Translations under genes and position numbers: made by a program
From: Nymphaea colorata
Lineage: Eukaryota; Streptophyta; Magnoliopsida; Nymphaeales; Nymphaeaceae
Assembly: GCF_008831285.2 (NCBI RefSeq)
Contig: NC_045143.1
Location: forward strand, 19,307,655-19,371,654
Length of the DNA stretch: 64,000 nucleotides
Reading direction: 5' to 3'
Notes under the pieces: generated by a model
The model's input: the letters and a program-made list of their open reading frames with translations, nothing else
Databases searched by the model: none
Told to the model about the DNA's origin: nothing
Shown: positions 1 through 64,000 of the stretch, in pieces
Layout of the letters: the number at the start of each line of letters is the position of its first letter
Position numbering within the stretch: position 1 is the stretch's first letter

Positions 1-299
1 TGACTGTTACTTTTCCTGGAATAAAACGTACTTCAAAAACTTTTCCAGTCAGTGCGGGAACAGACACTAGATTCTTCCTCATGGAAGGGACATACAAAAC
101 ATCGTTAAGTATAACACTTGTACCCCCAACATTTAGACGATATGCCCCAATTCCCATGACATCACAATAAGAGTTGTTTCCCATATAAACCTTGTGGGTT
201 CTTTTGTCTTTGCAATGTGACGAATAACTCTCGAATCGACCCACCATCCAGTTAGATCTCTATCTGCAAACAGACATTCTGACACGACACAGATGACTT
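1..299 (-). pseudogene. copia pol, aspartic protease to integrase lead-in, degenerate
   Basis: Minus-strand translation gives WWVDSRVIRHIA, matching the copia protease motif W-V-D-S-G-A-x-x-H, but the catalytic D-S-G reads D-S-R. After a frame change near 160 it continues with NDSYCDVMGIG and LNDVLYVPSMRKNLVSV, the conserved stretch before the integrase zinc finger. The broken active site and frame shift mark it as non-functional. It continues beyond position 1. Confidence 0.75.
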
Positions 300-1165
300 T
301 TATGTCAAAGTTCCCTTGAGGCTTCCTTCTGTTGTAGTTGCCCTTACATTGTTGTCTTTCTTACTCGGGAATTTTGTCTTGCAGTTCTTCTTTATATGTC
401 CATGCTTTCCGCATTTGTAGCATTTCACTACAGTTCCTTGAGATTTCTTAGTACCTGCATAATTGCCCTTGAACTTGCCATCGTTTCGATTTTTAAATTG
501 TTTTGGTTTTACAGGCACATGACTACCAGCAGGTTTTTCCTGGACTGTCATCAATTATGTTCTATTTCTCTTGGTCAGATGTTGTTGTTGTAGAGCTAAC
601 TGTATAGGAAGTTTTTCTAAAGTAAGAGTATCAAATTGAACACTCAAAGCAGTAACTGCCATATCCCAAGAAGGAGGTAGGCTGTTCAGGATTGTGCTGA
701 TCTGCATATTGTCAAATATGACATTCCCTACCACGGCTAAATCTTTAGCCATGACCAACATCTTATTAACATGGTCCATTACATTGTCTGACTCTTTCAT
801 CCTATAGGAATTGTACTGTTCTTGCAGTAACTGAATGTGCATCGCAGTCATGGTGTTGTATTTAGAAGTGATAGTATCAAACATGTCCTTGGTAGTTGGA
901 CAATCCTCAAAGACTCTGATTTGATCATCTTCCATGAAGGCTTCATGATAGTTTTAGCCATTAGATCATCAGAAGTAAATGACTCAGATGTCTTTTTTTC
1001 TTCATCTGTGGGTTTGTCTCCTAAAGAGGGAAAAGGCTGGTTGATCACATAAATGAGTTTTTCCAAAGTCAAGGCCAGCATTATTCTATGCTTCCATGCA
1101 TGAAAATTTGTCTCATTCTGTTTCTCAGTCTTAACTAATTCAGAGGCTCCCACTCTTGATGTCAT
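300..1165 (-). pseudogene. copia gag (UBN2-type) with CCHC zinc knuckle, frameshifted
   Basis: Three consecutive minus-strand pieces make one gag. Piece 1165-848 starts MTSRVGASELVK and contains the WKHRIMLAL motif of the copia gag N-terminal region. Piece 935-555 carries the central region (YNSYRMKESDNVMDHVNKM, LNSLPPSWD). Piece 554-300 has a zinc knuckle, C-x2-C-x4-H-x4-C, near residues 45-58. The reading frame changes near 935, and further breaks lie at about 555 and 300. Gag would coat the RNA genome in virus-like particles; this copy cannot make a full one. Confidence 0.85.
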
Positions 1166-1566
1166 TTCTTAATTAATTTTCTATGGCAAGTAAGGAACAA
1201 TAAAGACATGGAGAACATATTACAATGAATATCACATCAAGAGATTTCATAATATTCTAAAATAATATTTAAACAAAAGGACTTTAAATAACATTTAGAA
1301 CATGCATATCTCTTTTCAGAGTTTATTTTAGAACCTTCTTTTTCCACTTTTTGACCGGCTAGAGGGTGCTATATGTACTTTTGCATAAAGACGCAGTCTT
1401 CAAAAAATTTTCCGGAACTCACTTTTTAGCAAATTTTAATAACTCTGCGGGTAGCCAGAAGTAATTTCTCATGAAGTTCCCGGCTTTTTTACGAAAATAA
1501 CTTTCACGAGCCTCTTTTTGAAAAACTTTTAGCAAAAATGTTGCGGCTTTAATTTCTGAGAAATGT

Positions 1567-2310
1567 AACACCCTTTTTGGAAATAGCTCATAAATGATGG
1601 ACTGTTTTTGTAATTTTCAACTTTTGACTATAAAAACCCCCTTTTCACCCGTTTTCTCTCATTTCTCTTTCGTCGTCTCTCTCCTCACCGAGAGACAGAC
1701 TTCTCTCTCGCGAAACCCTAGCTAAGGGTTCCGCCTCCCGCGCTTCATTGTTGCTTCTTCAACCACCGCCACCGAGAGAAGGCCATCCACCTTCGTTTCT
1801 ACCGCACAGAGGGCTGCAGGAGTCGAGTTCGTTTTTCAGAGGGCATCTAAGGCCGCTTCTGTAGAATTTGGCTTGACTCTATTTCTGCAGTTCGGCGTTT
1901 TCAGCTGCGGCTTCCTCTGTGCTTGTGTTGTCTTCCCTGTGAGGAAGACAAGCTCCCCACAACCAGCAACAGATAAATTGCACGATGGTCTGGCGGTCTC
2001 AGAGGACGGACATGAGGAAGTTTGCAAGGCGTCAAACGCCGTCTTCCTCGTCTACCCATGTTGCCTTCCTTTTACTAGAATGGGAAAAAAAAAACTTCGC
2101 ATCTGTGCCGGAGAGGCAACCAGAACTCAGACCGAAGGGCCTCTGATTTATGATCGTTATAGAAACAAGAAGCAGAGGATTTCGAGGTTTTAAAACAGAG
2201 ATGAGATCTTTTAAAATAGGCAAAACAGAGAGAGAGCACAAGCACCAAAGAAGAAGGAGATGCATTTTAACACAGTGGAGTTTTCGACTGTAACAGAAAT
2301 CCAGATTAAG
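1567..2310 (+). promoter_or_regulatory. Plus-strand promoter/leader-like segment inside the copia leader
   Basis: A TATAAAAA box at about 1631 is followed by a CT-rich stretch, an AAACCCTAG motif near 1715 and GC-richer sequence to about 2200, then an AAG|GTATAT splice-donor-like site near 2309. The segment opens with TGTAACACC (1567), a common LTR start. It reads opposite to the copia element. It could be a nested solo LTR or a captured host promoter and leader; no clear right border or target duplication was found. Confidence 0.35.
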
Positions 2311-2392
2311 GTATATTTTCCCAATTTTTTTTTAACATTCTCTGCTATGTGAGGCCGACAAAGCTAGTTACGTTTTTAACGTTGTTTGTCAC

Positions 2393-2428
2393 GAGCTTCT
2401 GGTCTACGGTGTCATAGACCAGAGGCTC
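2393..2428. other. Hairpin, 14-bp arms, 8-nt loop
   Basis: The arm GAGCTTCTGGTCTA is followed by an 8-base loop and TAGACCAGAGGCTC, its inverse complement with one G/T-type mismatch. It sits in the long leader of the copia element. Function unknown. Confidence 0.6.
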
Positions 2429-2720
2429 TCAAAGGGAGCAAAAAAAAATTCCTCCATTTTGTAAATTAAAGTTTTTCACAAATAGATGCCTCTTCTCCTT
2501 AATTTACATCTACAGAATATATCTAGCAATCTGTAATCGACATGCTTCTTAAAAGACGTACAAAAAGCAAATATTGTGACTGACTTTGTTTAAGCATGCT
2601 TTTGTGTATACATAGAGCTTTTTAGCCTAACATGCTTACACTCAGCATAGATTAGTCTATGATCAAGCATGCTTTTATCAGTTCTGAATATGACTTACCT
2701 GTGCCGGACGATAAGAACCA

Positions 2721-2733
2721 GTCTCTGATACCA
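2721..2733 (-). other. Primer-binding site, initiator tRNA-Met type
   Basis: The minus strand reads TGGTATCAGAGAC one base inside the LTR end. It nearly matches the TGGTATCAGAGC site used by plant copia elements, which pairs with the 3' end of initiator methionine tRNA. Confidence 0.8.
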
Positions 2734-2734
2734 C

Positions 2735-3083
2735 TGTTGAAGTGAAGGCAGCGAAAGATCGTCCACACCCAAGTGCTGCAGCCACGAACGGTCACCTCTG
2801 TAGAAAGCAGCAAGACAAGAAAAGGAGAAGAAGAAGAATTTGATTAAGGGGTTTCCTTCTAAGAGGCTCCTCACGCATAATCTGCTAGAGATCTTTTAAC
2901 ACGATGTATTGCTGGGTTTATATAGTCCAGCCCCTTAGGTTTTCCCCAAATCCTAACTGCGGTTAGTGTGAGAGATTTTAGGAAGGGCTTTACCTTTATC
3001 TCGAGCGAGATTATTGGGTTGATCTCGTAACTGCCTTGCAGTTACAAGATATTCGAATAGGGCTCAATGGCCACTATCCAACA
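2735..3083 (-). repeat. 5' LTR of the copia element (349 bp)
   Basis: Read on the minus strand the LTR begins TGTTGGATAG and ends CTTCAACA, giving a perfect 5-bp terminal inverted repeat TGTTG/CAACA. A primer-binding site follows after one base and a TATA box lies inside. The outer border is set by the inverted repeat only, because the partner LTR is outside the window. Confidence 0.75.
2917..2924 (-). promoter_or_regulatory. TATA box in copia LTR
   Basis: The minus strand reads TATATAAA followed by CCCAGC, a typical LTR core promoter marking the end of U3. It lies about 160 bp from the outer LTR border and drives transcription toward gag. Confidence 0.6.
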
Positions 3084-3955
3084 ACCACTTGGCCTGGCCG
3101 GCCATGGCAGATATCTTCATGAGAGTTTGGAAGAAGGGATACCCATGTGGATTTAGTTGATGGTTCATTATGGTTCACTTGAACCGTATAATCTTGGACT
3201 TTTCGAATGACTGGAACCTAATTATAGTAACAATTCTAATTCATATTGATTAATGAACTATAAACGAAATTGAATCTTGTATGACTACTCTAAGTTCCCA
3301 TGTATGAGTAGGCAAAACTGTAAAAGTTAGACACTTGCCATAAACAAGTTGATCTTCATTAACTCGCCAAAATGCAGATACCAAATGAGCACCGACTGGT
3401 CCTTACCTAAATGCTTATCTAACATCCCTGCCATCCCCAAGCTATATGGTAGGGCAAGGGTTCGTAAGAAGAATGGAAACTAAACTGCAATGGCCTACCC
3501 TGTCCATTGTAAATTGTTGAAAAAATATAAAAGAAGCAGAACAAATAAGAACAAGCAATGAAAAAATTGTTTTCATTAAATGTGAATAGTTTTTCACCAT
3601 AGAAAGCCATCACGAGCCTTGGTTTCACAAAGCATAGAAAGAACCTAAATAGGTGAAGTTCCCTCAATCTTGGCAACAAGGAAACTAAATCTGATTTTAT
3701 GGAAAGATTTTATTTTTCTTTATCATTAATATTGAATGATCTTGCTGAGATTCTTTGCTTGAATCTCTCTAAAACTACTGTCTTTCAACCTTATCGTTAA
3801 CATCTTTCCTCAAACTGGATAATGGATCTAAAAGTCCAAGTTTGCTACAGAAACTTTGTAAAAAGTGATCATGCCATTTATTTGGTAATGATTCTCGGCG
3901 AGCCCAAATTTGACAGCGATTCAAAAATCCCAAGTTTGATTCCTCAAGATTTTGT
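3084..3955. other. Intergenic, no gene recognised
   Basis: AT-rich sequence with only short unconvincing reading frames and no protein motif recognised. It separates the copia LTR from a dispersed repeat. Confidence 0.5.
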
Positions 3956-4434
3956 TCATGAATCTATCTCAATTCATAAAACAATAACATTTTGTTGTAA
4001 TTACGAAATGGTTTTTAAGGGACAAGTTTGCCCTTCATATTCAGAATGAATGAAGGAAGGTTATACTCACCCGGGACAATTCTGCCTTTGAAAGATAATT
4101 CTATTTGTGACAATTCAGACCCCAACCCAGATCCAAAGACCATGGCCTAAACCATTAATAACATGCTTCAAACCTTAAAACTGAAAATTCCAAGAGTTTG
4201 ATCTCAAACCACAACCATCTAGGGAAGTGGCAGAGCGGCTACCATTTGCTTCCGTGGCCGAAATTGCCGCAGTTCCCTTAAATCATGTATGCTATTAAGC
4301 TTGAAGGACAAATCGTAAATCAACGGCCCTGAACAATAAGCCTCGTGCCGTAGTCATTTTGTTGTGTGACTGACCCAACTTATTAAAGAATAAAAAATAA
4401 AAATCCTTGAGCATGTCGTTTTTAATGTCAGAAC
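3956..4434 (+). repeat. Dispersed repeat, copy 1 (about 480 bp)
   Basis: This stretch matches 22206-22703 in the same orientation with scattered substitutions and small indels, for example shared GGGACAAGTTTGCCC and CCTCGTGCCGTAGTC. It has no credible coding capacity. The two copies flank the uL18-MOG1 segment. They may belong to a non-autonomous element, since copy 2 begins inside an inverted-repeat structure. Confidence 0.8.
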
Positions 4435-6440
4435 GCATCAAAACACAGGTTTGAGGGTTTTTTTTTGTCTAACTTGTCAATCTTCTCCTTATGTTGAGAG
4501 ATAAGCTTGAGGCTTGTGTAGTCGTTTTTCTGGGTTAGGAATCAAAAGTAGAAAACCCATAAGGTGAAACAGTGTGAATACATAACAAAGCTACACATAA
4601 CCACCAAAGTGGTGGAGCTCGGTAATAGTCTTTAGGGTGGTGCAGTATTCTTTCAAAAATGAAGGTTGGCCGAAAAAAAATCAAAAGCAAGAAAAAAAAG
4701 GTAAAAAGTCAGCTACAAAAAATAAAAATAAAAAAAAACAAGAAAAGAAAAAGGGGCATTTTAAGAAATGAATAACATGAAGGCTAAATTCATAGGAATT
4801 GAATGTGACAATCTTTCGTAGACGTGCAATTCTTGGGTCAATATTTGCTCCTCTATTTTGAACGAAAAAAGCGTCTAGTTATTATGACAATTTGATATAA
4901 TAAACGCCACCAGAAATATTTTAAGGCAGTTTGAAATTTATCTTATTTTATATACTTTAACACATGCATATATATACATCTCTTTGTATGTTTTTTTTTT
5001 ATGACAAATTCTTAGTTTACGTAATGTTTGTTAAATTAAAAATGCTGCTAAAGCATATTTAGCACAACTTAGTTAATTTCTTAACGCATCCTGCATACTT
5101 TAATTTTGAGGAAAAAACCATTTTTTGAAAAAAAAAGAAAAGAAAAGAAGGTTTCTGACAGCAGCCTTGTCAAGAAATTTTGCCCAATAATCTTTTGTCT
5201 TTTGGAGGACGTACCTGCCCAATTTAGTAGGACGTCCTGTCAAAAAAATGGTTAGGTCCTATTCGCCCAACTGCCAACCCCCAATCATCGACTTAGTCAT
5301 GAATCCTGCAAAAGGGGATGTCCCTTTTCCCTTTTGCCCGAAAGGCAAACAGTCAAAGAAGAAAAGGTCAAGCAGAGAAAATATATGCTTTTAATTGGCA
5401 AGCATTACTCATTTCACTTGGTTATGATAGGCACCATTTCAACTTCTCCCTGTCTGCTGGCGCTGGGAATACTTATACAGCATATGACAATTTCAACGGC
5501 ATTAGCATGTTCCTCACAGCATTTTTTTTTGTTATTTTTCAATTAAAACAGAAATCATAAATCAAAATTCTACACAACAATAAAAAAATATAAAGATTTA
5601 AGCTAAATGCGCTATGCATGATGTGTGAAACCGCAAAGTTCATCTAGAAATCAAAATGCTACTCTACAATGCATGCAAGAAAGATTCCTACACTAAAAAA
5701 GAAGGTATTTCTACCTTGGGATTTAGAGAGAAGCATGACATTTCACTTCCTTTGATGAACACTCTGCTTCTAACAATCTGCCCTCTTGATGATGGACTCC
5801 TTTTGTGGAATGCACCAGGAAGACTGAATGGATCTAAGTTAGGAGGGGACATTAGGAGCTTGATCACCAATAGTGGATGTCTGGAGTTTTAGAAGAAATC
5901 TCAAAGAGAGTGAATGGTTTGCCTATTTTGAGAAAGAGGAGTTGATAAAAAATTCTCCACCCAACATGAATGGACATGTTTGAGAAGTTTCATCCATTAG
6001 ATGGATGGACTACTGCTTTGGTAATAAAAATGACAACATCCTTCAAGAACAAAGAGGAGTTAGGAGATCGCCTAAGAAGCCATAACAAGCGATGTCAAGT
6101 TTTTACTTTGAAATAACTCATAAATCTTAAATTTAAATCATAAGCTTTAGTGCTCCTATTGCAGAAATAATGTCTTTCATTTACCGTAAGTACTTAAAAA
6201 GTATATACAAACATCAGGATTCATTGCATATCATATAGAATGGATGTCTTTTAAGTTTCCAAAATATAAACATAAAAAAACATCATCGACGTCTTAGAAA
6301 ATCAAATCAGCTAGCTCGACGCATTTCTCGTAGCTAGGTAATGATTGAAAATCGATAACACATAAAATAGCTACAAAACCATAAGAAAATAATGGAAAAA
6401 AAAAATTTAAAGAACCAACCTCATTTTTTGGATCGCTTGT
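4435..6440. other. Intergenic, AT-rich, no gene recognised
   Basis: Contains A-rich runs (about 4670-4755) and short reading frames, the longest at 5318-5560 and 5656-5892, neither resembling a known family. It is the upstream region of the uL18-family gene. Confidence 0.4.
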
Positions 6441-6599
6441 AGATGAATTCTTGTAATCCAAGATTAATGGCGCTTCAGCTACACCCAAAAGGGTCGATTA
6501 CATTATTGCAGCAAACCCACTCTGAATCATTTGAGAAGCCATTTGTTCGCTTGTCGAGTTCAGTATCAGTACTCCTGCAAGTGATTATTCGCTTCCCCA

Positions 6600-6919
6600 C
6601 TTTCATTTCACAAGTCCATTTCATTTTTAAGTTTCGCGTTTTTAAAAAGGTTAGAACATCTCATCGACAAAGGGAAAAACGAGTCGACGCCCAGGAGGAT
6701 CTTCGATTTATTAGGGTTTATGGTTTTCAAAAGTGGGGAAACTGAAAACCCAAACCATTTCCGGCGAGGTTCCCGACACCGGCAAAGCACCCCGGCGTCT
6801 CTTTGTTGGCGGCTTCCGTGGAGCGGCACCCACGGCAAACCTCCGACTGCTGGGTACATTTTCCGCACTCAGCAAACCTCTGATTGTCCGGCCTTGTTCT
6901 GCGCCTGCTCTTTTTGGGG
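6600..6919 (+). other. Putative 5' leader exon of the uL18-family gene
   Basis: The sequence around 6710-6722 reads ATTAGGGTTTATGG, a motif common in leaders of plant translation genes. A GC-richer stretch ends at a good donor (GGGG|GTAAGC, intron from 6920). A plausible acceptor is CTGCACAG ending at 7403, 97 bases before the ribosomal ATG. The reading frame from 6733 would not stay open across this junction, so I read it as untranslated leader or a separate upstream frame. The exon start is not defined. Confidence 0.35.
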
Positions 6920-7499
6920 GTAAGCAATACTGAAAAAAATACAGGACGTGTAGTTTTCTAGTTTCTGCCTTTTTTTTCAGTCGATTTGCATACGTCAATT
7001 TTTCTGTCGATTTGCATATGAGTGTCAGAAGTTGGTACTTAGAAACTCTATGGCTTAGAAACTTTGTGTGTTGGAATTTCTATGCCTTCAATTTTTTTTG
7101 TGCGATAGCCAACAAGTGCAGGCCACGTTCATTCCCTTTCTCTGACTGCTTTTCTTTAATGTGGACAAGTTTTCTTACATGCTGTTTATAATTATACAAG
7201 AAAACACAGAGTATAAATTAAAGTATTCCTGTGTAGCTTTTCCCGGACCATAAGAGCTATTTAAAATTAAATCTAAGTGGTCACAATGATGTATATGTTA
7301 CTTTCTTTAGAGAATTCTATCATATTGTAATATTTTCAATTAGAAAAGCTAAGGCCCTTATGCTACAGACCATCTGTCACATTCAGCATTACCACCTGCA
7401 CAGGAGAAGACGATCTTTCGTTAGGGCTCAGTTACACTGTCATCTTCTCCGTTGGGAAACGGCATTTTATGCTTTCAATACGGGGATTGGTAAAGGACC

Positions 7500-7832
7500 A
7501 TGTCTCTGACAAAGAGATATGTCTTGAAACTGTTATTCTCCCTCAAATATACTACTGCAAATGTGGTGGATAGGAACAATGGGAGAATTGTTTCATCAGC
7601 TTCTTCAGTGGAAGCAGCCCTAAAACATGGCTTTGGATGTAATCGCACGTGCAATGCTAAGACTGCAGCAGTGGTGGGAGAAGTGTTAGCCATGCGCGTC
7701 AAAGTAGAAGGGGTGCCACAAATACATTGTAATGTTAAAAAAGAACTGGATAAAGGTTTAAAAAATCACACCAAAATTTGGGCTCTTACCACTGCTCTTA
7801 GAAATAGTGGGATAAAGATTGTTGATGATTAA
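7500..7832 (+). CDS. uL18 (L18p/L5e) family ribosomal protein
   Basis: A 110-aa intron-free frame. Members of the uL18 family bind 5S rRNA in the large ribosomal subunit central protuberance. Visible family features are the beta-strand start YVLKLLFSLKYTTANVVD, the motif RIVSSASSVEAALK, the helix with AKTAAVVGEVLAMRVK at about residues 53-68, and the end NSGIKIVDD. Strand-helix order and length fit the small plant L18p/L5e proteins, thought organellar or divergent rather than cytosolic L5. The start MSLTKRYV is the first ATG in frame; no long targeting peptide is visible, but an upstream exon could add one. The MOG1-like gene follows 1.6 kb downstream on the same strand. The exact compartment is inference. 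Confidence 0.75.
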   Translation: MSLTKRYVLKLLFSLKYTTANVVDRNNGRIVSSASSVEAALKHGFGCNRTCNAKTAAVVGEVLAMRVKVEGVPQIHCNVKKELDKGLKNHTKIWALTTALRNSGIKIVDD

Positions 7833-9426
7833 GTTTTATGACATCTTTCATTGATTGTTTAGCTAATACTTTCTTGCTGGATGCTGATTATGAAGATAAG
7901 TACTGCGTCTTAATCTTCTTTTTGGTTCGCTGCTGGTTGTAAAGGAAGATAATGTGACCATTTAAGCCCTAAACTTGGTTATACTTGGTGAGATCAAGTG
8001 AATACATAAGGTTGATGTGAGATGTTACTTCAAAGATCATAGACTCAAGACATCATGAAAATCACGCTATTCTAGTCATTACTGTTCCATGGCGATTACT
8101 GAGGGTTCAAATCCCTCTCCACCTGCAAGGTCGTAAGTTCTCTCTTGCGTTATCTATAGAAAAGAACCAATCGGATCGACAGAGTGGATGGATGGAATGG
8201 GTAGACAGTGGAGGCTCCAGTTGGTCGAGCTCAAAAGGGAAACCTTGACTTGAGTGGAGATAGATGAGACCTTTCTCCCTCTCTGATAGCTTTGAACTAT
8301 TTGTCTTTCTGCTTTTTTTTCCCTCTCTTCTTGCATCTGTTATTCGCCGTCCTCTCCTTTCTTCTAATCGAACCGCCATATGGAAAGTTGTAGGTAGTAG
8401 GCAACTATGGATCTTGATTTACACGCGTTAGTATATTTGCTAATCTATTACAAAAAAACGAGTCAAAGGGGGTCAGGTGAGAGTGCAAGCCTTGTCTCGT
8501 GATGTAACAACCGTGTTGATTCGAGTTGTGAGTTGCTTGAGTCAGCTAGGATTGTTCATTTACAGTGCCACGAGTCAAAGTTTGTGAGATTTAGAGTGAC
8601 TCATAAGTCACTATCTTTAAAACTTAAGGATGAAATTTAGAGCCTAAAAATGAAATAGTTAGCTCCTGGCCGGTAATAAATAAGACATTTTACTCGCATA
8701 AATTATTCGAGAAGATTTATAAAAAAAAATTAAGAGTTAAAAGCTAAAGTAAGGCAGTAGATCAACATGACATTCAAATGGGCAACTCGATCGATGAAAT
8801 TGGTCATGAGGAGAACAAGAATCGGGTTTAACTGAAATAGGGCAGACTCCTAGTAAAACCCACATTCAGTCCTGCCACCTGCTGACCGCTGCCCCATGGG
8901 TTCGGCATTCGATCCGTCTCGTTGCCGCTTCTCACAAAGAGGATATCTGAAAGCCCTCGTCCGTCTTGGTCTTGTTTCGTGCTTTATGTGCTGCAAGGTC
9001 GATTCGGTTCCGAGGTCATCTGTCTTTTTCTAGTCCTTTTCTTGGCGCTTATAAAGTGGTATTGATTCTTTTTTTTTTTTTTTTTTTTCATTATCAAGTA
9101 TATTGAATCAGGGAACTACACCAGGTAGAGAATGGTTAGCAATTCCGTTTGGTGTTTTGAGGATTCAGGACTAGTTTTGCTATAAATTGTAGTTCATCAG
9201 TGTTGTCCTTGATGGCAAAATTCTGATGGTCATATGTATTGGCTTCTTTGAGTGGTTTTGTCACTTTCAACTGCATCCTTTCTATGTGTTCCATTTTCCG
9301 ACTTTTCTATGCCTCTTGACAGATATGAATGGATCTTTTTCCTATCCCATGTTACCTCAACTCTCTTCTACATGAATCAGGTAGGTTTCCCTTTTGTTCA
9401 TCAGCCATTCTTAATCAGCAACCGAC
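7833..9426. other. Intergenic region and probable 5' leader of the MOG1-like gene
   Basis: Holds the 3' flank of the uL18-family gene, then AT-rich sequence. A GC-richer stretch at about 8880-9010 may be a first untranslated exon. A donor-like CAG|GTAGGT occurs near 9379 and an acceptor-like TAATCAG near 9418, nine bases before the MOG1 start. An 18-base T run lies near 9070. No other coding sequence seen. Confidence 0.35.
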
Positions 9427-12400
9427 ATGCCAGGAGATGAATGCTCTGAGCGTCTACTTTTTGGGGGTGCCATATCAAGTGCTTTTCCCATGAGGTTCCA
9501 GGTTAGCGCTGTTTCTACTACTTCAGTAGCCCTAAACTTTCTGTTGACCGATGTTAGTCTAACTTATATGCTTCATGAAAACCTGCTTGTTAAATTGCAG
9601 GATCTCAGCAGCATTCGTGAAGTTCCCGATCACCAGGTCTGAAATCTCCTTCACTGTATATAAGTCCCTGGAGTGATTATTAGGTGTTCTCATATGGATT
9701 GATCTTCAAAGGTCGCATGTTTTTACAAATGAATTTCTTCCGTCAAAATGCATCTACATGTTTGCTAATTATTAGATGCTTCCTGTGTTTGCAAATGGTT
9801 GCTTCCTTAATGTGTCTAAGCACCTCTCCGATGGTCACGGTTTAATCCATGCAATGCTTTTCTCTGTATCTTATTATGAATTACTTATATACACTCGTTC
9901 TGATCACTAGTTCACATTTTACCATTCAAGGAAGTCTTTGCTGACTCGAGCCGGGATGAAAGCCTTTTCTTTGAGCTGTTGGATCTAAAGAATGATGTCA
10001 GTGATAGTGAAAGTGCTATATGGTTTCTCCAAGATCTTGCAAATGAGCAAGATGCAAAAGGAAGTTTGGTAAGATGCAAGCTAGCGTTCTTCTCACTTCA
10101 AAAGAAACCTGTGCACTATCTTATCAAATTTTATGTGAAATGCTTATGGCTCTTATTAAGCTCAATTTTGAAGTCGCCATGTTATCTTTCTGGAACTTAT
10201 CTAGCTTTGCATGAACTTTGATACAGCGAATTGTACTAGCATATCTTTCTTGTAGCCTGCTTGCATCTTTACAGCTATCTGTCATGCGGCTCATGCCCAT
10301 CTTACTAGCCCTTCTATTTTTTTTTGGAAAATTGTTATGCTTTTTTTGGTTTCCTGCTGGTGAAATTAGTGTGCTTGATTTAGCAGGAGCTTATCTCCAC
10401 AGGCATAGGAAGAGGGAGTCATTTATGAATAAAAGGTTATTGTCATTTTTTGCTATTATGTCAATTGTATTGTTTGGTTTTGCATGTGAGGTCAACTTAA
10501 ATCCTTTTTGGTGGATGTACTCAAAGGCATGCCTAGCCTCTTGCCTAGGTGTCCTAGCACCCTAGCAGTTTGATCTCTTCCGAGCCTACAATCCCTACGT
10601 GGTCTGCTGTAGTGATTGGTCATTGGACTGTTGCTTGGTTAAGAAGATTTTGACATGACCCTTGAAATTGATGATGAGATCCGATTTATCAGATTTGATA
10701 TGACTAAGATCTAAATGCAGTCCAACTATTCACATCATTGGTAAGTCAGATTCTTGTCTTCTCTGGGTAGAAGTTTTTTTTATTTTTTTTTTTGTACATA
10801 TGACCCTTGAAATTGATTGGATAAGATCTGATTATCAGGTTTGACATGGCTAATATCTGAATGTAGTCCCACCATTTACTTTGTCAATAAGTTAGAACCA
10901 TTGTTTGTAGTTGTCAAAATCCCTACTAGTCAGTCAACTAGTCTGACTTGTTAATTGAGTTGGGTATCAACTGATCTGTCTTTCAAACCAGCAACTTATT
11001 GGTCAGACTAGTGAATTGGAGAACCTAATTGTTGATTAGCCGATGAAGTTCTGACCTATAAATGTGTATGTGCAATTGTGCATTCTTGGTATAGATATAC
11101 ATGTTTCTGTACTTATAGTCAATCAACTTGGACCAAGTCACACTGACTAGCCCTGATTAGTCTTTTTAGGAATGACCTGTGTCTGACTTACCATATGATT
11201 CCACTGGATACAATGTGATTTATCAAACCCAACCATTTACATCACCGATAAAATCTGAATGAAGTCCAACCATTTGTATTGATGATAAGTCAGGACCTTT
11301 GTCTAGTTGGAAGGGTTTTGCATATGACTCCTGAAATTGATTGACATTTGATTTGTCAGACTTGATATGACTAAGATCCAAATGTGGTCCAACCATTTAA
11401 TTTGTTGACCTGTTGTTTTATTAGAATAGTGTTACATATGGCTCCTGAAGTTGAGTAAGATATGATTTATCAGATTTGATATGACTAAGATCTGAATGTT
11501 GTCCAACCAATTTCTCCATAGCTCCAAAGATTTGGAGGAAATTTACCTTTGGGATATAGACCAATACCTTAAAGTTGTCTCTATTGAAGAAGAGGATTAG
11601 GTCACTTGTAAGTATTCATCTTTGGATGCCAAACCCTAGTGGTACGAATACAATAAGTTGGAGGAAGTTAGCAACGCTGGTAGATTGTATATTGCCTAAT
11701 TCTTCTTGGGAAGAAATGAAAAAGGAACTGAAGGGTCTCTTTGCTTCCATTGCTGCTTGATTGGCAAGAGAAAGGTTATGACAATTAAAGCAAATGGGTT
11801 TTGCTCAAGAATATATCAAGTCGTTTATCACTTCAATGCTTCAAAATGAAACCGGCATAGAGAAAGATAAGTTGGTTTGTTTGTTGACTGGGCTCCAGTC
11901 ATGGTCCCAAATTGACCCTTGGCGACGGGAAGTGAAGGACTTATTTCCGGTCTTTAGCTATGGCTGAAGGCTGTTAGACTTATATGCTTATGTTAGACTT
12001 GAAACTTCCAAAGCCTGGTTAAGAAAGACACAAAGAGAAAGGAATAACTTCATCTTGACTGGTCGAAGATGCAGTTGCAACCTTTTTATCATTGTATTTG
12101 GACCTCTTCTTGAGTTTTGGGCATTGAGGTCTAATGTGACCAGGTTCATGACAAAAATCACAAACCAAATTTGGTTCACCTTCATCTTGATTTTTTTTAT
12201 TAAAATGCAGTGGTTTACTCCTATTCATAATATAAAAACTAAATTTGAAGTAATTTTGTGCTCTACTCCTCTATGCCTCCATGAAAGAATTTTGGCATTT
12301 TTCATTTCCCAGTCATTCATTTTTTTAAAAGTATTCTTCCATGGTTTTTATCTCCATCATCAAAAGCTTTTTCAGCACCATTCTCAATGTTAACTAATTT

Positions 12401-15400
12401 GAGAGTAGGTTGAATAGCCATACCATTAATTTATGTGCGCTTCAAAATGGCCTGCGACATTGCATAATTGCTTGCATCCAATTTGAATGTAGGAAGAAAG
12501 CTTCAGTTGCCTGAATAATTTTTAGATGGTTTTGCCATAATGTTCAATGCTTCTTTTTCAAAAGAGAACAGCATTTCAAGGTTGAAGGAGACGAGTGCAG
12601 CAAGAGTAAGTCAACACTCTTTTAACATGGAAGAGAAATCAGTCCACCAAAAGGACAGCCAAGGTCTGATACCATATAAGATGTAGCCAAAGATGTGCTG
12701 AAATACAAGGCACAAACACATGGTGTGTACTTAGGCACATGAAAGAAGAAGCGTTTAAAATCTGCTTGAGTCGACTGACTTGGATTAGGTCAGTCCGTAT
12801 TAGGCAACGGGTTTAGAATTGGATTGGATTCCCATGAGGACTGATCCAGTGGTGCTTACAAATAAGGTTTGGAAGGATCTGAATGGGAAAAATCATGAAT
12901 ATTGAGTGTTTTACCTTCTGGGAAGGGAAGACCCTAATTGGGGATTAGGGACTCGTGTGCGTGAGTTAGGGTTTGGGCAGGTGGTTCCTTTCTTTGTAAT
13001 CCGTTACGTTAGCAGGAGGCTGACAATGGTATCATAGCCGGTTGTCTTCCTCACCAAACCAAACCACCTTTTCACGCTGTCTGCTTGTGAGGATGAGAGT
13101 CTCACATGTGAGGATGCCGCAGCTCTTGAATACTTCTGCAAGCAATTGGATGAAAAGCACCAAATGATGGACAATTTCATGGAGGCGATAGAAAGGAATG
13201 TTGGGAAGATCGAGCAGTCCCGAGAATTCATGGATAAGAGATTGGGAACGATAATGGCCCAACAAAAGGTTTTCATAGGCCTGTTGGAACAGTTGCTCAA
13301 CATGGCAGATGGTAGGAAGAACACAATCGAGAATATCATTGTTCACGGATAGTCACACAAACCAAGCAACAACTAGAGCACCGGCCCCTCAAGACGAACA
13401 GAAGGCTAATAAGCTCATGAAGCAAGAGCTTATGAGCAGCACAGAGAAGGGCCTACAGGTAAAGGGCCAAAACATCACTGATGTTGACAACAAGGGCATG
13501 GGCTAGTTCTTACGGCGTGACAATGGGATCTTCGATGACCGACCCTACTGACTCATTATGGAGGGAGCAATAGTCAATATTGGTGAGCACGCTTAGGCGA
13601 TGGGGGTGTGTTAGCTCAGTCCACCATGGAATACACTCTTGTTGTATCGCCATCATTAAACAAGCAAGTTGCAAAGTCCACTGGTCTTTCACAAGAGGGG
13701 TTATCGATAGAGTGCTAGGCTGCTCTAGTTGCATCCTTTCGGAAGGATGGAAGACATGTAATGCATCCATGGAAACCACCATGGGTGAAAGGTAGGAATA
13801 GCCAAACGAAATTTGAGGACTCAAGGCCAGTGATGCAAGGTAGATTTGAAAAAGACAAAAAACGAGATGAATGACTTTGGTATGAGGAAGAAAAACATGT
13901 TATGCTTATATAATCCTGACATCTCTCATGCGCAGTGGCCATCTCTGATCGTCCAACGGCTTGTCGACAACCCCACTCGAGCTGCAGTTCCTCGACGAAG
14001 ATCCATTTCCGTCGCCCACACCTTCCAGGGCAAGACAAGCCACCTGAAGGATGCCGAGAATGTCTTTCCTATTCCAGATAGCAACTTCTAGGGCTTCTTG
14101 GAGGAGGTCGGCTATGCGGAACGCCATAGAAGTGCGAGGGCTAACACTTTACCTCACTGTTATCGTACTGTTCCAGGCCTTGTTGGCAAATCCATCTTGA
14201 TAAGATGCAATTCAATAGCATTGGTTGTACGATTCATGAAATTCTACGTGAATGTGAAAATGTTATGAAAAGATTTGAAAAGAAAAAGCATCTTGTCCAT
14301 CATTGTCATATGAAGATTGCTTTGGATAATTGTGAGCACTGTAGGCCTGCGTGGTTGTGGTAACAGTTTGAGGCCACCATGCATACAATTCTCAAATGCA
14401 GATAAAAATGGGGCACTATACGGTGGCTGCAGCAAAAAGACTTTAAAGATGTTGTCCAATGCTATTTGCCCAGCCTTGTTGCAGACTGTGCTTCAAGGTG
14501 ATCCACGAATAGACATAGTTAGCATTTTATGGGTGAATCTCAATGCAATGTCTTGGGTTGAAAATCCCACCAAATCAGAAAGAGGTGAGTTGGCTCTTGA
14601 AGTGGTGATTCAGAGAAGTGCTTTGAAAAATACAGGTGATGCTTGGAGTATTGCCATGGACTGTTGCTGGGTCATGATGATTGATGAGGCACGTTGTATT
14701 CCATATGGTATTCAGCAAATTCAGGAAAGACTGGGGATTTCGTGTGCCTTGGATCAGTCAATCCAGAGGTTATCATCATCTATGAAAAATGTTGCAAAAA
14801 GGGTGATGAAAGAGCACCTTATTTTGGTGGGTAGCAGCATGTCTGGTACCGGTTGGCAAATCTCCACCAGAAATCTGCAGATATCAGCGGGGCTCAACCA
14901 GCGAAGAAGAGATGGACACCCAATTGAGATGTCGTGACACAGTTCTGGAAGAGTTAAAGCAGCATCTAGCAGCTGCACTCAACCGAATGGTGCTGCAATA
15001 TAATAAAAAACACAGAGACCAGTAGTATGCTATGGGAGGTTGGGTTCATTTGAGTCATGGTATAGGGTTCAAACCACCTAAGACGAATAATAAGCTGGCA
15101 CCTCGCTATGTAGGTCCCTACAAGATCAGCCAACCCATAGGAACATTGGCCATGGTCGGGATTGAGAGAGAGATTACCTTCTCCTCTCTTTGCCCTTCCA
15201 CCTCGTCTGCTTGTACCTCCTCTTTCTCCCTCTGCTCCTCTGCCTCCTCTTCTTCTTCCTATGCTCTTCCACCTCCTCTTCTTCTTTCTCTGCTTTTGCC
15301 TCCTCATTCTCTCTCAGCTCTCTCGTTTACTCTTCTTCTTCCTTTGCTTCCGCTTCTTCTTTCTCCCTTGGGCTTCCTTCTTCTTTTTGTTTTTTATTTT

Positions 15401-15955
15401 TCACTTGACACCGAAGGAGCCCGAAACCCTCGGGCTGTACACTACATGCATAAGAACTTGGGTTTTGGGTTTGGACCCTAATATGGATCCACCCACAAAC
15501 TCATCTAAAACAAAATCATGTGGTGTTACAATTAAGGCTTTGATGGGTTTAACTTTCTTGCAAAATCCAACTTCATCCTTCCGATGATTTATGGTTTAGC
15601 AATGATTCCAGCGGCTTCATGGCGTTTCTCTAGATCCACCCACATCGAAGGTACTTCCTTTTTTTAAAACAACAAAATTTGCAACACCTTTTCCATATTG
15701 TCCGGCCAAATTCCTGCCATCTTTCTCACCTATGTCACATGGGTGCTCCTAAGTTTACCACACCTATGTCAATGCCAGTGCTGCTGTTGGTGCTTTTTCG
15801 ACACAGCACATTCGATGCAGCCAGCCAAACTGGTCCAAAACTAACCATTTTAAAGGCACACTTGACTAAACTAGCTTTAATGCAGAAAGTTGATAATGAC
15901 TAAAATGTAAATATAGATAAGGCTAGTAAATAGTTAATTAACTATATAACAAATG

Positions 15956-15999
<44 letters not shown>

Positions 16000-18900
16000 A
16001 TATATATATACACACATATATTTCCTCGCTACACCCTCACCTATTTTTTTTTTTCTAAATTGCCACATCCGCATCTGCACCCTGCACCTTGCACCCATGT
16101 GACATAGTTTCTCTCTTTGTCTAGCATCTCTCTCTCTCTCTCTCTCGTTCTGTGTGTGTGTGTGTGTGTGTGTTGATGTCTGCTAAGTCCTGCTTTACTC
16201 TTTCTCAATATATTATTGTTGACTGTATTTCTCCAACACATATTAAAAGTCTGTTTAACACATGCTCAGCCAAGTCATCGAGTTGACTCATCAAGTTACA
16301 AGTTGATAAGGGAAGAGATGAGTCCCGAGTCACCAACTTCTAAAAAATTAGGAATAACTTAACTGAATAAGAGAAACTGATACAAAAGAGAAAGGCAGCC
16401 AATGGGTTATCTGTTTTAGCCTTTTAGGTGAGCAAGAAGACCACATCCCACTGCCCAAAAAAGAGTTGAAGCTTCGTTCCTCTCTCCATTTACTCTGCTC
16501 TCAAGGTCCAGTGCCATGCTGGTGCCTTGGAGGGTAGATAAAACACCTTCACCTTGGTGTCTCGTGCTCCACTCATATGGCATAAGAGCACTTCCACAAG
16601 ATTTCAACTGGCAAGGCATTCATCTTTAAACCCCCAGCCTGACCAGCTACATTATGCCCTTTGGGGGCAATCAATCGGCTAGCCCTGGGAGCTAGCTCAT
16701 TGCTGCACAATGAACAACAAAAAATAAAGATAAAAATCAGAAAATTATAAAAAAAGGTGTAACAACCTAGCCTCCTCCCGTCGAGCTCCTAATTTGGCAG
16801 ATCTCAGCTGCCTCCTAGTAGCTTTGGTTCCATTATGGAAAAAGTTAGAATCCATGGTAATTAATTACTTAACCAACCCCCTTGTAAGCCCTGGAAGATT
16901 TCCATCTTCTATATGGGAACAAACTTTCCATTATGGGGTTTTACAAAGAGAATAAAAATTGTAAAAATTAATCCTATATAAATCACATATATATATGTAT
17001 ATATATATACTTATATTTCATAATATATTGTGTGTGTGTGTGTATAAACATTTTATGACAAATATGGGGTGCATGTTTGATTTAGGTAGATATTTTGCAT
17101 AGGAGCTAACACATAAGCTGAAACAAAAGCATGTGTTTTGGTGAAAAATGGCAATCTGCAGAATTATGTTAATTTGTCAAGGGCCTGCTTGGCTATTTTT
17201 GTGTCTTTCACAAGTCATAGTCACTGCTGTCTCCTTTGTAATTTCTTTAAGGTGATTGAGCAGTCTGGCAGTCTTCAACCAGCAGATTTAATGTTTAAGG
17301 ACTTGCCTGCAGTGATTACAACAGTAGTCGGCCGCATGGTAATTTCTGTTATACTTGAGCATCCACTCTCTAATTGGTTCACGTGATGAAAATCTTTTCT
17401 GCATAGGTTTACTGACTAGATTATTTAATTCATTTATCTTGTTTGTCTTCTTGCCATTGACTGAAGGAAGTAAACAAGTGTGCCTCTCCCTGTTTCCCTT
17501 TCCTTTTTTTTTTTCAAACCTAAGGTTTTCCCTAACTCCTGAAAAGGGGCCTTCTTCGTGAAGGGAGAACAATATAACTCATAAAATACGCTTTAATACT
17601 CTTTTTTTGTTCTAATATTTATTGAAATAATACATTCTGAAACTCATTCTTTGCTTGATTTTCAGTATCAGTAACTTCCAGTTTTCTGACCGCAAGGTTG
17701 TGTAACCTAGTAGGTGGAAATGTATGGCGCTAGGATTGGATTTTCCTAAGTTTACATGTCAACTTGGTGCCTATGTCTATATACATTCACAATTGGTTGA
17801 TGAACACATTACCGTTTACAAGCTTCTCATGTTGAATTGCACTTATGCCAAGTTCATGAGGCCCAGGACCTATAGCCAACAATGATGTGGGATATTATGT
17901 AAAAGTAAGCATTGCTTTGATACCATTTGTGATGGCTTGTTCGAAAACTGACCTAAGTCCTGTTTGATGGATGTCAATTCACTTTTAGTATGTATTAGTT
18001 CAACATCCAAAAGAATTATGAACCAGGATACATAGTAATTGGTTCCAAGGATTCATAAACATCATTTACTATATAAAACTAATGGCCATCAGATTATTTC
18101 CAAGCCATCTTGTGCATGGGACGTAGCATATATGTGCATCATTTGACTTATTACATTTTGGAAAAAAGAACATGATTATAGTTTGTTCTGAGAAATACAA
18201 TGCTAGTAATACATGCCAACTCGCTATGTTTTTTATTATTTTTTCTTCAACATATGTATGTCCATCCTAGTTTAGTCTCTCCATTGTCATAATTTAGATT
18301 TCTGGCTCCACCTTGTTGGTTTTTTTTAAACTTAGTTTAAATGTCTAGCTCTGCTGTCAAACCTAATTTAGATTTTTAGCTCCATTATGAAAGAGGATGG
18401 AAAAGCTTGGCAAGTTTTGGAGTCAACACTAAATAAATCAAGCCTCAAGGGCTTTGTCCTAGCTGGTTGGACCAGAGGGTAGTAGAAGGCAAGTCCCTGG
18501 TTCGATTCGAGTGGGTTGACTGCAAGCTGATGCAGCCCTAGGCCCTACTCGTTCCTCACCGAAACAGTAAATGAATCAATGGCTTGTATTGGCAGCTTCA
18601 AATGATGGTCTTCATTTTAGTTGGACTTTATTTCTCCAACTTGAAGTTACAACAAAGGGCATGCACATTACCTTTTTGATGACTCATTCATGTGATACTT
18701 CTCCATAATGATATGCATGAAGTGGTTATTCATGTGTGCTGGTGTAGGCAGTTTCTAAAGGAAGACAAGGGAGGGAAGCGCAGAATGTAGTCCGGGTATG
18801 GTTGTCTCTTTGGATCTTTTGTGTATTTTTTGTGTGGCTTTTTTGCTCTTCTTACTTGATGAAAATAGTTGAGTATTGGTCTGTTATCACCTAATGCAGG

Positions 18901-20207
18901 TATATCTAGCAAATTTGCGCCTTAAGGCTGTTGGTACAGATGTGCTGATAATTGCATATGAACCGATACTAATAAAGTAAGTTTCTGCTACTTTTTTTGC
19001 ATTTATTCCCAAACAAATGGTTAACAATCTATAGAAACGTCTTGCCTAGTGGGGGTCCTTTGTGTTGATAATATTTTTGCAAGGGAACTGAGAATGCCAG
19101 TTGCATGGACTTCAGTTTTTGTAGCTATGTGATTGTATTTATTAGAAATTACTTTGGTCTTTATTTTTTGTAGCTCTGTGATCGCCTTTATTAGAAATTC
19201 CTTCGTCTCCTTGACAAGCTAGTAGAGCGTACCAAGTCAGATGGGAAATTGCTGCTCTTCTGTCATTTTGTGACACAATGTTATGTATTTGAGTGCCTTC
19301 TTGTAGGTAAACAAGGTACTAGCAATTGACTATAACTTTGAAAGTAGTCAATCTGCTGTTCTACAGTAATTGAAGGACCTTGTACTCATGCACACGTGTT
19401 TATGGTTGCCATGTTCTTGGACCTATGTCATCCAAAGAGTTATGCACTGTCTGAGCAGTAGACCTTGCCTAGGAACAGTAAACCGATCTAAACAGAAAAC
19501 AAATAAATATTAAAAACTAATATCTTTATGCTCATTACATAATTAACTCGTAGATAAACACATGAACAATTAACAACATTAAAACAATAGATAATTGTGT
19601 TAACTCTATATTCTCTTAAGGAATACCATAACTGAATAATATTAGCAAATGAATAACATTCTTACTTGACAGCAGCTACACAGGGAATGCAATTTCGGGA
19701 AAAAGAAACAAGGGGGGAGCAACAAAATCATTAGGAAGTGAAAAAGCAGCAGTGTCCTGACACAGAAGAAGAAAAGTGGTTAGCAAGAAATTGAGTAACG
19801 GAGGAAGGGTGTATGGTTTAGGCACATTAGGCTTGAACCTACTGCAAATGGGCTGTGTGCCAAACCCAACTTCAGCACGGGCAGGTTGTCCTTTGGGTGT
19901 AGCTGTTAGTAATTAATGGTTTTTGTGTGATGGCTCTTTGTTACAGTAGCATTAGAAGCGTAATGTGATCTTATTCTGTTCATTTCTCGTTGTACAAATG
20001 TCATCTTAGTTCAATGAACGTGACACAGTGGCTACTTGAATCATTTGCAGTGCCTTGAGTGAAACTTCATTGACTGTAGGAGCTGGTTTGGCGGTTCCTG
20101 CTGCACAATCTGAACTTCTTCCAGTTTCAGAGGTGTTCAAATTTGCAATCGTAAGCTTCAAAGTTAATGATTGGAACCTCTTTGGAGTTGTGGATCATAC
20201 TCCATGA
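9427..20207 (+). CDS. MOG1: MOG1/RANGRF-like Ran-binding protein, seven exons
   Basis: Exons by translation and GT/AG sites: 9427-9501, 9601-9636, 9931-10068, 17252-17338, 18748-18795, 18900-18976, 20051-20207 (stop 20205-20207). All phases join to 205 residues, close to family length. Recognisable MOG1 stretches are ERLLFGGAISSAFP, then IREVPDHQEVF, SRDESLFFELLDLK, WFLQDLANEQDA, AVITTVVGRMAVSKGRQ, VYLANLRLK and the C-terminal SFKVNDWNLFG. The protein family (Mog1/PsbP fold) binds Ran GTPase and affects nucleotide release in nuclear transport; a role in this plant is inferred from the family. Intron 3 is 7.2 kb and full of retrotransposon remnants, yet the coding exons have no stops or frameshifts, so the gene looks functional. 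Exon 1 uses the only suitable ATG. Confidence 0.9.
10655..11520 (+). repeat. Diverged tandem repeats in MOG1 intron 3
   Basis: Units begin TGACCCTTGAAATTGA at about 10655 and 10801, TGACTCCTGAAATTGA at 11325 and TGGCTCCTGAAGTTGA at 11439. Each continues with similar sequence (TTATCAGATTTGATATG, then CTAAGATCT, then GTCCAACCA). The middle 500 bp contains a further partial unit near 11210. Confidence 0.7.
11520..11990 (+). pseudogene. Ty3-gypsy gag remnant
   Basis: Broken frames give IDQYLKVVSIEEED, WEEMKKELKGLFASI, KSFITSML and DKLVCLLTGLQSWSQID, which follow the order of the plant gypsy gag core (YL...W..F...L...F...GL..WAQ..L). Stops and frame changes interrupt it. It lies on the same strand as the host gene, inside intron 3. 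Confidence 0.65.
11990..12674 (-). pseudogene. Ty1-copia gag remnant with zinc knuckle and primer-binding site
   Basis: The minus strand reads TGGTATCAGACC at 12674-12663 (primer-binding site), then a broken gag start near 12540 (MAKPSKNYSGN, LDASNYAM) and a zinc knuckle C-x2-C-x4-H-x4-C (CDFCHEPGHIRPQC) at about 12165-12120. Much of the central gag is deleted and there are stops. It is antisense to the host gene. Confidence 0.7.
13027..13506 (+). pseudogene. Ty3-gypsy primer-binding site and gag N-terminal remnant
   Basis: TGGTATCATAGCC at 13027-13039 follows an LTR-like end ...TGACA (13025). Downstream frames at 13146-13352 and 13309-13506 encode a charged helical segment (MDEKHQMMDNFMEAIERN...) typical of the coiled N-terminal part of plant gypsy gag. 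The frame is broken near 13350. The LTR left border is not resolved (between about 12684 and 12780). Confidence 0.55.
14317..14937 (+). CDS. Unrecognised 206-aa open reading frame in MOG1 intron 3
   Basis: The longest open frame in the intron. I do not recognise it. The C-terminal half is predicted helical (IQQIQERLGISCALDQSIQRL); there is no signal peptide or membrane segment, and two CC/WW-rich spots near the middle. It lies directly upstream of a gypsy integrase tail in the same orientation, so it could be non-conserved retrotransposon sequence or captured DNA. It may also be chance openness. Confidence 0.2.
   Translation: MLWIIVSTVGLRGCGNSLRPPCIQFSNADKNGALYGGCSKKTLKMLSNAICPALLQTVLQGDPRIDIVSILWVNLNAMSWVENPTKSERGELALEVVIQRSALKNTGDAWSIAMDCCWVMMIDEARCIPYGIQQIQERLGISCALDQSIQRLSSSMKNVAKRVMKEHLILVGSSMSGTGWQISTRNLQISAGLNQRRRDGHPIEMS
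14940..15170 (+). pseudogene. Ty3-gypsy integrase C-terminal remnant
   Basis: Translation gives LEELKQHLAAALNRM, then after a stop GGWVHLSHGIGFKPP and KLAPRYVGPYKISQPIG. This is the conserved end of gypsy integrase (…RM…, GDWV.L…, KL.PR..GPY.I...IG). A stop at about 15025 and loss of everything upstream show it is a relic, possibly of the same insertion as the gag at 13146. Confidence 0.75.
15170..15400. repeat. CT-rich low-complexity tract
   Basis: About 230 bp of pyrimidine-rich triplets (TCC, CTT, TTC). It produces long Leu/Ser/Phe-rich open frames in all three plus frames and Arg/Lys/Gly-rich ones on the other strand, which I treat as artefacts. Confidence 0.85.
15957..16021. repeat. (TA)n(TG)n(TA)n(CA) microsatellite
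   Basis: Alternating TA, TG, TA and CA runs over about 65 bp; a second (CT)n(TG)n microsatellite is at 16127-16172 and a TA/TG one at 16985-17043, all in MOG1 intron 3. Confidence 0.9.
17914..17925 (-). other. Primer-binding site remnant of a minus-strand LTR element
   Basis: The minus strand reads TGGTATCAAAGC, one change from the methionine-tRNA primer site. An LTR end (…CATCACA) precedes it by two bases. No coding remnant is seen downstream, so it may be a TRIM or solo-LTR scar in MOG1 intron 4. Confidence 0.45.
18447..18575 (+). mobile_element. Putative tRNA-derived SINE fragment
   Basis: An A-box-like TAGCTGGTTGG (18460-18470) is followed about 30 bases later by a B-box-like GGTTCGATTCG (18499-18509), the internal RNA polymerase III promoter spacing of tRNA-derived SINEs. 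It lies in MOG1 intron 4. Target duplications and the tail were not resolved. Confidence 0.45.
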
Positions 20208-21972
20208 GCAGGTTGAAGCCTTACCAGTGAAGGTATATTCTCTCTACCTAACGCTTAAAATATGCCATACTTAACAGATACAGCCGGGACAGTACGCCTG
20301 TCAGAGCATATTCACAAAGAACTTTATGTAAGTGCTCATTGTAGTCATTCCTATCAACATCTTTTCAGTGATGTGGTCCAACAAATTTGCTGTATCTTGA
20401 TTAGGTTGTCTTTTGGCATAAGACTGCTGTGGTACCTTTTCTGCCGATGAGGAAAGTCCTTTCTCTGACTTCATAATATTGAATATGCTTCCTCTTCTCC
20501 ACACAATTTTTTTTTGCTTTCCAAAATTTGTTATAAAACTCCTTTCCTTAATCTACTTAGAGTATATTTTGTAACTCCCCCAAACGTTTAGTCGTGTCTG
20601 AAATTGTAAAGAAACTTAGATGAATTATAACTTTTTTGGGATTATAATTAAAGTTACTAGAGGGCAGGTTGAGATCCATTAAACTAGATTATTATGGTGG
20701 TATTAGAGCCGGTTCAACACTTTGATCTGAGGTTCCACATGCACAAACGTGTATGCCTTAAGAAGGGTGAATTGTAAAATAGCAAAATTTTAATCCTGGT
20801 TGCGAAAAATGTTGGGGAACTTACAAAAGGAAATTGTTGAGAAATTAGTTGTTTAGTTTCTTGCTTTTTGGAATTGGAATGGAAGTTATTAGGGGATGGG
20901 TTGGGATCTGCCAAATTGGTTAGTTACATGTTTCCTCCAATATCAAGCCATTGCCCCAAATTGTTTCATATGGAAGTGGACGTTTTCAGTTTTATGGTTC
21001 TTGAAAATTTGAGTGGTGCTATGGCAGGCTCTTAAATAGAACCCTTAAATAGAACCACAGTATTTTTGGGTGAACAAGAATTTAATAACCCACAACCCAA
21101 ATGGGCTCTTAAATGGAACACAGTATTTTTGGGTGAACAAGAATTTAATAGCCAACAACCTAAAGAGGCCTAAAATGCCCCTTATTCCTTTTGTCTATGA
21201 GGTCTTATGCTATCACGCTATAGTAGTGCACCATTCAACTTAAGTATCATGTCCCATCACCTAATAGGAATCAAACTAGAGAAACGTTTTATACATGCCC
21301 TTAGCCAAACCAGCTACTATACCCATTGAAGTGTAACAACAGTATTTGAACCTGGGTATCTTTCCTTTTAGTTTTTTCTTTTTTCTTTTTTACTTTAAAC
21401 ACCAGTTATCCAGCCACTGGTGCTAGTAGAGAACTTGTATATATTTAAAATAATACCTAGGAAAGATTTAATAAGGTCTAAATAACCAGGGAAGAGAGCA
21501 AAGAATATTTAAGATGATATATGTCAACACTAGAAAATGATTCTTGCTGAGGTGTGTTAACCATTAATGTGTATGAATGATAGCGTGGGGAAAAAGTATG
21601 TCACCCACGGTTTTGTGGCTGTAGTGTAGTTGAACTACTTAGAGTAGTTTGAGTAATCTCATCATTTAATAAAGAAACTAAAATTAATTCAAACTAATTT
21701 CTATAGCCTGTTGTTCAAATGAACATGGTATAAGTAGTTTTTTTGTGTTTCAGAGAAAATGAATGACTACATATGGTAGCATTATAAGTGATTAAAAGAT
21801 CTACAAGTACGAGAATGCAAGAGGAAGCATACAAGGGAGATTCAATCACAACCCCAGGGCATTTAACTTGAGACTTGGTTGTGTCCCTGCCGGCCATGAT
21901 CCCATTTGGTAGGTTCAGCAAATAAGACCCACCATCTAGACACCCTTTCCTTATTCAATCATAAGATATTAT
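20208..21972. other. Intergenic region downstream of the MOG1-like gene
   Basis: No gene recognised. An LTR-like start TGTAACTCCC (about 20573) and a primer-site-like TGGTATTAGAGCC (20698-20710) suggest an eroded LTR element on the plus strand. Confidence 0.4.
21027..21180 (+). repeat. 77-bp imperfect tandem duplication
   Basis: Two copies starting GGCTCTTAAAT at 21027 and 21104 share CAGTATTTTTGGGTGAACAA and the following AGAATTTAATA. Not coding. Confidence 0.8.
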
Positions 21973-22121
21973 GGGCCGTTTGGCAATAGTAATACATTGT
22001 TATTTTCATAGCCTTTAAAAATGATATTAAATTGGAGCAATAATATGTAGTGTTTCATTAGTTTTTTTTTTGTGCTAAATTTATGGTACTATAACACTAT
22101 GTTATTGTTTCCAAATGGCCC
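21973..22121. mobile_element. MITE, about 150 bp
   Basis: It begins GGGCCGTTTGGCAA and ends TTGTTTCCAAATGGCCC, imperfect terminal inverted repeats. The subterminal part (AATACATTGTT) matches the MITE at 32853-33012, so the two are one family. It has no coding capacity. No target duplication could be fixed, so the superfamily is open (PIF/Harbinger-like or hAT-like). Confidence 0.65.
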
Positions 22122-22126
22122 TTTAG

Positions 22127-22265
22127 GGGCTCTTTGGCAACCATAACAAATTATTATTGTTTGATAAATCTGTTAAAAAATTGAGATAGATTCATGGCGT
22201 GTGTTTCATGAATTGTCTCCATTCATAAAACAATAACATTTTGTTGTTATTGCCAAATGGTTTTA
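22127..22265. mobile_element. MITE-like foldback segment
   Basis: GGGGCTCTTTGGCAACCATAAC at the left is answered at the right by an inverse complement around GTTATTGCCAAATGG. The TTTGGCAA core is shared with the neighbouring MITE, from which it is separated by five bases. The right arm is also the start of the dispersed repeat at 22206. Confidence 0.5.
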
Positions 22266-22703
22266 AAGGGACAAGTTTGCCCTTCATATTCAAAATGAAT
22301 GAAGGACGATAATAATCACAGCCACTCGAGCCATGGTTGAGGGACAATTCTGCCTAATAGTTGAAAGATAATTCTATCAGTGACAATTCAGACCCCAACC
22401 CAGATCCAAAGCCCTATGGCCTAAACCATTAATAACATGCTTCAATCCTTAAAACCGTAAATTCGAAGAGTTTGATGTCAAATCACAACCATCTGGGGAA
22501 GTGGCGGAGGGGCTACTGATTACTTCCGTGGCCTAAATTGCCAGAGTTCCCTTAAATCATGTATGCTATTAAGCCTGAAGGACGAACCATAAATCAAAGG
22601 CCAATAAGCCTCGTGCCGTAGTCATTTTGTTGTGTGATTGACCCAACATATTAAAGAATAAAAAATGAAAATCATTGAGCATGTCGCTTTTATTGTGAGA
22701 ACT
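22206..22703 (+). repeat. Dispersed repeat, copy 2
   Basis: Same orientation match to 3956-4434, with a 20-base or so extra block around 22330. No coding sequence. Its 5' end overlaps the MITE-like foldback. Confidence 0.8.
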
Positions 22704-23006
22704 CTAGCCTCGGATTTTATGTCACCAAAATGATCACATCTCAAATGTTAAACCAAATCAAAGGGCATTTCGTTTTGAAATCTTCCGTGACAGCAGGTGC
22801 ACTTGTTCGTACCAAGTGTGGACCCTGACATGGACATGTCCTTTTGATTGGGGTTTCAAGGTGGGATATGTAATTCTAATCTATACCAGTGATATTCGTC
22901 ACTGGTGCAGATACACTGGCGATCGTTTCTGCCTATACCTGACAAAATGTCACCGCGATAGTTCAATACCGGTGGCCTTGCCCTGTCCAAAAGACCCAAA
23001 TCAAAT

Positions 23007-23077
23007 CTTCTCAAGTAGAATTTGAATATACGACCAGTCAACTAACAGCCAACTGCTCTACCACGAGCTACTTAGTA
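23007..23077 (-). pseudogene. trnN-GUU: Degenerate organellar-type tRNA-Asn (GUU)
   Basis: The minus strand reads AGTAGCTCGTGGTAGAGCAG, then the anticodon arm GGCTGTTAGTTGAC with GTT, then GGTCGTATATTCAAATTC and ACTTGAGAAG. This resembles plastid trnN-GUU, which also occurs in plant mitochondria. Substitutions in the D arm, acceptor stem and T arm disrupt pairing, so it is best read as a nuclear insertion of organelle DNA that has decayed. No neighbouring organellar gene was recognised. Confidence 0.7.
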
Positions 23078-23642
23078 TTGGATTGGGTTTTTGAAAATAA
23101 TCTTTCATGGTTTTGATGTTCGTGAATGATGGGTTTTCGGTCGTTTTCTATGTGGGGTTATAGTGTGATTTGACTATCAAGAATGTTTCGGCAGGGATTT
23201 TATTTTTTGTCTATCTCTGTTGAATGGTGAACGTCTTCTTCTTTAATCTTTTTCCCTTTATCAGTCTTCTGTTTTGTTCTTGCCAATATTTTTTTTTTTA
23301 TATATATCAACTCTTAACTTTTCTTAGGCAAAAGAAAAGAACAAAAACAAAGGCAAACAAATTTAGTTAGCCTCATGATAAAGGTACAGGTAGAGAGGTA
23401 TTTATTTCTACCATTAACGAATTTACCTCCTATTATGAGAATTAGGGACCCATTCAGAGCATTAGCTCTTACTTTGAACCATTCAAACGTACTTAAAGCA
23501 TTTCTATGAGCAAGCCGATAGTTTGGGCGTCTTTGCACTATCGCCTATAAATTTTTTCCCCGCGCTCTCGTCTTCTTCAAAGTCTTGCAATAAAGCAACT
23601 TCCCTCCTTGCATGAGCCCTTTGAGGGAGAGAGATAACAACA

Positions 23643-24255
23643 ATGAATGTTCTATCTTCCATACTCTGCTTCTTCCTGCTACCCATATCGGTCTACCGTC
23701 AGTCTCAGCCTTCCCAAAACGTAACACTCGGCACTTCTCTTTATTCCATCAACAGCCCTTTTGCATAGACTTGTAGCTCGGGTGACTTCTCCTTTGGTTT
23801 CTCCACCATTGCCTGCAGCCTTTATGTGGGCATCTGGTTCGAGAAGATCCCAAGAAAGCTTCTGGTCTGAACAGCAAACAGAGATTATCTAGCCCCCAAC
23901 GGGTCAAGAATAGAGTTCACAAGCAATGGCAGTCTCAGACTAAAAGATCCCAACAACGTGGAGATTTTGGAAATTGCAAGAAGTGCCGATGGAGGAGTCT
24001 TGTCGGTAGCGATGCTTGACACCAGCAACTTCGTGCTTCAGAACTCCGATGGTTTTGGCTGACTTTTGACAAGCCCACAGACACCATCTTGCATGGACAG
24101 GTTCTGAAAGCAGAACAGCAGCTGCTCTCTGCGTTCTCGCCTACCAATCTGTCTGCAGGAAGGTTTTTCCTCAAGATGCAATCCGACGGAAACCTAGTGA
24201 TATCAATCGGCTGAGGATGCCAATGGAGGATAAGACTGTTGTATATTATAGATAG
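23643..24255 (+). pseudogene. G-type lectin receptor-like kinase, truncated pseudogene
   Basis: It starts at an intact ATG with a signal peptide (MNVLSSILCFFLLPISVY) and follows the 796-aa paralogue at 27790 closely through the lectin domain: SSGDFSFGFST, IWFEKIPRK, FTSNG, AMLDT. In-frame stops replace tryptophans near 23768 and 23869, a small deletion shifts the frame near 24056, and homology ends near 24255, before the EGF, membrane and kinase parts. The upstream 330 bp (23310-23642) also matches the paralogue's promoter, so the duplication included regulatory DNA. No kinase remnant was found between here and 27790. Confidence 0.9.
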
Positions 24256-25838
24256 ACAACTTTGGCTATGGTCAATCCCTGAGGCCCACATATACAATAT
24301 TCATTTAGACATGAACAATATAGACTGAACCAAAGAGACATCAATACACCAAGTATTCTGTCTAAACAGTAAATGGCCATCACAATATATTGTGCACAGT
24401 CAAACATATAACTATGTGCGCTAAACAACAATGTAGCTTTTTAATGGAATTTTTAGGCCACCACAAGATCGTTATGGAACTTACAGACATCACATATAAC
24501 AACTGAGTCATCAGGAATAATAGAACATGGGATAACTCTGTCATGACTCCCAATTAGGTTGAGCTCAGCTATAGCTGCTGTAGCAGCAGATCCCGTACTC
24601 TACATGGGAATTGGCTTCTTTCTAGTAGCCCAAGTGATGAAACACTTCTTAATTTGGTATGACTTCTGTGCTTCCCACATAACCCCTTTTATGTCCAGGC
24701 CATGCTTGGGCTCTCAACATCGGATCAATAATCATAAACAATAAAACATAGCAATGCATCATTGGTAACACATACTCAACTTATATTCATATCACACTAC
24801 TATTCTCGTGCCTGGAATCATAACCACATAGCAACAGGCTAAGCATGTTTATCTACGTGTATGCAACCTATTAGGTCTTTTGTAGAGGTCCAATTCACTT
24901 ATGTATTATCAGTCATAACAGCTACAACTCTAATCTACACTTATCATATATCCAGAGTACATCCACATATCATATCATAACATGTATTTCTAAATAGTAT
25001 GCAACAAGAGTCATAACAAGTCATGCAATCGATATGATCCCAATTCTTGCCTTCTTTAGGGAGGATTAAATGACTTGTCTTGGTGGTACACTTCAATGGT
25101 TAAATGATTGGTGCATCTGGGTTCTCCTAAGGGTTGCACGTTTGACTATTCCTACAACTTCATAGGTAAGGGTAAAAAAATTAATATTCTTGCATGCCCC
25201 TGCACATACAACAAGCTCCAAACGGGACAAGATCGTCAACACATACCTGAATTAAATGATTATTTTGATTGATTTAACCAGCCAAAAACCGTTAGACGGC
25301 TATTCCTGAGGCGTCGGCTTCTTCTCCTCCCTTGGCCAAAGCCTCTCTTTCTCCCTTTGCTCTACCCCTCTTAATTATGGATCACTTCAAATTAAACACA
25401 AATTAATTAGGGTTCTTCTATGCTTAATTGCATTTAAGTATACTTAATATTGTTTAGGATGACTAATCCTCTGACTAACCAATTTACTAATCGACCTATT
25501 AACTTCTTAAATTCTCTGACAGCTATAGATAAGCAGGTCACTAATTCTTAAAAACAGTATTTAAGTCTTTCGAAATTTTCAAAAGAACTCAACCTCCAAA
25601 GGCCGGTTCTTTGCCACACGCAGCCCCATCTCAGGCTAGTTAGTATTGTGGGAAGCTGGTCACAAGCTCTATCTACTCGTACCAATCTCATTTCAAGACC
25701 TCAATCCATAAGGAAGTGGGCCACTACAATTAGCAGCACTATGACAAGCAGCTCAAGAATATAAAGATATTGGAAAAGTACCTGCAGTTTGGGGTCATGC
25801 ATTCCATGTCAAAAGTACCTGCAGTTTGGGGTGTTACA
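24256..25838 (-). mobile_element. Possible eroded gypsy-type LTR
   Basis: The minus strand begins TGTAACACCCCAAACTGC at 25838, a typical gypsy LTR start, and a 21-base block just beside it is repeated (CTGCAGTTTGGGGT at about 25792 and 25819). The rest to 24256 is AT-rich with no gene recognised. The other border and target duplication were not found. Confidence 0.25.
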
Positions 25839-26011
25839 TTCCATATCTTGAACTTATGCAGCAAACACACAGAGCTTCTACTTCCCTAATTCTACATATA
25901 ATATTAAAGGATTCAAATTTTCATACTCATCCTATTATGCAAAGATAATATTACAATTTCTGTTATAACAACACATGAATCAATGCATAAAAAAGGCAAA
26001 AGCAGGGAGAT

Positions 26012-26296
26012 TAAGCCTAGGCAACGGGCCCAGGTACTCGACGGGCACCCGGCCTGATCGAGCTGGGCCCAGGTCCGAAAAAGCCAGCCCAGGTCGGTCC
26101 AATTCAGTCTGATTACTTTTTTTAATTTTTATTATTTTTTATTTAATAATAATATATATTTTATTATTAAAAATGTGTTTTATATTCGAAAATTTTATTT
26201 TATATTAAAAAAATATTTTTTATTTTTAATCGAGCCGAGCTAAGCTTGGGCTCAGCGTAGGGTCGAGTTTCGGGCATCGCCGATGCCCAGGTCCAA
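26012..26296. mobile_element. Possible short hAT-type non-autonomous element
   Basis: GC-rich ends (CCTAGGCAACGGGC at left; inverse complement of CCTGGGCATCGGCG at right) enclose an AT-rich middle. The GGGCATCGGGC-like terminal sequence resembles that of the hAT element at 33350-34197. No exact 8-bp target duplication is visible. Confidence 0.4.
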
Positions 26297-26480
26297 GGAG
26301 AGGAGATCCCTTAACAATCGGGAGGAGATAGGGAAGGACAACACATGTTGTTCCATGTGTCGGAAACAGTATGGCGTTAATGGGCATTTTTGTTGTAGTG
26401 ATATGGTCATCCCTGTTTTTGAAGAATGTTTTAGTGAAGTAATTGCAGTTATGGTATATTTGAATATATCAAAACATGTA

Positions 26481-26812
26481 GGTGAGGCATCACATTGGCA
26501 AGAACTCTGATGTTAATAGTTGACACAAAAAATAACAAGGATATGATCTGTTACTTGCAAAATGGTTTTGGGGCTAATTTAATTTACAATGTTCGGTGTG
26601 AGCAATGAAACCAGACTTAGTCGTAGAGTTAAGACAGGATCAAATAATCGTCGGTGAGGCATCATATTGACAAAGACTCTAGGGTCAACAGTTAACCAAA
26701 AAAATGATCTGTTACTTGCAAAATGGTTTTGAGGCTATCTTAATTTGTAATGTTCACCGTCAGCAACGAAACTAGTTGCTTGACTTAGTAGAGGCGCAGA
26801 TCACCTAATATT
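26481..26812 (+). repeat. Imperfect tandem duplication, about 165 bp unit
   Basis: Units start GGTGAGGCATCA at 26481 and 26653 and share ATGATCTGTTACTTGCAAAA followed by TGGTTTT and a GTTCxxxGT block. It lies about 1 kb upstream of the lectin receptor kinase. Confidence 0.8.
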
Positions 26813-27496
26813 CTTGGCATCGATTAAGTTTCCTCGAAGCTACACAAAGGGGCGTGAAGAACTCGTACAATTCACTTTCGAAAATAAAAAAAACTAAGAG
26901 AAATCTTGAACGTGGCCTAAGAGAGGGAGAGAGAGCATGCAAGGTCTGGTTTGATGCTTCAAATATTTGCTTTCATGTTCCAAGCTGCAACCCCATTGTA
27001 CAGCACAAATAATTGATAACCAATAATTTAAGACGGACTGGCAGCAACACCATTGGCCCATTATTTCTTGTTCACGTCTTCAACCCACCGAAACCAATGA
27101 ATTGTTACTCTGATATATGATGAGCTAATGACTTGAGGAGTCTTGTCGATAATGGTGCTCGCTTTCATCTTTTCCTTCCCAAGCTTTCCACTCCAGTTTG
27201 CAATTTTTTCCTTGTTTAAGGCTTTCATGCTGTCAATTTTGACCAAAGTACAGGTACTTAGGAAAGACATGGCTTGGGGGGAAAAAGTATAAAAATCTTG
27301 CTCTTTTCATTGGAAGTATATGTGAAAAAAATCTAGGTGTCAAATTAGGAAACATATCTTTTCGGTGTATGGTGTTTAATTAGATTTTTTAAGGACTTAA
27401 TAATCAACAATTCAAATGTTTCATTAACTACAACATTCTAATTACATGTTAAATAAACATTTTTACATCAATTCTCAACTTTCCTTATGCAAAAAA

Positions 27497-27504
27497 TATA
27501 AAAG
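27497..27504 (+). promoter_or_regulatory. Candidate TATA box of the lectin receptor kinase
   Basis: TATAAAAG about 290 bp before the start codon, in a region conserved with the pseudogene's upstream sequence. The distance is long, so it would imply a long leader; that leader is GA-rich just before the ATG (27755-27787). Confidence 0.3.
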
Positions 27505-27789
27505 AACAAATTGATGTAGTTTGCCTCATGAGGAAGGTACGGGTGCGGGTATTTTATTTCAACCAACAACCAATTGACCTCCTGAATTGGGGAACCATTC
27601 AGTGCATTAGGACTTGGTTTGAAGCTGAAGAATGGACGTGTAAGGATTCAATTCAAACGTCAAACATCGCGATAGCTTGGTCTTCTTTGCACCATCACCT
27701 GTAAAATTTTTCCACGTGCTCGTCTTCTTCAAACTCTTGCAATAAAGCAACTTGCGAGAGAAACAGAGAGAGAGAGGGAAAGAGGAACA

Positions 27790-30180
27790 ATGACGGTTCT
27801 AACTTGCATACTCTGCTTCTTCTTCCTGCTACCCATATCGGTCTACTGTCAGTCCCAACCTTCCAGGAACATAGCACTTGGCTCTGCTCTTTCTTCTCTC
27901 AACAGCCCTTCTGCCTGGATTTCTAGCTCGGGCGACTTCTCTTTTGGTTTCTCCACCGTTGCTGGCAACCTCTATGTGGCCATCTGGTTCGAGAAGATCC
28001 CGAGAAAGCCTCTGGTCTGGACAGCAAACAGAGATAGTCCAGCCCCCAATGGCTCAAGTATAGAGTTCACAAGCAATGGCAGGCTGATACTAAAGGATCC
28101 CAACAGCGTGGAGATTCTGGAAATCGCAAGGAGTGCCGATGGAGGAGTCCAGTCGGCGGCCATGCTTGACACAGGGAACTTCGTGCTTCAGAATTCCGAT
28201 GGTTCTGAGTTCAAATGGCAGAGTTTCGATAAGCCCACAGACACCATCTTGCCTGGACAGGTTCTGAAAGCAGAGCAGCAGTTGCTTTCTGCGTTCTCGC
28301 CTACCAATCTGTCTACGGGAAGGTTTTTCCTCAAGATGCAGTCCGATGGAAACCTGGTGATCAATCGGCGTAGGAAGCCAATAGAGGATGATACCGTTGC
28401 CTATTCATCACGCACAGCTGCGGGGACTGGTGGTGGGAAATTGGTATTCAATGACACAGGCAGAATCTACATAATGCAGCCCAATAACAGTATGTACAAT
28501 CTCACACCTGATTCTGCAATTCCGTCGCCGGCGGATGCCTTCTACCATAGAGCGACTCTAGACTATGATGGAGTTTTCCGGCAATATATTTTTCCAAAGA
28601 GCAGCAGCAGCACTTGGTCGCAGTCCTGGAGCAGGGTATGGAGCACAACCGACGATCCATGCAACGTTCCCAGCCTTTGTGGAGTCAACGGGTACTGTGC
28701 TTCCAGAGGTGATCAAAAATTCGATTGTCTGTGCCCCACCAACTACTCTTACATCGATTCCAACTACCAATTCATGGGTTGCAAGCAGGATTTCCCGGCG
28801 CCGGATTGCCGGAGGTCGTCGGACGATTATCGATTGGCGACATTGGAAGGGGTAAACTGGCCTACTGGAGATTATGAAATGATTGAATCTGTAGATGAAG
28901 GACAATGCAGACAAGCATGCCTTTCGGATTGTCTATGTGCTGTTGCCATCTACGGGGCGCAGCTTTGCTGGAAGAAGAAAATGCCCTTGCTCAGAGGAAA
29001 GTTGTCCCCAAGTGACGGCTCCAAAGCCCTGATCAAAGTGCCCAAAGATAACGTTTCATTCCTTTTCCCTCCTATAGTAGATGGCATAGACAGGAGGGAC
29101 GAAGGCAGAGAAAAGCCATTACCTTTATCTATCGTTGGATGGGTATTTGTGGCCGCTTCAGTAATTCTCAATCTTCTGCTTGCTGCTGGTTTTGCCATTT
29201 TTTGGCTGCATCAGCGAAGACCACAAAAGTTGGAATCGAATTCTGGGGCGCCGGAAATGAACTTAAGGAGCTTTAGTTATAAGGAATTGCAGGACGCTAC
29301 TGGTTTTTTCAAGGAGAAGCTTGGGAGCGGATCCTTCGGGAGTGTTTACAAGGGGACTCTAAACTCTGCGGTAGGGAAATTAATTGCTGTAAAGCGGCTG
29401 GATAAGCTGATGGAAGATGGGGACAAAGAATTCAGAACAGAAGTGAGTGTGATAGGAAGAACCCATCACAAGCACCTTGTCCAGCTACTTGGCTTCTGTG
29501 ATGAAGGCCTAAACAGATTAGTGGTCTATGAATACATGGAGCAAGGATCTCTATCGAGCACCCTGTATGAAAGCACCAAATTGAATTGGAAGCAGAGAAT
29601 CCTGATTGCATCCGGCATTGCCAGAGGCCTTTTGTATCTCCACGAGGAATGCGCCACCCAAATCATACACTGCGACATTAAGCCTGGAAACGTCCTTCTT
29701 GATGGCAACTTCATGCCGAAGATCTCGGATTTCGGATTAGCTAAGTTATTGAGACATGATCAAACAAAGACTCTTACTGACAACATAAGAGGAACGAGAG
29801 GCTATGTGGCCCCTGAATGGTTCAGGAAGATGGCCATCACAGTAAAAGCCGATGTTTACAGCTATGGAGTGATGCTGCTGGAGATCATATGCTGCAGGAA
29901 AAGTGTAGAACTGAACAAAAGGGAGGAAGAATCGGCCATCCTGGTAGATTGGGCCTACGACTGCTTCGTCGAACGACAATTGTACAAGTTGGTGGAGCAT
30001 GATCAAGATGCAAGCAATGATATGGAAAATGTGCAGAAGATGGTGATGGTGGCGCTCTGGTGCATTCAAGAAGAGCCATCTCTTAGACCCACAATGAAGA
30101 AGGTGACGCAGATGCTGGAAGGTGTGGTTAAGGTCCCAGTTCCACCCAACCCATCTCCTTTCATAAGTTCAATGGGCTGA
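27790..30180 (+). CDS. G-type lectin S-receptor-like serine/threonine kinase (LECRK/RLK1-like)
   Basis: A 796-aa intron-free receptor kinase of the plasma membrane. Signal peptide at 1-20; bulb-lectin domain about 25-150 (WTANRD at 77-82, MLDTGNFVL at 125-133); EGF-like Cys cluster 291-331; PAN-like region about 340-416 with C373, C377, C381, C383, C393; membrane helix about 446-473; kinase about 508-778. Kinase landmarks: G-x-G-x-x-G at 512-517, K535, HCDIKPGN at 627-634 with catalytic D629, DFG at 647-649, APE at 674-676, all present. Cys precedes the catalytic Asp, so it is a non-RD kinase, common in pattern-recognition receptors. Length and single exon fit the family. The start ATG follows a GA-rich leader and precedes a good signal peptide. 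Ligand unknown; defence role is inferred from relatives. Confidence 0.95.
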   Translation: MTVLTCILCFFFLLPISVYCQSQPSRNIALGSALSSLNSPSAWISSSGDFSFGFSTVAGNLYVAIWFEKIPRKPLVWTANRDSPAPNGSSIEFTSNGRLILKDPNSVEILEIARSADGGVQSAAMLDTGNFVLQNSDGSEFKWQSFDKPTDTILPGQVLKAEQQLLSAFSPTNLSTGRFFLKMQSDGNLVINRRRKPIEDDTVAYSSRTAAGTGGGKLVFNDTGRIYIMQPNNSMYNLTPDSAIPSPADAFYHRATLDYDGVFRQYIFPKSSSSTWSQSWSRVWSTTDDPCNVPSLCGVNGYCASRGDQKFDCLCPTNYSYIDSNYQFMGCKQDFPAPDCRRSSDDYRLATLEGVNWPTGDYEMIESVDEGQCRQACLSDCLCAVAIYGAQLCWKKKMPLLRGKLSPSDGSKALIKVPKDNVSFLFPPIVDGIDRRDEGREKPLPLSIVGWVFVAASVILNLLLAAGFAIFWLHQRRPQKLESNSGAPEMNLRSFSYKELQDATGFFKEKLGSGSFGSVYKGTLNSAVGKLIAVKRLDKLMEDGDKEFRTEVSVIGRTHHKHLVQLLGFCDEGLNRLVVYEYMEQGSLSSTLYESTKLNWKQRILIASGIARGLLYLHEECATQIIHCDIKPGNVLLDGNFMPKISDFGLAKLLRHDQTKTLTDNIRGTRGYVAPEWFRKMAITVKADVYSYGVMLLEIICCRKSVELNKREEESAILVDWAYDCFVERQLYKLVEHDQDASNDMENVQKMVMVALWCIQEEPSLRPTMKKVTQMLEGVVKVPVPPNPSPFISSMG

Positions 30181-30238
30181 AGATGCATATGTTTGTGTTT
30201 TTTCCATTTTCTCACATGAGAAGAAGAAGATTGCAACT

Positions 30239-30251
30239 CTTATATATATAC

Positions 30252-30289
<38 letters not shown>
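30239..30289. repeat. (TA)n microsatellite
   Basis: About 50 bp of alternating TA with one interrupting CG, 60 bp after the lectin kinase stop, probably in its 3' untranslated region. Confidence 0.9.
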
Positions 30290-30290
<1 letters not shown>

Positions 30291-32852
30291 GCACACACTA
30301 CATATCTGATAATGTCACTGTTTTTGGGGGGATGGTGGTGGAATTGTGGTTTCACCCATGGGTGCAAATATATATCATGACTTTACAGAATTGGCATGGC
30401 TCATTTTTTCTTATTCGTTTTTCTCATTGCGCTATCCAGCAAGCCTTGTCCTAGAATGAGCTTGGACTTTGAGAAGCCCACTTAAGTTATGTTCATCGAC
30501 GTGGTGTGAATGGAAATCATCTCTGGACCAGCAGATACCTACGTTCGCGAAATTTTTGCCCTTCTTCGAAGACCCATTCAACTCTTCCTTGTTAAATATA
30601 CAAAAATTTAAGAGAATTTTATTGGACTGTATGGGCAATTTGTGTGTCGCTGCCCCCTGCTTGTGGAACATCAAGCATCCGGGTGGCCGGTGAAACCTGT
30701 TTATTGTAGGTGGGAGGGTTCTGTCAATTTCTGTTAAGAAATTTGATTCCAAATCACCTCTCTTCTCTGCAGTATTAGCTGTCCCAATCGGACCTGCTTG
30801 CATCTTGAGTACAGCTATACCATAGAGGCAGGACACGTTGATGCATTTCATTTACAGCGAGGTGTTCAACCCAAATGGTTCAACTTGATAGGCAACTGAC
30901 TTTTTCTTTTTTTTTTGAGTAAAATCTTGGCAGGTAACAAGCCAATAGCTTTCTAGACTGAAACCCGCTCCGCAACATATATATATCAGTTAGTTATTTG
31001 TGCAAGACCATGCTTCTTGGATTATGTAGATCTAAACAAACTGCGAGCTCATGTAGTTACATTTAATTTGCACAATAAATCATCGTAATTCTACATATGA
31101 AACAAAGTCATATTAAATGGGTTTCAATCCATTGCATCGCTAAAACCATCTTCAATGATAATGATATCGCATGAAAAGAAAGGTAGCACAATCTTTGTAC
31201 CCTTTAAATCTAGCATTCAGTAATAACTTCCAAATGAAATCACACAACAATTGTGATAAGTAGCGACGGCTAAAACCGTCCTTATTACTGTGGTTTCTGT
31301 TACTATTCTATATTTATATAACAAAAGTTACATTGTACATTAATAAATCACTAATTATCATCAACTGTTGGCAATAATTATGTATATGTATGAGCAAGCC
31401 TCTCTGCTACGTCTCTATGCGCAATAGCCACCACTTGACAAGATCTTTTGTTTCCAAGCTCCATGAAACGTCTGAATTTCAACAATTGGCCACATCCTGG
31501 TGGTTGGGCGTCATTTTGTTCAATCTCATCGTCAAAACGTAACAGGCAAGTAAGACTAACAAAAGTCAATGATGAAGAAGTCGACTGTGACTCATAAATT
31601 GCCTCATATTCAAGTGAATGAAACCAAAGTCAAGAAGACTGCAATCACATAAATTGTTGACTCATAAATTTCAACAATTGGTGTGGGAACAGTTATAAAG
31701 GGGTTAATTTTTATCCTAAAGGATCTGCAAAAAGTACACCCAAAAGACTTATCACAGCATGTGGACATGTCAGACGTTGATTCAAGGAGAAAAGGTCCCC
31801 CAAACCTTTTATCGAAAAAAATTTATATGCAGAGGCAGAGCAGTAAAAGCTATACAAAAATTGAGGGACAGCCCTCAAGAGACTGCCACTTCTTAAAAGT
31901 CTGTGACCTGGGGGCGATCAACAGCAGCTGAAAAACATCTGTGGCAGGTAGCTTGTTACTGAAATAAAACTGAAGCCCAGGACAGTCACTTAAACGAGAG
32001 GAAAACTGAGGAGAGCCTACATTAGTCATACTCATCAGCTCCTTTTTCAAAACATGGCTGCTGAACTGTATCAGAACTCAACAGTTATGGGGCAACAAAA
32101 CACCTTTGATCTTCAAAGCAAAAAGACATCCATGCAGTATCCATCTTGTACTCCTCTCTTGGCAGCAATCAAGATCATCTAAGAAGCCTTGGAGATAAGC
32201 TCCTTCCACCACAATTGCATTATTAATCGATATCTGCAACGTAGTCTCAATAAGACTGTATAAAGGCCCAGGGAGTTTGCAAATGAGAGGCTCATCCACT
32301 TCTTATAGAATTATCTCTCGCAACTCGGTTCCTTGATATAAAGTGCAGTCAACAGCTCCTCTTTATGATTTGATTCCCTCTGTATGTGAAAAATCCCATT
32401 CAATTCCTTAGTAGATTGGAAAGAACTCAGCTCTGTGAAGATTTTTCTGTAAGTATATGTAAGTTTTCTAATGGCCTCTTGCTTCCAAGATGACAGAAGT
32501 TTGTTTAATCTTTGTATCTTCTTGGCAGTATAAACATTTGGGTGCTCTTAATACTTTGATTTTAAGCCTATTCCTTAACCCCCTCCATATTTGAAGAAAT
32601 TTATTTTGAATTTTTGTTTCTTCGTGTTATCTGACTTGATGATTAATGCAATGTAATCAAAGATATCTCTTGGGAAGAACTTTACGACCATGTAGATGGT
32701 GTCCTCATCTAATTAATATACATAAGACAAGGTTTTGTTATTTTTGCTAGCCCTAAATTTGGTTCCTAACCTTCTTTTATTTTTCCAAAAGGTTTAGCTC
32801 CCTTCAACTCCTTTCCTAATAGATTACGCCTCCTAAGCTCTCATTGCACCCT
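30290..32852. other. Intergenic, no gene recognised
   Basis: Only short frames (longest 30432-30851 minus, 139 aa) with no recognised motif. The first part is the 3' flank of the lectin kinase. Confidence 0.4.
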
Positions 32853-33012
32853 TAAAGGTCATTTGGCAATTGAATATTAATACATTGTTTCATTATCTAC
32901 GACAATATTAGGGCAGATTCAAGAAACATTATTCTGTGAATCTATCCAATCATTGAAGAAGATATACATATGAAATAGTATGCTGTTGTTTCCAATGCCA
33001 AACGACCCTTTA
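32853..33012. mobile_element. MITE, about 160 bp, same family as 21973-22121
   Basis: It begins TAAAGGTCATTTGGCAAT and ends with the inverse complement ATGCCAAACGACCCTTTA. The inner AATACATTGTTTCATTA block matches the copy at 21973. No coding capacity. Confidence 0.65.
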
Positions 33013-33349
33013 GATTCTAGTAGTGGTCATAATTTTCTTTATGAGTTTCTAATTGAATTTCCATCTCTCAAAACTAACCAATGTTCTCATTTCCAAACAA
33101 CCCTTCAGACTCCAGTAGTGTTCATTTTTTTTTTTGAATTTCTAATTGAGTTTTCATTTCCCAAAACTATCCAATGGGTGTCTGTCAGTTGTTTGTGTAA
33201 GATGTCTTAGGAAAGCTAGATTGTTGGCTATATAGTAGCACTAGTGAGCACAGGTCCCATTAACCATGACGATGTCATCTCTTAGAACCACTACAATAAT
33301 TTTATCAGTAATTCAGATGAGTTTGACTTTAACTTTGTCATCTCTCCAT

Positions 33350-34197
33350 TAAGCATGGGCATCGGGCCGGGCCACCGCCGGGTACCCGGTACCTGGCCCG
33401 ACTCGAGCCCGGGCCCGGGCCTTGAAAAATCCTTAATGGGCCCGATTTTATCGGGCCCGGCCCGATACTTAACGGGTCGGGCCCGGGCTTGATCCAACGT
33501 TCGTCAACGGCCCGACAAGCCCGTAACTTAAAAAAAAAAAACTTTTTTTTTTGCCCCTTTACTTATGTTAGGGTTTCCTTCCTTCCCTCTTTCTCTCACT
33601 CACCTGGTATTGGGCCACCATATGTTTTCTATTCTTAAGCTCTCATGGGGGACGACTGATGACTAGTGCTTCATCTGACTTTCTCCTCTATCTCCCAACA
33701 TTTTAGCAACAAGAAAAGGGAAAAAGAAACAAGAAAAGAAAAACAACACAGAGTTTGGGAGAGAGAGAGAGGTCTGTCTCTCTTCCTTCTTTTTGATTTC
33801 TGTCAAACTACAGCAGAATGGCAGTGAGTCTCACTCCTTTTGTTGCCTCGCATAATTGCATTCCAAAGATTGAAGAGGGAACATATGATCAACGAGAATG
33901 GAGTATTCCCTTCCAAAAGACGATGAAAAATAGGGGAGGAAAGAACAACCGAAAAAAAAGGGGGAAAACTTGAAAAGTGGAGCGAGACCCTGCAGCCTGC
34001 AGGAGGCCAAGCCCGAGTGGATGATTGGGCCTGGCCGCGCCGGGCCTCGGGCACAATCTCAAGCCCGAGGCCCGATACTTCATCGGCCCGGACCGATTAT
34101 AAAAGGGCCGGGTCTCGGGCTGGCCCGATAACGTTAACGGGCTTAACTTTTGTCAATTTTTTCGGGCCGGGCCGGGCCGGCCCGATGCCCAGCCTTA
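33350..34197. mobile_element. Non-autonomous hAT transposon, 848 bp, with 8-bp target duplication
   Basis: It starts TAAGCATGGGCATCGGGC and ends GCCCGATGCCCAGCCTTA, imperfect terminal inverted repeats with GC-rich GGGCCGGGCC subterminal arrays at both ends. The 8-bp sequence CTCTCCAT lies at 33342-33349 directly before it and again at 34198-34205 directly after it. An 8-bp duplication is the hallmark of hAT transposition. No transposase is encoded; the centre is AT/GA-rich filler. Confidence 0.9.
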
Positions 34198-34205
34198 CTC
34201 TCCAT

Positions 34206-35895
34206 GTAATGCAATCGTATTTGGGGTAGAAAAGTCAAAATTCCCCATAACGGACTACTTTGTTCACTTTTGTTTGAGCAAATTAATAGGACCGGCCATC
34301 TCCATGATGATTGCCAGATTTGGTTATTCATGTTGTAAAGTGTTAGGGATTTGTGTTTTCCTTATATCCAGCCTAAGGCACTGATGTTCCATGAGATAAG
34401 ATCCATTTATGACCAATTGATCACTGATGGTGCTTGAATTGCCTCTATTATATCCCAGTTCTTCCCCAAAATGATCATCAGTCATCCTTGTACTAGTCAA
34501 GGATGCTACATATATACTAGATTTCTTTTATTTGTAGTCTACTTTTTCAACTAACTGAAAGCATATGTACGTCATTTTGCATAATTTAGTGGCATGAAAT
34601 GATAAAAAGCTTACGTTGTCATGGTTGTTAATGTGATAGATTTATATTAAATCAAATTTGACTAAGTAGATTTGATAAATAAATAGCACTCTATTAGTAA
34701 TGAAATTAAATTTTACATGCAGTTTTGAGTCCAAGTGTGCTCGAGCTTTGAAAATCTTTGCTGTTTGTAAAAATATTAGATTTAAAGTCAGTTGGAATCA
34801 AATTCAGTTTTAGAAAAACAACATTCAACCCAAATCTCACACCAAAACCAATTATAGAGATGATAAGCTCAGACATCAATCTACACCATTTCCAACCCAT
34901 TTGTAGCTCTAACCTTCATTTTGGCCTTCATTATATTTTAATACATTTTGTGTTTTTGAGAAGCTCAATTGTATTTCCTGCGTATCCAACTAGTCATAGC
35001 TGTACTCCTTAACTTTTATACTTTTATGTCATTTATGTAGACTTGAACTTCCACATTGTGCATCTCTCTCTCTCTCTTTGTGTTTCTCCATATATATATA
35101 TATATATATATTTCTTTTTCCTTCCTCTTTTGTTTATGACAAAGCCAGAATTTTTTTTAAGGGGCACTAACAATTTCAATTCACATAATCTGTTTTGAAC
35201 TTGTTAAGATGCGAAGCGCAGAGGAGGTTTTCAGATAGCAGCCTAAAACCAGTTTTTGGATAATCCAAAAACACCATTCAGGCACATGAGGATGACAAAA
35301 AAAAAAAGTGGTTTTTGCCAAAACTCAGTTTTCACAAAACCTGGTTTTGATAAAAGGACTGAAAAACCTTTTGTTTTTACCCCTCCCCAAACTTTTATCT
35401 TGTCAACTAAACATCCAAACAATGTGTTAAAAATTGTTAGCTGCTTGAGGGTGTCATCCAAAAGATTCCCAAAGTTTCATCTTAATGCATCAATGCGGTT
35501 TGAGTTCTCTTCAAGGCAAAACATATACAAAACTAAAAATTTACAGTGCCCCATGTCATCATTTCTGAACGGTTCAGATTGCAAAGCAAAATCAAGGTTT
35601 TCCTTTAGCCCTTGGTCCATAACAATAACATGTGAATTTGACTATGGACTTAATTGAGCCCGTGTGTGGAGCTATATTATGTCTTCTAGAAGACCCCTTG
35701 ATTAATGCTGCCATGAGAGCAATAACAGTGTCATATGCTATACGTTGATTAGACCACGATGAACCAAACCTTTCATTTCAAGTTTTCCTTTTCTTTTTCT
35801 TTATTTTTATTCTGCTGAATCCTTACTTACAAAGCATACATGGATATTCAACTTGCTGGTAAAAATGAGTAAAAAATCTTAGAGGTAGTGGCTTG
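34206..35895. other. Intergenic, no gene recognised
   Basis: AT-rich; contains (CT)n and (TA)n microsatellites at 35064-35111 and an imperfect inverted sequence of TTTTGG/CCAAAA type at about 35240-35370. No coding motif recognised. Confidence 0.4.
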
Positions 35896-36070
35896 TAGGG
35901 GCGGAGTCAAGGGGGGGCTCGCATGGGTCTGGCTCCACCTCAAATTTATATATATATAATTTTACTTGTCTTATATAAAAATTTTGAGAAATAATAATTT
36001 AGCCCATGTCAAAACTTAGAAACTTTAATTCACCCCTCTTATAAAAAATTTTTTGCTTCACCCCTTGAGG
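35896..36070 (+). repeat. Dispersed repeat pair, plus-oriented copy
   Basis: It begins GGGGCGGAGTCAAGGGG and ends TTCACCCCTTGAG, with an AT-rich centre (CTTATATAAAAATTTTGAG). It is related, in inverse orientation, to 39683-39848. The ends look like a short non-autonomous element. Confidence 0.55.
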
Positions 36071-37917
36071 CTTGGTCTTCCGCCATCAAAAGAGAAAGTT
36101 TGGGTTCTAATCCTATGAGAACTATCGTCAGCACAAACTTAAGTAGACATTTTTGTCATTGGTAACTCCTTAAAAGCTGTATTCGTCTGTCTTGTTTTGC
36201 TACGATGGCTTAGGCTTCGGCTATCAAGAAAGCAGAGAGATCAAATCGAGAGGCAGAGGCAGATGTGGATACTCTGCGGGCAATTATCCACACACACAAA
36301 CCTACATGTTTATGGCAGTTTTTCTTATTTACATATTAGCACCTTTGGAAACTTTAATATTTGATAATAGTGCCCCTTAGTTAGAATTTTCGGGCTTTAC
36401 TCCAGATCAAGTCTGATGAAAACTTGAAGGAGCTTATAGGCTAGGAGCCCCACACGGGTGACCAAAATGACCTAGAAGCCCCTCATTTTTTTTCACATGC
36501 TATGGGAACAACCCTATCAATATGCACCACCCGTGGCATTGAAATCTCTAAAATGTGCATTTCTTTTTCAGAAATGACTACAATGCCCCAACTGCCTTTG
36601 GTACATATGCTGGCGTGTAAACAATAGGATGGTGTATGCAACGCTAGGCGTATATAGGCCTTGAAGCAGCAGTAAAGCTATATAATATATATAATAGGGC
36701 ACATGACTGTAAAATCGCCAAAATACCTTCATTAAAATAAAAAAGAAAAAAACAAACTTTCTGAAAGGGTAAAAAAGGGTTGTGAAAAAGTAAAAAAAAA
36801 AAAAAGTCTAAACTACCGACAGATGGCAAGGATATCTGAAATAGCCAAAATACCCAAAAAAAACCTTGTTTCTGTCGTTGCCATGAAGGCCAGAATATTA
36901 TCTACCGACGGACAACAAGGCATGTCTTGGCTTGCCTGTAGTTTTGCAAAGTCTATCATAAAGTCTTGCAATTTGTCCTGATCACGTGAACAAGGTCGTC
37001 GGGTAAAGACACTCTTTGCAATTGGCACTTTGCGCGGTGATAATTTCCTAGAGTCTAAACATTTTGACTCCCATTTGCCACTTTATTTGACGATACTTTT
37101 GCACAATGATTTTTTTTTTTTTTCCTTTTCTATCTATTGGACTTTTAAGAAGAGACAACTTTGCACCGCCTGATCTTTAACTAACATATATCTAATCTTT
37201 TTGTCAACTATCGAGGACATACATGCGTTCAATTGAATTAATTGCAAAAAATATGAACCTTCATTATTCTAGTAAAAAAACAAAAGTTATGTGTTGACAT
37301 TCAAAATGCTTAGTTCTCAAATGAATGGTAAACAAATCCGACGGGTTTACATAGATCTAAGATTGGTACACATTTCCTTTAGGGACCTGACAAGATGTCG
37401 GCCAAAAAAGAAACATCATAATGAAGCCAATTCCTAAACATGCATCCAACAATGTAAAAAGCACAAATCAACTGATATGAAACAGACATTACAGATAAGT
37501 GTGGTTTGATTTGGTCAGTATTTACTGCAGGCAGTCAGCATGCAACATGTGAGTTTCAGACCGATCAGTGGGCGAAAACAAACATGGCAGGAAGTAAGCA
37601 AGGCCATGCATGGAGCTAAGATATTTTTCAGCAAGTCAAAGAGAAAGGCGTAGCCCACTGGGAAAAGAAACCCAGCTCCTAATGTTGATTGATTCTTACT
37701 TCATTGCAGTAGAGATCGATCTGCTGCAAGTTTAATTGCACAAGTTTTTATTTCACCAATGAACAAACAAGGCACCACAAGCTTTTTCTTCATCCTTTTT
37801 ATTTGTTTCTTTCTAATTATTGCTGTATGAAAGCCCCCTTCACCGGGGCAGCCTGCCATTCTCTTGAACTCCTTTAAATTCAGTGGCTTCTTAGTGTGAG
37901 CTCATCTTATCCAGTAT

Positions 37918-37918
<1 letters not shown>
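36071..37918. other. Upstream region of the kinase-less lectin gene
   Basis: AT-rich intergenic DNA with no reading frame that I recognise. Confidence 0.4.

Positions 37919-37951
<33 letters not shown>
37919..37951 (+). repeat. (GA)n tract in the leader of the kinase-less lectin gene
   Basis: About 16 GA units ending 17 bases before the start codon. GA repeats in plant leaders can be bound by BBR/BPC factors. The full-length paralogue at 27790 also has a GA-rich leader. Confidence 0.85.
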
Positions 37952-37955
<4 letters not shown>

Positions 37956-37968
37956 CTTCATCTTTTGC

Positions 37969-39228
37969 ATGCACTCGATGGATCTGTTTGCTGCACTATT
38001 GACCTGCCTCTGTTTGCTGATACTATCCTCAGCTAGCGCTTATGGAAGCATACCTCTGGGTTCATCACTCTCATCCAAAAATACTGGAGTCGCCTGGACT
38101 TCGCCGTCCGGCGACTTTGCATTCGGTTTCTACCCTGTCCCCGGCAATCTCTTCGTGGTCGGCATCTGGTTCGACAGGATCCCAGGGAAGACTCTGGTTT
38201 GGACGGCCAACCGGGACAAGCCGGCGGCTAGAGGATCCACGGTGCAGCTCACGGCCGATGGCACACTGGTATTGAAAGATGGCCGTGGTGCCATTGTCAT
38301 GACAATTGCGTCCAGTCCCAGCGGCGGCGTTGCCTCCGCTGCGATGCTAGACTCCGGCAACTTTGTGCTCCAAGGCTCAGCCGGATCTGCTGATCTCAAA
38401 TGGCAGAGCTTCGACCACCCCACGGATACCATCCTGCCCGGGCAGGTCCTCAACCCCGAGTCCGAGCTCCGTGCTGCTTCATCAGACAGCGATCTCTCCA
38501 CCGGAAAGTTCTTCCTCAAGATGCAGAGCGACGGCAATCTCGTGCTCAATCGAGACGGCAACCCGATCGACCAATACAACATTGCTTACGCGTCCAACAC
38601 AGCCGGTACTCCGGGAAAATTGGTCTTTGATGGAACAGGCAGCATCTACATCTTGCGCTCGGACAACACCAAATACGTGCTGACGCCCTCCGGAAGCGTT
38701 CCCATTCCGGCGAGCAGCTCCTACCAAAGAGCAACCCTCGGCTACGATGGCGTTTTCCGGCAATACACCTTCCCAAAGACGAGCAGCAGCAGCTCTAGCT
38801 CGCAGACTTGGACCAGAATATGGGCTACCACAGAAGACCCGTGCACCGTCCCCGGCATCTGCGGGGTGAACGGGTACTGCGTCCTCGGAGCCGATCAGAA
38901 ACCCCGCTGCCTGTGCCCCAACAAGTACAGCTACCTAGACCCGAGCAACATGTTCATGGGGTGCAAGAATGATTTCCCGGTGCAGGACTGCAGGGGAGGT
39001 CAGCAGTACGTGCTCGAGTCGATCGCGAACGTGGACTGGCCGTTCGGAGACTATGAGATGATCAACAACATGGACGAGGAGAGATGCAGGGCGGCGTGCA
39101 TGTCCGATTGCCTCTGCACGGTGGCCATTTACAGGGTGCAGACGTGCTGGAAGAAGAAGGTCCCTCTGTTCAGGGGCCGAATGAATGTGGATATACAGTC
39201 TGTTGCTCTTATCAAGGTGCCAAAATAA
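37969..39228 (+). CDS. Secreted G-type lectin/EGF/PAN-like protein lacking membrane and kinase domains
   Basis: A 419-aa intron-free frame, clearly paralogous to residues 1-419 of the receptor kinase at 27790. Signal peptide about 1-25; bulb-lectin domain about 28-150 (VWTANRD, AMLDSGNFVLQ, WQSFDHPTDTILPGQ); EGF-like cluster (DPC...GICGVNGYC...CLCP); PAN-like region (CRAACMSDCLC...CWKKK). It ends ALIKVPK then TAA, exactly where the paralogue continues toward its membrane helix. No transmembrane segment, GPI-type tail or kinase follows, and no kinase remnant is visible downstream. Coding sequence is clearly GC-richer than the paralogue and the surrounding DNA. Predicted secreted to the apoplast; it could act as a soluble lectin or decoy, which is inference. 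It might also be a truncated relic, but the frame is intact. M1 or M4 could be the start. Confidence 0.9.
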   Translation: MHSMDLFAALLTCLCLLILSSASAYGSIPLGSSLSSKNTGVAWTSPSGDFAFGFYPVPGNLFVVGIWFDRIPGKTLVWTANRDKPAARGSTVQLTADGTLVLKDGRGAIVMTIASSPSGGVASAAMLDSGNFVLQGSAGSADLKWQSFDHPTDTILPGQVLNPESELRAASSDSDLSTGKFFLKMQSDGNLVLNRDGNPIDQYNIAYASNTAGTPGKLVFDGTGSIYILRSDNTKYVLTPSGSVPIPASSSYQRATLGYDGVFRQYTFPKTSSSSSSSQTWTRIWATTEDPCTVPGICGVNGYCVLGADQKPRCLCPNKYSYLDPSNMFMGCKNDFPVQDCRGGQQYVLESIANVDWPFGDYEMINNMDEERCRAACMSDCLCTVAIYRVQTCWKKKVPLFRGRMNVDIQSVALIKVPK

Positions 39229-41384
39229 GAGCTGACGCATCGGAAAACGATTGGGTGGGATCACTAGTGTTGAATAAATTAACCACAAGACGAGGAGAAG
39301 CCCGTCTATGTAGTAGCTTTGCTTGGTAATAACGCTGAATTAATATACTTGCCTTCCAAGTGGGCTTAATTTGGGTTTTAGTCGTTTTGCTTTTGACGAA
39401 ACGGGTTGTGAAAAAAATCTTTTTCTTTCCTCACCCGCTTGTCCAAGAATGGCTGAATCTAACTGGTAATATGTGATCTGCCATGACTCCTCCGATCCGA
39501 TTCAATGATGGGTTACATAGATATACTACTCGACTCGAGCAGTGGAGTTTGGGATGCAAATGGATCCAATTTTACATTAAATATCTGACCGGAATGGTTT
39601 CAAAAAAGTTAGACGGATAGAAAAAAAAATAGTTTGGGATGCAAATGGATCCAATTTAGACCGGATATTTGATCCCAACAACGAAGGGTGGAGCAAGAGG
39701 TCAAATTAAAGTTTTTAAATTTTGATTAGGTCGAAATATTATTTTTTCAAATTTTTTTATATAAAACAAGCAAAATTTTCTAAAATTACATGTAAATTTT
39801 AAAAACAAAATATGAAGTGGAGCCAGGGTCCATGCGCCTCTCTGCCCTTACCAACAACCCTTGTGGGGAAGAATACAACACCAAGTTGATTGTGCACTAT
39901 CTCCTTACTAGGCAGATGTAGATCTGGACCTTGGAAGTAAGGGAGATGGATTTAACTCTTTTCTGGGTGGTGGGTTGTAATCTTCTAGCTTACCCAGAAC
40001 TTTCATTCGTTGATCGTGATCATGACTGGAATTGTTAAAAAAGTTGGACATATTGAAAATTTTAACATCTGAATTATAGATTGCATGGAATTCAGATTTA
40101 AGAAATGATACCAATTACATTGGGACTCAGATTCAAATATCTTATTGAATGATTAAGTTTTAGTTTTAAATAAATGTCTTATATCCAACATATGGGCATT
40201 TTGAAAGTCGTTTCCAGAAACATATCTTAACTCTTACAAATTTAAGAATCGGATTGAGATCTCATTTGGAATGTAAGTACAGATTTGGATATGATATAAA
40301 TTTGTACCGGAATCTAAATTGGATTCAAATATGTAAATATGCATCCATAAACAGTGCGTACAACATCCAATTTATTTAAATCTGAACTTGAATCCAAATA
40401 TGCAGACATCCAATAAATCGGATTGAGCATTCCAATCCGATCTGTAGATATGCATCCTTCATTAAGTGATGCTTTCTTACATCATGCATGTCAATATTCT
40501 AAAAATCGGTTTAAAAATAGCCAGTCAAGTGAAAATTGAGCAACGCAGTTGAATCGGTTGTTATCAAATTAAGAGATGATATGTAAATAAATAAATTAAA
40601 CTTAGTTTAAAATAACAAAGATTTCAAGGAACGCAATCAATAAATTAAAACTGATACATACGCAATATATTCTTGAATTAGTCACTGATTTAAATCAATT
40701 TGCCACGAATCACGGTTTCCATTCAACAATGACGAACCAAACGTGATTGAGTCGCAACCGTGAGGTGAGAGTCGTGCAACTTCGTGTGCTTTAGTCGAGG
40801 AATAAAATCATCAATCTGCCGCGAATCGACGTAACAATGATGAAAGTGATCGAGTGGCGAGAGAGTGTCAGTTCTTGTGCTCTAGTGTGGGAGAGCCGTA
40901 TGTATGCGCACTCAAACTCGGCCTTTCGTTTAGTGGGCGCCATGTGCCTACCATTGCTTTAACTTATCGGGACCTGCTTCTGTACGTTCATGCAACAATC
41001 GTGCCATATTTTTGTTTCCACCTTCTCTTCCAGATCGACTTTCTTATTTCCAGCTTTTGATTCCTCTGACCTTCCATCGGTTTGCAGGTATGGCACTTTC
41101 ACCTTTGCTTCCAAAACGCAAGGCATCGAATATTACTTCTTCTCTTACCACGAGTTGCAAGTAATTGGCCGACAGGCTCACGTGCTTCAACCTCTACTTG
41201 AATCCACCACCTCATTAGGACTTCCAAGAAATGCTCTTAGTAAGCCTTCGGATGGCCACTCTACCATATAACAAAGGTCTTTGAACTCGCTTTGAAAAAC
41301 CAGCATGGTCTCTCTCTCTCTTGAAGATTGTGAAGCCCCACATTGTGACTAACAAGTCTTGTAATTTCAAGCCGTTGCACTCAA
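39229..41384. other. Intergenic, repeats only
   Basis: Contains a short duplication (TTTGGGATGCAAATGGATCC at about 39548 and 39632), a repeat copy at 39683-39848 and AT-rich sequence. The frames at 40854-41271 show no recognised family. Confidence 0.4.
39683..39848 (-). repeat. Dispersed repeat pair, minus-oriented copy
   Basis: On the minus strand it reads GGCTCCAC, then TTTTATATAAAAAAATTTG, ACTTTAATTTGACC and GCTCCACCCTT, following the order of 35896-36070. The pair thus forms inverted copies on either side of the kinase-less lectin gene. Confidence 0.55.
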
Positions 41385-41546
41385 GGTTGTTTGGTCGGGT
41401 CTAACACTCTTTCAATGTTTCATGAATCTATTTTAAAGATTGGATCAGGCAGAATGCTAAAGATTAACTTATTATGAATCTGTCTCAATCTTTAAAACAG
41501 ATTGATTATTCAGAAACTCACATAATGTTTTTACCACCAAACAACC
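41385..41546. mobile_element. Foldback MITE, 162 bp
   Basis: It begins GGTTGTTTGGT and ends ACCAAACAACC, perfect 11-bp terminal inverted repeats (the right end has one extra CC-type spacing inside). A second inner inverted pair, AATCTATTTTAAAGATTG and CAATCTTTAAAACAGATT, shows it can fold over most of its length. No coding capacity. Confidence 0.75.
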
Positions 41547-42135
41547 AAAGTTTGCTTGAAATTGGCAAGACTCTATGGAGTATGCTCTCTGTTTTGCTTT
41601 AGATGCCAACAGTACCAGGTCATTATATATGGCTTCATTTTCAAAATGAAGGACCACCACCATTACTCGTAGATCTTGGACCACTCCTTCTCACTGGCAA
41701 TAGTATATGCCTTACAGCACCATGTGCACTCATCCATCCATCGACTTTTGGTAATTCTACCTGCTATCCGCCATGACGAAAGGCTCCAATGCCATCAAGA
41801 GCTGGTCCTCTGTTTTTTGGCTGCACCTTGAAAGATTTCCTCAACCCTTGACAGACTAGAAATCTAGCTGTGATGTGGGATTTCCTACAAACAATCGGCC
41901 ATGATCTGGAAGGCTGATCAAGTGGCTCGATGGACGAGCATTCCACCCAGGTCTTCCCTTTGCCTTTCTACCTGATGGTCCATGCATGGGAAGATTAATT
42001 TCCAAAGTTATGCACAAGAGTGTTTTATGATCACTCACTGGAGTCTACGGTTTAGGGAACCTTGCCTTCTTGACAGTGAGGTGGTATGATGAATACTAAT
42101 CCTGGTGAAACGGAAAGAGGATAGAGTGTTGAGGA

Positions 42136-42437
42136 TGGTAATGGTTGCATCATTATGGAAAGCATCTCTAGCAAATCAGCTGGCAATTATGATCATTACC
42201 ATGATCTAATTGGAGAACAGTTAAAGATAATCAAGGAATTATTGTGTTGTTAATATGGACAATAAATGCATTCTACCGGTCCTTAAAATAAGGAGTTGTC
42301 CTAATTGCGTAAAGGATTATATATAAATGATATTGCACACCACTGATTCCAAGGTCAATGGTGGCCTTCCATGCATCCATGGAAAAGTTTTCAGCCACCT
42401 TATACCATTTCTTATCGTTATTTTATACCTTTCTTCA
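42136..42437 (+). repeat. Left LTR of TRIM
   Basis: 302 bp; contains ATATATAAATG near 42321 as a possible TATA box and matches 42688-42989 throughout, e.g. CATCATTATGGAAAGCAT, then TTATTGTGTTGTTAAT and CCACTGATTCCAAGGTC. Confidence 0.8.
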
Positions 42438-42687
42438 TGGTATCAAAGCAATGCTTGCAAAAGAAGACTAACGCCTCAATGAAATTAAGCCCCTTGACAA
42501 CCAAAAAAGATTGCCAACTTCTTCATCAAAGCAAGAAGCCGATTCAAGTTTATTAAACAAGAAGCACGACCTCGACAGCAAACTAAGACTCAGCAAATCG
42601 CCATCCAATTTGAAGGGGAACGAAAGACGATAATGCATTGAGAATGAAAGTAATAATAGTTGACGGAGACAATCATGGGAGCACATA

Positions 42688-42989
42688 TGACAATGATGTC
42701 ATCATTATGGAAAGCATGCCTAGCAAATTCGGTGGCAATTATGACCATTACTGTGATTTAATTACAGAACGGTCTATGCTAATCAAGCAATTATTGTGTT
42801 GTTAATGTGGATAATAAATATATTTCAACTACTTATTAAAACAAGGAGCTATCTTAGCTGTGTGAAGGCTTATGTATGAATGAGATTACGTACCACTGAT
42901 TCCAAGGTCGTTGGTGGCCTTTCATGGGCTAGAAAAAAAGTTTCAGCAATGTTAAAACTATTTCTTATCTTTGTTTCATGTCTTCTTCA
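42688..42989 (+). repeat. Right LTR of TRIM
   Basis: 302 bp, same length as the left copy, starting TGACAATGATG and ending CTTCTTCA. A weak purine stretch (ATGGGAG) precedes it. Confidence 0.8.
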
Positions 42990-45460
42990 AACAGTAGAGG
43001 TAGAGGTAGTAGGTTTAGGACCCTTTTTACCATGGGATCGGCTTCACTGCTTTATTATGTTGCCAATAAGCTTGAGCACAAACCTAGCTCAACCAACCTA
43101 ATTTCTTACAATTTTTCTTGGCCACCACAAAAGAGTTTCAAGGAATAATTGCTTCAAGAAGGACTCACCAAATTTCAACCATTTTGCATTGGCAAATTCC
43201 CAAATATGACCCTTGGAAGATTGTAGGTTGTTGCTGCAAATGGCACAAATTTTGAGATTTGTCCTTCTTCAACTTCATTGGGTAGGAAATAGGTAGTGAC
43301 GGCTGACCATGACCAGACTTCCAAGAATCCAAATCTTGGAGACCCCATCCTTGGGCTCGCCTTCCTAGCAGTAGCATCAAATGTTACCAACTAGGGCAGG
43401 TAAGGGTGTCGAGTGTCTTGTGCCCTCATCTCTCCTTCACTCATACAAGAAAACCCCCAGTAACCATTAGATACCTTCCAAAAAGCCCATTGGTTTGTGT
43501 AGCATAAGACAAGTATAACATGAAGTTTTAGCCCCTTTACATAGGCACGTAAATGATCGACCTTACAGTTACCATTTTCCTACAAATGGCAACATCCAAT
43601 TTCCTCATATCAACCCCCATTCCTTTAGAAGTCATTTGATAACTGTTCTTCTAAACCAACAAAAAGTCCTGCACCCTTGTCATATCAGTCCTATCATTAA
43701 TGTTTTCAATCCACTATTTGATCATTTTAATTCATTTTGTCCAGTGATTTGTCTAGTCATTGTTTCCTTTGCAGATCATCTCGTCCACCATGTTCATTTT
43801 ATTCAACATTTGAATTTTATTACACTTGTGATCAGTCAGCCACATTTGCCGGCTCGTAACTTCTGGCTGAGAACTCCAACGGGGTTGAGCTTGGGTTAGT
43901 TGGAAAGAAAATCAAAAGATCTATCCAATGAGTATAAGAAATCCTGGGTTGGAGACCGTTTACTCCTTCAAACTTGGCTCCAAAAAGAAACATAAATACT
44001 ACCAGTCCTGACTGCGCAAACTACTCAAACTGCTAACTTTCAGAGTTTTAACTGAAAGGAGTTCCTATTGCAGCGATCTATAGCTTGTCAAAAAGGCAAT
44101 GGGACGAGCTTTTTAATGGACTCTAGAGGGCGAAGATCTGAGCTCATTTGGTGGGTTAGACATAGCTAAGAACAAGGCTTCTGAATTAGCTCGATAGACC
44201 TTTCCTCGGGCAGTTGCAGGGCATATTTTGAGCTGGCTTTTGGAGATCGATCTGAGCAGGATCTTGTCGCCCCCTAGACGAATGAAAGAAGGGCTTTTGA
44301 ATAGCAGTCTGAGGTGAGTTGACAGCATCAAGATGGGGAGGAAAGGGGGCAAGTTGGCTAGGTGAATCAATGTAACAAATAGTTGGTGTATGGCTCACAT
44401 TTGGGCTTGGAGACTTAGGAAACTGATGATCGGTGTGGGTTACAATACTCTGATAGGTTCGGGTTTTGGAAGGAAGATAGGAAGTACGATGAATTAGAAG
44501 GAGGTAGCTGGGATTACGAGAAAACATTCGGGATCGCCGGATTCCAGCAAAAGGAGTAAATTCATCCCATTGGGGAAAATGCATAAATCGAATGGTTCTT
44601 CTCTAATTGATGGTTTGGATCAGTAGATTAGGGGCTGGGGAATCAGATTCTGAAGTTTGTTGGGAAATCCAAGAGGAATCCAATGGCTTTTAGCCGAACA
44701 ATCATAAGTGAAGGTTATCGATAGAGAGCGAAATGAGAAAACATGGCCTACCTGGAAATTGACATGGTGAATCAAGCAACATTGGCTCTGGTCGCCGAAA
44801 AATGACCCCTTGTCTATCGGTTGCCACCGATGTGGTTGCTGCTCGCCACAATGCTTCATCGGAAAGTTGAATCATATGACTTGCGAGGTGTGAGGTGTGC
44901 GTGTATGTATGTGTGTGTGTGTGTGAGAGAGAGAGAGTCGCAGGTACGACATTGCACGAGAGAGAGAGAGAGAAAGAGTCGCAGGTACGACATTGCACGA
45001 GAGAGAGAGGGCCAGCGCTTGCGTTCTGTGTTGTTCCTTGGTTTAGCACGGAACAGTGTGGAACGGGTTGGGATGTTATACCTCTCATTCTGCATCGAGT
45101 CTGTTCTGCTTATCCTGTGTCCAGCTTTTCCATTATCTACGCGAAAAACAGAGCAGGCCGTGTTGTTCCAGGATGGTCCAGTGAATTCAGACGGCCGTTG
45201 CTCCTGACAAGTGCCTCTCATCCACCGCTCATTTTGTTTGTCTAGACTAGGCCACATTGGCTGCAATCAGCTTTGTTCTTCTTAGTGTGGGCCTTTGCTT
45301 TCAACTATACTCGTTTACCTGTTCTGTAATTGTTCTCTAAAATGTCTCACTCCACCCCAACCTTTCACTTGGACCATATGCATCACAAATTTATTTCATT
45401 TTTCATTATCCCTTCTTCTAACTATTGAACATATTTTGGACACCAAGGCTGATGAGGTTG
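42990..45460. other. Intergenic, no gene recognised
   Basis: Several frames of 80-136 aa on both strands (e.g. 44186-44584 minus, Pro/Ser-rich) without a recognised family. It may hold non-conserved retrotransposon sequence. Confidence 0.4.
44905..45012. repeat. (TG)n(AG)n microsatellite with 41-bp tandem duplication
   Basis: GTCGCAGGTACGACATTGCA followed by CGAGAGAG occurs at 44937 and 44978, spaced 41 bp, between TG and GA runs. Confidence 0.85.
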
Positions 45461-46410
45461 GACACGCCGAGCTGTAAATGACACCGTGGTGAGACACGGT
45501 GCAGCGTTGGGTATCGGACATAGGTCCAAATTGTACAGGCAGATTGGACCCATGAGTTTTGTAAACCTCAATCCGAGCTTTAGTAACTCGGGTTGGGTTG
45601 CGGATCGTTTCGGGGGATCCGGGATGTAACCCAGATCCACTTTTGTTTGAGTCGACTGCTGAACCGAGTTCATTTAGGGACTTGGGCAGGTCTTGGCACG
45701 ACCTGGTCCGGCACACCATCAAATTGAGTTGTGGCCAGGCAACTCGCACACGGCATATGCGAGTACCCAACCGGCTGAGCCAGCCTCTCCTTCCCTGCGC
45801 GTTAAAGGTAGGGAGATCGATTTCTTTTATGCTTTTTGATATCGACTGTAAATCCCTAACATGAAAGGAATTCTGACGACCACACCTGTCGGCGGTTTTG
45901 ATCAAAATAGCCACCATGGGCTGATTCTCTTTCACCTTCAAAAGCTCTGCAAATCTGATGAATGGACGGCTGAAAGCGTGGTTCTCTTTCAGAAAACGAC
46001 GGACGAATAGCGGCTGACTTATCGACGACATGGTTCTTCTCCAATGGAACCCTGTGGCTACGCACCCTACGACACCAATGATGGATACATGTTACTTCGA
46101 CAGATCTTCTTCATCCCCGCACCTGCTCCCCGACAACAACCTGCAAGGTTACTATTCCCTTGGTTTACTGCCTCTTCTCCACATGAATCCCTCCATCTCT
46201 CGTTCCGCATGCCATACCATTTTTTCTCGCCGCATCTCCTTCAACCCATGGCCATTCTTCATCATCTCTGCCCTCTACGATCGCATCAAGAGACTGATTA
46301 CCCCTACGCTTGGAAGATGAACTCTTGGCAGACTCAGAACCTAATCCATTCTGCTCCTGCTGAGCGTTATCCTTGGGCAGTGGCATCATCTCGGTGGTGG
46401 ACAGGTCGCA
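45461..46410 (+). repeat. Left LTR, 5'-truncated
   Basis: 950 bp matching 52392-53370 along its length, from GACACGCCGAGCTG to GGTCGCA. The first roughly 850 bp of the right LTR have no counterpart upstream, so the left end was deleted or interrupted. Confidence 0.85.
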
Positions 46411-46415
46411 TCATT

Positions 46416-46427
46416 TGGTATCAGATC
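46416..46427 (+). other. Primer-binding site
   Basis: TGGTATCAGATC five bases after the left LTR end, matching the methionine-tRNA primer site with one change. Confidence 0.7.
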
Positions 46428-48201
46428 AAACACTCAACCGGCGGCGATCCAAGAAGTTGTAGACGAAGTGAAGACAGCACCGCACGCTTGAGACAGTGAA
46501 GACCGGCAGAACCTTGCCGGAAAGGAGCTTGGCGCTGATTTTCCTAGGGGATTTATCTGTCGAGTAGTGAGTCGTTGGATTCGTTTGTGTTCCAAGATCC
46601 TCTATACAAATTTTGGGAATTTTTGGAGTCACCGATGATGAGAAATCGATTTTAAAGAGTCGTTGTTTCCAAGCAGGAGCCATTGTCGACTTTTCTTTTC
46701 CAAACAAACTCCAATCGATTTGGGGGTTCTCTCGTTGTTTTCCACCGGTTGATCAATCCCGCAAGGTTGATGCAAGGACGGTGAGTGCTTCTATCTCCTC
46801 ATCTTTAAAATTTCCGTGTTAGATTGGATCAATTTCTAATCGGAAGTGTTGTTTCTCCTCTTTCCAGTGATACCTGAGTGTTTTTGGCACAAAATCAATG
46901 TCAAATCGCATTTAATCATGTTGCAATCCCTCCTGGAAGATAGAGGACAAAATTCCAAGCAAATCGAGGGGTAGAAGGAATCGTCTTTAGAAACGAGGTC
47001 AGAATCGCATTTAATCATGTTGCATGATTTGGCTTAGAAATGAGGTCGGAATCGTCTTCAGAAGGTTGCCGAGCATTTTTCTATATTTCCAGCGGCAAAA
47101 GGAAAATTCGAGCGAAATCGAAAATTTGGCACCGCAGTTCTTCCGTCCTCGGCGAATCAGGCACATCATGTCGGCACCAGATCGGGATACATCTAGACAC
47201 GTGTGTCCCGTCGTGTCTTGTGCAGCCACGTCCTCCAATCTTATCAATCCCGCCGCGTGTTCCACCATGTCGCGCTCTGCAGCGTCCTCAATCGAAGCCG
47301 AATCCCACTCCACACGTGTCGGTCGCTTCTCAACGGTTCCAAGGGTGTGTTGACGTGTCATCCATCTTTGTAGTACGTGTCCGGCCCAGATACTCCCTGA
47401 ATTCGTTCATTTCAGCCGGTAGAAGGTAGAAATATGCATCAAGTTCAAATCACCGGCGTTGTCATCTCTGGCCACGGATTAGGCCGAGCTAGGACCCGTT
47501 GGAATTGGCTCTCTCTTGGCTTTCAACCCACCAAGTTTCAGATTTTTTGGAGTTGACATCATGGCGCTACAACTTTTTTATTATAAACCGTTTTGAAGAG
47601 CTCCCTGCAATTGTGCTGAAGCTGAAAATCAACAGAAGAACCAGGCTGAGGCGTGACTTCAATTTTCAAGAATTTTGGACAAACCAGTGAGGAGTTACAG
47701 AATTTTTAAGAGGCACAGGTCCCTGGAATTACTGACTGTGAATACACGTTCGCCGGTGCTTCCAACGATTGCCACACACCGTTACAACTTCTCATGAGGT
47801 TCAATCAAGCATCCAGTGACTTCTCCCTAACTCCTTAAGTTTGTCTCTTTTTGTTTTAACTAGAACTTGACTGTTGTGGTGTTGGGAGTTGAATCACAGC
47901 AGGAGGCAAACCTGTGAAGGCGCAGTTGAGCAAGAGCTACAGCATCAGCCGTGCTTATCAGCAATTTCTTCTCCAGTTCACATATATCTTGGGGTGATCC
48001 GTGGCGTTTGGGATTTTGTATCATCACACTATTGTAACAATTAAAGCCTTATACTTAGCCCCTTGAGAGTTGTTGAGAGGTTTGGGATTTGGGGACCGAT
48101 TGTATCATCTATTACGGTGCAACTAGAGCCGTTGTCTGGCTAAGGGATCCTTGTAAAGACCACCGAGAGAGGTAGGGATTTACCAACAGCTAGGCACTGC
48201 A

Positions 48202-49072
48202 GTGATTGGTTTCAGCCAGGGATCAAAAGCGTCAGCAGTGCGTCGTCAGGTTCAGCAATTTCAAGTTTCAAGGTTGTCTGATTGGGAAGGCATGGACGAG
48301 GCGGATAGACTATCTTACGACTATAGCTCACCTAAGGAAGATTGTTATGAGCAAGAAGGAGGCTGTTACGATGACTATTACCAGGATTGGGATGGTGGCA
48401 TTGTAAAACAACCACCATACGAGCAACTTGATCGGCCGATTCATTCACGTCATGGAAAAGCTTGGGCCGAGCCGGACATGTCCCATTATTTAGTTGACTA
48501 TCCTTATGCAAGGGATGACAAGGTATATGATGCCCAAAGGGACCATGAACTACTTGATCATCCGTCTGAATGCTACCGTGACGAGCAAGGGGGCAATGAA
48601 AGCTCTCATCATGAATATGAATGTCACCGAGATGAACTAGGTGACCAAGTTGGGCGAATGGGCTGAGCAGGCTGAGTCTCACTATTTAGCAAGCAATACT
48701 ACTCCAGAGGATGCATTAGATGACAGATTATATGATACACGAGAGGACAGCCGAGCAAACTATGCTAAAAAATATGACTCATATCAAGCCGAGCAGGATA
48801 ATGATAATGGACAGGAGGATGATGATTGGCAGTGGACTGGTTACGACCAGACGAGTCGGTGGAGTGTGGCAAGTGGACAAGAGAGAAGGGACTCTGGAAA
48901 AGGGAAATCTGTTAGTTATAGCCCACTCAAATTTGAGTATGGCCAAAATCGGCAGCGAGGCAGGGTGTTCCTATTTTCACCGGATCTTGGAATGGGGTTC
49001 TCCAGTCGGAGCTTGTGCTTAGTAGACCCCCGGTGCCACACACTTATTGCAGCCAACCATTCGGATTACTAG
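48202..49072 (+). pseudogene. Acidic Tyr/Asp-rich frame of the gypsy-derived element
   Basis: Two overlapping frames (48202-48666 and 48641-49072) share an unusual composition rich in Asp, Glu, Tyr, His and Gln (YDYSSPKEDCYEQEGG, then after the frame change YDTREDSRANYAKKYDSYQ). The composition runs on across the frame change near 48650, which suggests one original protein with a frameshift. Its place between primer site and zinc knuckle fits a gag N-terminal region, though the sequence is not that of ordinary gypsy gag. Family not recognised. Confidence 0.45.
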
Positions 49073-49562
49073 TGGGGCGAGACCGAGACTGTGATGTTCT
49101 TATATAAAACCCTCGCGTCAGTTTGAGGCAGTTCCAGATTTGGATTGACGAAGACGCCAAGGAGTTTTGGGTGAAGGACCTATCTCTCGACCACACCACC
49201 ATACTCTTGGGCCCAAGAATGGTACCAGATCGGTACCTGCAATTCACCGAAGGAGATGTTCTGAAAGATAGGTGGATTAACAATAGATTACGAGCTGAAA
49301 TGGGTGCCAGAGACCTCCAACCAAAGGAGAGGTCAGGCGAATGTTGCAGCATCCACTTCTCAAAAGTAGGGGGAACAAGGAAGTGGCTTATCACACAGTA
49401 TTGCCCAAAGAACTCATCGTCCAACAATAACCCCACTAGATTGACCTGTTAAAACCGAGTCAATGGGCTATGAAACCAGGTCCTTATGCAACTACAGCTT
49501 ACTTCAATATGATTATGATCAGACTTAGTGTTATTCGCGAGAGAATGATGAGGGCAGAAGAG

Positions 49563-49798
49563 GTGTCGTCCGTTTGAGGGAATGCCAACTGAAATGGGAG
49601 TTCAGCGTTTTAGGATTAATAAAAAAATCAGACCACATATCATGGCCTGATTGTCGAGCACATGATAACTAAGGAGGGGCGTGTCGTCCGTTTGAGGGAA
49701 TGCCAACTGAAATGGGAGTCCAACGTTTTAGGATTAAGAAAAAAATCAGACCACATATCATGGCCTGATTGTCGAGCACATGATAACTAAGGAGGGGC
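49563..49798 (+). repeat. Perfect-length 118-bp tandem duplication
   Basis: 49563-49680 and 49681-49798 are the same 118-bp unit, starting GTGTCGTCCGTTTGAGGG and ending CTAAGGAGGGGC, with only a few substitutions. The near identity shows it is much younger than the LTR divergence. Confidence 0.95.
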
Positions 49799-49975
49799 CC
49801 ACCCACCGAGGTTAGTAACCAAAGCAAACAGTTAATAGCATCAACTATGAAGGACCCCCCACCAGCCCCAGACATAATGTTCGAAAGGGTTTGTCTTTTA
49901 CTGGACAGATTCCAAGAGGGAGCACTTAGATCCTAGTCTTCTCTTGATTCTGCTCAACAAAAGTGATAATGGGTT

Positions 49976-50413
49976 ATGAGGAACTTTGAAGGATATCAGG
50001 CTCAAGAGGGGCATGCCAAACTCTCTACGAATAATGCAAAAGAGGGAGTTACGTCAGTAACTATTGCAAGAGCGAGAGAGGCAAAGAGTGACAACAAAGA
50101 GGAAAAGACGCCTAACTGCAGCCTAGACACTGGCGTCCTTGATATTGTTAATCAGGTCGAGTTACAACCAGTCCCTCCTAGGGCTGTGCCTAACCTGCCA
50201 AAGCCAAGATTGACAAGCCAAAAAAGGAAGAAGTGTATTGAGAACAGACAATGTTTCAGGTGTGACGAGGCATGGGAACGCGGGCATAGATGTGCAAGGA
50301 CCCTCATCCTTGAGAAAACGAGTGAACATGGTGCTTCCACCAAGATAGCAACCCAGTCCTTGAAAGAGAAAGATGTAGTTGTTATAGCGCCGGTCGGAGA
50401 CTTGGAAAAATGA
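49976..50413 (+). CDS. gag C-terminal fragment with gypsy-type zinc knuckle
   Basis: A 145-aa frame. Basic linker (about 79-90, TSQKRKKCIENR) leads to CFRCDEAWERGHRC at 93-106, the C-x2-C...G-H-x-C knuckle of plant Ty3-gypsy gag, which binds the element's RNA. The protease that normally follows is not recognisable in the downstream frame. Translation start MRNFEGY is arbitrary; the true gag would begin upstream. Confidence 0.65.
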   Translation: MRNFEGYQAQEGHAKLSTNNAKEGVTSVTIARAREAKSDNKEEKTPNCSLDTGVLDIVNQVELQPVPPRAVPNLPKPRLTSQKRKKCIENRQCFRCDEAWERGHRCARTLILEKTSEHGASTKIATQSLKEKDVVVIAPVGDLEK

Positions 50414-50659
50414 ATGTTGCTGGCACTTGAGCATAGCACACCAATCATATTTTTGTCTGGCCAGAATACCTGTAGGATAACCCGAGCTATAAGGATTGAT
50501 CTCACGAGGGTCTGGAGACTCTCACTAGCAGGTTTAAGGAGAGTTCGACACCGGGTGAAGGCTGATTCCCAAGTGGGACTGCTTGGAAGATCCGCAAATG
50601 AAGAGCCAGTTCCCTACACCAAACTGACCTAGTCAAAATATAACCAGGCCCTATCACTT

Positions 50660-51142
50660 TTGTCTAGAGCTGGAGTTGATCCATTGGCGAAAGTCAGTAG
50701 TCTGGCCACTTACACACAGATTCATATGGTCCTAGAATGGCAAGCCATGGCTGATGACGAGGAGGAGGTTAGCAACAGTGACCAAGAGGTTGAAGCTCAG
50801 TCGAATGATGGTGAGAGTGATAGCGTGAGGGCAGATCATGAACCAGCAACTGTCCCTACTAGGTTTGAGAAGGGAACTCGAGGGTGCAGCAATCCGTCTG
50901 AGGACACCCGTGAACTAGTGCACCTGCAATGGTTTTCCCTAACCCATACCAATGTATACCCCACTCATTTACAGGTGGACGGGTTCTATGGATCCATGAC
51001 AAGGTGGTATGAATCAGCCGGCAGTGTGGAAGACCGGCTACCATCCACCTTGAGGGTCTACCTGCTCATTTTTTCGGAACTCAGCCAGCCGAACGTAGGG
51101 ACTACCACACTGCCTTTGAATATTCAGACCATGTGGGAATAA
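50660..51142 (+). CDS. Unrecognised 160-aa frame downstream of gag
   Basis: Acidic first half (ADDEEEVSNSDQEVEAQ) followed by a part without recognised motifs. It lies where protease/reverse transcriptase would be in a complete gypsy element. It may be a spacer or eroded coding sequence. Confidence 0.25.
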   Translation: MSRAGVDPLAKVSSLATYTQIHMVLEWQAMADDEEEVSNSDQEVEAQSNDGESDSVRADHEPATVPTRFEKGTRGCSNPSEDTRELVHLQWFSLTHTNVYPTHLQVDGFYGSMTRWYESAGSVEDRLPSTLRVYLLIFSELSQPNVGTTTLPLNIQTMWE

Positions 51143-51524
51143 AACGAGTATATGCAGGAAATCTACCCATTATGTAGAAACCCTTTCACGAGCACGCGTT
51201 ATTTCCACCGAGTTGGGACTATTTCCATAAAGGACTGATGGATAGAGGTCTGAAACTTTCAGAACCCAAGACTCTTAACAGGGCAAGGAAAGATGTGGTC
51301 ACAGCGGGAACCATTCAACAGGTTTTGAGACAACTTTCGCCAAGAGTGTTGCAGCCGGAATGGACGCCATTTATTAGTCCGAATAAGTTAGCCAAGGTAG
51401 ATGAGCCAAGGTAGATGAGATACAGTCAGCCATGGATGGGGAGTATGAATGATTTCCTTGGGGTCTCAGTGAAAAGAATCATCACGAGAAGACCCTTGCG
51501 GAGCTTGAGGGCAGATTCCATCTT

Positions 51525-51535
51525 AAGGGAGAGGG
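51525..51535 (+). other. Polypurine tract
   Basis: AAGGGAGAGGG two bases before the TG that starts the right LTR; it would prime plus-strand DNA synthesis. Confidence 0.65.
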
Positions 51536-51537
51536 TC

Positions 51538-53370
51538 TGATATGGACCTACCCCCGCTCGGCCATGATGGCCTACGGGAGGCCGTATCCACGCTGCTTGG
51601 GCCCATGATGTTGGCAGCTTCTCGACATTTCTCTGGCCTTTTAACGCGTTAGGGAGGCAAAAACCCCACCTGCCCACACTCGAAGGCCTCATCGCATGCA
51701 AGGGAGGCTATCCACACAATAATTATACATTGGCCGCAAGGTCGACAGTCAAGGGAGGCTAGCAGCCTATGCGAGGAACCAGGGCAGAAACCAAGTGAGG
51801 CTATTAGTGTGGGATTAACACGATGGACCCTTCAAGGGTGCGCAACAGTTATGGGGTGATGCAGCCAAGGGGCCATTAGCAACATAAGCCTTCCTGCATT
51901 CATGGGAGACTGTCCGAGAGACGACGAAGCACTAGGGATCAGGCTGCCTCAAGGTGGTTGTCGAGAGGAGCAGTCACTCTACCTAGGGGGGTTAACTCCA
52001 GCCCCTCAGTCAAGCGGGCCAAGACCTCCAGTACAGATGGTTGGGTGTGGTTGAGGCCATTTAGCCTTTGCACGCAGCAAGATCACCCTTGGACGAGGAG
52101 GGACTCGACCCAAGGTGGAACTCGACCCAAGGTGGAACTCGGCTAGGTCTGGCCAGGTGCAACAGGGTTTGAGCAAGTTCGAGCGAGACACGTCCATGTG
52201 TGAGGCGAGGCAGGACACACCCAACAAGGAAGAGCGCGGAGGCAGGATCCACTTGGGACACGAAAGGGAGCTCCAGAGCGGGACATGACCTCAGGTGGCG
52301 TTGGACATACCGAGGTGCCACGACCTTGAAGGAGCGACAAGTGCAGGAGATGATGGAGCAATGAGGCGGGACATGCACGTTCGTGATGCGTGACACGCCG
52401 AGCTGCAAATGAAACTGTGGCGGGACATGGTGCGGAGTTGGGTACCAGACACAGGCCCAGATTAGACCCGCGAGCTTTGTAAACCCCGATCCAAGCTTTA
52501 GTGACTTGAGTTGGGTTGCGGATTGTTTCGAGGGATCCAGGATGGGACCCGGATCCACTTTTGTTTGAGTTGACCATTGAACCGGGTTCATTCAGGGACT
52601 CAAGCGGGTCTTTTGGCGCGACCTTGTTCGACACACCATTGAACCGAGTTGTGGCCAGGCAGCTCGCGTGCGGCATATGTGAGTGCCCACCAGCTGAGCC
52701 AGCCTCTCCTTCCCTACGCGTTAAAGGTAGGGAGATCGATTTCTTTTGTGTTTTTTTATCTTGACTGTAAATCCCTAATCTGAAACGAATTCCGACGACC
52801 ACACCTATTGGTGGTTTTGATCAAAATAGTCACCATGGACTAACTCTCTTCTACCTTCAAAAGCTCTGCAAATCCGACGAATGGACAGCTGAAAGTGTGG
52901 TTCTCTTTCAGCAGAAAACGATGGATGAACAACGACAGACTTCTCCGCGACGTGGTTCTTCTCCGCTGGAATCGTGCAGCTACGCACCACGACACTGAGG
53001 TTAGTCACTCTGTGATTCTGAGTGATAGTCGGTGACGGATACACATCGCTCCGATAGATCTTCTTCATCCATGCATTTGCTACCCGACAACAACATGCAA
53101 GTTTATTGTTCCATTAGTTTGCTGTCTCTTCTTCGCCTGATTCCCTCCATCTCCGTTCTGCATGCCTCACCATCTTCCCTTGCCGCTTCTCCTTCAACCC
53201 ACGACCATTCTTCAACATCTCTGCCCTCTGCGATCGCATCAAGAGACTGAGTACCCCTACGCCTGGAAGATGAACTCTCGACAGACTCAGAACTTAATCC
53301 ATTCCACCCCTACTGAGCGTTATCCTTGGGCAGTGGCATCACCTCGGCAGCCCTCGGTGGGCAGGTCGCA
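51538..53370 (+). repeat. Right LTR (1.83 kb)
   Basis: It starts TGATATGGACC after the polypurine tract and ends GCAGGTCGCA. The distal 979 bp match the left LTR; the proximal 854 bp are unique in this window. GC-rich with short repeats (AAGGTGGAACTCG twice at about 52111-52141). Confidence 0.75.
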
Positions 53371-53374
53371 TGAC

Positions 53375-55560
53375 AAGGCTTGGAAATTTATTTTCAAAAT
53401 TGAGTTTGATGGAGTGCAAGGTGCTATCTAAGAGGCAGGGTGGAGCTTCTTTGAGAAGCTTGGGGAAGTGGAAGGAGATGAGAGCCTTTTTACCAATGTT
53501 GCTGAGGGTCCAATAGTGACAATGGAAGAGAAGGCAACCCTTTCTTCTCTTGTTTCAGATGAGGAAATTAGAGGAGTCATCTTCAGCTCCGATGGCGATA
53601 GTGCTCTCAGTGTCGAGGGGGTTCCCGACTTCCTTCTATCAATAGTACTGGGATATTATGGGTCACAATGTCACTATCACCCCAAGGATTTCTCTTGTAG
53701 TGGCAAACTTGTTTAAAAGATCAACCAAATTGTCATCGCCCTCATTCCAAAAGAGGAAGGGGTAAAAAATTTTAATGAGTTTTGGCCCATCTTCCTTTGT
53801 AATAGCCTCTTTAAATTTATTAAAAAAATTATGGTGGGTCATATGAAAGGCGGATTGTGGAGGATTATATCTTCCAATCAAGCTGCTTTCTTGCCAGACA
53901 AATCTATTTCTAACAACGTCATCTATGCCCATGAGATTGTTCATAATATGCATGCCACATCTAAGGGAGTTGTTTGTCTAAAGATTGACTTTTCTAAGGC
54001 TTAGGACATGGTTAACTGGACTTTTTTGAGCAATTCCTTGCTTTGGATATGGCTAGATTGAAATCCTTACTTGTGTGTCCACCGCCTCAGCTTCGGTCAT
54101 GATTAATGGCAGAATTGGTGCTTTTATTTTGCGGCAGGGTGACACTCATTCACCCAATCTTTTCCTCATTGTTATGGAGATTGCCTTGAGGGGTTGGAAC
54201 CACATGGTTCACAGAGGACTGTTATTCCTCCATGGTTTTCTAGAGGTGGCAGGAGTCCAGGCATGCTCTCTTTTGCCGACAACATGCTGCTTTTTAGTTT
54301 TGCTAATACAATACTTCTTCCATCCAAGCTATTCCCAACTTCTTGGATAACTTATTATCTCATTCAAGTTTCAAAGTTAACCACAACAAATCCATCCTTA
54401 TCTCATTTCAAGTCAAAGCTGACATCTTGAGCAGTATTAGAGGGGTGTCGAATGGACCTTTCTACTCTCCTAGTAAAATATCTTGGTCTGCCACTGTTTT
54501 CGAGGAATCTTACCTTGGTGGTTATGACGACCTGGTTATCAAGGTTCAGAAATGACTCACTGGTTGGAAGGGTCGCCTTCTATCTTACTCTAGCAGATTA
54601 TGCCCAATAAACTATGTTTTACTTTGTCTTATCAGGTGTTGTGCATCCATTTTCAAGCTCTTGTGGACAAAAGAATTTATGGCAGGCTTCTTGTGGAGAA
54701 TAACCGATGACGCAAAAGGTGGCACCTGACTGCTTGAAGAACTATCTGTCGGCCTCATGATGAAGGAGGTTTGGGGATTTTGAGTCTGCTTGCAATGAAT
54801 TATGCTCAGGAGCATTCTATGCTCTTTATCTTTGTACGAGAAAAATAATTGGGTGAGTTTTCTCCATGAAAAATACCTTTGTAACCACTCTCTTTGGTCT
54901 AAGAAGAGGGTAGTCCATGCTTCATGGTTTACGCAAGAGCTGAAGGCTAGCTAGGGTTCCATCCAAGAGAACATGAGCTGAAATGTAGTTGAACAGCTCA
55001 TTGATTTTTTGGTCCTCTCGCTGGGCCAGATGCTGCCTTTAGGACCTCTTGGATGCTAAGGAGTTTTCTTACTTCAATCCCTATTTCAAGATGTTTATTC
55101 ATAGGATGGTTTCAATGCAAGGGAACATCCAATCAATTTTCTGTAATTTTATAGATAGGGTCCATGTGAATCTCTCTATGCTCAACAACAATATAGATCA
55201 GCTTCTCTACATAAATCAAGCTGCCCTCCCTCAAGAAGTAGCAGATCTTTGGGATGACATCAGAGAAAAGCACCTTGTTGGAAGATGGCACAGCTGGATT
55301 TGGCATAAGGACTATCTCCCTTGTACGCAATGATTCTACTATATTGCTAGTTTTGAGAGACATCAAACTCAAGATCAGTTGAAGGCCAAAAGCCTATATG
55401 TTGTGAATAGATGCTATCTTTGCGACAAACAGGAGGAAGATGCTTGCCATCTTCTCTTCACATGTCATGTCACTAAAAAGGTTTGGAAATTCATTGTAAA
55501 TAAATTCGGCAAGATGTAGGTTTCCCACCAGAATTTTATTTTGAAACTTCTATGGTGGTT
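53375..55560 (+). pseudogene. LINE (L1-type) reverse transcriptase and zinc-binding domain, degenerate
   Basis: Broken frames follow the plant LINE order: VIALIPKEEGVKNFNEFWPI (about 53730-53790), SNQAAFLPDKSISNNVIYAHEIVHNM (53875-53950), KIDFSKA near 53990, LFLIVMEIALRG near 54160, SFADNMLLFSF where the catalytic F-A-D-D should be (54270), and a zinc-binding tail with CYLCDKQEEDACHLLFTCH (55412-55468). FADN replaces FADD and many stops and frame changes occur, so it is dead. It starts directly after the gypsy-derived LTR, so its 5' half was lost or displaced by that insertion. Confidence 0.85.
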
Positions 55561-58500
55561 CTCTTCCAGTTTCAAGAGGTGTTGGATTATGTGACGCTAC
55601 CAAATGTACTTTCATTTACGCCTATGAAATATAAGATATTATTCATACATAGAATAGTCCAAGCGGACCCACTTAAAATCTTTACTGGCAACTATGGTCC
55701 ACTAGGAATAGATGCCTTCATGAAGATGCCCCAGCCCGTCATGAAGGTCTGCCATCCAAGATTTGGGTGACCTGTGTTAAATGCTTTTTTACTAAAATTC
55801 ATGCACACAACAATGATTATAAGGAGCTGGTCGTGTGGCTTCATTTATATTGTTTTGTTGATGCATGTTCTACTATGCAAAAGAACAATCTTTGTATTCA
55901 AATCTCCTTGGTTGACCACGATCTCACTAAAGTTGTGGTAGCCACCTAGAATCTGAACTCCTGCGGCAATGTGTTTTTGAATAGCAGGTCTTTCTCAAGG
56001 CTGAAGTGAATGTGAAAGCAATCATGCTGAATTTTGTTATTCAACCCTTTTTATTTTAGTTAACATAAGGTTTCTTCTAGTGTCAGGCAACAACACTTGG
56101 TTGGGTAGAGCAGGTTTTTTTTTTTTTGTTGTTGAAGGTAGGACTGATTGTTTTGTTGGGTTAGCCAATATTAATGATATCATGGTAGGCTAACCATTCT
56201 CTGAATAAACCCTTCTGCAGATATTGTTGCTTTGCTGCACAATTTTGTACATACCATTCAGTTTACTGGTTTTTGATTCCCCTCTTTTGTGTAGTAATTT
56301 TTATCATTATCTTCGTTAATAAAAGTAGGAGGCCTATCCTCCAGCAAGGTTGTTTTAGAAAAATCTAGAATTGTAGAAATTCAGAACTTTGCCTAACTTC
56401 AAGAAGCTATGTCTCTCTAACCAGAAATTATATTAATAATCCATCAAAATAATGTGTTTCTCATACGTGTCTAGTTTGGTTTTTTGAAATTTCATCGAGT
56501 TCTATCTCATTTTATCATTTTTCCATACTCTATTTTCTGTAATTTTTAAACAAAACAAATCAGTTCTTAAAATTTCTCTAACTTATGAACTTCATAACTT
56601 TTGTTTGTAAGATCTGATTTGCGTTCTGTAAAAGCTAGAGGTTTGATCTATTTTTCTAGTTCCTCCCCAGCAAATTTCAAATTGTTCTAAATTGATTTAG
56701 CCATTGGATTAGGTCATTTAGCCGGAACTATTTTTCTGCAACTATCTGTAGATTTCTGCATAATCATATTTTTCGTCAACTTCTTGAGTTCATTTCTCTC
56801 TCTTCATTTAATATTTTCCAGAACTTTCAACTCTTCTTGATTCATTGGCATGAAAGATAATCTAAAAACTAAATTTTAGACAAAAGTAAGTTGGTTTGTT
56901 ATCTTTTTCATCATTTCAAATGTGGTCATGGAGTCATATAATTAGTTCTATGTTTATATTCCTACTTTAAGTTCTCAAAATCATAACTTTTTACTTCATG
57001 CATGTTTTTTTGTTCTGTAAAGTTTTTTTTATTCTCTGTTATGTGGAGAGTCTACAAACCAGTTTTCAATTCAATCCTAATTGATTTGGTAGGGTTTTTG
57101 ACGAACCAAATGTACATCTGTAACCTATTTTGTAAAATATATTTTATACAACTTCCGATTTTTGTCATAGGTTTGTGGTCCTATATCATTTAGATCTTAA
57201 AAGGTCTTTCAAATCTATTACTTAGAGTTGATTGTCTCATGTAGAGAATCTTCCTATTAAATTTTGTGTTAATCCAACATAGTTAGCATAGCTTTTGAAT
57301 TTATTAAAGTCAGCTACCATGTCATATTGTCATGTTTTCTAGTCTTTAACTAAATTTTCATTTTTGAGCCTGTTAGCCTTGAGACAATCCTATTTTAGAG
57401 TTTAACTTTGATTTCTTTCATGTTCTGAACATAGTTAAGATTTTGTAGCATGCTCTAACTCTAGTAGAGGGTGTCTAGGCTTGCAAATCATAATTGAATA
57501 TTAGTTTACATTCTTATTATTATGCATATCATGTTTGTGTTTTAATATTACAATACAGCATTTGAGTTTGCTCAACATATGCCTCGAGACAATAGTTCTT
57601 GCATGTGTATTCTTGATCTAGCTTGGCTCTCGGTTCATTTAAAAAAAAACATGCATATTATAATTGGATGCCCTGTAATGTTTGATGTGCATTCATATAG
57701 TTTGCTTTCACTATGCATCATGTATCATTTCCAACTACGCACTTAGAATTAGGTCCATGTGAGAATTAGGACTGGTTATCAGCTACATGCATGTGACAAT
57801 ATTCCTTGCATACACTTTATGTGAACTGACTCTCTTAAGGATGTATGCTTCCGAAAGCATAGCACTGAAATGCATATTCTCAAAATTGAACCAGTTTATT
57901 GAAATTTAAACCCTAGGTTAAACATACCTAATACCACGTTAGGTTTACTGGATGCCTTGATCAAGACCTAGCATCGAGCCCACTACAATAACCCAAACCT
58001 AGCCCATGTTAAAACCATAACCCTAGTTAGAATTACCTAAATTCCCTTTTGCACCCAAATAGGTTGTGTGAAGCTAGAATGGATCCAAACCTTGTGAATT
58101 TGATTTCAAATCTTCAAATTTGAACTTGGATTTACTTGAATATGGATTTAGAAGGTTGGATCCTGATTTGAATATTTTATTTGAAGTACTAGATCTAGAT
58201 TTCAAGTAACTTGGATTGTAATTTTGGATTTTACACATAATTATATTCCATTTTAGATTTTGTATATTATATCTAGAAGAATTTTGATCATAATTTCAGA
58301 ACTTATAGGATCATAACCTAATTTGAACTTTAGATTTTAGATTCGTATGTTCTTTGGATCAAGATCTTAAATATTACAAGTTTGGATTTCATAATCAAAC
58401 TTAGATCTCAACCTTAGTTAGTTCCTTGGATCCAAAACCCCAATTTCAAATCCTTAGATTTAGATCTATGAATGGGATCATAAAGTACAAGTTTGGATTT

Positions 58501-61500
58501 TCCTTGATCCAATATCAAAAATTCATATTTGAAATCTCAACATTTCAGATTTCAGATCATATATCTCTTTAGGTCTGCATCCCAAGAACCCTAGAAACTA
58601 TATCTCAATTTTGCCTGGACCTAGTTTACATGCATTCATATTAGATTTAAGAACTAATGCATGGATCAATGATGATACAAACCATGAACTGCATCCCTAG
58701 GATCCAAATGAATCTTCTTTAGTTCATGCACTTTTCCAAAATATCATCTTTTCAAATTCATGGCATGTTAGAATCTAGATGACAATCATAACTTAGAATA
58801 TGAAATATTTAACCCTAATCTATGATCTAATTAACCCTAGTAAAAGCGTCATGAACAGTCAGGTCTTGCACTGGCAGGTCAGGTCCTATCTCTTGTAATT
58901 TTTCGCAAGAGATAAGGAAGTGAGTAAATTTTTGAACTTTTCTTATATGAATGGTCTTAAGCAACATTCCAAAATTTTGCATGTAAACATATCCACATAA
59001 TTTTTCTAAGGTAGACTATGTATCACGCATTGAACATGAATGTCAGGCTTGATGACAAATTGCCTAATTTTCTCATGTTGTGAATTCTGGGATGAGTTCA
59101 TCCTTGCCATCCTTCTAGATAGTTTCAAGGTACACTAAAGAAGAACCATCAACAGACTTCAATAAATCTTGCAAAATCATAAAGGACTCTAGTTGACTCT
59201 TCTACAATTGGTAGTTGTCCTTGTTTAACTTTATAGAAAATTGCATTGCAATCACATTTCATTACATGGATGACAATGATGCCATGAAGTTGTGAGCTAC
59301 AAACTACGATACCATAAAGAGGAAGTGAGCATATGAGAGGAGAAAAGAAAGCTCTCTTGTTGCTGACAACAAGAGAGTGAATGCTTTGATATATTCATCT
59401 ATATTTAGTTACAACAAAATTTATGACACTAAAATAGAAGAGGGTTACAACTATGGAAACAAACGTAGCAAGTTTGCACATATTATCTTTGATTGATAAA
59501 AGTAAGCATATTATTTACTTAATTATCTCATTTAACTGCTTCTTAACTTTCCCATTGACGACTCGAGATTCTCTAGTGATCAATATGCAAAAATATTAAA
59601 ATTATTTTGTAAAAATAGGTGAAAAAGTATATAAAATTTAATTAAAAATAAAATATACTTAAAATATTCAGACATGGAAAAATATTAAATTACATAAATT
59701 TTCCACCAAGCTAATTCTAATAACCTTGGTCCCACCATTTGTTTTGAACACCACATATTAAAAGAATTTGATGAAAAAAATAAAAACATGTTCTTGCCAC
59801 CCACTACAACTCTACTAGGGATCTGTGCCCCCCCCCCCCCAAAAAAAAAAAAATCTATTATAAAAAAATTGAACAAATGCAGTGGGTTGACTCAAAGTTA
59901 TATATAGAAAATCCCATAGCAACTTGGATGCCACCGGCTACAATTGGAGAAGCAAATATATCACGTCAAAGTTTGGATAACAGCACAAGGAAAATAAAAT
60001 TTTTATGAGTATAATGCAAGGAAGATTGAGAATTGAAATATGAGAGGTAGGTGATCATGCATTGCCAACTTCTGGGGCCAACCATAAAAGAATCCTTTTT
60101 GTACTTCATTTTGTTCCCTTTTCTTTTTTACTTCAATGGAAGAAGATTAGTAAGAAGTGTACTTATTTCAACCTTGTTACTTTCTTTTTATCTTCAACAA
60201 AATTTTTATCTTTTAGAGTAGGTGATTGGTTCCATCAAAGTCCAAGATATAGATCCATGCAATCTTGATTTCAGAGCAGGTGGTTGTTCCTTTTCAAGTC
60301 CAAGATCTAGATTCATGCATGTTTGAACAACCAGAGTTCCTTTTTTAATTATTGAAATTTGTGTAATTTAGTGTAGGGTGGGATTGACATTTACAAAACT
60401 TGTAAAAGTGGAAAGCAATCATTCAATTAAGATCTTATAATTCTTAATCTTTCAGAAATTTTAATGTGGATGTTTTCTTTAAAAAACAACATTTCTCCTC
60501 TTGTGATGAAGAGAAAAGAACCAATGGTATAGTAACTTGGGAATCATAACCTTCTTTAATGAGTTTCTAATAGTCTCATTTTGATTTTCCGCAACATAAT
60601 GTTGGAAATGGACAAACAAGGTGCCTACAAATAATTAAACCTCATACTGTATGAGATGACATAATTCCAACCAATAAAATCATTTTAATTGGACTAGTAT
60701 TTTAGTTAGTGTCTAATGGATGATCAATGGCATATATAAGCCAACAAGTTAGATTTTCAATGGGATTTGTAAAGGTTGCAGCATTGTTAAAAGTAATAAG
60801 CTTAGCTCCGTTTGTTTTTCTTCTTGTAGAGTAGGACAATAAACCTCTGCAATGGGAGATAGAAATTTTATAGCAACATTTGGCCCCGAATATCAATATA
60901 AGAAACATTCAGCCCAATGAATAACTTAATCACCTTCTCTTGTTGTAGTTGCTTCTTAGCAAAGACTGTCAAAACACTCAAAGATGTTAGTAAGAATGAA
61001 AGCAATTCATCCCAATAACTTTTAGACTTTGTGAAATATGCAGTGACAAAAGGAGTATCTTAAGTAAGACAACATATGACACTGTGAATCTGAAATATGT
61101 GTGGTATATAGTTTTGTGATGCTTAAGATTCTAAAAAATTCAAACATCATGGAAGCACAAATGGCACTATCCAGATGCCTCTTTGGTAAAGAGTTAATAA
61201 TCCCAGATAACACCGTGATATTATTAATTGCTGCCAATTTACGAGTTGTTATTGTTTAAAATCGTTTGTAAACAATTTAGGGTATGTGTCTGCATTGTGG
61301 ACTAGCAAGATCTGTTCAGACTTACCTGCATTTCTAGTTTACCTTGGATGAAAATTGCTATAGAGACGATTAGGGTTCGTTTTCTTGGAAGTACGTAGTT
61401 TAGTTTTTTGTTGGTCCTATTAATTGGTTTTGCATTTTTGTTTTTATTTGGAATGTATTACCAATTAGTTTAGTGTTTGAGGGGCCTTGCAGTGGAGCTG

Positions 61501-64000
61501 TATGCTCTAGTTTCACGTGACCTATAGATTTATTTCTAGTTAAAATTGCTCCAAACATTGCTTTGAGTTAGCGATGTACTCTAAACAAGCAGGTATTAGT
61601 TGTGTTCTATGATTGTTTGCTCTTTGTCATTGTTTAGATTTGCTTCACTAAATTTTGATATAGGAAAGCATGCTACAGGTGTATACATACTGGCAATTTT
61701 CTATCTTTTGCATCCTCTATGTTTGACTCTTATAGATTTAGGTCATTTGATAGCCATGTAGTCTCTAGCAGTTTTGTGTGTGTGTGTTTTTGCTATAGTT
61801 TAAATAGGTTCTAGTCTAAGGACAATATTAGTCTCATTTTCCAGGGTCTGGTCTGGATTCTTACTCAGTTTCAAACATGTTTAGATGGGCTTAGGGTGTG
61901 GCAACACACAATGAACTAGAACCAAGTATTAGTTGGTCTCCAGCAGTCCAAATAAGGAACAGGGTGATAAGTTGTGCCTCCTGATTGTGTTATTGATTTT
62001 ACTGAATAATACTTCTTTATTTTGTGTTCGTGTGCAGGTCATAGTTAGAACTCGTTATGGTATATGTCATTAAGAAATCAGTCTATTTCACTCTGATTTT
62101 TGGTATGGACAAACAGAGTCTCTACTTTCTATAGCTTCAATTCAGGTTTTCTTTCAACTTGAGTTTGTTATTTTGTGGATGTTTTCACTTATGTTTTCCT
62201 TTTGCTTTAGTAGTTTGATAGAGTTACACTTAGTCTAGACTCTTATTGAGTTTCAAGTTGTTTAAAGTACATTACATCTAGATTCTAGTTAGTTTAAATA
62301 AAAAACAACATAATAGCTGGATAGACTATTCTCATAGTTTTTTGGTCTTTTGAGCTTTTTCTTGTATTTTTTTGCATGATAACTTTGTATTTTAAATAGA
62401 AAGCATTATATTTTAAGCTGAAAAATAGAAATGTTCGTGTGAGGAATAGTGTGAGTTGAAATAGGTTTAAGTTTAGTTTTAGTTATTGTGCTTAAAGTGT
62501 CCGTAACATACTATATAGAACATAGATTTCCTCTTTGCTTCATTTTGCTTCTTTGTGTAATTTGTTTTTTAGTTGGTGGTTGAGTGTATGAATTAAGTAC
62601 AAGGTAGATAGTGTTTAAGGTGTATACATTGCGACAAATCATTACAACTGAAGAAGTGAGCCTTGAGCTTAGGTGATTTTCATTTTTATGACATGAGGCC
62701 GTTTTGGTTCCTGATTTATAATTATACACTTATAATTTGTAATAGGTCTGATGTGCTTGTTGGACTCCATTTTTATTTTTGAGGCAACAAATAGTTTTTT
62801 TTTTTTGTTCTTATCATTCTTTGTTTCTTCCCAGACTTGTACTAATTGGAAGCCATTTATTTAATAATGTAATGTATGGTTTTCACTAAAGTTTTTATGA
62901 AAATTATTGCTTAATGTTTCATAAAAGCCATCTCACTTGACCCCTTCATTTTTCTTCTTGCAAGATGCTTTATTTTCTTCTTGCAAAATAAGAGAACAAA
63001 CCTTTGTAATGGGGGGTAAAATTTCTAGTAGCAAAATTTAGCATACAAAAGGTCGACATACCCAAGCTCCAATTGGTTGTAACTCTTCATTACTCATTTT
63101 TTGAAGAAAAAAATTTGATGAATATAAAAGAAGACAAATGTTGAACCAACGGCTCTCATTGGAAGACAAGGGTCATGTTTGGTATAGGCTATGATACTAA
63201 ACAAAGAATGATAGGAGAAAGAGATGAAAAAAACACAATGTATTTCGTTATATTCTATTGAAAGAAGCAATAATGACATTCATACACTATTCATAAAAGA
63301 ATGTATATATCAGAAATCATCAATGCACAACAAAAAGTAATCAAAACAAAATAGAAATTAGTCTTACAAATCAAGGGGGGAGAAAACTTTTCATTTTCCT
63401 TATTTTAAATTTTTATTTGCACATATTCATAGTTCACAACCTTATATTCTCTTGCTTATGCAATGGTTTATATTTTATAGACCCAAATTAAGAAAAATCT
63501 CATGTTGAATGGAGCATTTATTTTTACTTTTCTCTTGGAAAATCTAAAAAAATTAAGCATGTAAGTAAAATTATAAAAATATATGAAATATATACATGCA
63601 TAGAAAAATGATATTTAACAAAATTTGTTGCATTAACAGATCAGGTTAGGATGTTTTTAATAAATTGTTTTCCAAAAATCTCATGTACATTTTTTAGAGA
63701 TCAAAAAATAGCTCATGAAAATCCCACATCAAAATCACAAGTTTCTCAAATAATATTTTATATTTTATTTTACTGTTGTAGTAATGTTATGCAAAAATTT
63801 GGTTCAAATTTGACACACAAGATAGTACCATAGGAGCTCTAATTGATTTTGCAGATTCACTAGGAGTTGGCCTAAACTACACCTAAAATCATGTTCCAAA
63901 ATTGCTTCAAAGCATCCAAGCTAACTGTCCTTTTCCATGATCAGCCTTCTTGCACTAGAAATTGTTATGACAATTTGACCTTGCAAATGACTTTGCAGTT
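55561..64000. other. AT-rich region, no gene recognised
   Basis: Only short frames (all under 80 aa). Sections at 58080-58600 are rich in TTGGATTT/AAATCCAA-like words, and there is a short C10A12-type homopolymer junction near 59828. A minus-strand TGGTATCGTAG (about 59305-59315) resembles a decayed primer-binding site. No protein family recognised. Confidence 0.4.

Follow-up and report, generated by a model that had tools for sequence, protein, structure and literature searches.

An S-domain protein gene without kinase or membrane helix beside a G-type lectin receptor kinase gene in Nymphaea colorata

The short gene and its receptor neighbour

The gene at 37969-39228 of the window (the whole stretch of 64,000 nucleotides analysed here) probably codes for a secreted protein of the S-domain receptor-like type (SRLP, G-LecP) that appears, from its sequence, to be an ancient paralogue of the ectodomain found in a receptor kinase encoded 7.8 kb away, a reading to which we assign a probability of about 0.6. 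The class has been described before, and the short gene is an ordinary representative of it. Its coding sequence, recognized from the open reading frame and its translation, lies on the forward strand, as do all of its features given below, and runs from ATG to TAA through 419 codons plus the stop codon; it is intronless as read and open throughout, in agreement with the long, clean frame reported by the initial annotation, and the disabled frame of a pseudogene was not found.

Hydropathy analysis in 19-residue windows revealed a peak near residues 1-25, with the 12 highest windows all starting at residues 1-13, which marks a signal-peptide-like N-terminus (residues 1-24, 37969-38040), and no second hydrophobic helix was detected beyond this stretch. 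A putative cleavage site after A-S-A was read by eye using the -3/-1 rule for signal-peptide cleavage sites. Pfam searches of the 419-residue protein identified a B_lectin domain at residues 75-162 (38191-38454; PF01453, E 5.3e-23, 82 bits against a cut-off of 32.4), an S_locus_glycop domain at residues 249-317 (38713-38919; PF00954, 26 bits against a cut-off of 24) and a marginal PAN_2 match at residues 349-385 (PF08276, 21.1 bits, exactly the cut-off of 21.1), the last belonging to a PAN domain that we place at 39013-39225 considering that similarity to the receptor reaches residue 419. The same searches reported no kinase domain and no EGF family, and a fourth match, to Calici_coat, fell below the cut-off and was taken as chance. 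A cluster of cysteines at residues 292-332, overlapping the S_locus_glycop domain, together with the alignment to the ectodomains of Brassica SRK8 and SRK9, points to an EGF-like part. Among the regions initially proposed, the lectin and PAN domains stand on Pfam and the signal-peptide-like start on hydropathy, while the EGF-like region stands on the cysteines and the alignment.

The neighbouring gene at 27790-30180 (forward strand) encodes a full-length paralogue of 796 residues, a G-type lectin S-domain receptor kinase that is likewise intronless as read, with a membrane helix at approximately residues 446-473 (by hydropathy) and a kinase domain at residues 508-774. Its catalytic loop reads HCDIKP, with HCD in place of HRD, a non-RD form that is common in non-RD kinases of the immune type. 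Pfam, hydropathy and the presence of this receptor thus bear out the description of a kinase-less, anchor-less S-domain protein beside a full receptor kinase.

Alignment of the short protein with the receptor ectodomain gave 242 identical positions in 420 columns (58%; BLASTP E 6e-164), and in the PDB sequence set five distinct sequences matched it at E values up to 0.01, the best being the ectodomains of Brassica SRK8 (phmmer E 8.4e-22) and SRK9 (1.9e-19); the E values to the receptor and to SRK8 indicate that the ectodomain likeness is not due to chance, and the short protein is far closer to its own neighbour than to either Brassica sequence. All 12 mature cysteines are kept in register between the two paralogues, a count in agreement with the six disulfide bonds described in the ectodomain of an SRK (PMC7530648). 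Both proteins also carry ALIKVPK at the same point, which forms the C-terminus of the short protein and aligns to receptor residue 419, and from there the receptor continues through a linker of about 26 residues to its membrane helix. The initial annotation had the short protein ending exactly where its paralogue turns toward the helix; the shared end of the ectodomain agrees with this, and the end-point is right to within the linker.

When the window was compared with itself by blastn (E up to 1e-5), the two genes matched each other only at 27913-28997 and 38092-39176. The short gene is much richer in GC at third positions (0.71) than the receptor (0.56). A shared promoter was considered and rejected, with no blastn match between the upstream DNA of the two genes; a lenient and uninformative scoring of the 1 kb upstream of each gave 326, where 60 shuffles averaged 322.5 and reached at most 362. 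GA repeats precede the start codon in both genes. Relatives of the short protein were also sought in the viral_contigs and genome_contigs sets, where 4 and 10 pattern matches, respectively, yielded no confirmed relative, as expected for plant genes, and an AlphaFold model built from two sequences reached a mean pLDDT of only 34.7 and was unusable.

Constraint on the reading frame and history of the cluster

The comparison of the short gene with the receptor indicates that the reading frame was constrained for most of its history, a statement in which the period after the truncation cannot be separated from the time before it. At the first, second and third codon positions, identity over 409 aligned codons was 0.70, 0.78 and 0.41, respectively, and a scripted pairwise maximum likelihood codon model over 390 codons, used since the counting method was saturated on synonymous sites, gave an omega of 0.12 (dN 0.295, dS 2.46, a saturated dS that makes the value only rough), with omega = 1 rejected (2dlnL 190.5). 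Neutral dN/dS had been set by the initial annotation against its own proposal, and the pairwise value obtained does not refute it. If the short-gene branch is given all of the amino acid change and half of the synonymous change, simple arithmetic raises its omega to about 0.24.

The history of the cluster includes a third copy at 23643-24246 (forward strand), a decayed 5' fragment of a receptor-type gene found by tblastn, blastn and translation, which on its sequence is a real pseudogene: stop codons interrupt its frame at 23766 and 23868, and the reading breaks near 24053. The region 23303-24247 is 79% identical to the receptor gene region over 971 columns, including approximately 340 bases upstream of the start. 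Synonymous divergence from the receptor is 0.29 for this copy and 2.46 for the short gene, so that the split of the short gene appears to predate the duplication of the receptor type. The third copy also served as a control for the codon model, and the comparison of the receptor with it (185 codons, dS 0.29) gave an omega of 0.33, with omega = 1 rejected (2dlnL 17.2). A pair with one dead partner is thus not near 1, so that a low pairwise omega is by itself no proof of a living gene; as an average taken across time and across the two branches, pairwise omega is blind to selection after the loss of the kinase.

These properties bear on the possibility that the short gene is a recent truncation, in which one clean deletion or rearrangement removed the kinase and the helix and the frame has stayed open for lack of time. 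Pairwise omega does not distinguish before from after such an event, the value of 0.33 shows that a pair with a dead member can also fall below 1, and the pseudogene at 23643-24246 demonstrates that this cluster makes truncated, decaying copies. Besides, in simulations of neutral drift (substitutions only, 500 runs per level), stop-free frames were not rare at 0.05 substitutions per site (59/500), although they fell to 14/500 at 0.1 and 0/500 at 0.2; the short gene and the receptor differ at 37% of aligned sites. Against a recent truncation stand the 419 codons free of stops or frameshifts and the need for a breakpoint at the very end of the ectodomain with a stop codon directly there. The simulations and the codon-model results together suggest that any unconstrained period of the short gene was short, and we regard this explanation as unlikely.

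The DNA downstream of the short gene

Searches for what a truncated receptor would have left behind found no remnant of a kinase or membrane helix in the 24.8 kb that follow the short gene (39229-64000, either strand). Strict local alignment of the post-ectodomain DNA of the receptor was equalled or exceeded by 98 of 100 shuffles for 39229-39528, by 99 of 100 for 39229-41228, by 54 of 100 for 39229-45228 and by 7 of 20 for 39229-64000. At the protein level, phmmer on the 2108 six-frame ORFs of the window recovered the part with helix and kinase from no ORF other than that of the receptor (E 2.2 for the second-best match), and tblastn with that part (E up to 10) gave chance-level matches elsewhere in the window. 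Lookalike residues noticed by eye after the stop codon were discarded, as six-frame protein alignment over 6 kb scored 32-41, below the control, in which the highest of 40 shuffles reached 42 to 55 depending on the frame. A truncation by a simple stop mutation, if recent, would leave a recognizable kinase, and none was seen up to the end of the window; a freshly broken receptor, if that is what the gene is, must therefore have lost its kinase cleanly.

The same stretch is relevant to the reading of the short gene as exon 1 of a larger receptor gene, in which splicing at 39216 would join it to a helix and kinase exon further downstream and the stop codon of the frame would be used only in unspliced transcripts. 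Some SRK genes do use such a stop codon in unspliced transcripts. A pattern search found the splice-donor-like string [CA]AG-GT[AG] once in the frame, as AAGGTGCCAA at 39214-39223, and this sits at the end of the ectodomain; moreover, exon 1 of SRK encodes the whole S-domain (PMC7971086). However, the spliced kinase exon that the initial annotation had weighed against its proposal was not found, as neither strand of 39229-64000 showed a stretch resembling a kinase, and the closest relative in the window (27790-30180) is intronless as read, while one survey counts 77 of 91 rice SD2-type genes as free of introns (PMC7971086; its sub-counts of 77 and 18 do not sum to 91). We consider a first exon, joined to a kinase exon beyond the end of the window, highly improbable. 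A putative poly(A) signal, AATAAA at 39273-39278 (forward strand, pattern search), starts 45 bases after the stop codon.

The surrounding DNA contains several features of other kinds, and the genes and retroelements of the window suggest plant nuclear DNA. A Copia-type gag fragment lies at 555-953 on the reverse strand (Pfam Retrotran_gag_2, E 7.3e-22), and a possible reverse transcriptase fragment at 53717-54004 on the forward strand (RVT_1, E 7.1e-6, 26.3 bits, below the cut-off of 29.6). Two copies of a repeat at 45461-46411 and 52392-53371 are 79% identical over 997 columns, with no Pfam match in one ORF taken from each (45396-46031 and 52143-52802), and a dispersed repeat of about 500 bases occurs at 3955-4434 and 22205-22702 (85% identical). 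A direct tandem duplication of 118 bases with 97% identity was found at 49563-49798, and 9904-10221 on the forward strand may hold an exon of a gene for a Mog1-like Ran-interacting protein (E 5.2e-9). ARAGORN with the bacterial code predicted no tRNA in the window, and Rfam gave no match there at gathering scores.

Possible function and comparison with known systems

If the short gene encodes a secreted receptor-like protein, its hydrophobic N-terminus would direct the product into the secretory pathway and it would end in the apoplast, where it would most likely meet the receptor's sort of ligand and/or pair with receptor ectodomains, and may thereby tune signalling by competing or pairing in soluble form. 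Such a mechanism linked to the receptor is offered tentatively, at odds well below even. A decoy or co-receptor role does have precedents (PMC7530648, PMC4765790). In rice, the ectodomains of OsLSK1 pair with themselves and with those of five homologues, a kinase-less form still anchored by its membrane helix acts dominantly, and over-expression of the full-length protein and RNAi produce no visible phenotype (PMC4765790). Among the matches listed in a search of the literature on decoys and alternative transcripts, covering titles and the beginnings of abstracts, no natural kinase-less S-domain decoy appeared.

The main functional rival to a receptor-linked role leaves the identity of the protein unchanged and gives it a function of its own, that of a secreted lectin acting in defence or at the cell wall independently of the receptor, and we judge it rather unlikely. 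The bulb-lectin mannose motif is QxDxNxVxY, and a pattern search found a near match to it, QSDGNLVLN, at residues 186-194 (38524-38550), a nearly complete QxDxNxVx string that would suit a lectin. The divergence between the paralogues, which differ at 40% of aligned residues, also agrees with an independent role, and strawberry FaMBL1, a G-type lectin protein which combines a signal peptide with GNA and PAN domains, is reported to be involved in defence (PMC9786840). Nevertheless, the motif ends in N and not in Y in both paralogues, the receptor version being QSDGNLVIN, so that sugar binding by the short protein appears uncertain.

The absence of N-glycosylation sequons is a possibly unusual trait of the short protein. 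No N-x-S/T sequon was found along its 419 residues. The receptor holds six in the aligned stretch of equal length (27790-29046), and a further one, NVS, directly follows in the linker; at all six receptor positions the short protein has a residue other than asparagine. Shuffles preserving the composition of the short protein had a mean of 3.1 sequons, with none in 3% of 5000 shuffles, and asparagines were kept at 0/6 positions within sequons compared with 8/15 outside them (P 0.046), both tests being after-the-fact and statistically weak. A more elaborate proposal, in which the short protein would have evolved in nature as a soluble decoy or partner free of glycans, forming with the receptor a built-in receptor/antagonist module maintained by selection, seems to us improbable.

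The architecture itself, which the initial annotation had presented as noteworthy, is that of the SRLP/G-LecP class, compared here by its described architecture in three studies: the same B_lectin-SLG-PAN order without a kinase (PMC3616866, PMC9786840, PMC7971086). S-domain receptor-like proteins were defined and called ubiquitous in land plants in a survey that counts 19 typical B_lectin-SLG-PAN sequences without kinase across five land-plant genomes (PMC3616866). Further counts appear in other works, with neither kinase nor membrane helix in 23 of the 133 G-type lectin genes of woodland strawberry (PMC9786840), 12 kinase-less receptor-like proteins in a 144-member family in rice (PMC7971086) and 73 of 93 tomato sequences with G-type lectin domains also having a kinase (PMC5889549), while lectin proteins and receptor-like proteins are given as 5-10% of expanded plant lectin families (PMC5485988). 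Within this class, the short protein may stand apart in having no N-glycosylation sequon; compared with the G-type lectin receptor kinase at 27790-30180, it has the same ectodomain without helix and kinase.

A parallel in arrangement is Brassica SLG, an ectodomain-only secreted protein encoded near a related full-length receptor kinase and composed of two lectin domains, an EGF-like part and PAN (PMC7530648, PMC3616866). SLG is, however, a secreted glycoprotein, whereas the short protein has no N-glycosylation sequon, and the short gene, analysed in one haplotype, lies, unlike SLG, outside any demonstrated S locus. Truncated OsLSK1 of rice offers a second likeness, being a kinase-less S-domain ectodomain in a system where the ectodomains of clustered paralogues pair (PMC4765790), but it is man-made and keeps the membrane helix, whereas the short gene is natural and has none. 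As it stands, the short gene adds one case to a class already described; if its product were a soluble regulator, the gene and its neighbour would resemble the SLG/SRK pair without lying at a demonstrated self-incompatibility locus, and would offer a parallel from nature to the dominant-negative ectodomain approach tried in rice.
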